Source of the DNA: Dysidea avara
Taxonomy: Eukaryota; Porifera; Demospongiae; Dictyoceratida; Dysideidae
Direction of reading: 5' to 3'
NCBI RefSeq assembly: GCF_963678975.1
Contig: NC_089285.1
Location: forward strand, 10,526,694-10,590,693
DNA length: 64,000 nucleotides
The notes under the pieces are model-generated. The model ran no database searches and was not told where the DNA came from. It was given only the letters and a program-made list of their open reading frames with translations. Positions 1 through 64,000 of this stretch are shown here, piece after piece; the stretch's first letter is position 1; each line of letters starts with the position of its first letter. Both the position numbers and the translations under genes were made by a program.

Positions 1-291
1 TTGTTATTGGACATATATCCCCACCACTGTGTCAACTCTTTACCCAGTGTCTGCATGTTTACATATATTTTGTATTGTTTTGTAATGTAAACAGAATACA
101 GCTTAAACAACCTTTTTTTAACTTATTAATTACTATATATACAGGTTGAAATGATTCCACAATTATATGGCTATAACTATTCTAGTGAACCACTATAGAC
201 CATATGGGATCTAGGGAATTGTCAGTCACAAAAAGTTGCTACAGCTTTGGATTTCATTGTTTACAAGAAAAGTATGGGCAAAAAATATTTA
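1..291. other. AT-rich stretch without a recognised feature
   Basis: No open frame or repeat boundary is visible before the MITE that starts at 292. Confidence 0.4.
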
Positions 292-998
292 CACTGTAAA
301 TTCAAATGGGTACAAATGACCCAAATTTTTGGGTTGCTTTACCTGCAATTCAAATTACTGATTTTTGGCAGCAATGACCTAAGGATGTACTTGTTTATTT
401 TAACTTTGTAACATATAGTCATATTAACCAGATGCCCATAGTCACTTCAACTCTAACCAAGTGCCCGGGTTGAAATAACCTTGTCATCATGGTCATTTTA
501 ACCATCTGTTGGTAAAATCAACTCGTGTCACAAAATATTTGTTTGTTTGTTTACATTAATTAACAAGTTAGTCATCATTAGTAATAACATGCATTAATCT
601 ATCTTTGACACAGATTCAATAATATTGTTACATACTACATCTTAATACTTTAAACATTATAGAGTTTTCAAATTGTATATATAAAACCTATGATCTCCAT
701 GTTCACTTTTGATTGTGGGATGTAACACAAATGTTATAACGACCAGTGTACTGTACATTTAACCATGTAGCTGGTCATCTAAACTTTACTACAGTTGACT
801 TGACCATATATACACACTGAAATTACCAAAATATGTTATTTCATCATCCTAAGTGAACAGTTATTTTGACCTTCCCTAGTTTTTTTGACTGATTTAGTTC
901 CCTATAGTTACAACCACCTTTAGATGGTCATTTTGACCAAATTTCTGTAGTTTAAATTTACTCATGGAGGTTGAATTGACCCATTTGAACTTACTGTG
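292..998. mobile_element. TA-flanked MITE (Tc1/mariner-like), 707 bp
   Basis: The ends are inverted repeats. The left end is CACTGTAAATTCAAATGGGT and the complement of the right end begins CACAGTAAGTTCAAATGGGT. TA lies directly outside both ends (290-291 and 999-1000), the duplication expected of Tc1/mariner transposition. There is no transposase frame. Inside, short phrases built around 'ggtcattttaacca' recur in both orientations. A partial relative (internal segment 675-890) lies at 51014-51230. Confidence 0.7.
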
Positions 999-1129
999 TA
1001 GTGTTCTTTTGCAAAAACTGTCTCTATATATCATCATATGTAGGTGCTAGTAAATTACTATAATGGTACTCCATCTCCCAGTACGATTCCTTAATTCACA
1101 TTTTTGGCAGTTAAAATTTTTCATAGCAT

Positions 1130-1479
1130 AAAGCACAAGTATTTTTTGCCCTCAAAAATGGCATCTTGTTGTGCATACGTGACTTTAGAGTGCCATGCAC
1201 ATCTTAGATCACACTATTTTATGAGAGATTGGGTGTCTTAGACCCCTTGCTGAACATGACAATTTTACAATAAGGACACCTGCAACACTCGATAACAGTC
1301 CCAAAAAGTATCCCCATTAACATGTAACTTGGAAAATCAGAACACCTTGAAAAACAGGACAAATTTGGTTGGTCCCAAGGTGTCCTTAATAACAGGTTTC
1401 ACTGTATAACATAGTCTGCATGCCACAATAGCCATTGCTCATGTGAAATTAGCTGCAGCCTCGTGACATACATAAATTG
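1130..1479. repeat. Left flank of a segmental duplication (partner 39177-40013)
   Basis: This stretch matches the 3' flank of the gene at 40014-40637 in the same order, including a stretch about recurring 'ccttgaaaaacaggacaa' and 'aggtgtccttaata' phrases. In the partner the match is interrupted by a 490-bp insertion (39353-39842). The piece around 1270-1412 also resembles a mariner-type MITE end (ends 'caggtttcactgta'). Confidence 0.65.
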
Positions 1480-1828
1480 CTATTGATGTTGTACATACAC
1501 AGGAACAGTATCACTGTCATCAGATTTTTTCTCATGATCTAGTTTATTAAAGTAGTCTGTTAATGGGTAAACCCAATCACCTCCAGGCTTTGGATTTGTG
1601 TAACATTTTCTCCAATCGATCTGTAATTTATCATTTATGACATACACACACATGTGCATGGATGCTGTGTTATACCATGGAAACTCTTTTCCAGCTTCGA
1701 TAAATTGAGTATTGTCACAGAATTCTTTCACAGTTGTCTGATATTCAGCGGCTTCCTCCATTGAGGTTTTTAAAACTTCAGCTAAGCTATCAGTCTGTAA
1801 ATTCTTGAGTAGTTCAATCCAAGTTAAT
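1480..1828 (-). pseudogene. 3' part of a broken paralogue of the 40014-40637 gene
   Basis: The translation closely matches the C-terminal half of the 207-aa protein at 40014-40637 (shared runs include MHMCVYVINDKL and CYTNPKPGGDWVYP). The reading frame is intact to its stop but is cut off at 1828, where a 435-bp element begins. The rest of the gene lies beyond that element and an 8.1-kb composite transposon, at 2264-2293 and 10404-10647. The protein family is not recognised. The copy cannot make the full protein, so it is called a pseudogene. The partner is intact, which fixes the original structure. Confidence 0.8.
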
Positions 1829-2263
1829 AGACAATATGCATGCTATATTATTCGAAAGAAAAATGATCAATTACAGTAGTGCGGCGACGCTTTCCAAAAA
1901 AAGTTGACGGTGAACGACTACCGAAATTTTGTGAAAATCCCATACATAAGTATGGGTAGCTAATGCGGCTCAGACTATAACTCACCACTAATGCTACAGG
2001 CAGGCTTTCTCTCGCCAGGTGTGTTACCTCCTAGATAGAAGAAATCACCTCTCCGTAAGAAACGCTGATAACTTCGCTAGGACTATAACTCACCACTAAT
2101 GCTACGGGAAACCTTTCGCTCGCCAGTTATACTATCTCCTGGGTAGAAGAAGTCACCGCTCTGTAAGAATCGCTGATACTGCCACGCTATGAATCAATTC
2201 GCACTTAATTCACCGTCAAAAGATCACGTGCTTATTAGAATGTTTTCGGTATGCATATTGTCT
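1829..2263. mobile_element. 435-bp inverted-repeat insertion with an internal 2 x ~112-bp tandem repeat
   Basis: It begins AGACAATATGCAT and ends with the exact complement, ATGCATATTGTCT. Comparison with the uninterrupted paralogue at 40360-40370 shows it sits precisely within the gene, with AT on both sides. Between about 1970 and 2195 a ~112-bp unit (starting near 'gactataactcaccactaatgct') is repeated twice with divergence. No coding capacity is visible. The superfamily is not assigned; the AT/TA-type duplication is minimal. Confidence 0.65.
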
Positions 2264-2293
2264 ATTGCTTCTTTTGCATACCAGCTGTTTCTC
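2264..2293 (-). pseudogene. 30-bp middle fragment of the broken paralogue
   Basis: The sequence matches 40365-40394 in the intact paralogue. It is stranded between the 435-bp insertion and the outer transposon. Its last 8 bp (2286-2293, TGTTTCTC) are the left copy of the target-site duplication of the outer element. Confidence 0.8.
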
Positions 2294-2610
2294 CGAGGGG
2301 TCCGTCACTGGCAGGAATATCGTCGAACATCAGAACTGAAATATGGAATATGGAATATATTCAAATCATATTTCCGTATATGTACGTGTATTTTCGTATA
2401 TTGTTCTTATCACATGATATAAGATTACGTCATTTAATTATCTGCGGCGGGCGTCAATTATATCAAACTTGTTCTCCTCGCTTATTCTCAAGGTTATTCC
2501 ACTGCTTGATGGTTCGTGGAAAGTAGCTGTAGCTCTGTTGGTAAGCAGTTGTTATGGCTGGAGGGGTTATACTTACATTCGTCTTGACCAGCTCAGTTAC
2601 TGATTGAGTC

Positions 2611-2618
2611 TATATAAA
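2611..2618 (+). promoter_or_regulatory. TATA-box-like sequence upstream of the transposase gene
   Basis: TATATAAA lies 370 bp before the first ATG of the transposon gene at 2988. It belongs to the outer element rather than the inner one, so any role in driving the inner gene would be fortuitous. Only the match to the consensus supports it. Confidence 0.25.
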
Positions 2619-2745
2619 ATGGCCCGCTCCATTGCAACATGCCAGCTAACCATCATAGCTCGTACTGCGTAATCCTCAGCGTAATTGTCCCAACTGTGTG
2701 AAAAGCACTTCATTTGATATGAACCCGAGGGGTCAGCAACAAGCT

Positions 2746-2796
2746 GAAAATCTCGTAGGAGCTGCCGAAAATCTGAACGAAAATCTTAAAATCTTC
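2746..2796. repeat. Left subterminal AAAATCT cluster of the inner transposon
   Basis: Four copies of AAAATCT lie within about 50 bp, directly after the left terminal repeat. The same heptamer is clustered next to the right end (10023-10160). Confidence 0.6.
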
Positions 2797-2987
2797 ACCT
2801 ATTTTTTCCGTATTTTATCCGTAAATGTTTGTTTACTATGTATCACGTGATGTTTAATCGTGGTGACATGTGCGGGACCACGTGTTTCACCTCATGCTGA
2901 TCTCGTTATCGAGTTCATTCCGGAGTTCATTCCGGAGTTCATTAGCTATCAACGGGGCTATCAATTTCCCTTAAGATCGGGGTTAAG

Positions 2988-3172
2988 ATGGATATAAATT
3001 CAACATCGTCAAGCTTCCCTTCTGAACACGAGGAGGAGCGTGATATCAGCAGTAAGCCAATTAGCACCTCGATTAGCACCCCAGGACCCACTACTACTCA
3101 GCGTGGAGCTGCAGTCAGTGAAGCCGGGCCGAATGAAGCAACAATCCAATCAGGACTAGTAACTGAACAAAG
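2988..3172 (+). CDS. Transposon gene, exon 1 (N-terminal Ser/Thr-rich region)
   Basis: The first ATG of the frame opens a 61-codon Ser/Thr/Pro-rich segment with no recognised domain. It ends in AAAG|GTGAGT, a textbook 5' splice site, at 3172/3173. The 3' splice site TTGGTTAG at 3464 is followed by codons that continue the same protein: the two leftover bases AG join with A3465, giving a phase-2 intron of 292 bp. A second phase-2 donor (AAA|GTAAGA at 3410) would lengthen this exon to 3409 and shrink the intron to 55 bp. That longer form reads through one TGA at 3174-3176 but is otherwise open for about 77 codons. Confidence 0.65.
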
Positions 3173-3464
3173 GTGAGTACGCATGCCATCACTGAGTCGA
3201 GCATGCCGCTGTCTTGACTGCGAGGTTGCAACTCAATTATCCGCGGAATTATCTGTTTGTAGCTCATCAATTATTCAGTTGAATCCGAGGTTGAATCAAG
3301 TCCTGACTCAAAAATGTACTGCAAGTTCGAATAGAGATCACTTGGAACCCCATGAAGCCCCATGTGAAGCTGAATTAAATTCGGAAGCTAATGAATCTTT
3401 ATCTCAAAAGTAAGAGCACAATAGCTAATTTCAAGCTGTAATAATTACATTTTTTGTTGGTTAG
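3173..3464 (+). other. Intron 1 of the transposon gene (or retained exon part plus a 55-bp intron)
   Basis: It is bounded by GTGAGT and TTAG. The first 237 bp remain open in the exon-1 frame after a single TGA and end at a second good donor of the same phase. This looks like former coding sequence spliced out after the nonsense change, or like alternative splicing. Confidence 0.5.
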
Positions 3465-4497
3465 ACATCAACAAACTAGTAAGCTTTCAACGAACTCCAT
3501 TTCCTCCAAGATTTCTCATCAAAGACCAAGTGACTCGCAAAGTGAAGTACCTGATTATGATACACTTGATGACTCGTCCTCCGACTCGTCAGATGAGGTG
3601 CAGAGAAATAAAATGAATTTAAGAGTGATGAGACTAATGAAACAGAAGCTTCCACCATACATCGTAAACTGTGTTGTGTCAGCAGGGTTTGATGAAATAG
3701 AAGTTCTCTCTTCAATGGATACTAGTGAAAACCCAGGTAATTCTATTGAGAAGATTGAGAAATACATAGAGCGAAAATTTGCTTCCTCTCCAAACCATAA
3801 TCCATATTCTTCTAGTCCATTTGAATTTTCACCTGGGCACAGAATCAGGCTTTGCCATTTTATCAGAGAAGTGAAAACATTATGCCGAAATAAGAGTGAT
3901 GTCAACGTTTACTCAAAAAGAAAAATGGATTCCCAGTTTGCTAAGGTAAACAAGAAAAGGAAAATAACAGAAAAGCAGACTACTTCTGATGACTCAACTG
4001 TTACAGTTCCTACACTTGTTGATGTTTCTAAGCAGGTGAGGCATAATTTATGCACATGGACAAAAAGACAAGAAAAGAGCTACTTGTGGGAAATGCAAGA
4101 AGGTGAACATTATTCACTGCATATTGTACCAAAAGGTTGCCCTGGAGATTTTGAAGTATCTATTAGGTGTCTCAATTGTGGAAATTCCATTTTGCTGCAA
4201 AAAACCTATCAGTCATTTTCCAATTCCAATTTTTACCGGCATGTCGATTCGTGCATGGATAAAAATAAAGACGAAAGCGAGAAAAAGGATAAGAAAAAGT
4301 TCAGTCAAACTTCCTTAGGGGGCTATTTTACAGAGTCTTCAGCTAGCGATGGCAATGGTTCTTCTAGCAGTAGAGTAAGCACACATTCAAGTAATGCTGA
4401 TAATAGCTTAATTGATTTGACAGCTGTAAGTGCCTTGAAAAATAATTATTCTCAAGCTTTAGCCAGCAGTGATCAATCAGAGAACCAGGTTTTTTAG
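3465..4497 (+). CDS. Transposon gene, exon 2, first part: helical domain and C2HC/BED-like zinc finger
   Basis: About 343 codons are open to a TAG at 4495-4497. An acidic Ser-rich stretch is followed by a compact helical region around 'LPPYIVNCVVSAGFDEIEVL' and 'NPGNSIEKIEKYIE', the pattern of small helical domains seen in multicopy transposon proteins. A Lys/Arg-rich segment comes next. Last is a likely zinc finger, CLNCGN followed by H-x3-C about 20 residues later (HVDSC), which suits terminal-repeat binding. The frame changes from this ORF to the transposase ORF within 4473-4494. The joint is a T6 run followed at once by a strong hairpin (see the feature at 4487-4529). Confidence 0.65.
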
Positions 4498-5744
4498 GTA
4501 GCCCCTCTTTCCATACGGAAAGAGGGGCTGAAAAAAAACCACGCCCCCCAGAATGGTCATGGTCTTCTAGAAAGAAAAGGCATCTTGAAGCAGCTGCTTC
4601 TGATCCATCACAATCTCTTATAACAGGTTACTGGAAAATCATGAGTACCATAGAGCAATTAGAGCACAAAAATGACACACTGACTGCATTGCTACAACAG
4701 GTACGATCTTCGGAGACAACTCTTTATGTGAATTCAGCTAACACAATATCATTTTCCAATATCTTACAAGAATTGATAAAGAATGCAGAGCGCAATCATT
4801 ATAAATATCCCACACATCGAAGGCATTCAGAAATTATGAGAAAGATTGCAACTGCACTGTTTCTTTTTGCTGGACCTTTGTCATATGAATTTATTCATCA
4901 AAACATTCCACAGGCATTACCATGTGTTCGAACTATTCAAACTGCCATTTATTCTGAGTACCAAGTTATTGATGAAGGCTTATTTAGATTTGATCAACTG
5001 AAGGAGCACATTGACCGCTACAAAGCACCCCTATTTGTTTCAATAGGTGAAGATGCAACAAGAGTGGTAGGACGAGTGGAATATGACTGCGCAACTGACA
5101 GATGTGTAGGATTTGTGCTACCACTGAATAGTGATGGTTTGCCAGTAATAGATGCTTTTGTGGCAGTGTCATTTCCTGCTATGGAAAACATGTTTCGCAA
5201 AGTTTCAGTGGCAAAATATGCTTATGTCTATATGGCACAACCATTGTGGCAAAATGTGCCACCATTTTGCCTAGTGTGCTTTGGTACTGATAATAAGTTT
5301 TGTGCAGAAGATCTGCTGCCAAGGTGGACATACATCACAAATGAATGTTCCAAGCGTGGCATTACGGTATTAAGCTTTGGGGCTGATGGTGATAGCAGGT
5401 TAATGAAATGTATGAAGATATCCTCCTCGTTTGTACCATCATCTCATTCACTGCCAACCAATAACTTATCTTCAACTATACCCACCGCCTGGGAGAATTG
5501 GTTTCATATTCAGCCAATAAATATAGCATTCGTTCAAGACACTGTCCACCTTGCTGTCAAGTTGAAGAGCCGTTTACTGAAGCCAAATATTGCTTTACGG
5601 ATGGGAGATTATACAGCAACGGGAAGTCACCTACAAGCCTTGACAAGAAAATTCCAGAAAGATCAGCATGGATTGCGATTGAGAGACATTAATCATAAAG
5701 ATAAGCAGAACTTTCAGGCTGTTATAAACATTACAACAGCTTGA
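4473..5744 (+). pseudogene. DDE-type transposase, first part (in-frame TGA at its end)
   Basis: The frame is open from 4473; the first ATG is at 4641, but coding-like sequence (basic, Pro/Trp-rich) precedes it. Counted from that ATG, candidate catalytic acids are E137/D138 in SIGEDATRVVG, D249/D251 in SFGADGDSRL, and the QDTVH motif at 298-302. These look like the spaced acidic motifs of an RNase H-fold transposase. The frame is interrupted by a TGA at 5742-5744 and continues in the same phase at 5745, so the transposase core is split by one nonsense codon. Family membership rests on motif appearance only. The copy is probably inactive unless the stop is suppressed. Confidence 0.7.
4487..4529 (+). 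promoter_or_regulatory. Candidate -1 frameshift site: T6 run and 13-bp hairpin
   Basis: Codons GTT TTT TAG (4489-4497) end the upstream ORF. A tRNA on TTT (4492-4494) can slip back one base onto another TTT, after which reading enters the transposase frame (open from 4473). Four bases after the T run, AGCCCCTCTTTCC (4500-4512) and its exact complement GGAAAGAGGGGCT (4517-4529) form a 13-bp stem with an ATAC loop. A simple one-T deletion in the run explains the same frame change. The hairpin position is what makes programmed slippage worth considering. Confidence 0.4.
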
Positions 5745-7589
5745 CATTTGTTGTCTGAGGTACCACAGAGTGATGCCACAAAATGCTACATTGAGCTTAT
5801 GAGATGTGCCACAAATAGCTTTTTAGATCAGCAGCTGGGCCCACTTGAACGAATCGAAGATCTGTGGTATGTTGTATTTTTTATGAGATATTGGCGAAAG
5901 TGGTTGATATTAAATAAATCATTTACTCTTCGAGATAATTTTATTACATCAAATGCATATATGTGCATCGAGCTGAATGCTCATGCATTGATTGTGTTCC
6001 TGATTACCATTCGAGATCATGTCAATAACAGCAAATGTTTTTTACCTTGGCTTCTTGGATCACAATCCTGTGAAGCTACTTTCAGAGCTGCAAGAAGTAT
6101 GAGTAGCATATTTTCAACGATGATCAATTTCGGTATGCTCGGATTGCTACGAAGGTTACATCGTTTGCATATTCAGTTAGCCCTTCAGGCTAATTCAGAT
6201 AAAGAAATAATCTTCCCAAGAGTGATTAAGCAACAACGTAAAGCTCAAAGGCTCTCTCATAGTCTTGATTTCACCAATGATGAAATAGATAAAGCAATCG
6301 GCAAGGCCAAGGACAAAGCAAAATTAATGGTTGAAAAGCTGGGCATGGCTGAGCTGTTTGAGAAGCATACTTTGTGGGGGTCCGATAAAACTATTGTTGG
6401 AATAGATGGTGGCAAGGAAAATTTTTTGTGCAGTGTTGATGATGATGGTGATGATAGCGATACTGAAAATGACGATGTTAATGACAACAGAGCAGAAGAG
6501 GAGACTGTTGATGACTCTACTAGTGAGGAGTCTATACACATATCAGATGATATAGGAGCATGTATTGAAAGTGGGTGTATTGATAGCACCCTTCAGGAAA
6601 GGCTTGAGCAGAAGAAGAAAAGATTAGCATTTCAGCGCCTGCCTTCTTCAACAATACCAATGTATCAATGTGTTGAAGTACAGAATGACAATCAAAAGAA
6701 ATCTGTGCATGCAGGTCAGAGCAAGTTTAATCCTTTTGTTGAAGTACTGACTCATAATCACAAATCTGTTTTAATTCGAAAAACTACTGCCCTTTGGTTG
6801 CTCCAAGAAGGGGAGCGACTATCCCCTGATAGAATATTCAGAGTTAGAAGTAAGCAACCTTATTCAGAGAGTTTACCTGGAACTAAAATGGTTGAGCCTT
6901 TTGTTATAGGTGATAATGATGTTACCAAAACTCTGGATGTAGTTGTCATAGACCATGAAGGTGAAGATGAAGATAGCAATGTCTCAAATGCGTGGCTCAA
7001 AATCAAAGGAATGTGTCTGTACAATTCTGACAGAAGAATACTTGCAGATGGCAAATGGCTCTATGGAACACAATTAAGTGCAATGCAGTTTTTTCTGAAA
7101 GAGCAGTTTCCGCTAGTCAATGGATTAGAGGACACTGCTTTAGTCTTGAAAAAAAGCAATAAAATTTTACCAGGAAGTGTTCAGGTCTTACATGTGAATG
7201 GCAACCATTGGGTTACGGTTTCCACACTTGACTCCAGTGTTGATGTCACCATTTATGATTCCCTACATTTCACCATCTCTGAGGACACTAAAGCTCAGCT
7301 AGCCAAACTGCTGAAATCACAAAAGAAAACCATCACTGTCAAATTTGCTAGTACAAACAAGCAGGCTGGTACTGATGACTGCGGATTATTTGCAGCTGCT
7401 TACTCCACATCTCTGGTTTATGGGCAGGATCCAAGCTGCTATGTTTATAACCAAGGAGTGATGAGAAAACACCTAATCAAATGCTTTGACGAACGAATGG
7501 TTCAACCCTTTCCAGTTATTAGAGCAAGAAGAGCTGGAAGTTCTATAGTCTCATCAACATCAGTGTTTATTGTTATTGCAGATGTGTAG
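5745..7589 (+). pseudogene. Transposase C-terminal part fused to a Ulp1/SENP-like cysteine protease
   Basis: Continues in frame after the TGA at 5742. Near codon 109 the motif GSQSCEATFRAAR gives a plausible third catalytic acid (E) of the DDE triad. A very acidic linker follows (Asp/Glu-rich, about 6430-6560). The last 200 residues resemble a C48 (Ulp1/SENP) deSUMOylase-type protease: H487 in NGNHWVTV, D504 in IYDSLH, Q539 and C545 in QAGTDDCGLFAAAY, in the correct order and spacing for the His-Asp-Gln-Cys site. Ulp1 modules are known in several eukaryotic transposon groups. The frame ends in a TAG at 7587 just as a PHD finger begins in another frame. Confidence 0.75.
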
Positions 7590-7711
7590 ATGATGGAGCT
7601 CCTATGGTACGCTGTGACAATGAAGAATGTAAAGAGTGGTTTCATTTTAACTGTATCAATACTCAAGTTCAGAAAGGGAAGAAGTGGTACTGTAAGAGTT
7701 GTCAAAATTGA
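7571..7711 (+). pseudogene. PHD zinc finger, out of frame with the protease
   Basis: In the third frame the sequence reads a Cys4-His-Cys3 PHD finger: CRC, then MVRCDNEEC, WFHFNC and WYCKSC, with the conserved Trp before the last Cys pair and a stop at 7709. PHD fingers bind histone tails or unmodified lysines. Here the module is probably the true C-terminus of the transposon protein. It is offset by one base from the protease frame, so either a single-base loss between about 7525 and 7570 or a small intron ending at 'ttattgcag' (7582) links them. No convincing donor was found, so an indel is preferred. Confidence 0.7.
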
Positions 7712-8281
7712 TCGATGGGGTATTTATATAGCTATGTACACTAATTTCTATCAACAAGACTGTATTTTTGAACTATATGCAGAGGCTATGTAGCCTCAAG
7801 TTTTATTAATGATCACATCACTTATTCATTTGTTATTTTATTTAACCTCATGGTCACAGTAATCGGCATAGCCGTTCTTATCGGAGTAGTAATGTTATTA
7901 AAACAGCTATTATGCATTAATGTTAATCCATGCACAAGTTAAAAATTGTGCTGAATAGCTAGCTACAATCACCTCTAGCTCTATACATAGCTCTACTTAG
8001 AGTTAATATTTATACAGTGGCATGCAAATAGCTATAATAATTATACAACTCAATAGCACAGAATAAGCACGAAGATTTAATTATTACTTAAAGAGAGAAT
8101 AAACGTCTTAATGATTAAGACAAAATATACATTACAAGCATACAGGGGCCTAGACACAGGGGTACCATGTGTTGATGGATCAGTACAGGAGCCCTGGCAA
8201 GACTTACATTAACTAAAAGTAAATTAAATTACAATACACCAAAAAAAAAATCTATATCTACTTATACGTAATACTTAAAAT
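7712..8281. other. 3' noncoding part of the inner transposon
   Basis: AT-rich, without an open frame or internal repeat that I can recognise. Confidence 0.4.
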
Positions 8282-8285
8282 TTAC

Positions 8286-8460
8286 CTAAGGTGGTCTAAA
8301 AGATCCCAGCCCGGGGAGGCTCTAGAATTAAAAATTCTGTAAGAACAGGACACAGCAATGCGAGCTGCCTGCTCAAACAAGGATCTTACGGTTTTCTTTG
8401 GCACTTCACAAGCAGTAATAGTCGGCACCAAACCATCGAAGCAGTCTCGGTCTCGCCGGG
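8286..8460 (-). other. Exon-like coding stretch inside the transposon tail
   Basis: On the minus strand one frame reads a coding-like peptide containing DGLVPTITACEVPKKTV, FEQAARIAVSC and SRASPGWDLLDHL, with higher GC and CpG content than its surroundings. It ends at TTAG|GTAAAT, a good donor at 8286/8285, and a stop follows at once if unspliced. A second minus-strand frame starts at an ATG in good context (AAGCCATGG near 8486) and overlaps it. I do not recognise the protein. It could be a captured host exon or a piece of another element nested in the transposon. The 5' limit is uncertain. Confidence 0.4.
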
Positions 8461-8629
8461 TCCGCGGACACAGTCGCGGTCCTCCATGGCTTTTCTCGCG
8501 GCTTTGGATGTATATAGCTACAGTAGATAGTTAATGATCATTCCAAGCATCATAGTTCACTAGCTGGCTTTGTAGTTAGCGTCGGTGAGCTACAACCAGC
8601 TGTACAGCTCAGCTTCAGTTTTCATCATA

Positions 8630-9873
8630 AGGCCACTCCAAGTCATACCTTAGTTTCTGGTCACTCCCTAGCCAACAAAAGGATGCGGGCGGGCGGATGA
8701 TCAGGACTTCAGGACTATTATAGACTCTTACATATACACCAGTAATACTGTAATGTTATTAATTTTGCTCAATTTACCCATTTCATATTGAGTTTACAAC
8801 CAAGCTTAACCAACATTCTTATAGCATAAGTATAGTTAATTATGCTTCTGCAAAGTGCACCAGGAAGATTGTTGATGGCTAGCTACACTGCTGAGCACAA
8901 CAATGTGTAGCTAACACTAAGGAAAGGTCTGCTCATGTAGCTACTTTTGCTTTACAAATGAAATGTTTCATTAGCTATGTCAGGAAATTATTATTTATTA
9001 GCTAACTAATAATAATCCAAAACTATATTAACACACCAGAAACTCTTTCAAATGTGAAGTCTTAGTCAACTATATATGCATGTGTTTCCAGCCTTCTATA
9101 CAGTAAACCTTCAGTAAAGTAGCTGTCAAAGTTTTGAGTTGAGTTGTTGAGTGCTCCAGGCTAGTGTTTTTCAGTGATCATGTGGGAAAGCTAAGTTAAT
9201 GTTTTAACTAAGGGATGCCATGCACTTGTTAATTTAGGACCATACTTGCAATTATTTAATCATGGAAAAGTTGAAGTTTGAGCTCACCAAATGTTACCAG
9301 ATTTCTAGTCAGTATATCAGTGATCAGTGATAAGGAAGTCCAAGTTTAGATCCACTAGAAGAGTTACTAGATTAATCATTAGAGGACCACATCTGAATTG
9401 TTAGGAAAGTTTAAGCTATAGTATATCTGATCATTAGGCTACACTGTTAAAAATGAAGTGCTATGATAGCACCTAAAAATGCTATGGTAGCACCAAAAGT
9501 GCTAAATTTTGACTGCTCCGGTCAAAAAATAGCACCTAGAGGTGCTACCATAGCACTTCATTTTTAACAGTGTAGTGATCAATGCTACATACATATTGTA
9601 CTGAAGTTACTTACTGGCAACAGAAGCATTACTAATAGCTATATAGCTAATCAAGGAGAAGTCAAAAACGTTATAGTAGTATCTAGTATTAAAGTTAAGG
9701 GTAGTGTGACTGCTCTATTAGAGTATCTCGATCTTTTGCAGTGTTTAAAAATCACTGTCCTTGGTCACGTACACTTAAACGCCTGTAATATTAATAATAG
9801 TCCTCATAAACTGGGGTTCCAGTTTTCCATGCGGGCGGGTGACCAGAAACTAAGGTTTGACTTGGTGTGGCCT
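8630..9873. mobile_element. Terminal-inverted-repeat element (GGCCACTCCAAGTCA... family), 1.24 kb
   Basis: The left end (GGCCACTCCAAGTCATACC, then 'ttagtttctggtcac') is repeated inverted at 9820-9873, with 'gcgggcggg' close to both ends. It carries no gene, a copy of the CTCTAATAGAGCAGTCA-type motif (near 9710-9730) and a nested MITE (9442-9572). A related copy is at 20754-21139 and a more distant one at 47302-47585. No clear target duplication was found. Confidence 0.6.
9442..9572. mobile_element. 131-bp palindromic MITE, TA target
   Basis: The ends CACTGTTAAAAATGAAGTGC and their complement are near-perfect over about 35 bp, flanked by TA on each side (9440-9441, 9573-9574). The inside repeats 'gctatggtagcacc' in both orientations, so nearly the whole element can fold. 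It is nested in 8630-9873. Confidence 0.8.
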
Positions 9874-10022
9874 AACCGTTGATCACTAGGCTGAGTATAC
9901 TGAATAGCTTCTCTCGCCTCCTGGACCTCGCCCTGTGACATTAAACAAATATTTAACAATATTGAACGAGATCTTACATACAAGGAGACTTACTGAACAT
10001 CGCCTCACGCTGAAACAACGAA

Positions 10023-10160
10023 AAAATCTCGAGAGAAAATCTTAGAAAATCTCCACAAAATCTCGGAATCTATCAAAATCTCAAAATCTCCTTAAAATCT
10101 CAAAATCTCCTTAGAATCTCAAAATCTTTAAAAATCTCAAGATTTTAAAATCTCGTGGGC
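10023..10160. repeat. Right subterminal AAAATCT array of the inner transposon
   Basis: Eleven exact AAAATCT copies, plus variants, occur in 138 bp just inside the right end. The left end has four. Subterminal repeats of this kind are usually transposase-binding sites. Confidence 0.65.
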
Positions 10161-10403
10161 GATTTTACTTTGTTGCTGACCCCCCGTATGAACCAGTAGC
10201 CTAAATAAATAATACATGGATGGAATGTAGAGGAATATTCAGGAATATCGAGGAATCCAATTGAAATATGGAATATGCAAGAATATCACGAATATTTGAA
10301 ATATAATCTGAAATAAGCAGGAATATGGAATATCATGGAATACAATGCCCATATTCCAAATATCGTCGATGATTTCGCTAGTGACGGACCCCTCGTGTTT
10401 CTC

Positions 10404-10647
10404 TAACCGTTGTGAGTTTGATTCCACCATTGCCTGCCATGACAAATGCTCCTTCTCCGCTTAGATCACCTCCCACTTTAATTGATGAAATGATGCGAGC
10501 CGAGAAATCCGGACAAATCTTATCAAGACGTATCATTGCTTTAGCTTTACCTCCACCGATTTTCGTTGGTAAATTCGGTACTTTTGTTATCCAAACGCCA
10601 TATTCAGTGTTATTCACGACTATACACCTCGACAAGAGTTTGCCCAT
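10404..10647 (-). pseudogene. 5' part of the broken paralogue, with the start codon
   Basis: Starts at ATG 10647 and reads MGKLLSRCIV, then a segment closely matching residues 1-85 of the 40014-40637 protein (shared runs NTEYG.WIT, IGGGKAKAMI, DFSARIISSI, VGGDLSG). The start has the glycine-2/Ser-6 pattern of an N-myristoylation signal followed by Cys, as in the intact paralogue. The frame runs into the outer transposon at 10395; the remainder of the gene is at 2264-2293 and 1480-1828. The first 8 bp on its left (10396-10403) are the second copy of the target duplication. Confidence 0.8.
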
Positions 10648-10650
10648 GAT

Positions 10651-11110
10651 TAGAGGCGAGATTAGAGGTCAATATGCTCGGGTTGTACGTAGTGCACGAA
10701 AATATAGCGAAAATAAACGGAAACAGGTCAGTGGTCAAGACAAAATTTCGATAAAAGTCAACGGTCAAAATCTACAATCGATCTTGACCGGCTTTGACCG
10801 CGGTCGCAGATCGTAGTACAGTGCTAATTGGAGTGACACCCCCTTGGTATGGCGGACATAATAAACGGGGATTGATTTATTCACCCAACCTGATGTCAGC
10901 ACGTGATTAATTTTATTGTACAGGCGCTTATATATCTATTTCTTCATGGTCAACCGTGTTTCTCCGCGTAACAAAACATTACGAGTGGCTATGTTTTAAC
11001 CATTGCCAGGGCGGGCATATAGTCTAGCAGCAAGAGATGATATGAGATCAGCAAAGTTACCAGATAGCAGCTTCAATATGGAAGGTACATATTGTGCACC
11101 TATCAACGTA
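10651..11110. other. Upstream flank of the broken paralogue; one possible small exon
   Basis: No long frame. A plus-strand segment at about 11031-11083 has a CTAGCAG acceptor and a GAAG|GTACAT donor and reads RDDMRSAKLPDSSFNM between them. Its phase does not fit directly to the exon at 12276, so it is only a possibility. Confidence 0.25.
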
Positions 11111-11400
11111 TTGCCCCACAGCCCCCCCCCTCGGGCATATATGGGGCTATAGTGGGGATTTGACACAGCCGAATGTCAAATGCCCCATAGCAGGGCAAAT
11201 CTATCGTGTCAAATCCCCACCGTTGGCCCCAGTTGCAACGCGGGATTTACTCGGGATTTGACATAGCGAAGGAAGTTACAACAAAAAAATATTTGGGTGC
11301 TTACTGAACGATCGTCAAATGCCCCATAGTGGGGCAGCAGTTTCGTGTCAATCCCCCCTGTAAAGCCCCACTTACGCCCGAGGGGGGGGTGGTGGGGCAA
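11111..11400. mobile_element. 290-bp MITE with G/C-run ends, TA target
   Basis: The ends TTGCCCCACAGCCCCCCC and GGGGGGGTGGTGGGGCAA are inverted repeats continuing through 'ctcgggc'/'gcccgag'. TA lies outside each end (11109-11110, 11401-11402). The phrase 'gtcaaatgccccatag' recurs inside. Confidence 0.75.
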
Positions 11401-11402
11401 TA

Positions 11403-12275
11403 CACCGATAGGTACATATTAACTGGTTGATGCGAAGGTCAGTTTATGTCACTGGCACAGTATATGTGTGCACCAAGCATACCCTCATGTATGTCAGTGT
11501 AGGGCTGAGGTAATCACTTTCTGAGTTGTTTAACTCCAGTATAGTTTTAGCAGCAATTCTGTCCCCTAAGCAAGAGTAAAATAATGTCCTAAGCAATGCA
11601 CCCATTTAGTGCCACAATCAACCCACCCAGGTCAGGCAGTGGTGGGGAATTGCAATAGTTATTAGACAATTCTTCACAACTTCACTCTACAAATCCTCTA
11701 CCTAGAAATCTGCTTACATGCAGTGCCTCTATATCCTGGTATCACCTTTTAAAAAATTTCTTGATTCACATGATTGTATGTGTGTACAAGCTTTCTCCCT
11801 TCAACTGTCGTTATGACCGTCTAACTGTTCCACAAAGTTTACATATCCAACATGGAAGCCTCACACTTTCATGACACTGTTTAGCATCTGTCTAGTTAAT
11901 AGTGCGTGTGTATTAAAGTTCGGGGTGACTGCTATGTATATGTGGGTCCATGCCAGGGTTGAAACCAGGTTGGGTCATCTGGACTTATAGAACATTAATT
12001 TTAGGTTTAACTTGGACCAGATTACAATAAAACACACACTATGGCCTCGTCCCACTGATCTGTGTGTCTGTTTGATATTATAGCTGGTTGACTTGTTTAG
12101 TATGGTGTCACTGTGCAAGGCTGTGTGGGTATTGCTATCTACCCACTAGGTCATAAATACCTTTAGTCCCTCCAAGGTTAATTAGCTATATGTTTGTATA
12201 CAATACTACATATACACTACTCATACCATGATGCACAGCTCACACACTTCTAAGTTACAAGTTTTAATCCAACAG
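11403..12275. other. Noncoding stretch, probably intron or upstream part of the plus-strand gene
   Basis: I see no frame or repeat that can be assigned. The acceptor for the next exon is at its right edge. Confidence 0.3.
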
Positions 12276-12404
12276 GTTTCACCGTGCAGCAAAGAGGCCT
12301 GACAATGGCCCACTTACCGATATTAGTTCACCACTGTACAATCCACACTGGACTCCTTTGCAGAGAGAAGAGCAGACAAGGTTTTCAACCACCTTGTATG
12401 GATG
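12276..12404 (+). CDS. Internal exon of an unknown plus-strand gene
   Basis: The acceptor TTAATCCAACAG (ends 12275) and donor GATG|GTGAGT (12404/12405) bound 129 nt that are open in one frame, reading 'KRPDNGPLTDISSPLYNPHW' followed by a charged segment. The leftover two bases (TG) join with the first base of the exon at 13196 and keep its frame, which supports splicing 12404 to 13196 (intron 791 bp). The exon begins with one base of a split codon, so at least one earlier exon exists that I did not find. The family is not recognised. Confidence 0.55.
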
Positions 12405-13195
12405 GTGAGTGTGATTAAGAACCTTTGCTAGTATCCAGTGTAACATAGACACCTTAGGACCAACCACCAATAGTGTCTTTTGGGCCACTTTATGAACTAG
12501 GATACCTCAACATTATGAACGTGTCCTATTTACAGATAGGATATACAGAATGTGTCCTATTTACAGCACACTACAAAGCAAAGCCTCCCAAGTACACCTA
12601 TTTACACCCAGTGAATTAGTACTGGGATGCTGTGCACCTCTCAGGTACTTGCATCTTACACAGACAAATCCTCCTGGGGCTAAACTACTGTCCATGTCTC
12701 ACAGAGAGGTCGCAAAACCTGTAGTTCTACAATGACCCCACTAAGGTACAGTTGGGCATGTTTCCCTGTAATACCAGGTATCCATTGATGTTACAGCTGG
12801 GTGGGTTAATTGCTTCCCTAGTTAACAGCACCAACTAGGCATAAGCGGGCATTGAGTTATGAACCTTTCGATTACCAGGCCGATACACCAGCCACTTGGC
12901 CATGCTGCCTCACTACTCACATGCAATGCACATACTACACACACTACACATATACAGTGTGCTACACACACTACACCACTATGTACCTGTATGTGGACCC
13001 AAATATCATTATGGTAAGTAGATTGTAGATGATACCTCTTTGATAAGGATGGGTTTATAAGTATTTTTATATTCAAGTTGAACTTAATGTGTGTCATGCA
13101 GTGTGTTGTTTCCTTTGATCAGCAGAGAGAGTGTAAGATGACTAAAGCCACCATCAACTAAGGCATCATTGTTGGTAAAGGGTATCCCTCCTAGG

Positions 13196-14125
13196 ATTGA
13201 AGTACCAGCAAAACCTGCAGAGAGTACACCAGTAGATGAGAAAAAAGATCAGCTAGTTGAAAGGCTAAGTGATGGAGGTAGTAGCCATTCAGTTGATAGT
13301 CCCAAACCTGTCATTGTCACAGAGTCCAACACAACACCAGATGATAAGATGGAACCAGTTAGCTTGCAGCTCGAGTCTAATGAAGACAATGAACTGTTAT
13401 CAGCTCCACTAAGAATCACCTTAGGACAGGGAAGTAGTTCATCATCTAAACTGGTACCCATTAGTATATCCCGGCCACCTGAAGATGAGGTGTTGGTGTT
13501 GACTGCAGCCAAGTCAGCTGATAGTGAGACACCATCAAAGTTGCCTGCTAATGCTCCTGTTACGAAAGCTGCTAAGAAGGCACAGAAAGTTACAAAACTT
13601 GAAAAACCAAAATCAAAGAAACCAAGAACTAGTGATGATTATGATTCAAGAAAGGATCAACCAGAATCAACGACCATCAACAGTCAAGCAAGTACTGATT
13701 TTCTCAGTGTCCTAATGCCAGCCTTGGTAACAGACAGCAGTAGTTCAGGGAATTTCACCACTCCAATGTTCTTAATCTCCCTAACGTCAACAACAGGTCC
13801 TCTACCCACAAGAAGCAACATAACACATATCATGGATCGTTCACACTCTAATTCTCCTGCCACCGATCTTATGAACACGACAACTGCTGATAACGAAGAC
13901 CACCTTGTTTCAGCGACACATGACATCAGCGAGCTGTCAAAACTGTTAGAACCACTGTCAAGTGACAATCATCAATCTAATCTTGATGGTCATCACGATA
14001 AGGCTCAAGCGGTACCATCAAATGCTACAGACTTTTTTTGCCCTAATGCAATTGCCCTGAGTCTCTTCTCAACTGTGCCTGACTCAGAACAAGAGGCAAA
14101 CTCTACGCCAGCTACAAGTAAATAA
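13196..14125 (+). CDS. Last exon of an unknown Ser/Thr-rich basic protein
   Basis: The frame is open for about 310 codons to a TAA at 14123-14125. The likely acceptor is TCCCTCCTAG at 13195, because splicing there restores phase with the exon at 12276-12404. The upstream ATG-less part (from 13169) would be intron. The product is low in hydrophobic segments and rich in Ser, Thr, Asp and Glu. Its Lys-rich patch, KAAKKAQKVTK to KSKKPRTSD, resembles a nuclear localisation signal. No domain is visible; a disordered C-terminal tail of a nuclear protein is the simplest reading. It converges on EMC6, 580 bp downstream. Confidence 0.6.
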   Translation: MEVPAKPAESTPVDEKKDQLVERLSDGGSSHSVDSPKPVIVTESNTTPDDKMEPVSLQLESNEDNELLSAPLRITLGQGSSSSSKLVPISISRPPEDEVLVLTAAKSADSETPSKLPANAPVTKAAKKAQKVTKLEKPKSKKPRTSDDYDSRKDQPESTTINSQASTDFLSVLMPALVTDSSSSGNFTTPMFLISLTSTTGPLPTRSNITHIMDRSHSNSPATDLMNTTTADNEDHLVSATHDISELSKLLEPLSSDNHQSNLDGHHDKAQAVPSNATDFFCPNAIALSLFSTVPDSEQEANSTPATSK

Positions 14126-14704
14126 AATGAATTAAATGTCAAAAGTTTATACGTGAAACCTCCAGACAATGAAGTAGATGGAATAATGTTATTTTTTGTT
14201 TTAATGTTGTATTCTACGTATATACATTTGTATTGTACATGTTGTGTATGTATACTGTTGTATTATATGGTAATCCTTCATATACACCTCATGTTATTGC
14301 CTGAGGTGTCTTGCTACATATGCCGTTTTATCTCATGTTTATTATAGAAAGATTTTGTATTAATATGAATTTGGTTATATCAAATCTTTACTGGGATCAT
14401 TGGGTTGCTAACTGGGACCAAAAGGAATGTATTTCCCAACCATTCTAATATAATGTACACATGACAGCTGAATCTGGTTTCTTAATATAATTAAGCATTA
14501 CTATTACCACTACCTCCTAACTTGCTCGTTCTCAGGAGTGCATGTATATGAACACTGCACTTAGTCCTTGTCAAAACTTGATAGTGGTGTATATGCATAG
14601 ATTGTATATTCTTTGTACAGAATATACGATCTATATGGTATATGTGAATTCACACCCTCTTGAAGATGATCGATACCAACTGAATTATAACAAATCACTA
14701 ATAT
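14126..14704. other. Intergenic stretch between two convergent genes
   Basis: It holds the 3' UTRs of the 13196-14125 exon and EMC6. It is rich in TATA/TGTA dinucleotide-type sequence. Nothing else is supported. Confidence 0.4.
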
Positions 14705-15038
14705 TCAATACACATGTACTAGGCCATACAGAAACGTCCAGAACAACACATAAGTGAATAGTCCACTAATAACTCCATCAGTCCATACTGCTCTTCTCGA
14801 CAAGAAGTACTTATTCCAACTAGTGCCCGCCTTCATGTACAACATTACCGACAGTAACACAGACATGACGAAGTAGAATACAAATCCCTTGATGCCTGTT
14901 AGTCCCAAGGTACCTGCTGTAGTGCCGCTGACAGTGGAGAATGACGTCCTAACATAATCGATTACTGCAGCATTGGACCTAATTATTGCTTCACTGTAGA
15001 CCACAGCCGGCTTCGTAACTTTTCTCTCTAGGCGACAT
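14705..15038 (-). CDS. EMC6: ER membrane protein complex subunit 6 (EMC6/TMEM93), with a 1-bp frame disruption near the start
   Basis: The 99 C-terminal codons match animal EMC6: [14 protein letters not shown], a hydrophobic first helix, [14 protein letters not shown], and the highly conserved end [15 protein letters not shown] then VHVY. EMC6 is a small three-helix core subunit of the ER insertase that inserts tail-anchored and multipass membrane proteins. The conserved frame has no ATG. An ATG at 15038-15036 lies 11 codons upstream but is offset by one base. Removing one base of the A4 run (plus-strand T15020-15023) would give 110 residues, the same length as human EMC6. An indel, a sequence error or an unseen 5' exon are the alternatives. 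Confidence 0.9.
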
Positions 15039-16348
15039 GTACCTGAATAAAATGCGTGAAACGATCCATGTTAGCAAGAATACACGATGACCATACCTCT
15101 GTCCACTCTTCAGTTTTAATTAACGCGCACTTACTTCAGTTTTAATTAATGAGCACCCATGGTCTCACGTGAGCATTTGTAAAACCTACACTATGGCTAT
15201 CACAGCTGTGACTCATTAGTATACTAAATCTACCCTACATGCAGGACCATGTCCACACTAACTAGCTAAGCGTCATAAGCAAGCACCATGCATCCACACA
15301 GCATACCATGGTGATATCACTTTTAACGGTACATGAGCCTGCAATGAAATGTTGTGTTCTCTGTCACATATTCAAGTAAAATTGTGACTGGCACCTGTAT
15401 AAAGTTTACTGCAAGCACACCTGTACTCCAGGCAGAACAACATTGCACCTATTACTGAGTGTATTAAGCCTGACATATGTGCAGCCCTGTAGTGATCATG
15501 ACCTGATAAAGAAAGAATACAGATGGATAGACGAATAGACAGACAGTATTTCAGCTTTATTCTGATATATATAATATAAAGCCCACCAGGAGCAATATGC
15601 TAATGTCATGTGTTATACACCTCAAGTATTGCATCGCTATCAGCAAGCTGCATGGGGATGGTCCTTCAACAGTAACTGTTAGCATACACGCTGTAACATG
15701 CACCACTCAGCACCAGACATAAGTGTAGTTTATAATTCTGCAGATATGTGAGCCTTATGATAGTCATTCAGCTAAGCTACGTATATAGCTAGTATAGCTA
15801 TTATTTTGGTTGCAACTTGTCTTATTGTCAGCAAAATACCGCCACCAGCTAAGATGAAGGGGTATGTCAGTGAATTATGGTACACCTACAAGTGTATGGG
15901 TCATAATCTGCTATCATGGAAGCACCATATCAGTATAGTTAAAGAAATTGAACCATAATGTTTCATAGCTGTCAGTAATAAGTCTGCAGCCTATGCTATA
16001 GCTATGTGCATACAGCAGACAGGAAAAATAAACTGTGAGTTTCACTTGTCCTACTGCAATACACTGAAACTTCTATAATCCAATGCTAAGTGCAGATCAC
16101 AAGGATGTCATAAGTCAGTACATAGCTAGCTATAAAAATTTGTAGCCATTGGTGCAGCAAATAAGGAATAAGGTCAGAAGTAATAAGGTTTCCTGAAGGT
16201 TACTACCTAAATATACACAACAAGCAGAAATTCGCATATACTTCACTTTTATTGTACATAATAGCTGTGCTACATAGGGTGAAATGTGCAAGCTGGTATA
16301 AGATGCATCGAATGCAACAGATTGCTAGTTTCTAGTTACTACTGACCA
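15039..16348. other. Noncoding stretch upstream of EMC6
   Basis: A short direct repeat, 'cagttttaattaa' (about 15111 and 15138), lies just upstream of EMC6. The rest shows no open frame or repeat with clear ends. Confidence 0.35.
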
Positions 16349-16700
16349 AGGCCGCCCACAGGGGGGGGCAACTGGGGCATTTTGCCCCGGGCCCCAGCCT
16401 GAAAGGGGCCCCAGGAGGCCCCATGAAGGGCCCACTGAATACCTATTTAAAAGATCGATATACTCTAATAGAGCAGTCAGATCTAAATACTCTAATAGAG
16501 CAGTCACAGTATTCTTCAGAGGAGCAGTGTAGCAAGCTTATAGATAAGGAGATATGGTTGGTGATGGGTAGTTATTGTCATTGCCAGTAGGTTGTAACCT
16601 TTTTTTTTTCTTCTTTTTTTTGGTCTTCACCTTACAACTTGGGTCAAGGGCCCCACTTTAACTCTTTGCCCTGGGCCCCTTAATTTCTCTGGGCGGCCCT
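16349..16700. mobile_element. MITE with GGCCGCCC-type ends
   Basis: The left end AGGCCGCCCACAGGGG and the complement of the right end, AGGGCCGCCCAGAG, are inverted repeats followed by GGGCCCC-rich segments on both sides. Two tandem copies of the CTCTAATAGAGCAGTCA motif lie in the middle (about 16460-16510), and a T-rich tract follows. No gene. Confidence 0.65.
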
Positions 16701-17305
16701 GCCACTGACAACCTATTTTCTATTAGAACAGTTATATAAAGTCAACCATAATTATGTTACTTCGAATCAAATCTCACCTATACTGACCACAAACTTCTCA
16801 ACTCACAAATTTCACTAGCTTTGTCCATGCAGCCCCTGTATCGTACCATATCTCTGACTATATAGAGTTATATTTATACCCACCAAATTTAATGCATGTA
16901 TAGCTTGGCTTTGCTTGTATTATAAAGCCACAGAAAATAAATATATTATGCTGTCTGCTACCTCTTTCACTCTTTTGTGTCTTGTATACAGTGTAAGCTA
17001 AATACAAATTGGCACAAGTATTGCTAAATCTTCAAACTTGTGAAAGCACTAATAGTTTCGGTTGCACTTGCATATACACTTCCACTGATATAATTAGTAG
17101 TTCAGTCAGTTATACCAAAATTGTAACCTTTTATATGAGAGAAGCTTGTTATCCACATCATCTGGACTTGATTCTCTAGTGGGAGAATCATGGTAGATGG
17201 CTACATGTAGTAGCCACTTCTTTCATTCGGCATTTTCTACAATAGATATACGTTGCTTTGCTTGCTCATGACTATATTCTCTGTGTAAAGCCACTGAGGT
17301 CTTGC
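16701..17305. other. Noncoding stretch
   Basis: No frame, array or element ends visible. Confidence 0.35.
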
Positions 17306-17860
17306 TTATTGCTTCTCAGATTCTATCAATGCGTTGAGACAGGACATGCAATTGTAATAAAGGATTTGGCTGCAATTTTTACTACGTATCTTCTCATTCA
17401 CTCGGCGATGTCCATTTTCAACTTGATGAAGAGAAAGGTTTATGTTCTCAATCATGTGCTTTGTATCTTCACTACGTTGCATTGTCCAAGAGGACATCTC
17501 TGACATCTACCAGCTGTCATCACTCATTTTAGTGCCATGGAAATTTTCCTCACAAGTGTAATTACAGGAAAGACAATGAAGTACTGGTAGATCAACCTTT
17601 CTTTGCTTTGTTACCATCACACTAGGTAGGCATTCCAGCCTGATTTTTATATTTTGGAAAAATGGGCTTTTTATATGCTCAATAGATAGAGTATTGATTG
17701 CCAATCTCAGAAATATATAGTTTGTTGGATTGGAATTAGCTACTTTGGCATACATAGCGCTTAAAAACTGAAAAAAGATACATCTCCGGGGCTCCCATAC
17801 ATTTTGAAGGGAAAAATGGCACAATTGAATCAGGAAGCCACCTAGCAATCTGGACTATCT
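17306..17860 (-). CDS. Possible exon(s) of an unknown minus-strand gene, one in-frame TAG
   Basis: On the minus strand one frame is open for about 180 codons apart from a single TAG at 17507-17509. The first part contains 'VWEPRRCIFFQF' and 'VLHCLSCNYTCEEN'; the second reads SEMSSWTMQRSEDTKHMIEN and on. An acceptor CCAGATTGCTAG precedes the frame near 17844, and GCTGGTAG precedes the second part, so the TAG could be the end of an intron. The upstream exon candidate at 18352-18466 joins in phase. The protein is not recognised. A chance open frame or a decayed gene are alternatives. Confidence 0.35.
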
Positions 17861-18351
17861 TGAAATTGCAGTTGCTTCTAGCTTGTGCATGTAACAAGAG
17901 TAACTTCAGGTCTTATCGGATCTCAGCAATCTTTGTATGCTTTGTGGTATGGTGAGCAAATATGTTTCACCTACTATACACTTCTCAATACAATGGTGTA
18001 TACTCATAGGCAAGTGGCTATCTCAAGTAAGTAAAAACATCAAGTTAACAACTTATTAAGGTAAACAACTAAAGTGGAGGTGCCACAATGATGCAACAAT
18101 GCCTAAGGTGGAGTTGTGGTTTTAATTATGGCATTGTTATGCCGACTTTGAAGTGGTTTATACTTTTGAGCTGACGACACAGCCATCAGAAAATTGCTCT
18201 GGAGCTGAAAATCGCTAAACTTTAAAGTAAGCACCAGTGACGACTACCTTCCACCCGACAGTACGTTTTTTAAAGTTTTAAAGTATTCTACATAGCTACA
18301 TTAGCTACAAGGCTAGAAAAGATTACAAAACAACACAAAACTTACTTACAT

Positions 18352-18466
18352 GTAACGCGCACGATAAAACTAAGATTCTCATGATTATCAGCGTGTGTAT
18401 AAACCCCACAGCTATTTTCATCCTCATCGGAGCTCGGACGACGGAGCAATCCCACGTTAAACACGA
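18352..18466 (-). CDS. Possible upstream exon with a strong donor
   Basis: A CpG-rich minus-strand segment ends at GCGTTACAT|GTAAGTAAG (donor near 18352). One frame reads RRPSSDEDENSCGVYTHAD and on, leaving a single base that joins in phase with the acceptor near 17844. A different frame starts at an ATG and reads a hydrophobic leader-like peptide (MRMKIAVGFIHTLIIM...), but it would run into a stop after that splice. The 5' boundary is unknown. Confidence 0.3.
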
Positions 18467-19141
18467 GTTGTTATTTTGTGCCAGAGTTCAATATACGGAG
18501 AATTCTTTTATTAAAAAATCTCGGATACTGGAATGCCTACTATAGGTAAAATTCTGATGTCCGATTCTGTACTTCTTGTTAATGCTGTAGTTTCTTCAGC
18601 TTGATGACTCTTGTGATTACATGTTTGAGAAATGACCTCTAGTTGCTTATAATGTCTTAACACTCCATGCAGGAGTAAAGATTAGCAGCTTCTGTCCTAG
18701 CAAGCATTTCCGGCAAAAACTTATGGAATAACTTAATGCTTGTTTTCCAAAACTTCATGTCTTTTATCAATTTTCATTGAACTTGTAAAAATGCTGCGTA
18801 AGGGAATTTAGCTCTTTAATGGTATTGATCACTGGTGGATGTTAAGCGTCAGCAAAAATTAGCATCATATCAACAATAGCTATACCAGCACATGATAAAG
18901 ATTGAACTAAAGATGTACTGTACCTGTGTGTTAAGGTTGACCTAGAGATGCTTCAATAACAAAGGCAGTACAATCGATATGACCTTCACCATCACTATCC
19001 TTGTTAATAGAAAAGTATATGTCTTTATTTGTTGGAAGATCAGTTTGCCTTGTTCAATTCTTCTAGCATCTGGTGTATCAATTATACATAGTAAAGTGAA
19101 GGGGACTGGTGATCCTACTGATGGATAAATAGTGTACGAAG
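18467..19141. other. Noncoding stretch, possible promoter side of the minus-strand gene
   Basis: No frame or element ends visible. Confidence 0.3.
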
Positions 19142-19545
19142 TAGGCCTGAGTCAAATATGCTCAAAATTTTGCCCAAAACACTTTCAGGAATTTCCCAAA
19201 TTTTTTACCTATATTATGCTCTTTTAGTGTTCCCATTATTCTTGCATTATGCTTCTAGGTTAACAACATTTCTTACAGTAATATTGGAACATTGTAGTCA
19301 GTGAATGCTCTATTAAAGTATTTACTACAAAATGACTGTTCTATTAGAGAGTATAGAGCCATGTACATTTGATTTGAGTGCCTCTATTGCAGTTTTCATG
19401 TTTCACCAACCGTTCTATTAGGGAGTATAAATTTATTTTAAAGGAATTAAACTCTATAGTTTGAAATATCTACCTAGCATTATGCTGGCATAGTACTCTA
19501 TCCTATTGTGCTTTTTATTATGCTGGAATATTTGATGCGGGCCTA
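19142..19545. mobile_element. MITE with TAGGCCTG-type ends, 8-bp target
   Basis: The left end is TAGGCCTGAGTCAAATAT; the complement of the right end begins TAGGCCCGCATCAAATAT. The flanks GTACGAAG (19134-19141) and GTACAAAG (19546-19553) are an 8-bp duplication with one mismatch, as in hAT elements. It carries the CTCTATTAGA-type motif (19310-19430) and 'attatgct' phrases. A second copy, interrupted twice, is at 37516-39143. Confidence 0.7.
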
Positions 19546-19859
19546 GTACAAAGTGATGCCATTGTGGTGCTGATCCCTCCTTGAATCAAATTTTGTCTTC
19601 TCCAAATAATTACCAAGATCAGTTCACCAACTCATGAAAATATGCACATTTTACTACAAATTCATCTGAAATCAATACAAACAAAAGTTAAACTACCTGT
19701 AAGATTGTCACCCAGCACCTTCGTCCTTACTAAGTGCCTCTAAAATAATTATTGTATTGCTGTTGTTTAAGACATTCAGAGCCTTATAAACAGCTTTTTA
19801 AGACTTCACAACCATCTGAAAAGGCCAAAATGGCAAAAATCAACAGTGACACCATGCAA

Positions 19860-20165
19860 AACATTTGAAATACATAGGTGTATAACTGATGTATTATTAT
19901 GATATACACCAAGGATACACATGTGTGGCACATCTGTTATACACCATGGTTGTACCTGTGTATAGATACCATTTACACTGCTATGTATAATATATGAGTA
20001 TAATTGACTTATACACTACTGGTTAACCACGTGTATAACCTCTGTTTACATAAGTATAATATGTGCATATGTAAGAAATACATATTTGATATACTCACCA
20101 ATGTATAATTGTGGTGTAACTCAATGTAGTATATCTGATGTGAATATCTTTACTATTATAAGATT
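19860..20165. repeat. Dispersed repeat rich in 'gtgtata/tatacac'
   Basis: About 300 bp of repeated 'tatacac' and 'gtgtata' phrases. It resembles 28080-28265, which shares 'tatgtataattg' and 'gtatatc' contexts. No ends or gene. Confidence 0.4.
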
Positions 20166-20753
20166 AGAGGTTTCATATTAAAAAATTTAAAATTGTACAA
20201 CATTGAGTAAACAACATGAAATGTGTCCAGTAGTGTTCACTTTGATAAAAGTAGCAGGTACATCATTCTTCTTCTATATAGGTCTCATCATCAAACGACG
20301 TCTACAGACAAAAGAAATCACTTAACAATGATTCAAATGCTCTTTTGTGGCCTTACCAATGAAACGAAGCTGATAAATTCACCAGATGTACATGTGTGGA
20401 CATAATTCTTCTTCCTAGTTCACATCTCCTAAACTCCACACACTGTTCTACAATAGAAAAGGTGTATTCTCCAATAGACAATTATGAAAAGCTATTATAC
20501 CTGTTCACTGCGTAAACACAGTTAACTCAATCATGATCATGTGCCTGGCATCTACACAATGAAGTATCAGTAGCATGTGATTCTACAATTCAGCCCTACA
20601 AAATGAATACTTTAAAATAGTTAGTCAGTAATACGACAACAGACATACCTGTAACTATTGAAATGCTGTGCAATCATAATAAGCAGCAGCAGTTCCATTG
20701 CCACAATCATTGAAAAGAAAAATTAAAGCTGGCAAGAAAGAAGCACTACTGCT
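20166..20753. other. Noncoding stretch
   Basis: Short chance frames only. Confidence 0.35.
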
Positions 20754-21139
20754 TAGGCCACTCCAATTGGTAATTATGTTTCTGGTCCACCGCCCGCATC
20801 CTTTTTTACAGAAAGTGAAATTTCAGAAATGCATGGGGAATATGCCCGCATCAGATTTTCGACAAAGCTGGATTTCAGAAACAAATATTGGGCTGCTATT
20901 AACATGCTAAATCTAACTGCTTACGTCTTACTATACGTCTTTTATCAGTGAAAACCTACAAGAAATGAGCATAGTGCATAGTACGGATCGATATACTCTA
21001 ATAAAACAGTCAGAAAATCGCAAAAATACTCTAATTGAGCAGTCACTTCAGTATTGCTTTGTTGCTGAATTCCGCCCGCCCGCATCTAAAATTAAACTTC
21101 AGATGACTAGAAACATAAAAACAAAATGGAGTGACCTTA
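20754..21139. mobile_element. Second copy of the GGCCACTCC-type inverted-repeat element
   Basis: The left end TAGGCCACTCCAATTGG and the inverted right end ('aaatggagtgacctta') match the ends of 8630-9873. 'cgcccgcat' lies inside each end, and two CTCTAAT(A/T)GAGCAGTCA-type motifs lie at 20990-21050. Confidence 0.6.
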
Positions 21140-22055
21140 CCAAGCTATTATTATGTCAGTGCATGATGCAGCAAACTATGCCGCCAAAGCAACTTCCATA
21201 CAATACCTGCATTGAATCATCAGCCCGTAAAACAGTATAGACAACAAGTAAACTAACAAACCTTTTAAATGTGATTTTGTACCTAAAGACAAAACTACAT
21301 AAACAGAAACTTTAATGAACCACACGCACAATTCATGTACGCTTACCGTGATACTAGTGGCGCACGACGCCTTGACCTAGTCTTGAGAGCGATACAACTA
21401 CGCGCGTCTAGCTAACACCTAAAAGATTAATATTTAGTACACCACGGCAATAAGAAGTGAACATTAATGCTACACTGACTCACCTCTGGAGGCGGTGCTC
21501 ACATAAAAGTGCCTCCGACCCGATAGAACAGTGCGCAATGAAACAAAGTATCATCGATAAAAACTCGGATGAAAAGAACTGCGCTAGACTTCACACACTG
21601 CTAGTCTGAGCTCTCGGCAAAAGAGGTCTAACCGTATCCGGTTGTAAAACTAGTGTTGCTTATAAATTCGAACACTTACGAATCACGTGATTTGATACTC
21701 TGGAAGAGCTCATCGTCCTAGACCACCGCGCAAATTCCTACAGTTATGTGGCAAACTGGACAGACAGTAACTAGTTAGTTATTAGTGTTGATTCCGCTGT
21801 GAATACTACATTCACTACTACATTCCTCTTGGTGAGTGGATATGTTCATAGATCCTTAGAGTGTAAAGGATCTATGATATGTTTGTATTGTCCTTTACAG
21901 ATTACTTAAGCATGTTATACTTTATGTACTAGTCTCACCTGGCTAGACCACTTTATCTTTGTAGGGAGAAAAATGGGTGTGGTCCAGTTTGAATAGTCGC
22001 ACTCATTCTGGACACACCTCTAAGCATGACATCACTGCTTTTGCACATGTTAGCC
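21140..22055. other. Partly CpG-rich stretch, possible promoter region
   Basis: Between 21340 and 21720 CpG is clearly more frequent than around it (for example CGCACGACG, ACGCGCG), and a CACGTG occurs at about 21686. This is compatible with a promoter, but no first exon could be fixed. A possible small plus-strand exon lies at about 22144-22197 (acceptor TTGTATAG, donor TGTAG|GTTAAG). Confidence 0.3.
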
Positions 22056-22145
22056 CCACTGTGTCATATTATGTGTCTCACTGTGTCATAATGTATGTCT
22101 CGCTGTGTCATTTTGTATGTCCCACTGTGTCATATTGTATAGCCA
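22056..22145. repeat. Four-copy 22-23-bp tandem repeat
   Basis: The unit is about CACTGTGTCATATTGTATGTC with small changes. Confidence 0.75.
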
Positions 22146-22505
22146 GTCACCATCATTGGTACGACGCTTTGATAGACCACCACCATCGAAGTGTAGGTTA
22201 AGAGTGATGTATCAAGTATTATGTACAGATGATTTAGTTTGTATGTATGTTCAGGAGTCCAACAAATCTTGCATAGCCAGACTGACTAAGCCTTTCGCTA
22301 TTGAGCAACATGCTTGTTTTGTATCCTGTTGTGTTCAAGCAAACACTGTGCCACATTTTAAAGTATAATAGTCTCAGAACCTAAACAGTAAGAAGAGAAT
22401 GGTTTTGCCAATTTGCACCAAGCAGTGGAACTTCCCCTGAAAAAGTTGGTCAAGCTATGTGAGATAGGAGGGTGTCCTGATATTCAAAATGGAATATAAA
22501 TTCAT

Positions 22506-22664
22506 TACAGTGGAGCCTGTGTATTAAAGACACCTTGGGATCAACCAAAAATGTCCTGATTATTAAGATGTCCTGATTTTCCAGGTCAGTTTACATGTAA
22601 AAGCTGGTACTTTGGGGCCTCAACTAAGTGTCCAGGTTATGCAGGTGTCCTCTGTAAAACAGTA
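22506..22664. mobile_element. Short mariner-type MITE remnant
   Basis: Imperfect inverted ends ('cagtggagcctgtgtattaa' and 'tctgtaaaacagtaa'), with internal 'aggtgtcc'/'gacacctt' phrases. Related phrases occur at 1270-1412 and 39850-39945. Confidence 0.45.
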
Positions 22665-22674
22665 ATTGTATATT

Positions 22675-23142
22675 CAGTCGAACCTCTCTAATCCAACACC
22701 TGCATAATCCAGAATCCTCTCTAATCCGACCGAAATGTCATTTACCAACATTTTTGTATAGAAAACAACCTCTGTAATCTGACAACTCTGTACCCCATAA
22801 TCCGGCACAAACTTTGATTCTCTAGACTTGGAAATGCATTGTTTTTGACCTTTGTAATCTGACAGAGAATAATAGCGGCATTAGAATAATCACAGAAAAT
22901 AATTTTTAAGCAACCAAAGTATTTAATTGGTTGACAGTAATAGAAAAAAGCTGTAATACATACAAATTCTGAAATTAATTCATGTTAAAAACATTGTGTG
23001 ATCTGTTTTACCTGTTATTTATTGCATAATCTGACATATTGTATAATGTCGGATTACAGAGGTGACTTGATAATCCAACAACCTCATTTATTCAGTAAAA
23101 TCTATGGCTCCCATTGAGCGTCGCATTAGAGAGGTTTGACTG
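22675..23142. mobile_element. Pogo/Tigger-like MITE, 468 bp
   Basis: The left end CAGTCGAACCTCTCTAATCC and the complement of the right end, CAGTCAAACCTCTCTAATGC, are the type of terminal repeat seen in pogo/Tigger elements. 'taatctgaca' is repeated inside. TA follows the right end; the left flank is degenerate. No transposase. Confidence 0.7.
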
Positions 23143-23870
23143 TATACTGTAAAACAATCATTGTACAAACTGTTTGCTCTTGGCTAAAATGACAGCTAAC
23201 AAGTATGTGCAATATGTTTCTGTAAAATTAATTATTGTGTACAGCCTACTTTGTGTCTGGTAACTTTTCAGGTGTGATATGTGTAGAGCAACCCTCTATG
23301 AGCACAATGATCTAATTCATGGAAATTTTGGCACCACAATGACCCAACCAACCTGGTGTAACAAAATTTTGTATTGTGAAATGCAATAAAAGACATATCT
23401 CATGATGCATGATAGATACCTCAGATTTTGTTGGAAAAGTAGTGCATGGCAATTTAAATGAGCTATAGAAGAAGGAAATTGGAGAAAATTTTAGTGCATC
23501 GATTTTTTAAATTCCACGTAGGGCTACTACAGTAACTGAGTGTCATATGTTTGTATGGGTATGTGTGAAGGTCATCCTAGTTGATTACAGTGTTTATAGG
23601 GATTAGTGTGCTGCAAGGATTCCATGTATATATGTATTCCTATTCATAGTGTGGGTGGCTACTGAAAGTTTTATGGTGTGTACTCCTGTTTCTACGGTAC
23701 CTACACGATGTGATGGAGAAGGCTACACTGCAGGAGAAAACTGTGGTCTCCCCTGGAACTTACATCAGTGATCAAGCTTATCCTTTTTATGAACGAGATA
23801 AGTGAGCCTACATGTGTGTATAGGTAGGCTACAGTACATTACACATGCACACACACATATGCATAATAAA

Positions 23871-24327
23871 TAGGGACCCGCCGATTATGCTCATAATTTT
23901 ACCTATTATGCTATGCTGCACTGCTCAAAAATTCACCTATTATGCTTAAATTAATGCTCAATATTTACTTATTGTGCTCGATTATGCTCAATGTTCATGC
24001 CTTAGTTCATATGCTTTGCTACTAGTTTAACACTATATAGAAAGAAAAAAATGAGTGGCTGGAACACAAATAATAAATTCTTGCTGCATGCCTGCATGTA
24101 AGAGACAAGATCGATATATTCTAATAGAACAATCAGTTTGATGATTGTTCTATTAGAGTTACTGACTGCTCTATTAGAGTATATTGATCTTATTTTGCAA
24201 TTGTCATTTTCCCAGCAAGAGTTTACACTATCGTACAAATATTTAACCTATTATGCTGGCATTATGCTCAATGCTTTTAGGTACCTATCATGCTCAAAAT
24301 TATGCTAGCATAATCGGCGGGTCCCTA
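23871..24327. mobile_element. hAT-like MITE, exact 8-bp target duplication
   Basis: The ends TAGGGACCCGCCGATTATGC and their complement are flanked by ATAATAAA on both sides (23863-23870, 24328-24335). The middle (about 24110-24190) carries an inverted pair of the CTCTAATAGAGCAGTCA-type motif. No gene. Confidence 0.85.
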
Positions 24328-24404
24328 ATAATAAATATTAATGCTACACAGTACACACATGCAAATGCACACACACATATGCATAATAAATATTAATGCT
24401 ACAC

Positions 24405-24407
<3 letters not shown>

Positions 24408-24494
<87 letters not shown>
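24408..24494. repeat. (CA)n microsatellite
   Basis: An almost pure CA tract of about 43 units, preceded by shorter CA-rich pieces. Long Thr-His or Cys-Val frames here are artefacts of the repeat. Confidence 0.95.
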
Positions 24495-24499
<5 letters not shown>

Positions 24500-24628
24500 A
24501 CGGACACACGGACACACACACACTGTTTTTACACTATGATGACTAAAATACTTGAATTTGGCATTTTCTGGTTATACCCTGGTGGCTAAATGAAACCAGA
24601 CCAGTGAGTGATATGAGATCAGCCATAA

Positions 24629-26203
24629 TTTGAGACAATTATGATAAATTACTGAAATTCCTCTATAATTCATCCTCAGAGGATCTACGAAATTTTCTTG
24701 GAGGAAGCAACAGCAGCCTGTATGTACCTCATAGATTGTCAAGTTTCACTTTGTCACGCTTCACGTTCCATTGGTGGTCTGGTAAAATGGCAATCATTGC
24801 TGTAAACTGGCATTACAATGGATGTTCATGACTGTACACAAACAAAGAATGTTGGGTGTAATCACATACATATAGTTAAAGAATCTGTGAATAATTCTAC
24901 ACTGTGCGTAGTAAGTGACCAATCTACAATGAATCATTTTTATTATAGACTAAAGTCTCCATCACACTATACGAAAGTATGCTGCTTACTTTTTGGTCTC
25001 TTGTATGACTTAACTGAAATCATACCCATAGTGCTAAACATTATAGAGTTATGAAGGCGTCAGCAGAAAATTTGGCTAAATAGAAAATTCCATAGAAACG
25101 AGTTTGGTCTGGGATGTGCAGACATGTGGTCGCACCTACCCAGTGAATCAGCATTTGAGACAATTATGATAAATTACTGAAATTTCTCTATAATTCATCC
25201 TCAGAGGATCTACGAAATTTTCTTGGAGGAAGCAACAGTAGCCTGTATGTACCTCATAGATTGTCAAGTTTCACTTTGTCATGCTTCACGTTCCAGTGGT
25301 GGTCTGGTAAAATGGCAATCATTGCTGTAAACTGGCATTACAATGGATGTTCATGACTGTACACAAACAAAGAATGTTGGGTGTAATCACATACATATAG
25401 TTAAAGAATCTGTGAATAATTCTACACTGTGTGTAGTAAGTGACCAATCTACAATGAATTATTTTTATTATAGACTAAAGTCTCCATCACACTATACGAA
25501 AGTATGCAGCTTACTTTTTGGTCTCTTGTATGACTTAACTGAAATCATACCCATAGTGCTAAACATTATAGAGTTATGAAGGCGTCAGCAGAAAATTTGG
25601 CTAAATAGAAAATTCCATAGAAACGAGCTTGGTCTGGGATGTGCAGACATGTGGTCGCACCTACCCAGTGAATCAACATTTGAGACAATTATGATAAATT
25701 ACTGAAATTTCTCTATAATTCATCCTCAGAGGATCTACAAAATTTTCTTGGAGGAAGCAACAGTAGCCTGTATGTACCTCATAGATTGTCAAGTTTCACT
25801 TTGTCATGCTTCACGTTCCAGTGGTGGTCTGGTAAAATGGCAATCATTGCTGTAAACTGGCATTACAATGGATGTTCATGACTGTACACAAACAAAGAAT
25901 GTTGGGTGTAATCACATACATATAGTTAAAGAATCTGTGAATAATTCTACACTGTGTGTAGTAAGTGACCAATCTACAATGAATTATTTTTATTATAGAC
26001 TAAAGTCTCCATCACACTATACGAAAGTATGCAGCTTACTTTTTGGTCTCTTGTATGACTTAACTGAAATCATACCCATAGTGCTAAACATTATAGAGTT
26101 ATGAAGGCGTCAGCAGAAAATTTGGCTAAATAGAAAATTCCATAGAAACGAGTTTGGTCTGGGATGTGCAGACATGTGGTCGCACCTACCCAGTGAATCA
26201 GCA
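24629..26203. repeat. Tandem array: exactly 3 units of 525 bp
   Basis: The starts at 24629, 25154 and 25679 are spaced exactly 525 bp, and the third unit ends complete at 26203. Copies differ at only a few positions. Each carries the same 78-codon plus-strand frame (24818, 25343, 25868), which may be open only because the copies are recent. The end of each unit reads an exon-like plus-strand frame (QKIWLNRKFHRNEFGLG and on, from a GGCGTCAG acceptor). After the third unit that frame continues into single-copy sequence to a donor AAAGAG|GTGAGC at 26305/26306. So the array may be a partial gene duplication that includes exon starts. Confidence 0.85.
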
Positions 26204-26305
26204 CTGCGGTGCACCATTACTCATGGAAAACAACAGCACTTGCATGTGTCCAGCTCATTAAAATTTTCATTAGAGATAGGTACTATAACCAATCATATCA
26301 AAGAG
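26117..26305 (+). CDS. Possible exon at the right edge of the 525-bp array
   Basis: The acceptor GGCGTCAG and donor GAG|GTGAGC bound about 63 codons open in one frame (QKIWLNRKFHRNEFGLGCAD, then MWSHLPSES and on). The first half lies in the last 525-bp unit and is repeated in the two earlier units, where the frame soon stops. No family recognised. Chance cannot be excluded. Confidence 0.3.
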
Positions 26306-27004
26306 GTGAGCATATGTTCGCTTCAAGTGGTTTTACACGTTTCTCTATGCCTGAATAGTCCGTACTAAATGTATATGATGTAAGGCCTACTTGTTCTTTC
26401 AGTGTGTGCTATCAAACGTTTGGGTAGCTGGCCTTTGTAACAAAATTTATTAAGGAAGAACAAGTAGCCAGGTGACTAGTGTTACTACAGGTGACTATAT
26501 TAATATCACAGTCTTGGCCAAATGTATGTATGCATGTTGCTAGCTACCACTGTGGCTTACATACTGTTCCTAAAAGTTAAATTGACTACCTACCTTATAT
26601 AGTAATAATTTTCAAGTACAGATCCTCCTAATACTTTGTGTATGATATGACGATGAAGCCAATGTTCCCGGTACTGTAGCGCTATAAATGTGGTGTACAA
26701 CATTACCCAAAAGCATAGATGTCATGTACTCCAACAGTCATGTTCCACCAACAACTGTTAAGTATGCCTAAATACTGTATAATTAAAAAAGCATCGATGA
26801 AATGACAACAAATGCTAGAAATTTTTGAGGGATGAAATTCTTGCAAATTTGTGAATATTGACAGTTTTCTATATAATATTATATTGATGAAATCATTGAG
26901 GTTATTATAGTGATTACCTTAGTGCAGTAATGTATAATGATGCTCTCTAGATTTTTATGAATTTAAAGTCATGTTTTACACAGTTTTGCAAAGTTTTGTC
27001 CCTC
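26306..27004. other. Noncoding stretch
   Basis: No frame or repeat ends visible. Confidence 0.35.
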
Positions 27005-27770
27005 ATAACTTATAGCCTGTGTGCACTTACTACTGATATTCTTGGTATGGTAGATTCAACCAGTAAAGTGTGCCAGATTCACTCAGTAGGGAGTACTCAA
27101 GTTGTACGATGACCTTTGTGCACTAACAACCGATATCCTTGGCAGATTCAGTCAGCAAAGAGTACTGAAGTTATAATGACTGACAATCGGTAAGTATGAT
27201 CATGGCCTTTGTATACTAATAACAGCTTATATTCTTGACAGATTCAGTCAGCAAAGTATACTCAAGTTGTTCAATGGACAATAATGACCATGGTCTTTGT
27301 ATGGTGGACAACTTGCAATAGCCTTTTGTGCACTAACAATCAATATCATTCGGCCATCAAGGAGTACCCAAGTTTACGGCAGACAGCTGCTAAGTATGAC
27401 CACGGCCTTTGTATAATAATGACCGATATCCTTGGCAGATTCACTCAACAGAGAGTACCCATGTGTACGATGGACAGCTGGTAAGTTTTCACTAGCATTT
27501 GTTCACTAACAACTGATATCCTTTGCAGATTCAGTCAGCGAAGAGAATTGAAGCTGTACGACATACAACTGGTAAGTACTGTATGTCTGAGTATTTACAA
27601 CTTTACAACTGTTCTGAGCATTTACAACTTTACAACTGTTCTTTTGCAGTTTCTTTCAGTCAGTTATAAAGTTGTACCATAAATTTTATACTGGTAATTG
27701 TAGCCTATGTGCTCTTTAAAATAACTATGTCTTGGCAGATGCAGCCTGGTGAAAGTAGTACTACATGTAT
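27005..27770 (+). repeat. Diverged tandem array with exon-like cores, ~8 units of 95-115 bp
   Basis: A core close to ATTCAGTCAGCAAAGAGTAC recurs near 27070, 27143, 27240, 27438 and 27528, with weaker copies between and after. Most are preceded by 'ccttggcag' or 'tttgcag', like a 3' splice site. Several are followed 42-44 nt later by GGTAAGT (27190, 27480, 27570), like a 5' splice site. Between them 'cctttgtg..ctaacaac.gatat' is repeated. It may be a set of duplicated mini-exons or a satellite that resembles one. Confidence 0.6.
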
Positions 27771-28936
27771 GGCTTGAATTGATGTACAGCAACCACCAAC
27801 TGGGTCAGGCCTGGTGTAGATGAAGAAAAGCCACCGTGACAGGGAACATCTTAATGTTTTTTTTTTCTATACAAATGTAATTCTACATAAAGGCAAGCTT
27901 AGATTAATGCCACTTGGGATGACAATGGAGCTGTTGTTGTGTGTGTTACAGTTTATTGAATTACATTTTTATACATAAATTCTTTAGAAATAGCACAGAA
28001 TACATAAGAATTTAATAATAAGTTAGCTGTATGTACTGTGCCCACGTAACCATGCCAACAAGCTGTGGTAAGCTATACTACATTGTGTATATCTATTACA
28101 TATGTACACATGATGTATACACACCAGTGTATAGCAGCCAATTTGTAATACACAGGATATACAATTATAGTATATCATATTCATACATACCTGTGTAAAT
28201 TGAATGTATAATTGAGTTATGCTTACTAATGTGCACCTGAGTATATCAAACTTTTTGCACAGTGTGAGACACTACTAAGAGGTGATTATTTGCTGCTTCA
28301 AAACTGCAGCACTGAACTAGGGAATCTGGTTTGGCCAACCACCTACAACTTACCCCGGGGACTTACCCTGTTTGTACCCCTCCCCTTGCCAGCTCCTAGA
28401 TCCACCCCTGGCTACAGTACTTATACTAATAATATATGAAGACATTCCAATTGTAATTAGCTCCCTTAGTGGTGTCTCAAAATGCTTTATGTCATTCTGC
28501 AAGTATGCTGGTATGATGTCCCTGAACACATAATATGTTTATTGTTTTGTAGAAATCCGTGCTATTAGGAACTGCCAGAATTCTGAGATGGGTATATATT
28601 GCAGCTCTCTGATTCAGGATGAATTCGAGCTGACAATAAATTACTGGGATTTACTATTTTTTTCATATAATTATATGTTGCAATTTGCCCAATTGGTTTC
28701 CGAATGTTATTTTTGAGCACTGAAATTATATAAATTCTTGTTTGTATCACTATACACTGTTTGCTTTTCTTTGTCAGTGTATATATAATAGTTTGTTGCT
28801 ATCAATATCTATGAAGTATGCATTAATAAAAATGCAAACCTTTGTGATCTCTACTATTAAGTACTGATCCCTACTATTAATTACTACCGTACTTAATGAT
28901 GTATATAAATTGATCAAAATAGTCTTGTGAAATAGA
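27771..28936. other. Noncoding stretch with a copy of the 'gtgtata' repeat
   Basis: 28080-28265 resembles 19860-20165. The rest has no assignable feature. Confidence 0.35.
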
Positions 28937-29100
28937 TAGTAACTAACTGGTACAGAAATGCAGCAGTGCACACTATATCTATAACTTTAAAATATTACAG
29001 AAGAGGGATGCATAATAATATAGTAACTAACTGGTACAAAAATGCAGCAGTGCACACTATCTATAACTTGAAAATATTACAAAAAAGGGCTTTGTGTATA
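28937..29100. repeat. 84-bp direct tandem duplication
   Basis: 'aactaactggtaca.aaatgc' and the following 60 bp are repeated with a period of 84 bp (28941 and 29025), with a few differences. It lies just 3' of the 651-aa gene. Confidence 0.75.
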
Positions 29101-29151
29101 TGGAAATGTAACAGAGTTCACAAATTACATTGTAAAAACAGCCTGTGCTAA

Positions 29152-31107
29152 TTAATTACAAGCTTGACCAACATCAAGTCCAGCTATGGTTGTTTGCACA
29201 CTCCATATAGTAAAACTTGCTAAAAGCTCAGCTGCTTCGACTTCAGGAAGGAAAACGAATTCAATAATTTTAGCCAGGGCCCATGTTGCAGCAATCCATA
29301 TAGAAATTTTCAGCATTATTTTGAAGATTTTCCAAAGGAGACCTTCGTGATAGAGCACACCAATAGCACCAAGCAATGAAGCGACAAGAGTTCCAGTGCG
29401 AGCAACTCCAGATATAATGGCATTCATTAAACCTTGTATAGCTTTCCAAGCAGTTGGATTACTTTTTATGAGCCCTAAGATACCAGGCGCGACTTTTCCT
29501 GTAGAAATGAAAGGACCTAAACCAATTGCAAGGAAAAAGCCACCAGTCAGTTGCCATATAAACGAGGCCATGGCAAGTTCACACTCACTCAGAGAATCTG
29601 CATTCAGCATATACAGGGATAATCCATCAGCAGTTTGCTTGAAAGCAATGCCAAAAATAGTACCAGCACCATTTTGATCGACAGCAGTAGCTCTCAGGCT
29701 GTTGTCACTGGAATCGTAGGTGACATACATTCCAGTATCAGCAACCAGTCGCAGACCACCCTTCGTAGAAATGGAGATGGAAAACAATGTAGCATTTTGC
29801 TCACTACCAGTTGCATAAAGAGCTGAACTGGCACCTTGGACAACAACATACTGCCCATTGAATTGAATTTTAAAGGCATTACTCCCGGCACTTTTTTCAA
29901 TTATCATACTACACTCATCACAAGGAAAAGCCTGAGTAGCAACAAGCTTATTGTTACTGTCACATGAAATATAATTACCACTGACAACACTCAATGCTAT
30001 GACATCACCGTTACTCAACAAATTGTTGGTTTCTATTTGTTGAACAGTTGGAGGTAGCACCACTTTATCTATCATCATTTGGTTGTTCTCAGGTTCAATC
30101 TTCATCAGTGGTGGGTTGCGACCATATTGATATACCACTTCCAAAGATTTTACAACACCAGGCCATGGATCAAAACCAAACAAAGCATTTCCAACTGTAA
30201 TCTGCAATTTGTTGGTTTTAACAAGACTTTGAACTTTCTCTGTAACATTGGCTGGCCCATATGCTGCTCCAAGGATTGTGAGGTTATTGGGATTACCTGT
30301 TACTACGTAGTTGTCCGCTTTAGCATAGAGGATTTTCAATGTATTATCCTCTTCTGCAGTTGCAACCTTTGGAATTTCTTCTCCGTATTGATACATAACA
30401 GCAAGTATCTTGCGATGGCCTGGCCAGCCATCATCAAAGGTTTGATTATTTGCTGTAACGGTGAGAGAGCGATTCCTTACTAATGCAGACACTTTATTTG
30501 TCACATCATGCAGCCCATAAGCAGCACGAAAAATTGTTATAGGAGGTGAAGCAATAAAATACATGCGCTGGTTTTCCTCGACAACATCAAGCATTTGTAA
30601 GTCATCATACTCGTACACGACAACTAAGGTCTTCCTATACCCTGGCCAGCCATCTCCCCAAACATCATTGCTTGCGAGTTGATTGAATTTACCAGTACTT
30701 GTTGAGATGAGTTGATTTGCCTTCACTGTTACATCTTTCAGACCAAATGCAGCGCCAAGAATGACTAATGGCTGAGGAACGATTGTGACCAGCTGGGTCG
30801 ACGCTTGCTGAATTGCTTTGAGATGAGTTGTATCCAATCGATCTTTAGGAACTGCTTTTGACTGAGGAGGTGGCTTAAGCACACATTGTTGGTTTTCTGA
30901 AAGTATGAGAGTCTGCACTTGAGAATTAGTAGTGTCATACTTGTATACAAGCACGAAACTTTTTACAATGCCATGCCAAGGGTCTCCACCAAATGTATCA
31001 TTGCTTACCACGAAAGAAAGACTTTGATCTTTTCTCAAGTTTCTCGCTATGCCAGTCACATCTCTAGGGCCATATGTAGCACCATAAATCACCAACTCAG
31101 CTGACAT
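29152..31107 (-). CDS. 651-aa protein: four repeats of a beta-rich domain, fascin-like beta-trefoil, hydrophobic C-terminus
   Basis: An intronless frame from ATG 31107 (an upstream GTG in frame is not used here) to a stop at 29152. Four repeats at about residues 5-57, 113-167, 188-242 and 275-328 share 'GA.YG..DVT', a spaced 'N..FG.DPWPG' and 'K.L.VVY.Y'. This resembles the DUF3395-type beta domain, by memory of the pattern only. Residues about 364-487 look like a fascin-type beta-trefoil (GDVIALSVVSGNYISC, FNGQYVVVQG, TGMYVTYDS). Residues 512-616 hold several hydrophobic, Gly/Ala-rich stretches that could enter a membrane. No signal peptide. Carbohydrate or protein binding is suggested by the trefoil; the actual function is unknown. 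Confidence 0.8.
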   Translation of the reverse strand: MSAELVIYGATYGPRDVTGIARNLRKDQSLSFVVSNDTFGGDPWHGIVKSFVLVYKYDTTNSQVQTLILSENQQCVLKPPPQSKAVPKDRLDTTHLKAIQQASTQLVTIVPQPLVILGAAFGLKDVTVKANQLISTSTGKFNQLASNDVWGDGWPGYRKTLVVVYEYDDLQMLDVVEENQRMYFIASPPITIFRAAYGLHDVTNKVSALVRNRSLTVTANNQTFDDGWPGHRKILAVMYQYGEEIPKVATAEEDNTLKILYAKADNYVVTGNPNNLTILGAAYGPANVTEKVQSLVKTNKLQITVGNALFGFDPWPGVVKSLEVVYQYGRNPPLMKIEPENNQMMIDKVVLPPTVQQIETNNLLSNGDVIALSVVSGNYISCDSNNKLVATQAFPCDECSMIIEKSAGSNAFKIQFNGQYVVVQGASSALYATGSEQNATLFSISISTKGGLRLVADTGMYVTYDSSDNSLRATAVDQNGAGTIFGIAFKQTADGLSLYMLNADSLSECELAMASFIWQLTGGFFLAIGLGPFISTGKVAPGILGLIKSNPTAWKAIQGLMNAIISGVARTGTLVASLLGAIGVLYHEGLLWKIFKIMLKISIWIAATWALAKIIEFVFLPEVEAAELLASFTIWSVQTTIAGLDVGQACN

Positions 31108-31181
31108 GGTTAACACCTGCTGGAATAGGCAGCTTTACAGGTCGATTCAAGTGCTGTAAGCATCGCAGTTATATATGACAA

Positions 31182-31187
31182 TTTATA
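31182..31187 (-). promoter_or_regulatory. TATA box candidate for the 651-aa gene
   Basis: TATAAA on the minus strand, 75-80 bp before the ATG, leaves room for a short 5' UTR. A possible acceptor, CCAGCAG, lies between it and the ATG. Confidence 0.45.
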
Positions 31188-31266
31188 GAAAAGGATAAGG
31201 CACTGCCTACATGTACATGTGTAACCCAAGAATAAACAAGGAAACCCAGACCATCCTTGTACATTT

Positions 31267-31306
31267 CATGGCTTCTGGTAAAGTGGTCACTTTACCAGAA
31301 GCCATG
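31267..31306. repeat. 40-bp near-perfect palindrome upstream of the 651-aa gene
   Basis: CATGGCTTCTGGTAAAGTG and its exact complement are separated by only GT. It lies about 80 bp upstream of the TATA candidate. Confidence 0.85.
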
Positions 31307-32040
31307 GATTGTTAATTGGATGTTAAATTGGTTATGACATTATTATGTATTATGATGGAGTCGAGTGGAGTACTTTCTTGAAAATTTCCATTATTATCCT
31401 CTCCCATGTTTACACATGATGAACGATACTGAGATATTGTAGTTGGTCAGTGTGTTGGGGCATTTTATGAGACCATTCAAACGTGTGTAATGATGAAATG
31501 CACCATTGTAATACATTTTTTGGACATCTGGGTGTATTATTAGGGATATTATTATTATTATAGTACGTTTATGGTATTATAAACAGTACAGGGGACTCAC
31601 TCAGTTAATATGCATGCATGCTTCTACATAGATGCTTACACAAGTGTGTTTTTATAGGCAGTGCTTGAATTAACAGAGGTGGCTGTATTAATTAAAGCCC
31701 AGTCCAGGTGGCTGCACAAGCGTATATCGTTTGTAGGGGAGGTCAATCATTTATTTCACTCCAAGAAACATAAATAAAAGTATGCATGCGTACGCAACCA
31801 CACTCACTACACGAAATTGCAAGAAGTGTTAAATTCCCTGTATTAAATTCTATGTAATTACAAGAATGATTACACCGGCGCTAATAGTGGGTAAGAACAA
31901 AGGACTAGGCGAACCATGTAGAGGATGACAGCAAGCAGCAGAGGACAACAACGAATGATGTAGCGGACAACGGTGTAAGGCTTTTTTGTGGTAATGACAG
32001 TACTTATCAGTACACCAGCTGCTGTACTCACTAATAATAC
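31307..32040. other. Noncoding stretch
   Basis: No frame or element ends found. Confidence 0.35.
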
Positions 32041-32499
32041 TATGCTGACCTTCCCAATTTGCGAGCCAGTGAGTTACCTTTGTCTACTATTCCAACAGGG
32101 GTGATGGTGACCCCTTTTAGACCGGACGTTGTTATACACAATACCATCGCTTCCAGTTTGTTGTTATTTGAACTGACGTGTCCATTAGACAGTGCCCACC
32201 ATCTTAGAGAAGCTAGATCTCGTAAGCAAGATAAAATTGAGTACCACCAAATACTATCGGAACTAGATCGGCTAGATATTACCAACTATTATGAGACCCT
32301 TGAGATCAGTGTTCTAGGGCACTACCATCAATATTCTGTTACCAACACTTACAATGCACTCCGTTTTGTTGACCAGGATTTGTCTATTACCAAATCCTCA
32401 GTGAGACAACTACTAGATGATGCCTCAAAGGTGTGTGTTGCAGCATCCCAGAGAATTTTTATGGCTAGAAATTACAGGGAGTGGCTGTGTCCAACCTAG
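32041..32499 (+). pseudogene. C-terminal fragment of a retroelement polyprotein with a PD-(D/E)XK-like motif
   Basis: The 147-codon frame reads TPFRPDVVIHN and, 20 residues later, LLFELTCPLDS, the RPD...ELT pattern of PD-(D/E)XK-type nuclease folds. HLREARSRKQDKIEYHQIL and a conserved ISVLGHY segment follow. This tail resembles one I associate with multicopy reverse-transcriptase proteins of sponges and cnidarians. No reverse transcriptase lies upstream, so the copy is 5' truncated, as is usual for retroelements. The family assignment is from memory and tentative. Confidence 0.45.
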
Positions 32500-32839
32500 T
32501 ACTTGCGTAATTATTGTAGTCTAATTTTTTACTTGTATGTTATACATGTAGTTACTGTATAGCCTTATATATCTGTAGGTCATTTTTTTTTTCCACCCTT
32601 GCCATGCCCACACTGGGTTCATTTGCAAACCAGTATTTTGTGGTCGCATGAGACCGAGGTTTTGTTGTGGATTTGTATGTCTTCTCATTATTTATTAATA
32701 ATGGTCTCAATCAATGTAGTTTTGTACTAGTCTCGCGTGGCCTGTCACAGAAATATCGGTCCGGCCGGACCGATTTTGGATACCAACACTGGTACGGCTG
32801 GACCAAATTTGGTTGACCAAGTTTAGTCTGGCCGGACCA
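32500..32839. other. Possible 3' UTR of the retroelement fragment
   Basis: No frame. It includes 'ccggccggacc'-type short repeats at 32755-32840. Confidence 0.3.
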
Positions 32840-32926
32840 TTTTTATTATTATTGTTAGCACTTTACAGTGACCAGCACTGAAGGTCTGACAGCAACATGT
32901 GCCGCAGCCTTAGGATTACCTAACTT
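32840..32926 (-). mobile_element. SINE 3'-end fragment
   Basis: Read on the minus strand, it matches the last ~80 bp of the SINE at 62948-63228 ('cagtgctggtcactgtaaag' then an AAT-rich tail). Confidence 0.65.
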
Positions 32927-33108
32927 ATAGTTTCAAGGACTTAGACCTATTACCAATTTAATGTACATATGTATACATAGTGAATATAATACTGGAGGAC
33001 AGGCCTAGGAATTCCTAGTGAGACTTTCTTTATGCACTATATGCACTATTATTTTCATAAATGTTCACTATCTTTATAATCAATAATAATCAACCTGATT
33101 ATATTGTA

Positions 33109-33257
33109 CAGTAAAACCTGTCTATTCCAGTCACCTTTGGGCCAAAATTTCCTGACTTTAGGTCATTTGTACACAAATGACATATTTGGGGATTTTTCAA
33201 TGGCCGGTTTAGACAGGTGACCTATTATACAGTGGCCTGATTAGACAGGCTTCACTG
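33109..33257. mobile_element. 149-bp MITE, TA target
   Basis: The ends CAGTAAAACCTGTCTA and 'agacaggcttcactg' are imperfect inverted repeats with TA on both sides (33107-33108, 33258-33259). 'tgacctatt.ta.acagtggcc' adds a third, internal copy of the end. Confidence 0.6.
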
Positions 33258-33457
33258 TATTTGAATTATTTCCAAAATATATTATGTATGTATACAGCAT
33301 ACTAATGTCATTATTTTTAATGACTGTAAGACCATCATGTTAACATTGTACTGACATAAATCTAAGCATTCCTTATATAATACTCTATTGCAAAAAGATA
33401 ATATTTAGGTGTACTGATCAGATCTAGATCTTATACCGAAGAAAGGCTATTTTGGGG

Positions 33458-34316
33458 TTAATGTTTTTGTGTATAGCTAAGGCATGATGCACGTGGCCAA
33501 CGATGTTGCCAGATTTGATAATTGCTACCGTGTACGGATCCAAGATGTTCGTCCTCTATTATACAGCTTAGCTCTCCCATGCATCAACAATCTTTATACA
33601 TGATGTATATAGCTGTCCATTTCGAATGACTGGATCCATTTGTGTGTGTTCAATGAATATATAACTATTAGTAGGGGTGGTTTAGCCTATGTACATAGTT
33701 TTCCCTAAAATTAAAAATCCAATTAGCATAATATGGCTACAAGGTAAAATTTAATTACCATCAAAGCTTCATGCTAAATGATACCAGCAACCACAACATT
33801 TAGTGTTATTACCCAACACTTTATTCAATTAGTTACCATGCACACCAGCCAATGTGCTTCACCATTGTGAACCACAAATGAATGAAGTTACATGACACAA
33901 TTAAAAAACAATACAATGGTGAAGCACATTGGCTGGTGTGCATGGTAACTAATTGAATAGTGTTGGGTAATAACACTAAATGTTGTGGTTGCTGATACCA
34001 TTTAGCATGAAGCTTTGATGGTAATTAAATTTTACCTTGTAGCCATATTATGCTAATTGGATTTTTAATTTTAGGGAAAGCTATGTACATAGGCTAAACC
34101 ACCCGTTATATATTTATTGAACACACACAAATGGATTCAGTCATTCGAAATGGTCAGCTACATCATGTATAAAGATTGTGGATGCATGGGAGAGAGCTAA
34201 GCTGTATAATAGAGGACGAACATCTTGGATCCGTACACGGTAGCAATTATCAAATCTGGCAACATCGTTGGCCACGTGTGTCATGCCTCAGCTGTTCACA
34301 CAAAAAAACATTAATT
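33458..34316. mobile_element. Foldback element: two ~410-bp arms around a 44-bp spacer
   Basis: The left arm (33458-33868) and right arm (33913-34316) are inverted copies over their whole length with few differences, including small indels. Landmarks are 'cacgtggccaacgatgttgcc' outside and 'accagccaatgtgcttcacc' inside. No gene. A partial copy of the inner region is at 34745-34865. Confidence 0.9.
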
Positions 34317-34744
34317 TTACTGTTATGTGCTCTATGGTATACCCATCCAACGCTGACTGTAGCGGTCCTTTTCAACACACACATGCACATTATTATTACA
34401 GCACATTGTACAAAGGTGTAGTCAAACAATATTATGAAGTACAGAGGTAAAATACGTATGCTGACAGTCCAGCAATATCTTGTGCTGCCAGCCTCATTTT
34501 GTGCTGCTAGAAAGGTGCAAGTGTGTATGTTACTATAGATTTAATAATTGGCCAAATTTTAACTCATACCTATGATCCAGCTTTAGGCATGGCCTGTGTG
34601 TTGCTTTGGTTAAAGTAGCACAGTATAACTTGGGTGTTGACAGCCCAAGGCATTGATGCAATTAATGTTTTACATTTGATGTGGATGGACAAACTTAATC
34701 TTTCAGATTCACATTACCCAGTACCCACCAACTTTATTTTTAAT

Positions 34745-34865
34745 TGTGTTATGTACTTCATTCATTTGTGTCATGTACTTCATTTGTGGTTGACATTGGT
34801 CAAGCACATCTGCTGGTATGCATGGTAACTAATTAAATAAAGTGTTGGGTAATAATACTAGATGT
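34745..34865. repeat. Partial copy of the foldback element's inner region
   Basis: 'ggtatgcatggtaactaatt' and 'agtgttgggtaataatacta' match 33930-33985 with divergence. Confidence 0.65.
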
Positions 34866-37515
34866 CGTGCATAGTGTTGATGTGTATTGGCATGTAAGGG
34901 AAGTACATACGTCACTTCAGTGATCACCGGCAGCATGTTTTTCCTTTCTTAAACAGTATAAGGACCCTTAGGAAAGGATGTAGCACATTCATAGGTATAG
35001 GGCAGGCATGGGCAGGCTAATTGGATATTAATTCTCCTGTGTGTTTTATTAGAGTAAGTGAATTTCCTTTCTGAACTTCATTTTTAAACTTTATTTCTAC
35101 TTGCCTACATTACAAAGAAGATAAACCAAGGTACAAAAAAGTGTGTTAAGCATAGGTGTGTACAATTGGTTTGTAGTTCTATTGTTCAACTAATCCTGCT
35201 CACATTATTGCATGCTGTGTGAATGGTGCATGCTGACTTTTAATACTCGATAGTTTGCAATGCAATTGGTCATGTACAAATTAGTAATGTACACTGCAAA
35301 ATAAATTGGATTTGTTCATATCAGGAACACATCAAATCCTATGGACATTCCATACACTACCAACGTTACAGGCAAAATTCAAACATGGCGTCCAATTTTA
35401 ATGATGTATATCATTGGTTACATCATCCTTACGCACAACAGGGATACACAGAGTGGGCAGCTGTTTCATTGTTTTGTGCATAGGCAGCAAAGCTGAACCC
35501 CATCCAGTCGACGGATAATCTTGCCAAAGTCAACTAAAGTAATTTTGAATTGATAGCGAATATAGAATGCCTATCCTATTGTGTTTGTGCTACTAATCTT
35601 CCGTTGTTCCATTCGACTTTGTTTCCATAGGTGATGTTTGTGAGCATGCACTTCCATAAAATGTCCTAATAAGGAATTTTAAAAGTCACTATTTATAATG
35701 TACGGCAGCCATGTTTGAATTTCAGTGTTGACAGAGTTACATGTTCCCTTAAGATTTAAGATTAAATACTGAGCAGTCAGCTCAGCTGGTTTGCCCAGGG
35801 GGATAAAAGCCCCAAAAGGTACAATCATCTTGTTGCACACCACACCATATGTGCAGCACACTAAATGTGTTTCATATGTGATACTATAGTGCATATGAAC
35901 AGGAGTGCATCGAATCCTATGCATATGGTATTATATTGGTGGCGCAAATATATTATGCACTACTGCAGCACGTGTAGTTAGAGTCGCACAAAGTGAAAAT
36001 CTCCATTGGGCCAATCCAGCGACTAATAACACTCTCACCTAAGCTAGACAGTATAATAAAAGTGTCTGCAGTAACACTGGAGTGATATCACTAAGAAAAG
36101 TGCAGTTTTTGGGTGCAGAACTCCTATGTAAACTCCTATGTAAATTTCATTATCAAAGTTTTCCCCACTACTCTTTGACCTGCTCCACCACCATGTGCAT
36201 ACATCACTTCCACTGACTAATGTGGGTCTTTGAGATCTGATGAATATATATTTCCAGTCTGGTTGAAATTTCTTGGAGTGAACTGCAAAAAAAATTGATA
36301 ACTACTCTATTATAGAACAGTTTCATAAAAGTATAGAACTAGTCCAGGATCATATTGAAATTTATCATCATGACTAAATCACATTTCAGGAATATATGCA
36401 CAGTAGTGGTCGGCACCAAACAGCAATAAATAGCCACCATCTTACAGATTCAGCTCTGGCTTACACAAGTTGAGGTCCCAAAAATTTAATCCTACGTACA
36501 CAACTTTGTAGCCACCACTATTCTAAACCTGGTCACCTCATAACTAATCATTATGTAATGTGGTGCAACATAAATATTGTTGTGTTCATGAATAACAGCA
36601 TCTGTCTACCTTCTATTATACAGCTAGCTACTATTCAGTGTCGTAGCATAGCCACTATAATCACTGGAAAATACAATGGTTAACCGGAATGGAATGGTAG
36701 AAATTATCTAAGCATTCACTTGTGTTTGCTTCATAGTTTGTATGGGTATTCACAATTTTGACTGTTACGATTACAATTATTTCCTAATTGCACAAAAATT
36801 TGTGTGATTGCCTACTAATCACATAGTGACTATCATTAATCTGACAACTATAGCAACTGTTACTAAGCAACAGAAATTCAAGGCTAATCTCACTTAGCAA
36901 CCATTGCTATGGCACCAAAGTGACTTTACCATGTACTCTATTATCTATGACCTTAGCAAAGGCCTACAACTATGTTAAGCAACTACATTGTTGGAGATAT
37001 ATCACTATGGTAACATCAGCTGTTGATAGAATCACTCCATACTGTCAGACTGACAGTGCAATTACAAAAACAAACCATGCAATTTACTCTATTAAATTGC
37101 GAGCATATCATATATTCCAGAACTTTTGCTGTGCACACAATGTATAAATAATTTATTTGGGTGAACTTTGACATAGCTAAATGATTATTAGGTGTATAAT
37201 ATAATTATTATTATTATGCTGGTCGTTTAGCAATGGAATTATATTTTAAGACATAAACCATTTGGCATAAACACAAGAAAGACTACAATGATAATGCACG
37301 TTTCCAAACTTATGACTAGTGCAAAGCTACACCACTCTAGATCAATGTCTTTTGGAGTCTAAGGTGGCATTGTGTCAGTCTCACCCCAAGCCCTGTGTAT
37401 GTACTTACACAGACACCCAGTGCAGAGTGCTATTCCCATTCATGGTACTTAAAGGATAACGTATTGAATCTATCTGTTCTCTGGATGTGGGTCATCATTA
37501 TAACATTATCACAGA
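34866..37515. other. 2.6-kb noncoding stretch
   Basis: No gene is supported. A 33-codon frame beginning at an ATG near 35384 (MASNFNDVYHWLHHPYAQQ...) is coding-like but isolated. Part of that segment ('aaattcaaacatggc') recurs inverted near 35710-35725. Confidence 0.35.
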
Positions 37516-37521
37516 TAGGCC

Positions 37522-38438
37522 CAGTGTTTATTCTAGGGCTGTTAGTGGGGGAACTTTCCCCCCCTAAAATCTCAGACTCACCCCCCTAAAATTGTGAGTA
37601 ACTAATATTTGGTTAAGCTTGTTTTTTTTTTTTAAATGACACACTAAACTTATCAAAAATGATCTCAGATTCAATCTCAGAGTGGTTAATATGTAAAATT
37701 TTCCCAGGTTAACAAATGCAAATACAACCTTAAAATGTTGCCCCTCAGATTCAGTATCAGATCTACATTAATAAATTCATGCATATCAATATCTGAGAGC
37801 CCAAGTTTACCCAATATAGAAAAAATAACTCTCCTTACATTCAATCTCAGAAGGTGTGATTTGTAAAAATTTTCTACTTTCAAAATGGCATGCACAGCCA
37901 GCGCAAATACCCCCAGATTTAATCTCAGAAAGCCTGATCATAGTTTTGAAAAACTTCCTGTATTGCAATAACCCACATGAAAATGCCCTAGTATTTAATT
38001 TCAAACACTTTGTTTATTTCTTGGAAGACATCCACCCATGCAGATCTTGTAATTCATTATATAGTGTTTTGTGGTATCATATGTACAATGACAGTTAATA
38101 CTCGCCAGATGGTATGATTGGTAGAGATTAATGTATGAGTGTATAGTATGACATAACAATGTGATACACTAGTACACTGCATATTAAATGTTGAATATCT
38201 TTACAATTTGTGTGTGATCAGTCTTCATACACACAATCACAAAAATCAATCAAAATCAACATTCATGCATGACACAGCTAGCCTTACATGACTAACCAGT
38301 ATTTAGCAAACTACCTCAACTGTTTTACATAGTTGTGAACTTGGAAAACTATGTAACAAACTTTCACCTAGTCACTCCCCAAATTCCTGACCCCCCCCCC
38401 CCCCCCCCCCCAAAGGAGAAATCCTAGAATAAACACTG
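37522..38438. mobile_element. hAT-like element, 917 bp, nested; contains a 21-nt poly(C)
   Basis: The ends CAGTGTTTATTCTAGG and their complement are flanked by exact 8-bp duplications GATAGGCC (37514-37521, 38439-38446). 'cagattcaatctcag'-like phrases recur several times inside (37670-37930). C21 occupies 38391-38411. No transposase frame. Confidence 0.85.
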
Positions 38439-38458
38439 GATAGGCCTGCATCAAATAT

Positions 38459-38795
38459 CACTGTGAAAAAGGTGGGATATAAGATGGTATTTCCAGTGGC
38501 TTATTGAATACAAATAAGCCTTAATATAAATCCTGTATTATACTCATCTTATACTTTAGTATAATGCATACTATACTATTGCATGTATGGTTTCAGTTTA
38601 ATTACCACAATACTTGAAATAGCTTATATCTGATATAATGCCCAAGCTATACCATCACATGTATGGTTTCAGTATGTTTAACACATTAACTAAAGCCTTA
38701 TGTAGGATTGCTAGTATAATACAGGTTATACCAACCTTTTTTGTATTCAATAAGCCACTGGAAATACCATCTTATATCCCTCTTTTTTCACAGTG
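38459..38795. mobile_element. 337-bp MITE nested in the same outer element
   Basis: The ends CACTGTGAAAAAGGTGGGAT and their near-complement extend as inverted repeats over about 55 bp. Confidence 0.75.
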
Positions 38796-39176
38796 TATGC
38801 CAGCATAATATAAAAGCACAATAGGCTGGAGTGCTACTCCAGCATAATGCTAGCATATTAGGTGGACATTTCAGCTTAACTCCATGAAAATAAATTGATA
38901 CTACCTAATAGAGCAGTCAGTGGAACTTAAAATTGTACATAGCTCCTAAGATAGATACTCTCTAATAGAACAGTCACTTTGTAGTGAAATGCTCTAATAG
39001 AGCATTTACTAATTAAAATTATTGTAAGAATTGTTGCTAACCTAGGAGCACAATGGAAACTGAAGAGCATAATAACTAGGTGAAAATTTTGGGAAATTCC
39101 TGAGAGCATCATTTGATTGTGGGCAAAATTTTGAACATGCCTAATCACAGAAGCAATTGTCAATTCACCAAAGCAC

Positions 39177-40013
39177 ATGTGTTCTTTGCCCTCAAAAATG
39201 GTGTCTTATTGTGCATATGTGATTTTATAGAGTGCCACATCCTATTTTATGAGAGATTGTGTGCTTTAGACCCCTTGCTGCCAGAGTTTCTACAATGGAA
39301 CATGACAATTAGGACACCTACTGTGACGACACTTGATAATAGTCCCAAAAAGCAGTGTTGGGAGTAACGTGTTACGTAATATTATTGCTTTTGTGGCAAC
39401 TAAGTAATATAATGAAATACACTATAAAAACAGGTAATATAACTCAAGTTACTTTGCTTACTAATGTAACGCGTTACCTAAGTAATATAGAGTCTAATAT
39501 TACATAATATTATTATTACAAGTAACGAAGTTACTAATCTCGTTAGTAATCCACTGTGTAACGCCTAGCCAAAACGAAGTAATGAAGCCTACTGAATGAA
39601 GCTTATTCACCAGCTTCTTACTTATAACCAAGATTTGTACATTGCCCAACAACACAATCATGTCACATGATAGGGTGGTAGTTGCACACGTGACAGCTTA
39701 AGGCTGTGGACACAAAGTAATATAATATGTAATATTATTATAGTTACTTTATTTTTTGGGTAATATGTAACTGTAACTAAATAGTTCTGTTGCAAGTAAT
39801 ATGTAATATGTAACTATATAAAAAGTAACTATCCCAACACTGCCAAAGAGTATCCCCTTAACATGTAACTTGGAAATCAGAACACCTTGAAAAACAGGAC
39901 AAATTTGGTTGGTCCCAAGGTGTCCTTAATACACAGGTTTCACTGTATAACATAATCTCTTCCTCTGCATGCCATTGCTCATGTGAAATTTAGCTTGTAA
40001 CATACATAAATTG
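39177..40013. repeat. Right partner of the segmental duplication (see 1130-1479)
   Basis: It matches 1140-1479 on both sides of the insertion at 39353-39842, in the same order and orientation, and continues into the gene at 40014. Confidence 0.65.
39353..39842. mobile_element. hAT MITE, 490 bp
   Basis: The ends CAGTGTTGGGAGTAACG and 'taactatcccaacactg' are inverted repeats of the CAGTGTTGGG type known for hAT MITEs. The flanks CCAAAAAG and CCAAAGAG form an 8-bp duplication with one change. The uninterrupted target is visible at 1302-1309. The inside is rich in 'taatattac'. Confidence 0.85.
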
Positions 40014-40637
40014 CTATTGACGTCGTACATACATAGCAACAGTATCACTGTCATCAGATTTTTTCTCATGATCTAGTTTATTGAAGTAGTCTGTTATTGG
40101 GTAAACCCAATCACCTCCAGGCTTTGGATTTGTGTAACAATTTCTCTGATTGATCTGTAATAATTTATCATTTATGACATACACACACATGTGCATGGAT
40201 GATGTGTTACACCATGTAAACTTTTTTCCTGCTTCAATAAATTCAGTATTAACACAGAATTCTTTCACAGTTGTCTGATATTCAGTAGCTTCCTCCTTTG
40301 AGGTTTTTAAAGTTTCAGCTAAGCTATCAGTCTGTAAATTCTTGAGTAGTTCAATCCAAGTCAATTGCTTCTTTTGCATACCGGCTGTTTCTCTAACTGC
40401 TGTGAGTTTGATTCCATCATTGCCTGCCATAACAAATGCTCCTCCTCCGCTTAGATCACCTCCCACCATAATTGATGAAATGATGCGAGCTGAGAAATCC
40501 AGACAATTTTTATCAAGATGTATCATTGCTTTAGCTTTACCTCCACCAATTGCCGTTGGTACATTCGGTACAATTGTTATCCAAATGCCATATTCAGTGT
40601 TATCCTCGACTGTACACGTCGATAAGAGTGCGCCCAT
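40014..40637 (-). CDS. 207-aa protein of unknown family, possible N-myristoylation signal
   Basis: Starts at ATG 40637; the frame is open further upstream, but this ATG aligns with the start of the paralogue at 10647. It begins MGALLSTC, fitting an N-myristoylation signal (Gly2, Ser6) followed by a Cys that could be palmitoylated. The N-terminal half has 'AIGGGKAKAMI', 'DFSARIISSI' and 'GGDLSGGGAFVMAG'; the C-terminal half has 'VYVINDKLLQINQRNCY' and 'GGDWVYPITDYFNKLDHEK'. No transmembrane segment. The predicted role is a membrane-anchored cytosolic protein, by inference only. It is the intact member of the pair whose other copy is broken at 1480-10647. Confidence 0.7.
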   Translation of the reverse strand: MGALLSTCTVEDNTEYGIWITIVPNVPTAIGGGKAKAMIHLDKNCLDFSARIISSIMVGGDLSGGGAFVMAGNDGIKLTAVRETAGMQKKQLTWIELLKNLQTDSLAETLKTSKEEATEYQTTVKEFCVNTEFIEAGKKFTWCNTSSMHMCVYVINDKLLQINQRNCYTNPKPGGDWVYPITDYFNKLDHEKKSDDSDTVAMYVRRQ

Positions 40638-40739
40638 GATTAGAGGTAAATATGCTCGAGGCGTGGTTCTATGCGTAAAGTATTGACCATGCGGCAGGCA
40701 TAAAAGTGAGCGCCCAGCGCTGTCACAGTCCCAGACTCG

Positions 40740-40870
40740 TACTCGTACTCGTAATACAAAGCTTGCGCATATCAAGACTCACGGTAGTGAGTCGTGAGGC
40801 CAAGAAGCACAAAGCGTGCGCCCACAAAACAATAAATCAAGACTCACGGTAGTGAGTCTTGAGCACACAG
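40740..40870. repeat. Duplicated hairpin motif upstream of the 207-aa gene
   Basis: 'tcaagactcacggtagtgagt' occurs twice (about 40769 and 40838). AAGACTCAC-GGTA-GTGAGTCTT in the second copy is a perfect 9-bp stem. An (ACTCGT)3 repeat precedes it. Confidence 0.65.
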
Positions 40871-42111
40871 ATGAGTATTAAGGAATTTCTTAGTGCTGTG
40901 ATAATGCTCAAAATAAGCATAAAGGAGCTGGGTTCCAATGAAGTGAGATTTTGAGCACTAAGAAGTACCTTATGACACATCCTTGTACTTTTCTTGCTTA
41001 TGCTATATTACACTGAATTGAAAGCACTGTAACTTGAGAACAAGATGTTGAAACAACTTGCAACTGCCTTCATTAAACTAGAAATTTAATTACCTTTCAT
41101 ATGGTGCCCAGTATCAGGACAAGGGACCTTTTGTTCAAGCTCTGTGCTTGATAATTGAACTGCTGTAGTTCATGGTTTTCTGTTGAGATATCCACCTGTG
41201 ACCTATTAAAATTTTAGCATTAAATAACTTTTGTTATACCCTTTTAATAAGAAACGATACACATCAGGATGATCCTTGTACATAGTACTACACAATCGTC
41301 AGCATTGAAGGTCCAAAACTTTAACAAAATCCCTGCAAATGGAAATTTTAGTGATTTCGTTTACTGCTTAGGTGAGAAAACTATTTGTATTTTTTATAGA
41401 TTACTAATAGGCTATTATGTTTCAGCTGTATGCTTTGTACTACTATGATACTAGGCCCAGCAGTTAACTTGATAGAAACATGATTGAATTTTAATAGTAA
41501 CAAATAGTTTTCTTGTCAGGGTGCAAAAAGGGGTGTTCCTGAGGACTTTTTACGTGCCTCCCCTTCTTAAAACTCTTAGTGCACGCTCCATATACTCTGT
41601 AAAAAAATTGGTGCTTTTATCAAAAAGTGAATGAATATTTGGCTTAGGCGCTGGGAAGTAGAGCTAGTAAAGCCAATGCTGTGAGATTGTATACTTACCT
41701 CAACTCAAAAGTTGCTAGTCAGACAAGTGGGCTAGGGCCTTGAACCATCTTTGTGGTTACCACAAAACATAAACAAATTACCTAAGTACATGCCAGAGCC
41801 TTTGACACCAGCCCTCCAGTGGTACTGCAGCTGCTGAAGCTGAATAGCCTAATAATCTGCTGGCCACAGCCCATTACAACTGATTTCTGATTATGGTAAA
41901 AACATGGTCATTGTTGGATAACTGGGTTGAGAGACCCGAAACACATTTTCATTATTTTTAGCATTCAGATAATGTTTAGCTTTATTGTCACTATAAGTTG
42001 CTGTGGCAATCAGGTCTTAAACATTTAGTGACAAGTTTTCAGCAATGTGATGAGACAATACATAAAATGTATAGGAATGGCTAGATGGACTATCAGCCAT
42101 ATCATATTCTA
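40871..42111. other. Noncoding stretch
   Basis: Nothing that I can assign. Confidence 0.35.
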
Positions 42112-42330
42112 CACAGTAAAACAAACTAGTGAAGGTCACTACTAATGTCTGCCACAATACTCACTATTTTTGTGTAGTGAAGTTCACTACTAGTTTTGTA
42201 GTGAACATCACTACCGTCTAGTGACGTTCACTACTATGTAGTGAGGGTCACTACAAAAAAGTATAATGTCACTACACAAAAATAGTCAGTATTGTGGCAG
42301 TGACCTTCATTATAGTTTGTTTTTACTGTG
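42112..42330. mobile_element. 219-bp MITE made of short palindromes
   Basis: The ends CACAGTAAAACAAACTA and 'tagtttgtttttactgtg' are inverted. TA precedes the left end; the right flank is TT. Inside, 'gt(a)gtgaa..tcactac' units repeat in alternating orientation. Similar in style to 9442-9572. Confidence 0.65.
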
Positions 42331-43769
42331 TTCAATAGAGCATGTAACATCATGCAAACACACTTCACGTAGCTACGTACACAAGAATAAGATTAACATT
42401 TTTGCTACCTTATGTATGATATTAGAGACCTATATACTTTTTAAAAAGCCATGGAGAGGACACAATAATAGCTACTGGCCAAAACAAAGCTGTTGAGGGA
42501 AGAATTACAATACAGATTTGCACATGTGGACAGTCATCTATAGAGTTTAGGAACGCATTGCCATCTCATTTTGACTAATCTCTCTCCAGCAGATGCATAT
42601 AGGGAGGACAGGTTTCTGGAGTTCCAGGTACACTCTCTTAAACAATGTAGTTTCAATTTATAGCACAGCATAATTCATACACAATACAGACTGTATTTAT
42701 TCCGTCTATGTTTAGGTGTTGGAACTAATAGTCCAAATATTCTACCTTGGCTCAAACAAAAACAGACCACAGCCCCCAATAGTGAATAACATTAGAGTCA
42801 TTTATAGATTTGAGGTTCATTTTGTCTTGTTACAGGGAGTTTTTAAAAATAGTTGTTCCAATACTAAATAAAGACGGGGTTGGAATAGGTAGTATTGGAA
42901 CACTATTTTTGCTGTGTAGGTTTGTGGCAGCCAACACCTAACTATCAGAATGGAAGAGACACAAGTGTAGTGTATAGATAAAGAAGAACAAGCGTATTCT
43001 TCATGTATTCAAAAAAAATCTTTGCAAAGTAGGAAATTTTATAATAGAGCAGTCAAATTTATGTGGTCAAATTACTCTAATAAAACAGTCATATGGTTTT
43101 ATAAAGAACAGTACGAATGTAGGACAAAATATCTAAAAAATTCCACTAATGCCAAGCTATAAGAGATACACATGTATATCTCAAACTAAGCTACATGTAT
43201 ATCTCAAACCAAGTTATATGAGATACACATGTATATCTCATATAGCTTAAGGACTCCAATTTGTAGAATCATGAATCAATATAGTGCATTTTAAATGTTC
43301 AGAGTCTGTCAGCAGCTGGGGACTATTTCCACATCTGTGACCCACTACCAAATCGGGAAACTACCATTGAAAAATTCTGGCTACAACCCTGTTGTGTCTG
43401 TCTGTCCTTGTCTGTATCTCATAGTAGCCTGAGCAACACTGCACGGTGAAATCAGACTCCAAAGAGTTTTGTGCATGCATGTGTCTACCTATATATGTAG
43501 CTACATGCATCACTTTTATTCATAAATTGTTGTATAAAGGTTAATAATAATAATAATTAAAAGAAATTAGTTGGCACTTGAAGTCAAGAAGAGCCTAATG
43601 CTATAAAAGCACTTAATAATATTGTAGATTGTAGTTCTGTTGGCTTTCTAGCACCTTTGCCCTTCATTTTCACACATGACTGTAAAGTTCAGCCCTTTAC
43701 TGGTATGGTGTTTTCCTGGAAGCGTTTGATTAAGATTAATGGTGATCATATGATATTTTATATATACTA
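42331..43769. other. Noncoding stretch with small palindromes
   Basis: 43150-43250 repeats 'gagatacacatgtatatctc', itself nearly palindromic. CTCTAATAGAGCAGTCA-type motifs lie at about 43040-43090. No gene. Confidence 0.4.
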
Positions 43770-44090
43770 CTTCATTGATAGCACATGGAGTCGTCAATAA
43801 TAACGCTGAGTTGCACCATACAAATATGGTGAATATTATGTGTAAACTATCACAAGTTCCCTGTTATTGAATTGCAAAGCTCAAAGTTCACCCATATCTA
43901 TGTGAATATACTCTAATAGAACACACACCAACTCTACTAAAACACATTGGCACCAAAACTAAGATGTGATGTTACATTCAGGCAATCATGGTATTTGGTT
44001 GAACTGAGGATCTACTGATTTATGTCTGTTTTTATCCCTTAAATGGATGTGACATGCAACAACAACAAAATGAGGTCAGGGTGTGACTAT
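43770..44090. repeat. Dispersed repeat, direct copy at 49430-49768
   Basis: The two copies share long runs such as 'aagatgtgatgttacattca' and 'tttatcccttaaatggatgt' with small indels. No inverted ends or frame. Confidence 0.7.
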
Positions 44091-44163
44091 ACAAGTCCAT
44101 TCTATTTAATATTACAAGGATACAGGTGGTGGAAAATAGTATATAGTTAGTATAATACAGCTA

Positions 44164-44405
44164 TATTATTATTATTTTTATTATTAGCACTTTACAGTGA
44201 CCAGCACTGAATGTCTAACAGCAACATGTGCTGCAGCCTTAGGATTACCTAATGACTTGACTTACTGACTGATAAGGTGTAACAGAAAGGGCCAAAGTAA
44301 GGAAAAAAATCCCTCCAACCCCAGGATTCGAACTGCAGGTCACCCAATGTCTAGTCGGGGCCACACTCAGTCTTCCTCCAGGAGGGATGGATTTTCTTCC
44401 TTAAC
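44164..44405 (-). mobile_element. tRNA-derived SINE, complete copy
   Basis: Read on the minus strand, it has a head containing 'gcagttcgaatcctgg', which matches the RNA polymerase III B box (GTTCGAATCC), then a body ending 'cagtgctggtcactgtaaag' and an AAT-rich tail. Other copies lie at 62948-63228 (complete, plus strand) and, truncated, at 44412-44492, 32840-32926 and 56752-56799. Confidence 0.75.
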
Positions 44406-44411
44406 CTAAAG

Positions 44412-44492
44412 TATTTATTATTAGCACTTTACAGTGACCAGCACTGAAGGTCTAACAGCAACATGTGCTGCAGCCTTAGGATTACCTAACCT
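44412..44492 (-). mobile_element. Truncated SINE copy
   Basis: Same 3' end and tail as 44164-44405, immediately next to it and in the same orientation. Confidence 0.65.
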
Positions 44493-45752
44493 AAAACAGT
44501 ATTGTAACCATATCACACATTCTAAACCTCTTTATCTTGCCATGGCAAGGATTGCATATATTATTGTAGAATGTTACATGAGTTAGGTTTATGTAAGTAT
44601 CAGCCATTTGAGAGTTAAGAGTAACCGCACGATAAGTAAAGTAGATATTCATTACTCAACACAAAGGAATGCACTCAAATCTATTACATGTCATGATCAT
44701 GTGACTACCAAGTAATAATGTCACATTCACATGACCATCATGTGCTACCTGGCAATCATGCATGCGGCCTTAATGCTAAACTTTTCAGTGCTAATAACAG
44801 ATATAGTAATTAGTAACGGAGCATTATGGACACATTCTACATGAGATTTTCAAATCTAAACTTAATTCTGGTTTTCACATTAGCTACCAGCATACTTGGA
44901 GAGTGAATCAATGACCATCACACATGGCATACTGTTTGTGCTGATAATAATAAAACCTAGACAGCAATAATAATTGGCTCCTCATTGGTCGTTAACTACT
45001 GCAGCTTTTGGCGTAAATTTGCCAGAAAGCAAGCTTAATAATAATTGTTCACATCCAACAGAAGGATGTTCAGACCACTGATGAAGTTTGTTGACTAAAA
45101 TAAATCAGTACTCACTGCTATGGATCTACAGGTATTCTGACAGCTTGTGACAGTATATTTGATCATGAGCTACATACTTATAATATACACGTTATGGGAT
45201 AAACTGATTTTAACATTAATATTATATTACATACAGTATAGTATGCTGTATAGTAGAGATCATGGAAGTTAGTAATTTTTTTGTGAAGTGCATAGTTAAG
45301 CTAAAAATGTTCACTTTTTGACAAAAGTACCAAACTTGGCACAGCATTTATTGATCCTTGATTCATACGTAGATGCCATTAAAATTACCAGTCAACATCC
45401 CACACAGAGAACCTGACAAATAAAACCAATAGAAAATGTATGTGGAAGCCTTTCAGTAATGACCATACTAAAATTTTTCATCTTCATAGGCAAACTAAGA
45501 ATGATCGGAAATAAGATCATAGTGATGGTGATCAAATGGTAGGCACTACAATATTATAGACAAATTAAAACACAGACTCTTCAATGATGGCTGTATGGCT
45601 ACCCATACGCTTAGTAGCATCAACATCCACTACTGTTATGTTAGTACATTGTATATACTGATGTGTACATTCTTATAGTAAACCAAAACCAAAAGCAGCT
45701 AGGTTTATTAATGACCAATTGTGTTGAATATGTGGATAACTGAAGTAATTCA
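44493..45752. other. Noncoding stretch
   Basis: Nothing assignable. Confidence 0.35.
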
Positions 45753-46558
45753 TGTGGTTGTGGTATTCTAAAACATGTGCATGTATTGGTATTCAAATTG
45801 AATCTGAAACTATTTTAAATTGAGGGGAATTCCAAGAAAAATACCCTACAATACCCACACGCATTCACAATTGTGTGGTTTACTTACTTACTTGCAATTG
45901 TTGATATGTCTACATTCATAATCTTAAAACAGCATATAATGCATGAAAAACAGGAGTTCAACAAATGACACACACAATTAACTACAGTTTTATAAAGACA
46001 TTTCTATATAGTTTAATACAGGTAGACAATAAAACTAATTTCACTGTCGAATGTGCATGCACCACAATTATCATTTGTGACCGAATTTTGGAAAATCACC
46101 CTTATGGATGCATTTGACACATTAAATATTTAGTTCTGAAACACAGCATTATAAGTTAAAGTCCTCCTACCCATGTAAGGATAGAATAAATTATAGATAC
46201 ATTGAATTACAAGAAAAAATTTTGAAATATTTGAAAAGTGTTTTCTGCTAGTAACAGCACTATGCTAGTTTCAGAAATTCTAATTATTTCAGGTGCAGCC
46301 ATAAGGGTGATTTTCCAAAATTTGGTCACATTTACTGAATAGTATTTCAGCTATGTTCTGTTACAAAGCAGTACAAATGAAAAACAGTAACTATAAGAGC
46401 ATCTCATACATACAGTTGCATGCAAGTAGGCGTAAAACACAAAATAATGTGAATGTGTGTGGGTATTGTAGGGTATTTTTCTTGGAATTCCCCTCAATTC
46501 AAAATAGTTTCAGATTCAATTTGAAAACCACCACACATGTTTTAGATAACCACAACCA
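45753..46558. mobile_element. Foldback/MITE nest: outer ~115-bp arms and an inner inverted-repeat pair
   Basis: Outer arms at 45753-45870 and 46445-46558 are inverted copies ('gaggggaattccaagaaaaa' and onward). Inside, 46077-46107 and 46299-46329 form a second inverted pair (GTGACCGAATTTTGGAAAATC). The inner pair resembles the ends of 53261-53498. Confidence 0.75.
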
Positions 46559-47301
46559 CCAGATATATATAGTTACAGCTGTATGTGTTCATTAACAGAT
46601 GCATACCTACATGTGAATTACTACAGTTACCCACATTCTAAGATAATTATAAGAGAGTGGTCGTTAAAGTTAGCTGCTTTATTTTGGTTTGGGTTACTAT
46701 ATAAGAATATACAATGTACCACAATGACTAACATGCATAACTGGATATTGATGCTGCTAAGTGTGTATGGGTGGCCATACCAGCCATCATTTAAGAGTCT
46801 AGATCTGTGTTATCATTTGTCTATAATAGTGTCTACCATTTGATCACCGTCACTATGATCTGATCTGGTTGCTTACTGCTTTTCATATCCGAATTTGTTA
46901 GTTGTATTACCAATACTTTAAGGAGTCTACTGCTGTATATCATTAAATTTAATCAAGCTACAAGAAAAGTTGGTCATGCTAGTAATATTTGTGATGACTG
47001 GACAATAGTTTCCATAGACCAAATGGTCTAATGCATGTGTAAGCCATATAATTATGGTGTATTATCAACAGTCATTAACTGTGATATAGTTTAAATCTAC
47101 TCATACACATGAAAGTTAACTCAAGAATTTTTTAAAGTTATGAATTTGTGTACTCAGTTTATGGTACTAGCTACATATACATTATTTTGAAACAGTTTAA
47201 CTCAGTGGTGGAATCCGTTCTTTGAAATACACAGCATGCAGATAGGTGTAATTTTCAGCCTGGAATTTACATTGTCTTGTGTTGCATAAAATCTACAGTA
47301 T
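46559..47301. other. Noncoding stretch
   Basis: Nothing assignable. Confidence 0.35.
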
Positions 47302-47585
47302 TAGGCCACATAAACTTAATTATTAGTTTCTCATCCTCCTGTGCTCAAATAGCAGTGTGGGAAGGCGGATTTTTATTTTATTTTTTACTAACTAGATAGC
47401 TGAATTAGCTAGCTAAAATGACTCAGAATGTAGTTTTCTTAGACTGCTCTAGCAAGGTAGCAACTATAAAAGGTGCTAATTGACCTCCCTTAGCCACTAG
47501 TGGTACAAAAAATCCTTGATGAGGTAAGAAAAACAGCAATGCGGGCAGGGATGAGGAACTAATAATTAAGTTTATGTGGCCTTAA
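47302..47585. mobile_element. MITE with TAGGCCACATAAAC-type ends
   Basis: 'ggccacataaacttaattat' at the left end is repeated inverted at the right end, with about 36 bp in common. The tip resembles the GGCCACTCC-type elements at 8630 and 20754. Confidence 0.7.
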
Positions 47586-49058
47586 AGGAAGTAACAGTTA
47601 TATATAGCCACTCTAACAATGTGAAGTGTGTGTATTTGCTAATAGTCACACAGCATGCCTAAATGCTCTAATAAAGCAGTCATTATATCACAGCAACCAA
47701 TGATCATTATTATAATAATAAGATGAATCACAGTGCTTCACATGTTTTAATGTTTATAAAATCATGACCCTGCAGCAAGTATGCTATTGAAGCATCACTT
47801 TAGTTTTGGAGGAACACATGTAGTGGACATTGATGAAGACCACAGCTAAACCACAAAAACCCATTAACTGACTTAACTATCTCTTTGCTTACTTTTGCAT
47901 GTATAACTTAACAACAAAATTTAGCGGTGCATAAAGAATTCTGTATACTGTAAGTTCAATCACAGTGATTTAACTCTATCACTTCCTTCAACAGATCTTA
48001 AATTGATATATTCAGCATGAATTCTCTATCACTTGGTACCCTATTGTATGCCTAAAAATCACAGGTTAATAATTTACCTAATTTATTTGTCACTAATGTT
48101 ATAATATTGTGGGTTGCAGTGTAATCTTAATTAAGTTAACCATTAGTGTTTAATTTTGTTATCTAACCAGTATTGTAACAATTGCATTTACAGCAAAACC
48201 AAAGAAGACACCTGTAGCTGCATAACAGCAGTCACACTTTGTTATGGTTACAATCTTGTGGTAATCCTTTATTATGTAAGAGAAGTCTAAAACTTTTATA
48301 TAGTCATTTGAGTGGATCCACATTCTGCTGTACTCTATAGTGTTGTTTGGGTGAACAATGAACCATTGCCTTTGTTGTGGATTGAGGTGTTGTTGTGGTG
48401 AAGGTTGTGGTTTTCATTATGAAAGTGAATGTCGTATACAAGGGAAAGTACTCACATTCATGTTTGATATATACCACATCTCTCCTAATGAACAATACTA
48501 TATATATAGTTACTGGTGCAAATTGTTATCTTAAAAAAAAGATACTTGGATTTGCCTATCCAGGTATTTTTCTACCCCACTCAGATAGCTAGTTGATCTG
48601 CAGCCTTGTACTGCATTACCGTAATACTAGTGAAAGATTGTAATATAAATACAGGATGTGTACTGGTTTTGGTATAGAAACCACAAATTTAGTCCCCATG
48701 ACATTATTTAATCCCCACTGTGCAGTATTAAATACCCAATGTACTTTTGTGATGATGAAACACAGGACGTTTTTAAGAATCCCTCATGAAAGATGAAAAG
48801 ACATATTTAGCCATCTAATGAGCTATTCATTAACATCACATGTGATCATACATTTAATATAATTATGTCACAAACAGCAAAGAGAAGTAACACGTTATAG
48901 TCAATAAAATGGTGAATTAATTATTATCTACACTGCTGGGCTTAGTACACACTTTCAATTTTCAATGTGTAGCACATTATAATACTTATACAAATAGATT
49001 GTAATGAACGTCATAAAATTTGTGCAGTCAGTGGTACTTTGTACTTGTTAGCTTTGAT
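47586..49058. other. Noncoding stretch
   Basis: Nothing assignable. One CTCTAATAAAGCAGTCA-type motif lies near 47665. Confidence 0.35.
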
Positions 49059-49256
49059 TTAGCTTTCAACACTGAGCGACCAGCACCCTGTCTTGATGGG
49101 TATCGACATGTCAGACCACTTGTACAGTTGGGTCTTGTCGATTTCAGTTTGTTGGACAAACTTGTTAGCCGTCTCCCAGAGTTTTTTGGCATGCCTCTTC
49201 TGAACATTCCCACGTTCTTGAATTTCCTGTAACTTTATATTGTTTGCATCAGGTTT
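49059..49256 (-). CDS. Terminal exon of an unknown gene (paralogue of 55494-55748)
   Basis: The acceptor CTTCTCAG ends at 49257. 65 codons follow to a stop at 49059. The peptide 'NNIKLQEIQERGN..KR' and 'KLWETANKFVQQTEIDKTQL' then 'LYKWSDMS' aligns clearly with the exon at 55494-55748, which has its own acceptor at the same place. Conservation of peptide, splice site and phase argues that both are real coding exons. No family recognised; the sequence is helical and charged. Confidence 0.55.
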   Translation of the reverse strand, partial: KPDANNIKLQEIQERGNVQKRHAKKLWETANKFVQQTEIDKTQLYKWSDMSIPIKTGCWSLSVES

Positions 49257-49429
49257 CTGAGAAGGGAAGTGTTGAATGATAATTATACCTAAACATGGAT
49301 ATTTGTGACTGACTATTGGCCGTATGGGCACCAGAGTTGGGGTAACTAAGTTATGTAATAGACTACTTTAGTATTATAACTACTTAGGAATACATCCATT
49401 GTAACTAGTAATAAATTCATTCATGTACT

Positions 49430-49768
49430 ATCACTTCATTGATGATAGTACATGAAGTCTTCGATAATAATGTTATCAAAAGCTGATCGCATTGCACCAT
49501 ACAAATACAGTGAATATTCAATAGTTATATGCATAAATCATCCTAAGTTCCCTGACAATTGAATTGCAAAGCTCTAATTTGCTCAAAGTCTCCACCCAGA
49601 TGTATGCTAATATACTCTAATAGAACACACACACTACTAAAACACATTGGCACTAATACAATCTAATTAAGATGTGATGTTACATTCAGGTTAATCAGGG
49701 TATTTAGTTAACCTGAGGATCCACTGATTTATGTCAGTTTTTATCCCTTAAATGGATGTGACATGCAA
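49430..49768. repeat. Dispersed repeat, second copy of 43770-44090
   Basis: See 43770-44090. A 14-bp hairpin, TTCATGTACTATCA, with its complement 9 nt later, lies at its left edge (about 49421-49458). Confidence 0.65.
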
Positions 49769-50512
49769 AAAAACTTATGCTCAAGCGAAAGTGTGTGTAA
49801 CAACAATTTAACTACATATTGTACCTTTTGTACATTTTTGTGGTATTTAATGGTTCTTGGAAAATTTGTTTTGGTGTGTTGTGGTTTCACAATTCCAGGA
49901 ATTGCAAAGGTATTCTTTTATAACCCACATCCAGGGAATGACCTTACCACAAATGGGGCTTACCACAACCACAATTATATAGAGTGCATTTCTTGTAAAT
50001 CAACACTATAGAGTTTAGCTACATAATATAGGCACTATAGAGTTTAGCTATATATAGACACTATAAAGTTTAGCTTTATATAGGCATATAACACAAACCA
50101 AAGTGGGCATGCAATTTATATATAAGCCACTATACAGTACACTTGGGTATTTACATGCAGAGGCTGTATAGACAACTATTATTTACATACAATTAACCGT
50201 TGAGTGCATCTACATATTTACATGCCCAGTACAGTTGCTGGCCAAAATTTTCACAGTAATTGTATACATCCATCTAGTATGGAAAAGTATCTTATCCTAA
50301 CATTTTAATATTTTCTGCTAAGCTATTATATGAAGCACTTTAACAGACAAAAAAATTAATAATGAGATCATAGAAGTGAGAACATAATTATATAGTTGTG
50401 GTATTATGTTAGTTCACAACTAGCTATATAATTATTGTCTTATAAATGCTCTGGAATTTTAAATAGTAAACCTAGCCTCTGAGCAGCTCTCCTGTATGAG
50501 TTGTATGTCATT
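49769..50512. other. Noncoding stretch
   Basis: A short 'cactata(g/a)agtttagct' phrase is repeated three times at about 50005-50075. Confidence 0.4.
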
Positions 50513-50815
50513 CTGACTAGTGACTACATAACCTGTCTAATGAAATTAAAGTTACTTCCCTTCATGTACATCCTTGACATTAATGATATCATGTTTTTTA
50601 TTACCAGCTTGAAATTTCCTACCAGCTCTTTCAATATTAAAGACTATGTACACTTCACAATCAGATCCACCCGTCAAGCATCTAACAATAAATTACAGCA
50701 TATAAGAAAATCAGATAATCACAGCCGCAATTTTATTTTTATAGATTACCACGCCTCTGGAATGCATTACCAATTATATCCCATGAACTGTTACGCCCTG
50801 CTATAATCAAAATAT
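50513..50815 (+). pseudogene. LINE reverse-transcriptase C-terminal fragment
   Basis: Reads LKLLPFMYILDINDIMFFI, LKFPTSSFNIKDYV and, after a frame change, RLPRLWNALPIISHEL. These are the phrases that follow the reverse transcriptase domain in many CR1/jockey-like non-LTR elements. The frame change near 50745 and the lack of upstream domains mark it as a dead 5'-truncated copy. Confidence 0.6.
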
Positions 50816-51013
50816 AAACTTCAGAATTATTTTTATAACCACTTTGAGCAAAATTTTGTATCTAATAATCCATGTGCATGTTCTTTCCTATGTCCCTGTA
50901 GTAGATGTAACAAATCACCCAATGTACCAAATTTTGATAATTTGTAGTTTAGCTAATCAATAATAATTATTTCTTTATTAGTTAACTTGGTCCGGCACCA
51001 GTACAGAATACTG

Positions 51014-51222
51014 GTATAAAACCTATGTTCTCCATGTTCACTTTTGATTGTGGGATGTAAAGTTATATAGCTAACAGTATTATTCACAAATGGTACCAAT
51101 GAAAATTTAACCATGTAGCTGGTCATGTAACTTTACCATGGTACACTTGACAAAACACACTAAAATTATCAAAATAGGTTAATTCAACCTCCTAAGTGAA
51201 CAGTTACATTGACTTCCCATTT
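51014..51222. repeat. Partial copy of the interior of the 292-998 MITE
   Basis: 'ctccatgttcacttttgatt' and 'aaccatgtagctggtcat' match 690-775 in order. Confidence 0.65.
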
Positions 51223-51310
51223 TATGGAAACCTTACCTCATCAAGCATATTCAACTACTAGAACGCATCCAACGGCAAGCAACAAAGTACATCTTGAATG
51301 TTTATACAAA
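51223..51310 (+). pseudogene. Short LINE reverse-transcriptase fragment
   Basis: Reads WKPYLIKHIQLLERIQRQAT and on, the 'vWnPy...ie.iQr.at' signature near the end of LINE reverse transcriptases. In an intact element this comes before the piece at 50513-50815, so they are separate insertions or rearranged. Confidence 0.5.
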
Positions 51311-51534
51311 AAACATAGACATTTCATGACATACTGTACTTCTCTGGTATATTACCATAATTAGCTTTTTTTTGTTGTAAAATAATTTTTGTATGCAAAA
51401 CTTGTATGAAATTTTCTTACACAAATATTTTTACATAAGATCGAACTACTCCAATAGAGCAGTTCTAAAATGTGTTTTTGTGGCAATGAAATGGAATAAA
51501 GTTGTAACTGTTAGTTCCTCAGGTAAAACTGATA

Positions 51535-51765
51535 TTACAATTTGTTGATTATCATTTTATAGAGCATTGACAGTCTTTCATTGGTACGGCAGGATTCTAA
51601 GGTTTCCCAGCCAAGTGATTGCAGGAGGTGTGAGACACTGATATATGGACTATAATTATTTGTTACATATCTGGCTGCATGGTGTTGGACTTTCTCAATA
51701 TTTTGTATCAAATAGGACTGCCATGGTGACCAGACCATTGCTGCATATTCAAGTTGCAATCTAAC
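51535..51765 (-). pseudogene. LINE reverse-transcriptase C-terminal fragment, opposite strand
   Basis: Reads LVRLQLEYAAMVWSPW, NIEKVQHHAARYVTNNYS and LGWETLESCRTNERLSMLYK, the typical C-terminal segment of CR1/jockey-like LINE enzymes. The frame extends to 51921, but only this part is recognisable. Confidence 0.7.
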
Positions 51766-52080
51766 TAATGAATGTGTTTGTTCAGACTGAATTGTAACAA
51801 ATAAGTATTCTTGATCTACATGACACACTACCGAGTGTCTTGATGTACACATAAGGTATAACACATGATATTTAACGAGATGTGCATGGTAATAATCATT
51901 TATATAGTGGTATGGGCTCATTATTGCATTCTTAACTAAAATGAAAATAATATTAATTGTTGGTTTGTATAAGTAATAGTACTCTTGTGAAATATCAAGT
52001 TGTTTTTGAAAGAGAATTGACTACTGAACATCAAATGCAGTGGACTATCTGTAACCTTATTTGATATCCTTAGTAATGAA

Positions 52081-52368
52081 TTGAAAAAACCTTTCCGCTG
52101 CTGTCACTGCATGTTTACACATCAAAGGGATGAAATTAACATTCTAAAACAACTTGTTGAGTCTTTGACGGAAAAAATTTCTAGCTTAGAATCCAACAAC
52201 TCTATCAAGACCAACACAACTTCTGAAACTCTGAATTTAATAGAAACCAACCACTCCATCATAACTTCCGAAACTCCAGTAAGTAATTGTAATCACCTTC
52301 ATACCCCTTCCTCCGGTTTTCTTAAACCTCCCAAGACAAAGTCTGATAAACTAAGAAACTCTTTTTAA
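52081..52368 (+). CDS. Short Cys/His plus coiled-coil frame, possibly a LINE ORF1 fragment
   Basis: 95 codons: FRCCHCMFTHQRDEINILKQ followed by a coiled-coil heptad pattern (LVESLTEKISSLE) and a Ser/Thr-rich tail. A Cys/His knuckle followed by a coiled coil is common in LINE ORF1 proteins, and LINE pieces lie next to it. It could equally be an isolated host exon. Confidence 0.35.
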   Translation: MKKPFRCCHCMFTHQRDEINILKQLVESLTEKISSLESNNSIKTNTTSETLNLIETNHSIITSETPVSNCNHLHTPSSGFLKPPKTKSDKLRNSF

Positions 52369-53260
52369 AAAAAATCTGCTTTACCATTTAGTTACTGGAT
52401 GTAGGTACCTCACAACTGAATGAACTTAGTTTTACATTATACATGCAAAAAATGTCAACTGTGTATGTCTGGTGGGACTTTGCATTGGGTACCATTATTA
52501 ACAGCCTTTTAAAGTTCACTAGCATTATTTACAAGGCTATGTGTACTGAAAGAATTTAGAATGTGCATTATTGAGAACTTTCTTCTCCAGGCCAGAAACT
52601 TTGTTCATGGACCATGAGTAGACAATTCGTACTGGTATGTAAGTGAAGCTTTACTAAATCTCTACAATTTATTTTGCTGCAGCAAAAACAATATTTCAAT
52701 TATGTTCACACAACTTTAATAACAAAGCTTCGAAGCTTTGGTAACATTTCCAAAAGGAGCTTCGGAGGGTGTATTTGAATTCATATTCCAGCTCTAGTAT
52801 ATAATTTTATATATAGTTATTCAGAACTATGAATGTCAAAATCGTGCTGTCTCATATAATAGTCTCATATAATAACTGCAGGGAAAATAAAAAGTGGTGA
52901 AGTTTTCCCCTTGGAATTTAAAAATGGTGTATCATATTAAAAATGAATCCACAATTTAATTTAAAAATACCCTTAAAAACACCACAGTGAAAACCTACAT
53001 GACAACATGTTTCTCACACTGAAACTGGTAATAGCTTCAGTATTATATAGTAAGTGACATTTTAACATTTCAGTATAGTATAATATACATATAAACATCC
53101 ATACCAAATAAGAAATGATAGTGAAAAATGGTAGGTATACCATTCTTATAGTATATCCATTGTTATCCACCACACCACAATGCATGTAAATCATGACTTC
53201 TTGTAATTCATGGAAAATGTGAACCAGATGTTTCTTTCCTTAGACTTAGTGGTCACTATA
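52369..53260. other. Noncoding stretch
   Basis: A 16-bp perfect palindrome, AAAGCTTCGAAGCTTT, lies at about 52726-52741. Nothing else. Confidence 0.4.
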
Positions 53261-53498
53261 TGTGACCGGATTTGCAAAAAGGGTCTTCCACACACATCCA
53301 ATTCTATGAACTCAGAAGACCATAACTCAGTACTCAAGAAACACATTAACCTGAAACTTTTCCCTTCTACTAAGCTATGTTGATGCTCACTTGTGAATAA
53401 ATTTCAGGTGAATAGCCTTTTCCAATCAGAAGTTATGAGTTTTCAAAGTTGATAAATTGGATGTGTGTGGAAGACCCCTTTTCGCAAATCCGGTCACA
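53261..53498. mobile_element. 238-bp MITE, TA target, 46-bp inverted ends
   Basis: The ends TGTGACCGGATTTGCAAAAA and the inverted copy at the right run together for about 46 bp ('ggtcttccacacacatccaa'). TA flanks both sides (53259-53260, 53499-53500). Confidence 0.8.
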
Positions 53499-53500
53499 TA

Positions 53501-55100
53501 TTAGGGTACTTTCCAGTTATTCATTTATCTTGGTAGAATATACAATAGCATGATGAAGGTATGTATCTATTATATACTTGCTATGTAATAACAACAAACA
53601 GTTGTGGGTGATTGAAGTTGATATCACTTATCAAGTTCCTAGATCACCTGGCTACCTTCCTTTGATGTAAAACTACACAGATGCTGTAACTTATCAAACT
53701 AGCTACCTACTGTTTAAACAGCACATAGTGCTATGGTAGTAATATAATTTCATGGAGGTGTATAGAGGCACAAAAGTACCAGACACAGTACTAGGACTGC
53801 ATGCTGACACAATAGTAGCATCTATAACCATAGATGCTATACATCAAACTCACTTGCTGTTAAACTAGAGTGGAATAGCACATTTCAAATACCTTTAATG
53901 ATGAGAAGTCAATGTTTTTTGATTAATTTTTAGTGTGCAAATAGGTTCCAGATCTATGTTTTTGTGGCTTGATCCATTGGCACATGCATGTTGTTGGAGA
54001 ATCACCACTGGGTTTACTATTTGACAGAGGTTTGATGCCAAGACTGTCTGTATAACAGCTCACAGGTCCCTACATAAACCTTAGAAATGACCACACACAC
54101 ATACCATTATAATGACTTACACAATGCTGAACAAAAATCACAGGTGCTTACTCATAGCATGCTTTCATGCACTGTGATGACTGAGTATTACATCTATTCT
54201 TGTATCATAGTGACAAATTAATAGCACTGGAAGTAAAATAGAGCTTTATGCACATGAAGATAAATTTCATGGACACATAGACTCGGCATGTGGTAATGGT
54301 TATTTCCCTTGGAATTTCCCATTACACTTTCATAATAAAAATGAAAATGATATTCATAATTTCATACAACCACCACAACCACAATAACATCCTGCATAAC
54401 CACATGTACGAACAGTTGTCAACATGTATGAATGGAAATACAGTAAACACTTAAAGCATTTTTATCTATACATGTGTTACTGCTGGTAAACAATCAATCT
54501 TATGCACATGGCATGATTTCACAATAGTAAATGTTGGACCAAGAATTATCTACTATTATGGGGTGCATGTCTTTCATGCTTGTATCACTCACACTACATA
54601 ATAAAATACTTTTGGAATACTACACATTTTAAACTTTGCGTGACGTACAGTGACACATTACTAAAACATAATCTTTCATTCAAGGCATAAAAAGATATTT
54701 AGACCAACTTCTCAACAACAGCTCAGTACCCGAGTAGTAAAACTTTCCAGCAACAGCTTAGTACCTAAGTAGTAAAACTACTTCACTTACCATTGCTAGC
54801 AAGTTGTACTTTTGCCATCTCAGCATTCTTTAACACTCTATAACAACTAATGTATACCTTTACATATATATATATTAAATGGGGCAAATGGATGTCAACC
54901 ACTAACACAATAACTACATAATTATGTGGTAACTAACATATTTTGAGCCCATCTGTGGTATGACAAGGTACATTACTCATACTCTTTGTATATGTGATGA
55001 TATACGATTCATTGCATACTGTGTGTATGGGGAATGGATAGCTACCTTACACAATTACACAACACAAAACATCTCGTTTGTGTGCCAAGTCAACCATGTA
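53501..55100. other. Noncoding stretch
   Basis: 54280-54420 resembles part of the 45753-46558 repeat ('cttggaattt', 'accaccacaaccac'). No gene. Confidence 0.35.
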
Positions 55101-55369
55101 CAGGGGCAGTTTTAGGGGGGTTTCTGGAGAAACCCCCTCTGAACTAGCTCATGCGTCTGGGTGATAAAAATTGTAAAAGAGTTATACATTTTATGGCTCT
55201 TTCTATTGGCTAAATTTCGTACTTTTACCTTTGAAATTACCTTCACAGTGTTGAGAAGCATGTAGTGACCTTTTTTTCTTTTTCTTTTGGTCTTCAACTT
55301 GCAGCTAGGCTGAAGTTGCAATTCCAGAGAACCAGAAACCCCCTCTGAAAATTTCTAGATCTGCCCCTG
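55101..55369. mobile_element. hAT-like MITE, CAGGGGCAG ends
   Basis: The ends CAGGGGCAGTTTTAGGGGG and the complement of the right end, CAGGGGCAGATCTAG, are inverted, with 'agaaaccccctctgaa' inside both. A partial target duplication (ATGTA) flanks it. Like 16349-16700 it contains a 'tttttcttttggtcttca' tract. Confidence 0.7.
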
Positions 55370-55493
55370 ATGTAGATTCCATCCCACAAGAGAAATGACA
55401 GAATATGACATAATATAGCAACATCTGTGCACATAAACATTAAATTAGTCATTGGATTATATGTATTAACAGCTTGAGAATGATTTCTATTAA

Positions 55494-55748
55494 TCAGTAA
55501 TATCTGGTAGTTTTCCTCTTTGATCTTATCTTAACTGTTGTGTGGTTATCACTCAGTCTTGATGGGTATGATATTGATTCAGACCACCTGTACAGTTTGT
55601 TCTTGTTGAGTTGTTTAGTCTGTTGAACAAATTTGCTGGCTGTTTCCCAAAGTTGTTCAGTATCACGTCTGCTTTGGCATTGTTTATGCTTTCTGTGACC
55701 ATTCCCACATTCAGAGTTTTGTAATTTTATCTGTTGTGTACCACATTT
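55494..55748 (-). CDS. Terminal exon of an unknown gene (paralogue of 49059-49256)
   Basis: The acceptor TTCCACCATAG precedes 84 codons ending in TGA at 55494. It contains QQIKLQNSECGNGHRKHK, QLWETASKFVQQTKQLNKN and KLYRWSES, aligning with the exon at 49059-49256. It has an extra Cys/His-rich insert and a longer basic tail. Both exons are phase 0 at the acceptor. It is probably one of two tandem paralogous genes on the minus strand. Confidence 0.55.
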   Translation of the reverse strand, partial: KCGTQQIKLQNSECGNGHRKHKQCQSRRDTEQLWETASKFVQQTKQLNKNKLYRWSESISYPSRLSDNHTTVKIRSKRKTTRYY

Positions 55749-56751
55749 CTATGGTGGAACAGAATGAAATATAATACAAATAATTATATAGACGCATATC
55801 AGATAATTGATATGTTTTCCACTTTTACAAACAATTTTTTTGGTATACACATATGTGATAAGGTTTTGAAAAAATTCCCTGTACAGAACACATATTATGT
55901 GAAAAATATGTGGCTGACCACATGGCTGTACATAAAATCATACATAATACTAGACTTCAGTGGGCTTAATTTATACCAAATCAGAAATTTTCAGTAGGCC
56001 AGGGATCATAGAAATAAAAAGCAATGAAACAAGGGTGCATGCATCTACACCTGCAGCTATACTAACGACCATTTAATACCTACTTCTGTCATATATAGCC
56101 AGTCAAAAGTGTAGCCATGACTGAATTAGGGATTAAATGTCTACTTGTATAACTGCAGGTATAGATGACCTCCCTTGTTCATTGCTATTATTTCTATTCA
56201 AAAATTCCTTATACCTCTGTGTTTTTACTTTTTTGTAACATGATTTATGATTGGCGAAGCAGCACACACTACATCAAGAGTGGTATAACCAGCCCTTCAG
56301 GAATACAAGGCTTAAGCTGTGATATCCAGGGCTCTATGCAGTCCTGGTGTGGGTACACCACTGTGCATCAAAGCTAGTAATACAGCACGGCATATGTATA
56401 TTTAGTGTGAAATGTCTCTGTAACACTGTGGTTGGATGATAATTGCTATTGTTAGGGGAAAACAAAAGGTAAACCATGAAACCACCAACATTCATTTTTA
56501 AACAATGGAGCTATGCACGCTATCACAACTATCTAGCATTGGTTTTTCTCATACGTGCAGATTCATTATCAACCTCAAGCATACGTAATCAACTAGGAGC
56601 CAAGCATAAGCATTGCACGACTATGTAGATGTCGCGTGAGCCTTATCAGTTGACAAGGGTTATTAAAAGTGGCTACTGAAAGTGTTATTCAGTAGATAGC
56701 AAAGGAATGAAACAGAGTTTGATGTCTAAAATAAAGATTTGAGATTAGATT
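55749..56751. other. Noncoding stretch, perhaps intron upstream of the terminal exon
   Basis: No exon could be fixed. Confidence 0.3.
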
Positions 56752-56799
56752 CATAGTGCTGGTCACTGTAAAGTGCTAATAATAAATAATAATAATCCC
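56752..56799 (+). mobile_element. SINE 3'-end fragment
   Basis: 'agtgctggtcactgtaaagt' followed by an AAT-rich tail. Confidence 0.6.
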
Positions 56800-56827
56800 T
56801 TTTAATTCCTTTACAATATTATCCCCA

Positions 56828-56867
56828 TAAAGCAATGAATTTACTTTACAGTAAATTCATTGCTTTA
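56828..56867. repeat. Perfect 18-bp hairpin
   Basis: TAAAGCAATGAATTTACT and its complement, separated by TTAC. Confidence 0.85.
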
Positions 56868-57340
56868 AATTGAGAAATCTTTATAATTGCAGCAAATTTA
56901 ATGCTTTGAAATGCAAAATAAAGCTGACCACAGGGTAAAGTTTCCTAAGCTATTTTATATTAGCTTGAAAAGTGTACACACCAAAAGGTGTGCTAAAACA
57001 AATGAAAGCAGAAATCAACCTAATGCATGGAAGGCAGGTACCAGCTGAACAGTTTGTACTGCAATTTGCAGTGTAATGCAGCTTAAGTTTTTTCTACACT
57101 ATGGTCTTCAGCTCACTGCAGTTGGCAGACAAACTAAAAGCTGTAAAGAAATTCTAAAACTAGATGTAGTCAGGGAATTTTGGGAATAAATTCCTTACCG
57201 AGAAAATTTTTCACTAGTGTGTTTGTAAAGGTGTCCACTAACACTATTTAAGCACAACTCTCATAGGAGAATCCATGACAGCTGCTGGAATTTGGACTAT
57301 CCATGACCTTATTTGGGAATGGTTAATTTGCTGTAAGTAC

Positions 57341-57535
57341 CATATAGCCGAGGAGCAAATTTTTCGAGGTTGAGCAATGCCGCTAAAAATAAATTTTTCA
57401 TGGATTTGCAAACACCCCCAAAATGTACTAGACTATATGGAGGTCTAAATATTTCAAGGATAAAATTTTTGCTGGTAACCCTCAAAACCGCAAAATCAGC
57501 AATAAAATTTCCCTCTTGCAATATTTAGGCTATAC
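57341..57535. mobile_element. 195-bp insertion in the left arm of the inverted duplication
   Basis: AGTAC lies on both sides (57336-57340, 57536-57540) and once in the uninterrupted right arm. The tips CATATAGCC and GGCTATAC are short inverted repeats. Confidence 0.65.
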
Positions 57536-57694
57536 AGTACAGCAAATCATGTGGTTTGTGAGGTCATACTTTGTATACATTGCAAGTATCAAACCACTCC
57601 TCGATGAAATTGATGAAGAGACCACACCCATCAAACAAATAATTGGTGCTAAATTATTTTTATAACTCATGTATAATACTTCTTAAGGACTAGT

Positions 57695-58204
57695 TTAACA
57701 ATGTCTATATAATGCTTCAGGAGTGAAGGTCTGTATCTTCTCCGGACCCTCCATCATCAATGAAATTCTTTCATGTAATGCCTTTGCTATTTTCACATGC
57801 TGAGATACACTTGACATCAGCTGCACCATGATTGTAACTCCTTTACAATTACAGCTTATAAACTTTAGAAACTCCTCAGGTGCCACAGGGTCTAACATTG
57901 GAACTGACTCATAACCATTACTCCCTACTGTCCATCCATAGCCACTGGGATCCAAAGACAACAGCATCCTGTCCTGGGTTTGTAGATAAGCACAGAAAAA
58001 ATGCTGTGCAGTTGCACCCTCTGTTGGAGCACTGGATGCAAACACTAAACCATTTTTCCAATTGTCAACAAGTGCATGGAGGAAGGTGTCAAGAAACATT
58101 GTCCACCTGGCCAAAACACAAATAAAGCAAGATGCTGAAGCACTCTCATATGGCTTGAGGAGAATGACTGTGATTAAGACAGGCAGTGCTTGTGTCGTTC
58201 TCAA
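57695..58204 (-). pseudogene. Decayed copy of the cysteine-rich multicopy family, left arm
   Basis: The minus-strand frame includes FFCAYLQTQDRMLLSLDPSG, SNGYESVPMLDP and FISCNCK, the same segment as the plus-strand copy at 58420-59209. After SCNCK the frame diverges and the CXC-type cysteine cluster is lost, so this copy is broken. Confidence 0.6.
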
Positions 58205-58419
58205 CAGGATTCACAAACACTGCAAATGATGGGCTGAGAGAGTGGCTGAAGTAGGGAGGGAAATGCAGAAGAATGTAGTCAGTAACCTCAACCAGGCAAT
58301 TTAATTGTGAATGCCACACTGGCTGTTGCTAAGGATGTCTCTGATGAGGTCAGTGAACCCATGGATGGTTGCTGTGTTTTTATTCTCCAACATTAGTCAC
58401 TATTTCTTATTATTTTCAG

Positions 58420-59209
58420 GTTACAGCAGAAGATGCTGATGTACTGATAATGCTGATACACCGTAGCTCATGCACCAATCATCCACTCTTCTGAACCACA
58501 TCAAAGGGTTGTTACGATGTCAGGAGGATCCAAGAATCTACAGAGGTGCTACCTGCTCTTTTGTCATGTTTTCACTGGTTGTGATACTGTTTCTTCCATT
58601 GCTGACCATAGGAAAACCACTCTATTCAACAGCTTTTGTGCTGGGGACATTGATGAACAGATAGACATCTTCCTTGATGTACAGGCTAGTAAGGATGTGG
58701 TGATCAGGAGTGATATTTAGCTGCATTTGATACAGTATGTTCTCATGAAGGCTATACTAGAAACTCTACCTCCAATTGAGGGTGTGGCTGCACAGCATTC
58801 TCTTCATGCCTATCTACAAACTCGAGACTGGATGCTGTTGCAGAGCATGTCTTTGGATCCCAGTGGCTATGGATGGACGGCAGGGAGTAATGGTCATGAG
58901 CCAGTTCCAATGTTAGACCCTGTGGTACCTGAGGAACTTTTAAAGTTCACGAGCTGTAATTGTAAAAGGGATTGTAGCATTCAACAGTGCAGCTGCAAGA
59001 AGAATGATGTCAAATGCATCTCAGCATGTGGATATTGCAAAGGTATTGCATGCAAGAATTGCATTGATGATGGAGAGTTCGGAGAAGATACAGACTTTGA
59101 CTCAGACATTGATAAACTAGTACTTAAGAAATACTTCAGTTTTAAAAATAATAATAATAATAATGAGTGGGTGTGGTCTTTTCATCAATTTTATCAAGGA
59201 GTGGTTTGA
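58420..59209 (+). pseudogene. PIN-like/CXC cysteine-rich multicopy gene, frame-disrupted
   Basis: An acceptor TATTTTCAG precedes VTAEDADVLIMLIH, which fits the acidic 'aeDtDvLvLL' motif of PIN/FEN-like nuclease folds. In a second frame FCHVFTGCDTVSSI gives the 'GCD' motif, and in a third (58727-59209) comes LDPSGYGWT, then a cysteine cluster SCNCK, CSCKKNDVKC, CGYCKGIACKNC like a CXC domain. I know this combination as a multicopy invertebrate family, often transposon-associated, of unknown function. At least two frame changes mean it is not functional as read. Confidence 0.55.
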
Positions 59210-59480
59210 TGCTTGCAATTTACACAAAGTTGACCTCACACACCACATGATTTGCTGTACTTACAGCAAATTAATCATTCCCAAATAAGGTCATGGGTAG
59301 TCCAGCTTCCAGCAGCTGTCACGGGTTCTCCTAGGAGAATAGTGTATAAATCTTTTGAAGAGTGTTAGTGGACACCTTTACAAATACATTGGTAAAAAAT
59401 TTCTTGGTAAGGAGTTTATTCTCAGATTTGCCAAATATCGGCTAATATTCCCTGACTAATGATATAGTGCTTCATGTTGG

Positions 59481-60526
59481 GCATGAAATTGTATTAATAT
59501 TGGTGAGTTAGTATCTGACATAGCTCTGTAGTGTAGCTGTAGGGTTATCAGCCAACTTTAAAACATCTTTTTATCAAGACACGTAAACTGAGCTGCAGGA
59601 ACCTTATTAATAATTGTGTCTGCATCAGTACTGATCAGTTTGTGGTTGATTAGTAATGGCTAGCTTTATCTCCCACACTCCAAGAATCATTCCTACTGAC
59701 ACACTACAGAGCTATGTCAGAATCATTCTATACATCCCTGCTGCATGGATTTATGTCAAAAGAGATTGGTGACAATGTATTAGCCATTTATTATGCATTT
59801 TTGTATTTGGGAAATTACTACATTTAAGACTATTTCATGACATCAAATTAATATATAAAACTCGCTCATTGCCAAATTTGTAGAGACTTCACTCTACTGC
59901 TTCTAAACTGTTACAACTTACAAACCATACTTATTTAACTATGTATCAAATTGGTGCAATAAAAAATGAAAAGGAAATTGGATAAAATGTAGCTTTGTGG
60001 GAAAAGCCCTACATGGGCATGTTACCACTCATTTGCAATGCCAAAGTAGGGATTTTCGCTCATAGCTATATGCTACCATCATTCATATATCTAGTTTTAC
60101 TACCGTTTATTGTGGAGCCGTTACTTCATTTTTAAATAGTTTGTTAACATTTTCTTTGTAATATAGTATAGCTCTTAACTATACATATGTGGATGTGATA
60201 GCTAGTTTTATTAAATCTAGTATCTTGATCTCACTGCTTATCTAGATCTCAAGTGAGCTATGCAATAGTGTCATGACTTGCTTTCTACAGCAAAACTGCA
60301 GCTAGACTATTCAGGGGCATGGTCTCTGTGCTCTGAGGGAATGGCAGCGTGTTCTGATCGTTTAAGGATGTGACTGCAATATGATTATTTACTTACCCCA
60401 GCAAAACAAGTAGCAAATGCAGCTACAGGTATTAACTCCCTCTTTATGTAGTTTATGCACTTCAAATAGTTTTTGTGGTGTCTAAATACTTTCCTCTAAG
60501 AAAGTGTTGATACAGAATATTAATGC
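59481..60526. other. Noncoding stretch
   Basis: Nothing assignable. Confidence 0.35.
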
Positions 60527-60604
60527 CTAAGTATGGTTTGTAAGACAACCATATATGTAGTTGAAAAAAAAGGAAGGCAAAGCGCAGAATGCAGATATTT
60601 GTTC

Positions 60605-60685
60605 AGAAAAAGTACATACCATGTGTGAGTTTGTTATTGTGGCATGAGATGGTAGCTTCATTTGGCCTCTAGCCTTGCAAGCATG
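60605..60685 (-). CDS. Possible exon of the minus-strand coiled-coil gene
   Basis: The minus-strand frame ARGQMKLPSHATITNSHM ends at ACACATG|GTATGTAC, a strong donor, with an acceptor-like 'cttgcaag' before it. It is downstream of, and on the same strand as, the coiled-coil exons near 62.5 kb. The connection is not proven. Confidence 0.25.
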
Positions 60686-60715
60686 CTGGCTGGAGGCTGC
60701 CAGGCAGGTAGGCAT

Positions 60716-62469
60716 TAATCACAAAGTGATTATATAATTCTAAAGTGAGAACACACATAAAATCTCAAGTCAAGTACTTTTATAATAACACAATAAACAC
60801 TGCTAACCTGTTGTCTGGTTTTCAGATGTTTGTATATGAATATGTACGCACGAGGTCACTGATTTGAGATGTACAAAAGAGTGTTTACAAAGGGATGCTA
60901 TGGGCATTTATAGTCAAAATTCCATCTTATTGCAGTTATGGCAATGAGTGGGATAAACACTTTTGTGGCCTTAACAGGGATAACTATTTTGAGAAAGCAA
61001 GTGATCAAATAAGTGGGAGTATGGGGGCATCGACATATTATTTAAATATCAGCTCACTTAAGTATTTATGACATGCACGAATTACACAAAGCTTCTCCCC
61101 TGGCCCAAAATCAGTTATTTATCAAGACAGCTATAGCTAAATTGAGACATAGATGAAGATCATGGAGTGCTAAAGCAACTTGATGAATACAACATTAACA
61201 TTGCCGATAAATAAATTAATATAGCTGCTGTTGCACTGGGCTGATGTGTTTTTTTTTTACAAGTGCCAGTTATTCAAGATTGTCATGAGAGAGAATTAAA
61301 CAATAGTGGGCCCTAATCTGAGACCGGGAGGGTACACATAGTGTAAATACTTTTAGTGCTATATTGCCATGGTTATCCAAACAGTTAAAGTAAAGAGAGG
61401 GCTTGTGTGACAAAGTGCTAGTAAAGAAGAAAGTTGTAGTGGATTCAGACTAACTAGTGGGGTCTGAGGCATACTCCCTGCAGGTTAAACCCAAGCAGCG
61501 TCTTTGAATGCCCACGCTAAAGTTAAATTACTTGCAATCTACCCAGTGGCTAATAAAATAAGAGTCAGCTTCAGCACACAAATGAAACCTACACCTAGTT
61601 TTCATAAGAAAATAAAATAATAATAGTTCACAGCCATGATTTATATAACATCACCACTCGGTAGAACACAGTATGTATAACAACAGACAAAGAATGGGTA
61701 TGGCTGCTATACCATGGACGCATGATCAGTTTGGTCATGAGTCCATGGTATAGCAGCTGTGCACTTCATTACTTACTAACCATTGTGCTGTTTACTGACA
61801 TCTATTTTCTTCAATATCTTTATATCCCAGCAAATTAAACACACTTATGATTTAAAGATTTACACAGTGAATGTGAGAGCCTGCTTTTGGCATTACTGAG
61901 TTGGCTCCACTAGCTATCCATTCAACTAGACAGTGAGGGACTACAAATGAGGGGCTTACCCAAACCATTTTAACCCGTTATGGATATGGTTTCAGAGTAA
62001 GATTAGGTGAAATAGGCTTGATTGTGTACAACTAATCACACCATGTCAATTTGAAACTAGTTCGTGGTAAGTGTTTTGGAACAAAATATATTCTCATTAA
62101 GCTGATACTTATCTTCAAGATCTTCCCTAAAGAGTAGCAGAGTGGTGTATACTTTGTTCAAAATTTGTAAAAGGAATGTATAATAATTTACAAAATGATT
62201 TTCAAGTTGGTAGCAAATTGATAGTTTTATCACTCTAATTTATTTTCCTGGGGAAATTGAAACTCAACAAGCTTGAAGTATGGCTGATGTTAGAAGTACT
62301 GACTATACATACACTACATATACCTGCTGCATGTTGCCTTATAGTAAAGTGTTAAAACCATCAAGCTATAAATCAAACGAGAACTAGTTAACAATTAGTA
62401 CTGTGTATTTACACTATCTCGCATGATAGCCCACATCAGTATGGGTGCAAAAATGTATATACTATGTCA
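60716..62469. other. Noncoding stretch (possible intron); contains a hairpin at 61703-61757
   Basis: No other feature apart from the hairpin described separately. Confidence 0.35.
61703..61757. repeat. Hairpin with a perfect 17-bp stem
   Basis: GCTGCTATACCATGGAC and its complement are separated by 21 nt that can extend the stem imperfectly (CATGATC against GGTCATG). It is compact enough to resemble a small-RNA precursor, but nothing else supports that. Confidence 0.6.
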
Positions 62470-62479
62470 TGGCTTATTT

Positions 62480-62597
62480 ATTATACTTAAAAACCTCAAG
62501 CTGTTTCTCTTTTTCATTCCTTAAAGCTCCAGCAGCTAACTTTATGGTGTCCTCAGACTCTTGTAGTCTTCTTGTCAAATCTGACATCTTTCTCTGA
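62480..62597 (-). CDS. Exon of a coiled-coil protein
   Basis: After the acceptor TTCTTGTATAG the frame reads QRKMSDLTRRLQESEDTIKL, then AAGALRNEKEKQLEVFK, a clear coiled-coil pattern. It either stops at a TAA just downstream or leaves at CTTGAG|GTTTTT. It joins in phase to the exon at 62685-62752 if that exon ends at GAAT|GTGCGT. No family recognised. Confidence 0.45.
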
Positions 62598-62684
62598 GCT
62601 ATACAAGAAAAGAGTACGAAGCTAATGAAAAGTACAGCTTATTAACATTTTAGAACATAATTATATGTACGCACATTCTCTTTG

Positions 62685-62752
62685 TTGCTTCTCCATCTGT
62701 TGTTGTAGTTGCAGAACTGTACCCCGAGCTACTGCCAATTCTGTGTATAGTA
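62685..62752 (-). CDS. Exon of the same coiled-coil protein
   Basis: The acceptor CTATACACAG precedes LAVARGTVLQLQQQMEKQQR, Gln/Glu-rich and helical. The likely donor is GAAT|GTGCGT. It begins inside a split codon, so further exons lie upstream (higher coordinates). Confidence 0.45.
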
Positions 62753-62947
62753 GTAAATATTTGTAGTGTACACACACTATACTTGATAGGTACAACCATG
62801 TAATAATTTCTTCTAAAACATACACATTTAGTAAAATATAAAGCACATGAAGGATTTCAATAGATGTAATATGTTTAAACATTAATTAATAGTTATACCA
62901 TGGCCACAAGGGATTTGCCTGATTATCTAATAATAAATACTTTAAGT

Positions 62948-63228
62948 TTAAGGAAGAAAATCCATCCCTCCTGGAGGAAGACTGAGTGTGGCCCCGACTA
63001 GACATTGGGTGACCTGCAGTTCAAATCCTGGGATTGGAGGGATTTTTTTCCTTACTTTGGCCCCTTTTCTGTTACACCTTATTCAGTCAGTAAGTTAAGT
63101 CACTAAGTCAAGTCACTAGGTCTAAGTCCTTGTAGGTTAGGTAAACCTAAGGCTGCAGCACATGTTGCTGTTAGACCTTCAGTGCTGGTCACTGTAAAGC
63201 ACTAATAATAATAATAATAATAATAATA
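62948..63228 (+). mobile_element. tRNA-derived SINE, complete copy
   Basis: Head with 'cctgcagttcaaatcctggg' (B box with one change), body 'cagcacatgttgctgttaga' and 'cagtgctggtcactgtaaag', and an (AAT)n tail. Same family as 44164-44405. Confidence 0.75.
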
Positions 63229-63520
63229 TGCCCAGGCCCGAGGGTCGCAGGCCCAAGCACTCTGGTATGCTCACCTAATAGGTGAAGGAAGACAAACCTA
63301 CATTCACCACATTACTTTTATACAGAGGTTTGCAAACATCGATTGTGGGTTTAAATTGTGTGCACACAAAAAAGAAATGATTGTGGATTTCACTGGTTGT
63401 AGTGATACTATTTAAACCAAACAACCACTTTGTGGATGAATAAAGTAACCTAAGGTGCTAAAATAAACACTTAGACATATAGGTTGGGAATGTTTGAGGC
63501 ATCTTTTCATGAAGATGAAA
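63229..63520. other. Noncoding stretch
   Basis: Nothing assignable. Confidence 0.35.
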
Positions 63521-63850
63521 TGTACTATATAAATAATCAAAGGGCACTGATGCTTTGTAGCTGCCTCAGCATCAAAGGCAGTTGTGGTCAGGGCTATATC
63601 ATGATATCGCCCTGTGGTCAGGGCAATATGTGATATATAATCTTGTAGTTTCCTTTGATCTGAGGTGTCAAAGTGGTATATTAAACAAAATCACCTTATA
63701 TGTATACTATATTTTACTCTTGCTGTGATATAACTATAATATACCACTTTGACACTTCAGATCAAAGGAAACCATGGCAATCACAGGGCGACAGTTGTCT
63801 TTGATGCTGAGGCAGTTACAAAGCATCAGTCCCTTTGAGTATTTATATAG
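63521..63850. mobile_element. 330-bp inverted-repeat element
   Basis: 'tgatgctttgtagctgcctc' and 'ggtgtcaaagtggtatatta' on the left are repeated inverted on the right, with arms of about 150 and 110 bp and an AT-rich centre. The inverted match continues into 'tatataaata' outside. No gene. Confidence 0.75.
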
Positions 63851-64000
63851 ACCTGCTTAAAGTTTTGCATTGTGGGTTTGAATCAGAGCTGCTTAAAGTT
63901 TTGCATTGTGGATTTGAGTTAAACATGTTGGTTTAGTTAGAAGTATTGTTGGGAAGCAAAAACAATTGATTGAAGCAGTTATCTTTTACTTTCATATGCA

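Follow-up and report, generated by a model that had tools for sequence, protein, structure and literature searches.

Two related transposons lie one inside the other in a 64,000-nucleotide stretch of the Dysidea avara genome (contig NC_089285.1; hereafter the window), an inner one that carries a gene and an outer one that does not. The locus raises the question of where the gene-less outer element came from and what moved it. The original prediction was that the inner transposase family may mobilize the outer element and may prefer it as a target. All coordinates are those of the window, and the outer element is delimited by the following features:

2286..2293, no strand: left outer target duplication, TGTTTCTC, found only once in the paralog (40386-40393)
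2294..10395, no strand: outer element, gene-less, whose own 633 bp (2294-2725 plus 10195-10395) are interrupted by the inner element
2294..2309, plus strand: outer left tip, CGAGGGGTCCGTCACT
10380..10395, minus strand: outer right tip, inverted, 16/16 against the left tip
10396..10403, no strand: right outer target duplication, TGTTTCTC
40386..40393, no strand: empty outer site with one TGTTTCTC, in a paralog of the outer element's flanks

Within the window, positions 39836-40365 and 40386-40646 align at 90% identity with 1294-1828 and 10396-10656. The lone TGTTTCTC in this paralog of the outer flanks is a natural empty site for the outer element. Exact 12-bp inverted pairs with an exact 8-bp flanking duplication were found five times in the window, including the outer element, compared with none in a Markov control of 40 first-order sequences, each the size of the window. 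The inner element is absent from this strict count because of a mismatch in its tip. Its boundaries are as follows:

2718..2725, no strand: left inner target duplication, TATGAACC, occurring only once in L113 and at 14 of the 20 additional outer-family places
2726..10186, plus strand: inner element, gene-bearing and P-like
2726..2742, plus strand: inner left tip, CGAGGGGTCAGCAACAA
10170..10186, minus strand: inner right tip, CGGGGGGTCAGCAACAA, with one mismatch
10187..10194, no strand: right inner target duplication, TATGAACC

The site of the inner element is empty, with one TATGAACC and no insert, in the gene-less copy L113 (641 bp) and in 14 of the 20 further outer-family places, giving uninterrupted gene-less outer copies at this site (n = 15). 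The remaining six places, whose retrieved sequence contains no right end, are interrupted, longer or truncated. The prediction of two nested, related transposons, each with an exact 8-bp duplication, is thus borne out by both junctions and by independent empty sites. That the nesting is an artefact of assembly is scarcely credible, given the exact duplications at both junctions and the independent empty sites for both elements. Terminal repeats had been described for each element; the outer pair is perfect (16/16), and the inner pair, at 16/17, is not, because its right tip reads CGGGGGGTCAGCAACAA. Copies with boundaries elsewhere, named in advance as evidence against the reading, were sought and not encountered. 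The same boundaries and exact duplications were found in 14 of the 20 outer-family places, which is every complete one, and in six of seven two-ended inner-family copies (the window, L072, L073, L074, L076 and L077). The inner copy L075 has no target duplication, and the left tips of L076 and L077 are altered.

The two elements do carry a common tip, and the inner is gene-bearing and the outer gene-less, as originally described. The first 9 bp of their left ends are identical, and both match a 15-base tip pattern. This tip, CGAGGGGTCMGYMAC, occurs 585 times in the 551-Mb genome compared with 16 times for a reversed control. The inner gene belongs to a clan of 113 transposase matches. Past the common tip, the ends of clan elements vary by family. 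Outer left ends were found 31 times at ≤2 mismatches (control, 0), and inner-family left ends 11 times exactly, 15 times at ≤2 and 21 times at ≤3 mismatches (control, 0). Among 20 fetched tip pairs, 17 were flanked by exact 8-bp duplications, two by duplications with one mismatch, and one (L120) by none; L113 and the other 19 pairs gave no transposase match. The expected outcome of a genome search for the terminal repeats, many gene-less copies with 8-bp duplications, was therefore obtained.

Inspection of 24 of the 31 outer left ends identified two that head elements with a transposase (L137 and L138). L137 has the ends of the outer element, is 7.1 kb long and is bordered on both sides by TGACCGGC. 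Gene-less L148 consists of the left 200 bp of L137 (97% identity) joined to its right ~450 bp (454 bp; 94%), so that, as in P-MITEs, the ends of a gene-less element come from a gene-bearing one in the same genome. The transposase of the L137 type is ~46% identical to that of the inner element. Judging from these alignments, the outer element arose by internal deletion from its own gene-bearing family (L137, L138) and not from the inner one. The notion of one shared family survives as relatedness and fails in making the outer element a satellite of the inner family, since the outer-ended L137 and L138 carry their own transposase. The outer copy in the window differs from the majority by 2.4% and has 7 additional bp where the deletion was joined, which marks it as an older variant.

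We consider it very probable that the locus arose in two steps. The outer element, an internally deleted P-like element of the L137 family with a gene-bearing parent that has the same ends, would have transposed by cut-and-paste, with a staggered cut of 8 bp, into one copy of a host segment present in duplicate. The inner element, which bears a gene and belongs to a sister family, would later have entered an 8-bp site within it. The empty sites establish the order of insertion and the boundaries, and the sequence match to L137-type elements shows the descent of the outer. The gene-less copies were most likely moved by an L137-type enzyme that is now broken or absent in the assembly. The mover of the latest burst is not seen, the two L137-type gene copies of the assembly being broken and 13 of the 15 complete gene-less copies lying within 0.6% of the majority. 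The same two observations leave room for cross-mobilization by a sister transposase, from which the gene-less outer copies may have had recent help.

The inner family's transposase is one candidate for such a mover. It would fit the identical first 9 bp, the common tip pattern and the 8-bp duplications of both families, as well as the state of the genes: the inner-family transposase is present in nine copies at 95-100% identity, and L072 has a long open frame (1,078 aa), whereas the two gene copies of the outer family are broken. However, the ends are family-specific beyond the tip, and the outer family has its own gene-bearing parent, whose transposase is only ~46% identical to that of the inner element. 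In addition, the closer a transposase is to that of L137, the closer the ends are to those of the outer element; elements whose transposases are 56% and 64% identical to that of L137 each keep one outer-like end. We therefore regard mobilization of the outer family by the inner one as quite improbable. Several other families of the clan have long open frames, and the element at C12:4758341 (1,224 aa open) has an outer-like left end, so a third sister family might have driven the gene-less outer burst. This we hold to be unlikely, as other individuals, or sequence missing from the assembly, could contain an intact L137-type copy. Because one genome contains, within one clan, both gene-bearing parents and gene-less offspring of P-like families, it becomes testable whether a transposase recognizes the common tip of an end or its family-specific sequence.

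The nesting as such is ordinary, and the suggested preference of the inner element for the outer one as a target found no support. The exact same-direction pattern of tip beside tip within 30 bp occurred once genome-wide and once in the reversed control, and the inner element's site is empty in all 14 complete outer copies from the 20 places. A broader tendency of clan elements to favor each other, or each other's ends, would agree with L113 lying inside another clan tip (bases 7-14), with a clan tip placed back to back with the L091 element, 27 bp from its right end, and with the reported self-insertion of P constructs in flies (PMC4744444). Nevertheless, the tip-beside-tip counts apply here as well, and no nested order was seen by eye among 100 listed tips (C1 and part of C2). 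Of the 40 flanks of 20 elements, two contained short (30-90 bp) clan matches, and a tip scan gave zero hits, overlooking the tip at L113 because that flank ends inside the tip. Mutual targeting is thus highly doubtful.

The gene of the inner element comprises the following parts:

3454..4497, plus strand: first open frame, coding for the N-terminal portion of the inner protein, which L083 and L137 conserve and which contains a CxxC...H...C cluster and has no THAP match
4641..5744, plus strand: second open frame, which encodes a P-type helix-turn-helix together with the first catalytic acids and is closed by an in-frame TGA
5748..7589, plus strand: third open frame, with the last catalytic glutamate followed by an Ulp1-like (C48) protease region
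7547..7711, plus strand: PHD-finger-like C-terminus, frameshifted relative to the third open frame

The first and second frames are joined by either an intron or a frame break. A small hairpin near 4493 was considered as an insertion and set aside, as the surrounding translation resembles that of other families. The Ulp1-like Pfam match of the window's inner copy is under the cutoff; in L137, PHD and C48 are both above it, and in L136 the PHD-like part continues the reading frame in which the protease region ends. The second open frame had no relative in phage records or, in searches reaching close relatives only, in bacterial/archaeal or viral contigs. The inner tip occurred at 62 places in prokaryote contigs, which by our own estimate is about chance for a pattern of such length. 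A PDB sequence search gave nothing for the second open frame, whereas the third frame and the profile each had a single chance-like match.

We compared the clan transposases with Pfam families. In the A1 set (18 members, some near-identical to each other), the P-type helix-turn-helix PF12017 was matched at E ≤1 by 15 of 18 members (best, 4e-8). It scored above the cutoff of 23 bits in L072 (27 bits) and also above cutoff in L097 (24.4 bits), and under it in the window copy (21.2 bits); the long L083 frame matched only at E 0.19, and the L137 open frames had no PF12017 match at E ≤1. The P-type RNase H PF21787 was matched by 3 of 18 A1 members (best E, 0.0075) and, below cutoff, by L137 (E 0.089). 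A1 members have invariant D138, D249 and D300-x2-H303 and a CE motif ~178 residues further by our own count, a layout that appears, by pattern only, to fit the P-type D, D, D(2)H, E as given for Galileo (PMC4168063). No THAP domain was matched at E ≤1 in the window open frames, L137 or L083, where an N-terminal exon may have been missed. No Pfam match to the GTP-binding insertion domain was listed, and structure models were poor (pLDDT of 35 from a single sequence and 41 from 13 sequences). A hAT origin would fit the 8-bp duplication alone, yet no hAT family was among the Pfam matches. Ginger1 would fit the protease and PHD finger, but the duplications are 8 bp rather than 4 bp and there was no integrase match.

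Taken as domain and motif matches, these features suggest a clan transposase resembling the P superfamily, with a P-type helix-turn-helix, a D-D-D(2)H-E layout, an Ulp1-like protease and PHD finger, and no detectable THAP domain. The helix-turn-helix match, catalytic layout, inverted ends and 8-bp duplications point to DDE cut-and-paste chemistry like that of the P element. We tentatively propose, as a speculative possibility, that the clan is a P superfamily branch without THAP that acquired a SUMO-type protease and a PHD finger, and that its common ~15-bp tip lets a living sister transposase move orphaned gene-less elements. Such movement after the death of the parents is suggested by the outer family, in which both parents are broken and the gene-less copies are nearly identical. 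Protease and PHD finger additions are found in Mutator transposons as in Ginger, and those on this P-like transposase echo them.

Known systems offer likenesses and differences. The Drosophila P element and P-like elements also have inverted ends, 8-bp duplications, internally deleted gene-less copies and a P-type helix-turn-helix by Pfam; however, the P element tip differs (CGAGGGGTC), its full length is 2.9 kb compared with 7.1 kb for L137, and the clan proteins end in an Ulp1-like protease and a PHD finger and have no detected THAP domain (PMC7776569). Anopheles gambiae, with its P-MITEs and P masters, likewise has several P subfamilies in one genome and gene-less families with their parent's ends and 8-bp duplications (PMC1562414). 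Unlike those of the clan, the Anopheles P proteins carry THAP domains, an N-terminal THAP domain being ascribed there to all known P proteins, and P-MITEs have an unrelated middle, whereas the outer-family copy compared is almost wholly its parent's two ends (PMC1562414). Galileo shares the D-D-D(2)H-E layout and mostly incomplete-gene copies but differs in its long terminal repeats, mostly 7-bp duplications and THAP domain (PMC4168063). Ginger1 has a C-terminal Ulp1 on the transposase in several families, and Ulp1 with PHD in one of those listed, but has an integrase-type transposase, 4-bp duplications and TGT ends (PMC2836005). Literature searches for a P element that carries Ulp1 brought up no paper, and looser ones brought up the Ginger account; Repbase, outside their scope, may list the family.

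The inner copy itself now carries an in-frame stop, a frameshift before the PHD finger and a Harbinger-like insertion that contains a hairpin element:

8631..9872, no strand: Harbinger-like gene-less element inside the inner element, with target duplication TAA at 8628-8630 and 9873-9875 and ends GGCCACWCCAAG
9442..9572, no strand: hairpin element with a TA duplication, within the Harbinger-like element

We take the former to belong to the Harbinger family and the latter to be presumably a transposon. The Harbinger-like element is missing from the equivalent site in L072, L073 and L075. The locus is thus an ordered stack of duplicated host stretch, outer element, inner element, Harbinger-like element and hairpin, in which the outer, inner and Harbinger-like elements all have natural empty sites.

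The nested pair is real and its boundaries are well defined. As the original prediction held, two elements with terminal repeats and 8-bp target duplications, one inside the other, are seen at 2280-10410. The tips of the gene-less outer element (2294-10395) match at 16 of 16 positions and are flanked left and right by TGTTTCTC. Those of the gene-bearing inner element (2726-10186) match at 16 of 17, with TATGAACC on either side, and the right tip reads CGGGGGGTC. Exact inverted pairs of 12 bp flanked by an exact 8-bp duplication number five in the window, the outer element being one, and none in 40 first-order Markov sequences of window size; the inner element falls outside these five strict pairs because of its tip mismatch.

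In a self-comparison of the window, the flanks of the outer element (1294-1828 and 10396-10656) recur with 90% identity at 39836-40646, where TGTTTCTC stands once, at 40386-40393, and the element is absent. The left flank also holds an insert roughly 435 bp long (1829-2263) with inverted ends AGACAATATGCAT and seemingly a 2-bp AT duplication; the element-free paralog lacks it around 40364-40365. The empty site of the inner element is found in L113, a gene-less outer copy elsewhere in the genome, where TATGAACC occurs once and the insert is absent. The same site is empty, with a single uninterrupted TATGAACC, in 14 of 20 further outer places that we fetched; these 14 are complete copies of 638-651 bp with exact 8-bp duplications, and the remaining six are interrupted, longer or truncated.

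We searched the whole genome (550,814,596 bases in 108 contigs, the window being C14:10526694-10590693) for the outer left end, which occurs at 31 places with two or fewer mismatches, compared with none for the control. The 24 examined comprise the window, L113, L137, L138 and the 20 fetched places. Two outer-type left ends head transposase-bearing elements, L137 (C13) and L138 (C5). L137 spans 7.1 kb, is flanked on each side by TGACCGGC and has a right tip short by one base; L138 is 95.6% identical to it, with its right end cut off. The gene-less copy L148 consists of the left 200 bp (97%) of L137 joined to its right 454 bp (94%). The inner and L137 transposases share about 46% identity. The inner family, suggested earlier as a possible mobiliser of the gene-less outer element, is thus not its parent: the outer's end heads transposase-bearing elements of its own, L137 and L138. 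These two alone reach at least 95% identity to the L137 transposase in the genome search, and the frames of both are broken: L137 has a frame change as well as an in-frame stop, L138 frame changes. Counting substitutions only, 12 of 15 complete gene-less outer copies differ from their majority sequence by at most 0.3% and a thirteenth by at most 0.6%; the other two stand at 1.7%. The outer element of the window is an older variant, because it differs from the majority by 2.4% (substitutions only) and its deletion junction is 7 bp longer.

Elsewhere in the clan, the related P-like families of this genome with a common tip, ends likewise go with their transposases. Two elements whose transposases are 56% and 64% identical to that of L137 each carry one outer-like end (82% over 44 bp and 72% over 107 bp); the opposite end of each was not found within the stretches fetched. 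The L091 element and gene-less L110 have both ends in common, and the element at C1:48125935 shares one end with gene-less L102 and L104. These pairs look like the gene-bearing parents and gene-less children described for Anopheles P elements (PMC1562414).

Across the genome, the 15-base tip CGAGGGGTCMGYMAC has 294 forward and 291 reverse matches; reading the pattern backwards as a control gives 8 and 8. A genome search had been suggested with the original prediction, and tip-bearing, gene-less copies with 8-bp duplications proved numerous. Twenty facing tip pairs were hand-picked from 100 listed tip places and so do not form a random sample. Exact 8-bp duplications flank 17 of them; L106 and L109 show a single mismatch and L120 lacks a duplication. 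None of the 20 gave a transposase match. Sequence past base 15 is family-specific among 30 distinct ends, bases 1-15 of most being set by the selecting pattern. Ends found otherwise show tip variants, among them CGAGGGGTCCTTCAC, CGAGGGGTCGGTCAC and CGAGGGGTCACCAAC.

The inner left end occurs genome-wide at 11 places exactly, 15 at two or fewer mismatches and 21 at three or fewer (control, 0). Seven of nine inner transposase copies have both ends, with exact duplications in six (window, L072, L073, L074, L076 and L077) and no exact duplication in L075; as fetched, L078 has the right end only and L079 neither. Seven inner-family copies differ from their majority by 0.3-1.1% over 4.1 kb. The window copy contains two further pieces, which we take to be a Harbinger-like element and a hairpin transposon:

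8631-9872, inside the inner element: Harbinger-like gene-less element with a TAA duplication
9442-9572, inside the Harbinger-like element: hairpin element with TA on either side

The Harbinger-like piece is a later arrival, because its site is empty in L072, L073 and L075, with the 3-bp TAA single in L072.

The second open frame of the inner element (4641-5744) matches the P-element helix-turn-helix just below the cutoff (E = 4e-4), and the near-identical copy L072 exceeds it. This domain appears at E ≤ 1 in 15 of 18 relatives; the long L083 frame reaches E = 0.19 only, and an open-frame scan of L137 gave no match. Searching the genome with this frame returned at least 113 places, nine at 95-100% identity (the inner family) and the rest at 35-67%. 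In the transposase alignment, D138, D249 and D300-x2-H303 are invariant, with a CE motif about 178 residues further by our own count. This layout resembles the Galileo catalytic series, given as D, D, D(2)H, E (PMC4168063). The C-terminus carries an Ulp1-like protease region together with a PHD finger, weak or frameshifted in the window copy; in L137, the Pfam matches to PHD (8e-10) and Peptidase_C48 (9e-5) each pass the cutoff. Scans of the open frames of the window, L137 and L083 revealed no THAP domain. The Anopheles paper places THAP in all known P proteins (PMC1562414); we therefore call the clan P-like rather than a canonical P element. Judging from the published literature searched, the clan is a previously undescribed form of a known type of element.

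We also looked for the proposed preference of the inner element's family for the outer as a target. The exact same-direction tip pattern within 30 bp occurs once genome-wide versus once in the control, and no nested order was seen by eye among 100 listed tips. Short matches to clan elements occur in 2 of 40 flanks, and L113 sits in bases 7-14 of another clan family's tip (CGAGGGGTCACCAACTCACG; L113:287-308). Within the same-direction pattern, listed tips and flanks covered here, we saw no support for target preference among clan elements. At L165:79-107, a tip of the family hit by L113 lies back to back with the L091 element, 27 bp off its right end.

Exact 8-bp duplications also flank four other inverted-repeat elements of the window, at 23871-24327, 33787-33992, 37522-38438 and 45834-46483. 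The ends of the first are TAGGGACCCGCCGATTATGC, a sequence that also follows base 18 of the left end of L115, another fetched stretch. The window further holds what seem to be three copies in tandem, each about 525 bp long (24628-26203; 98-99% identity), and an inverted repeat resembling a palindrome, about 857 bp in length (33458-34314; 89%).
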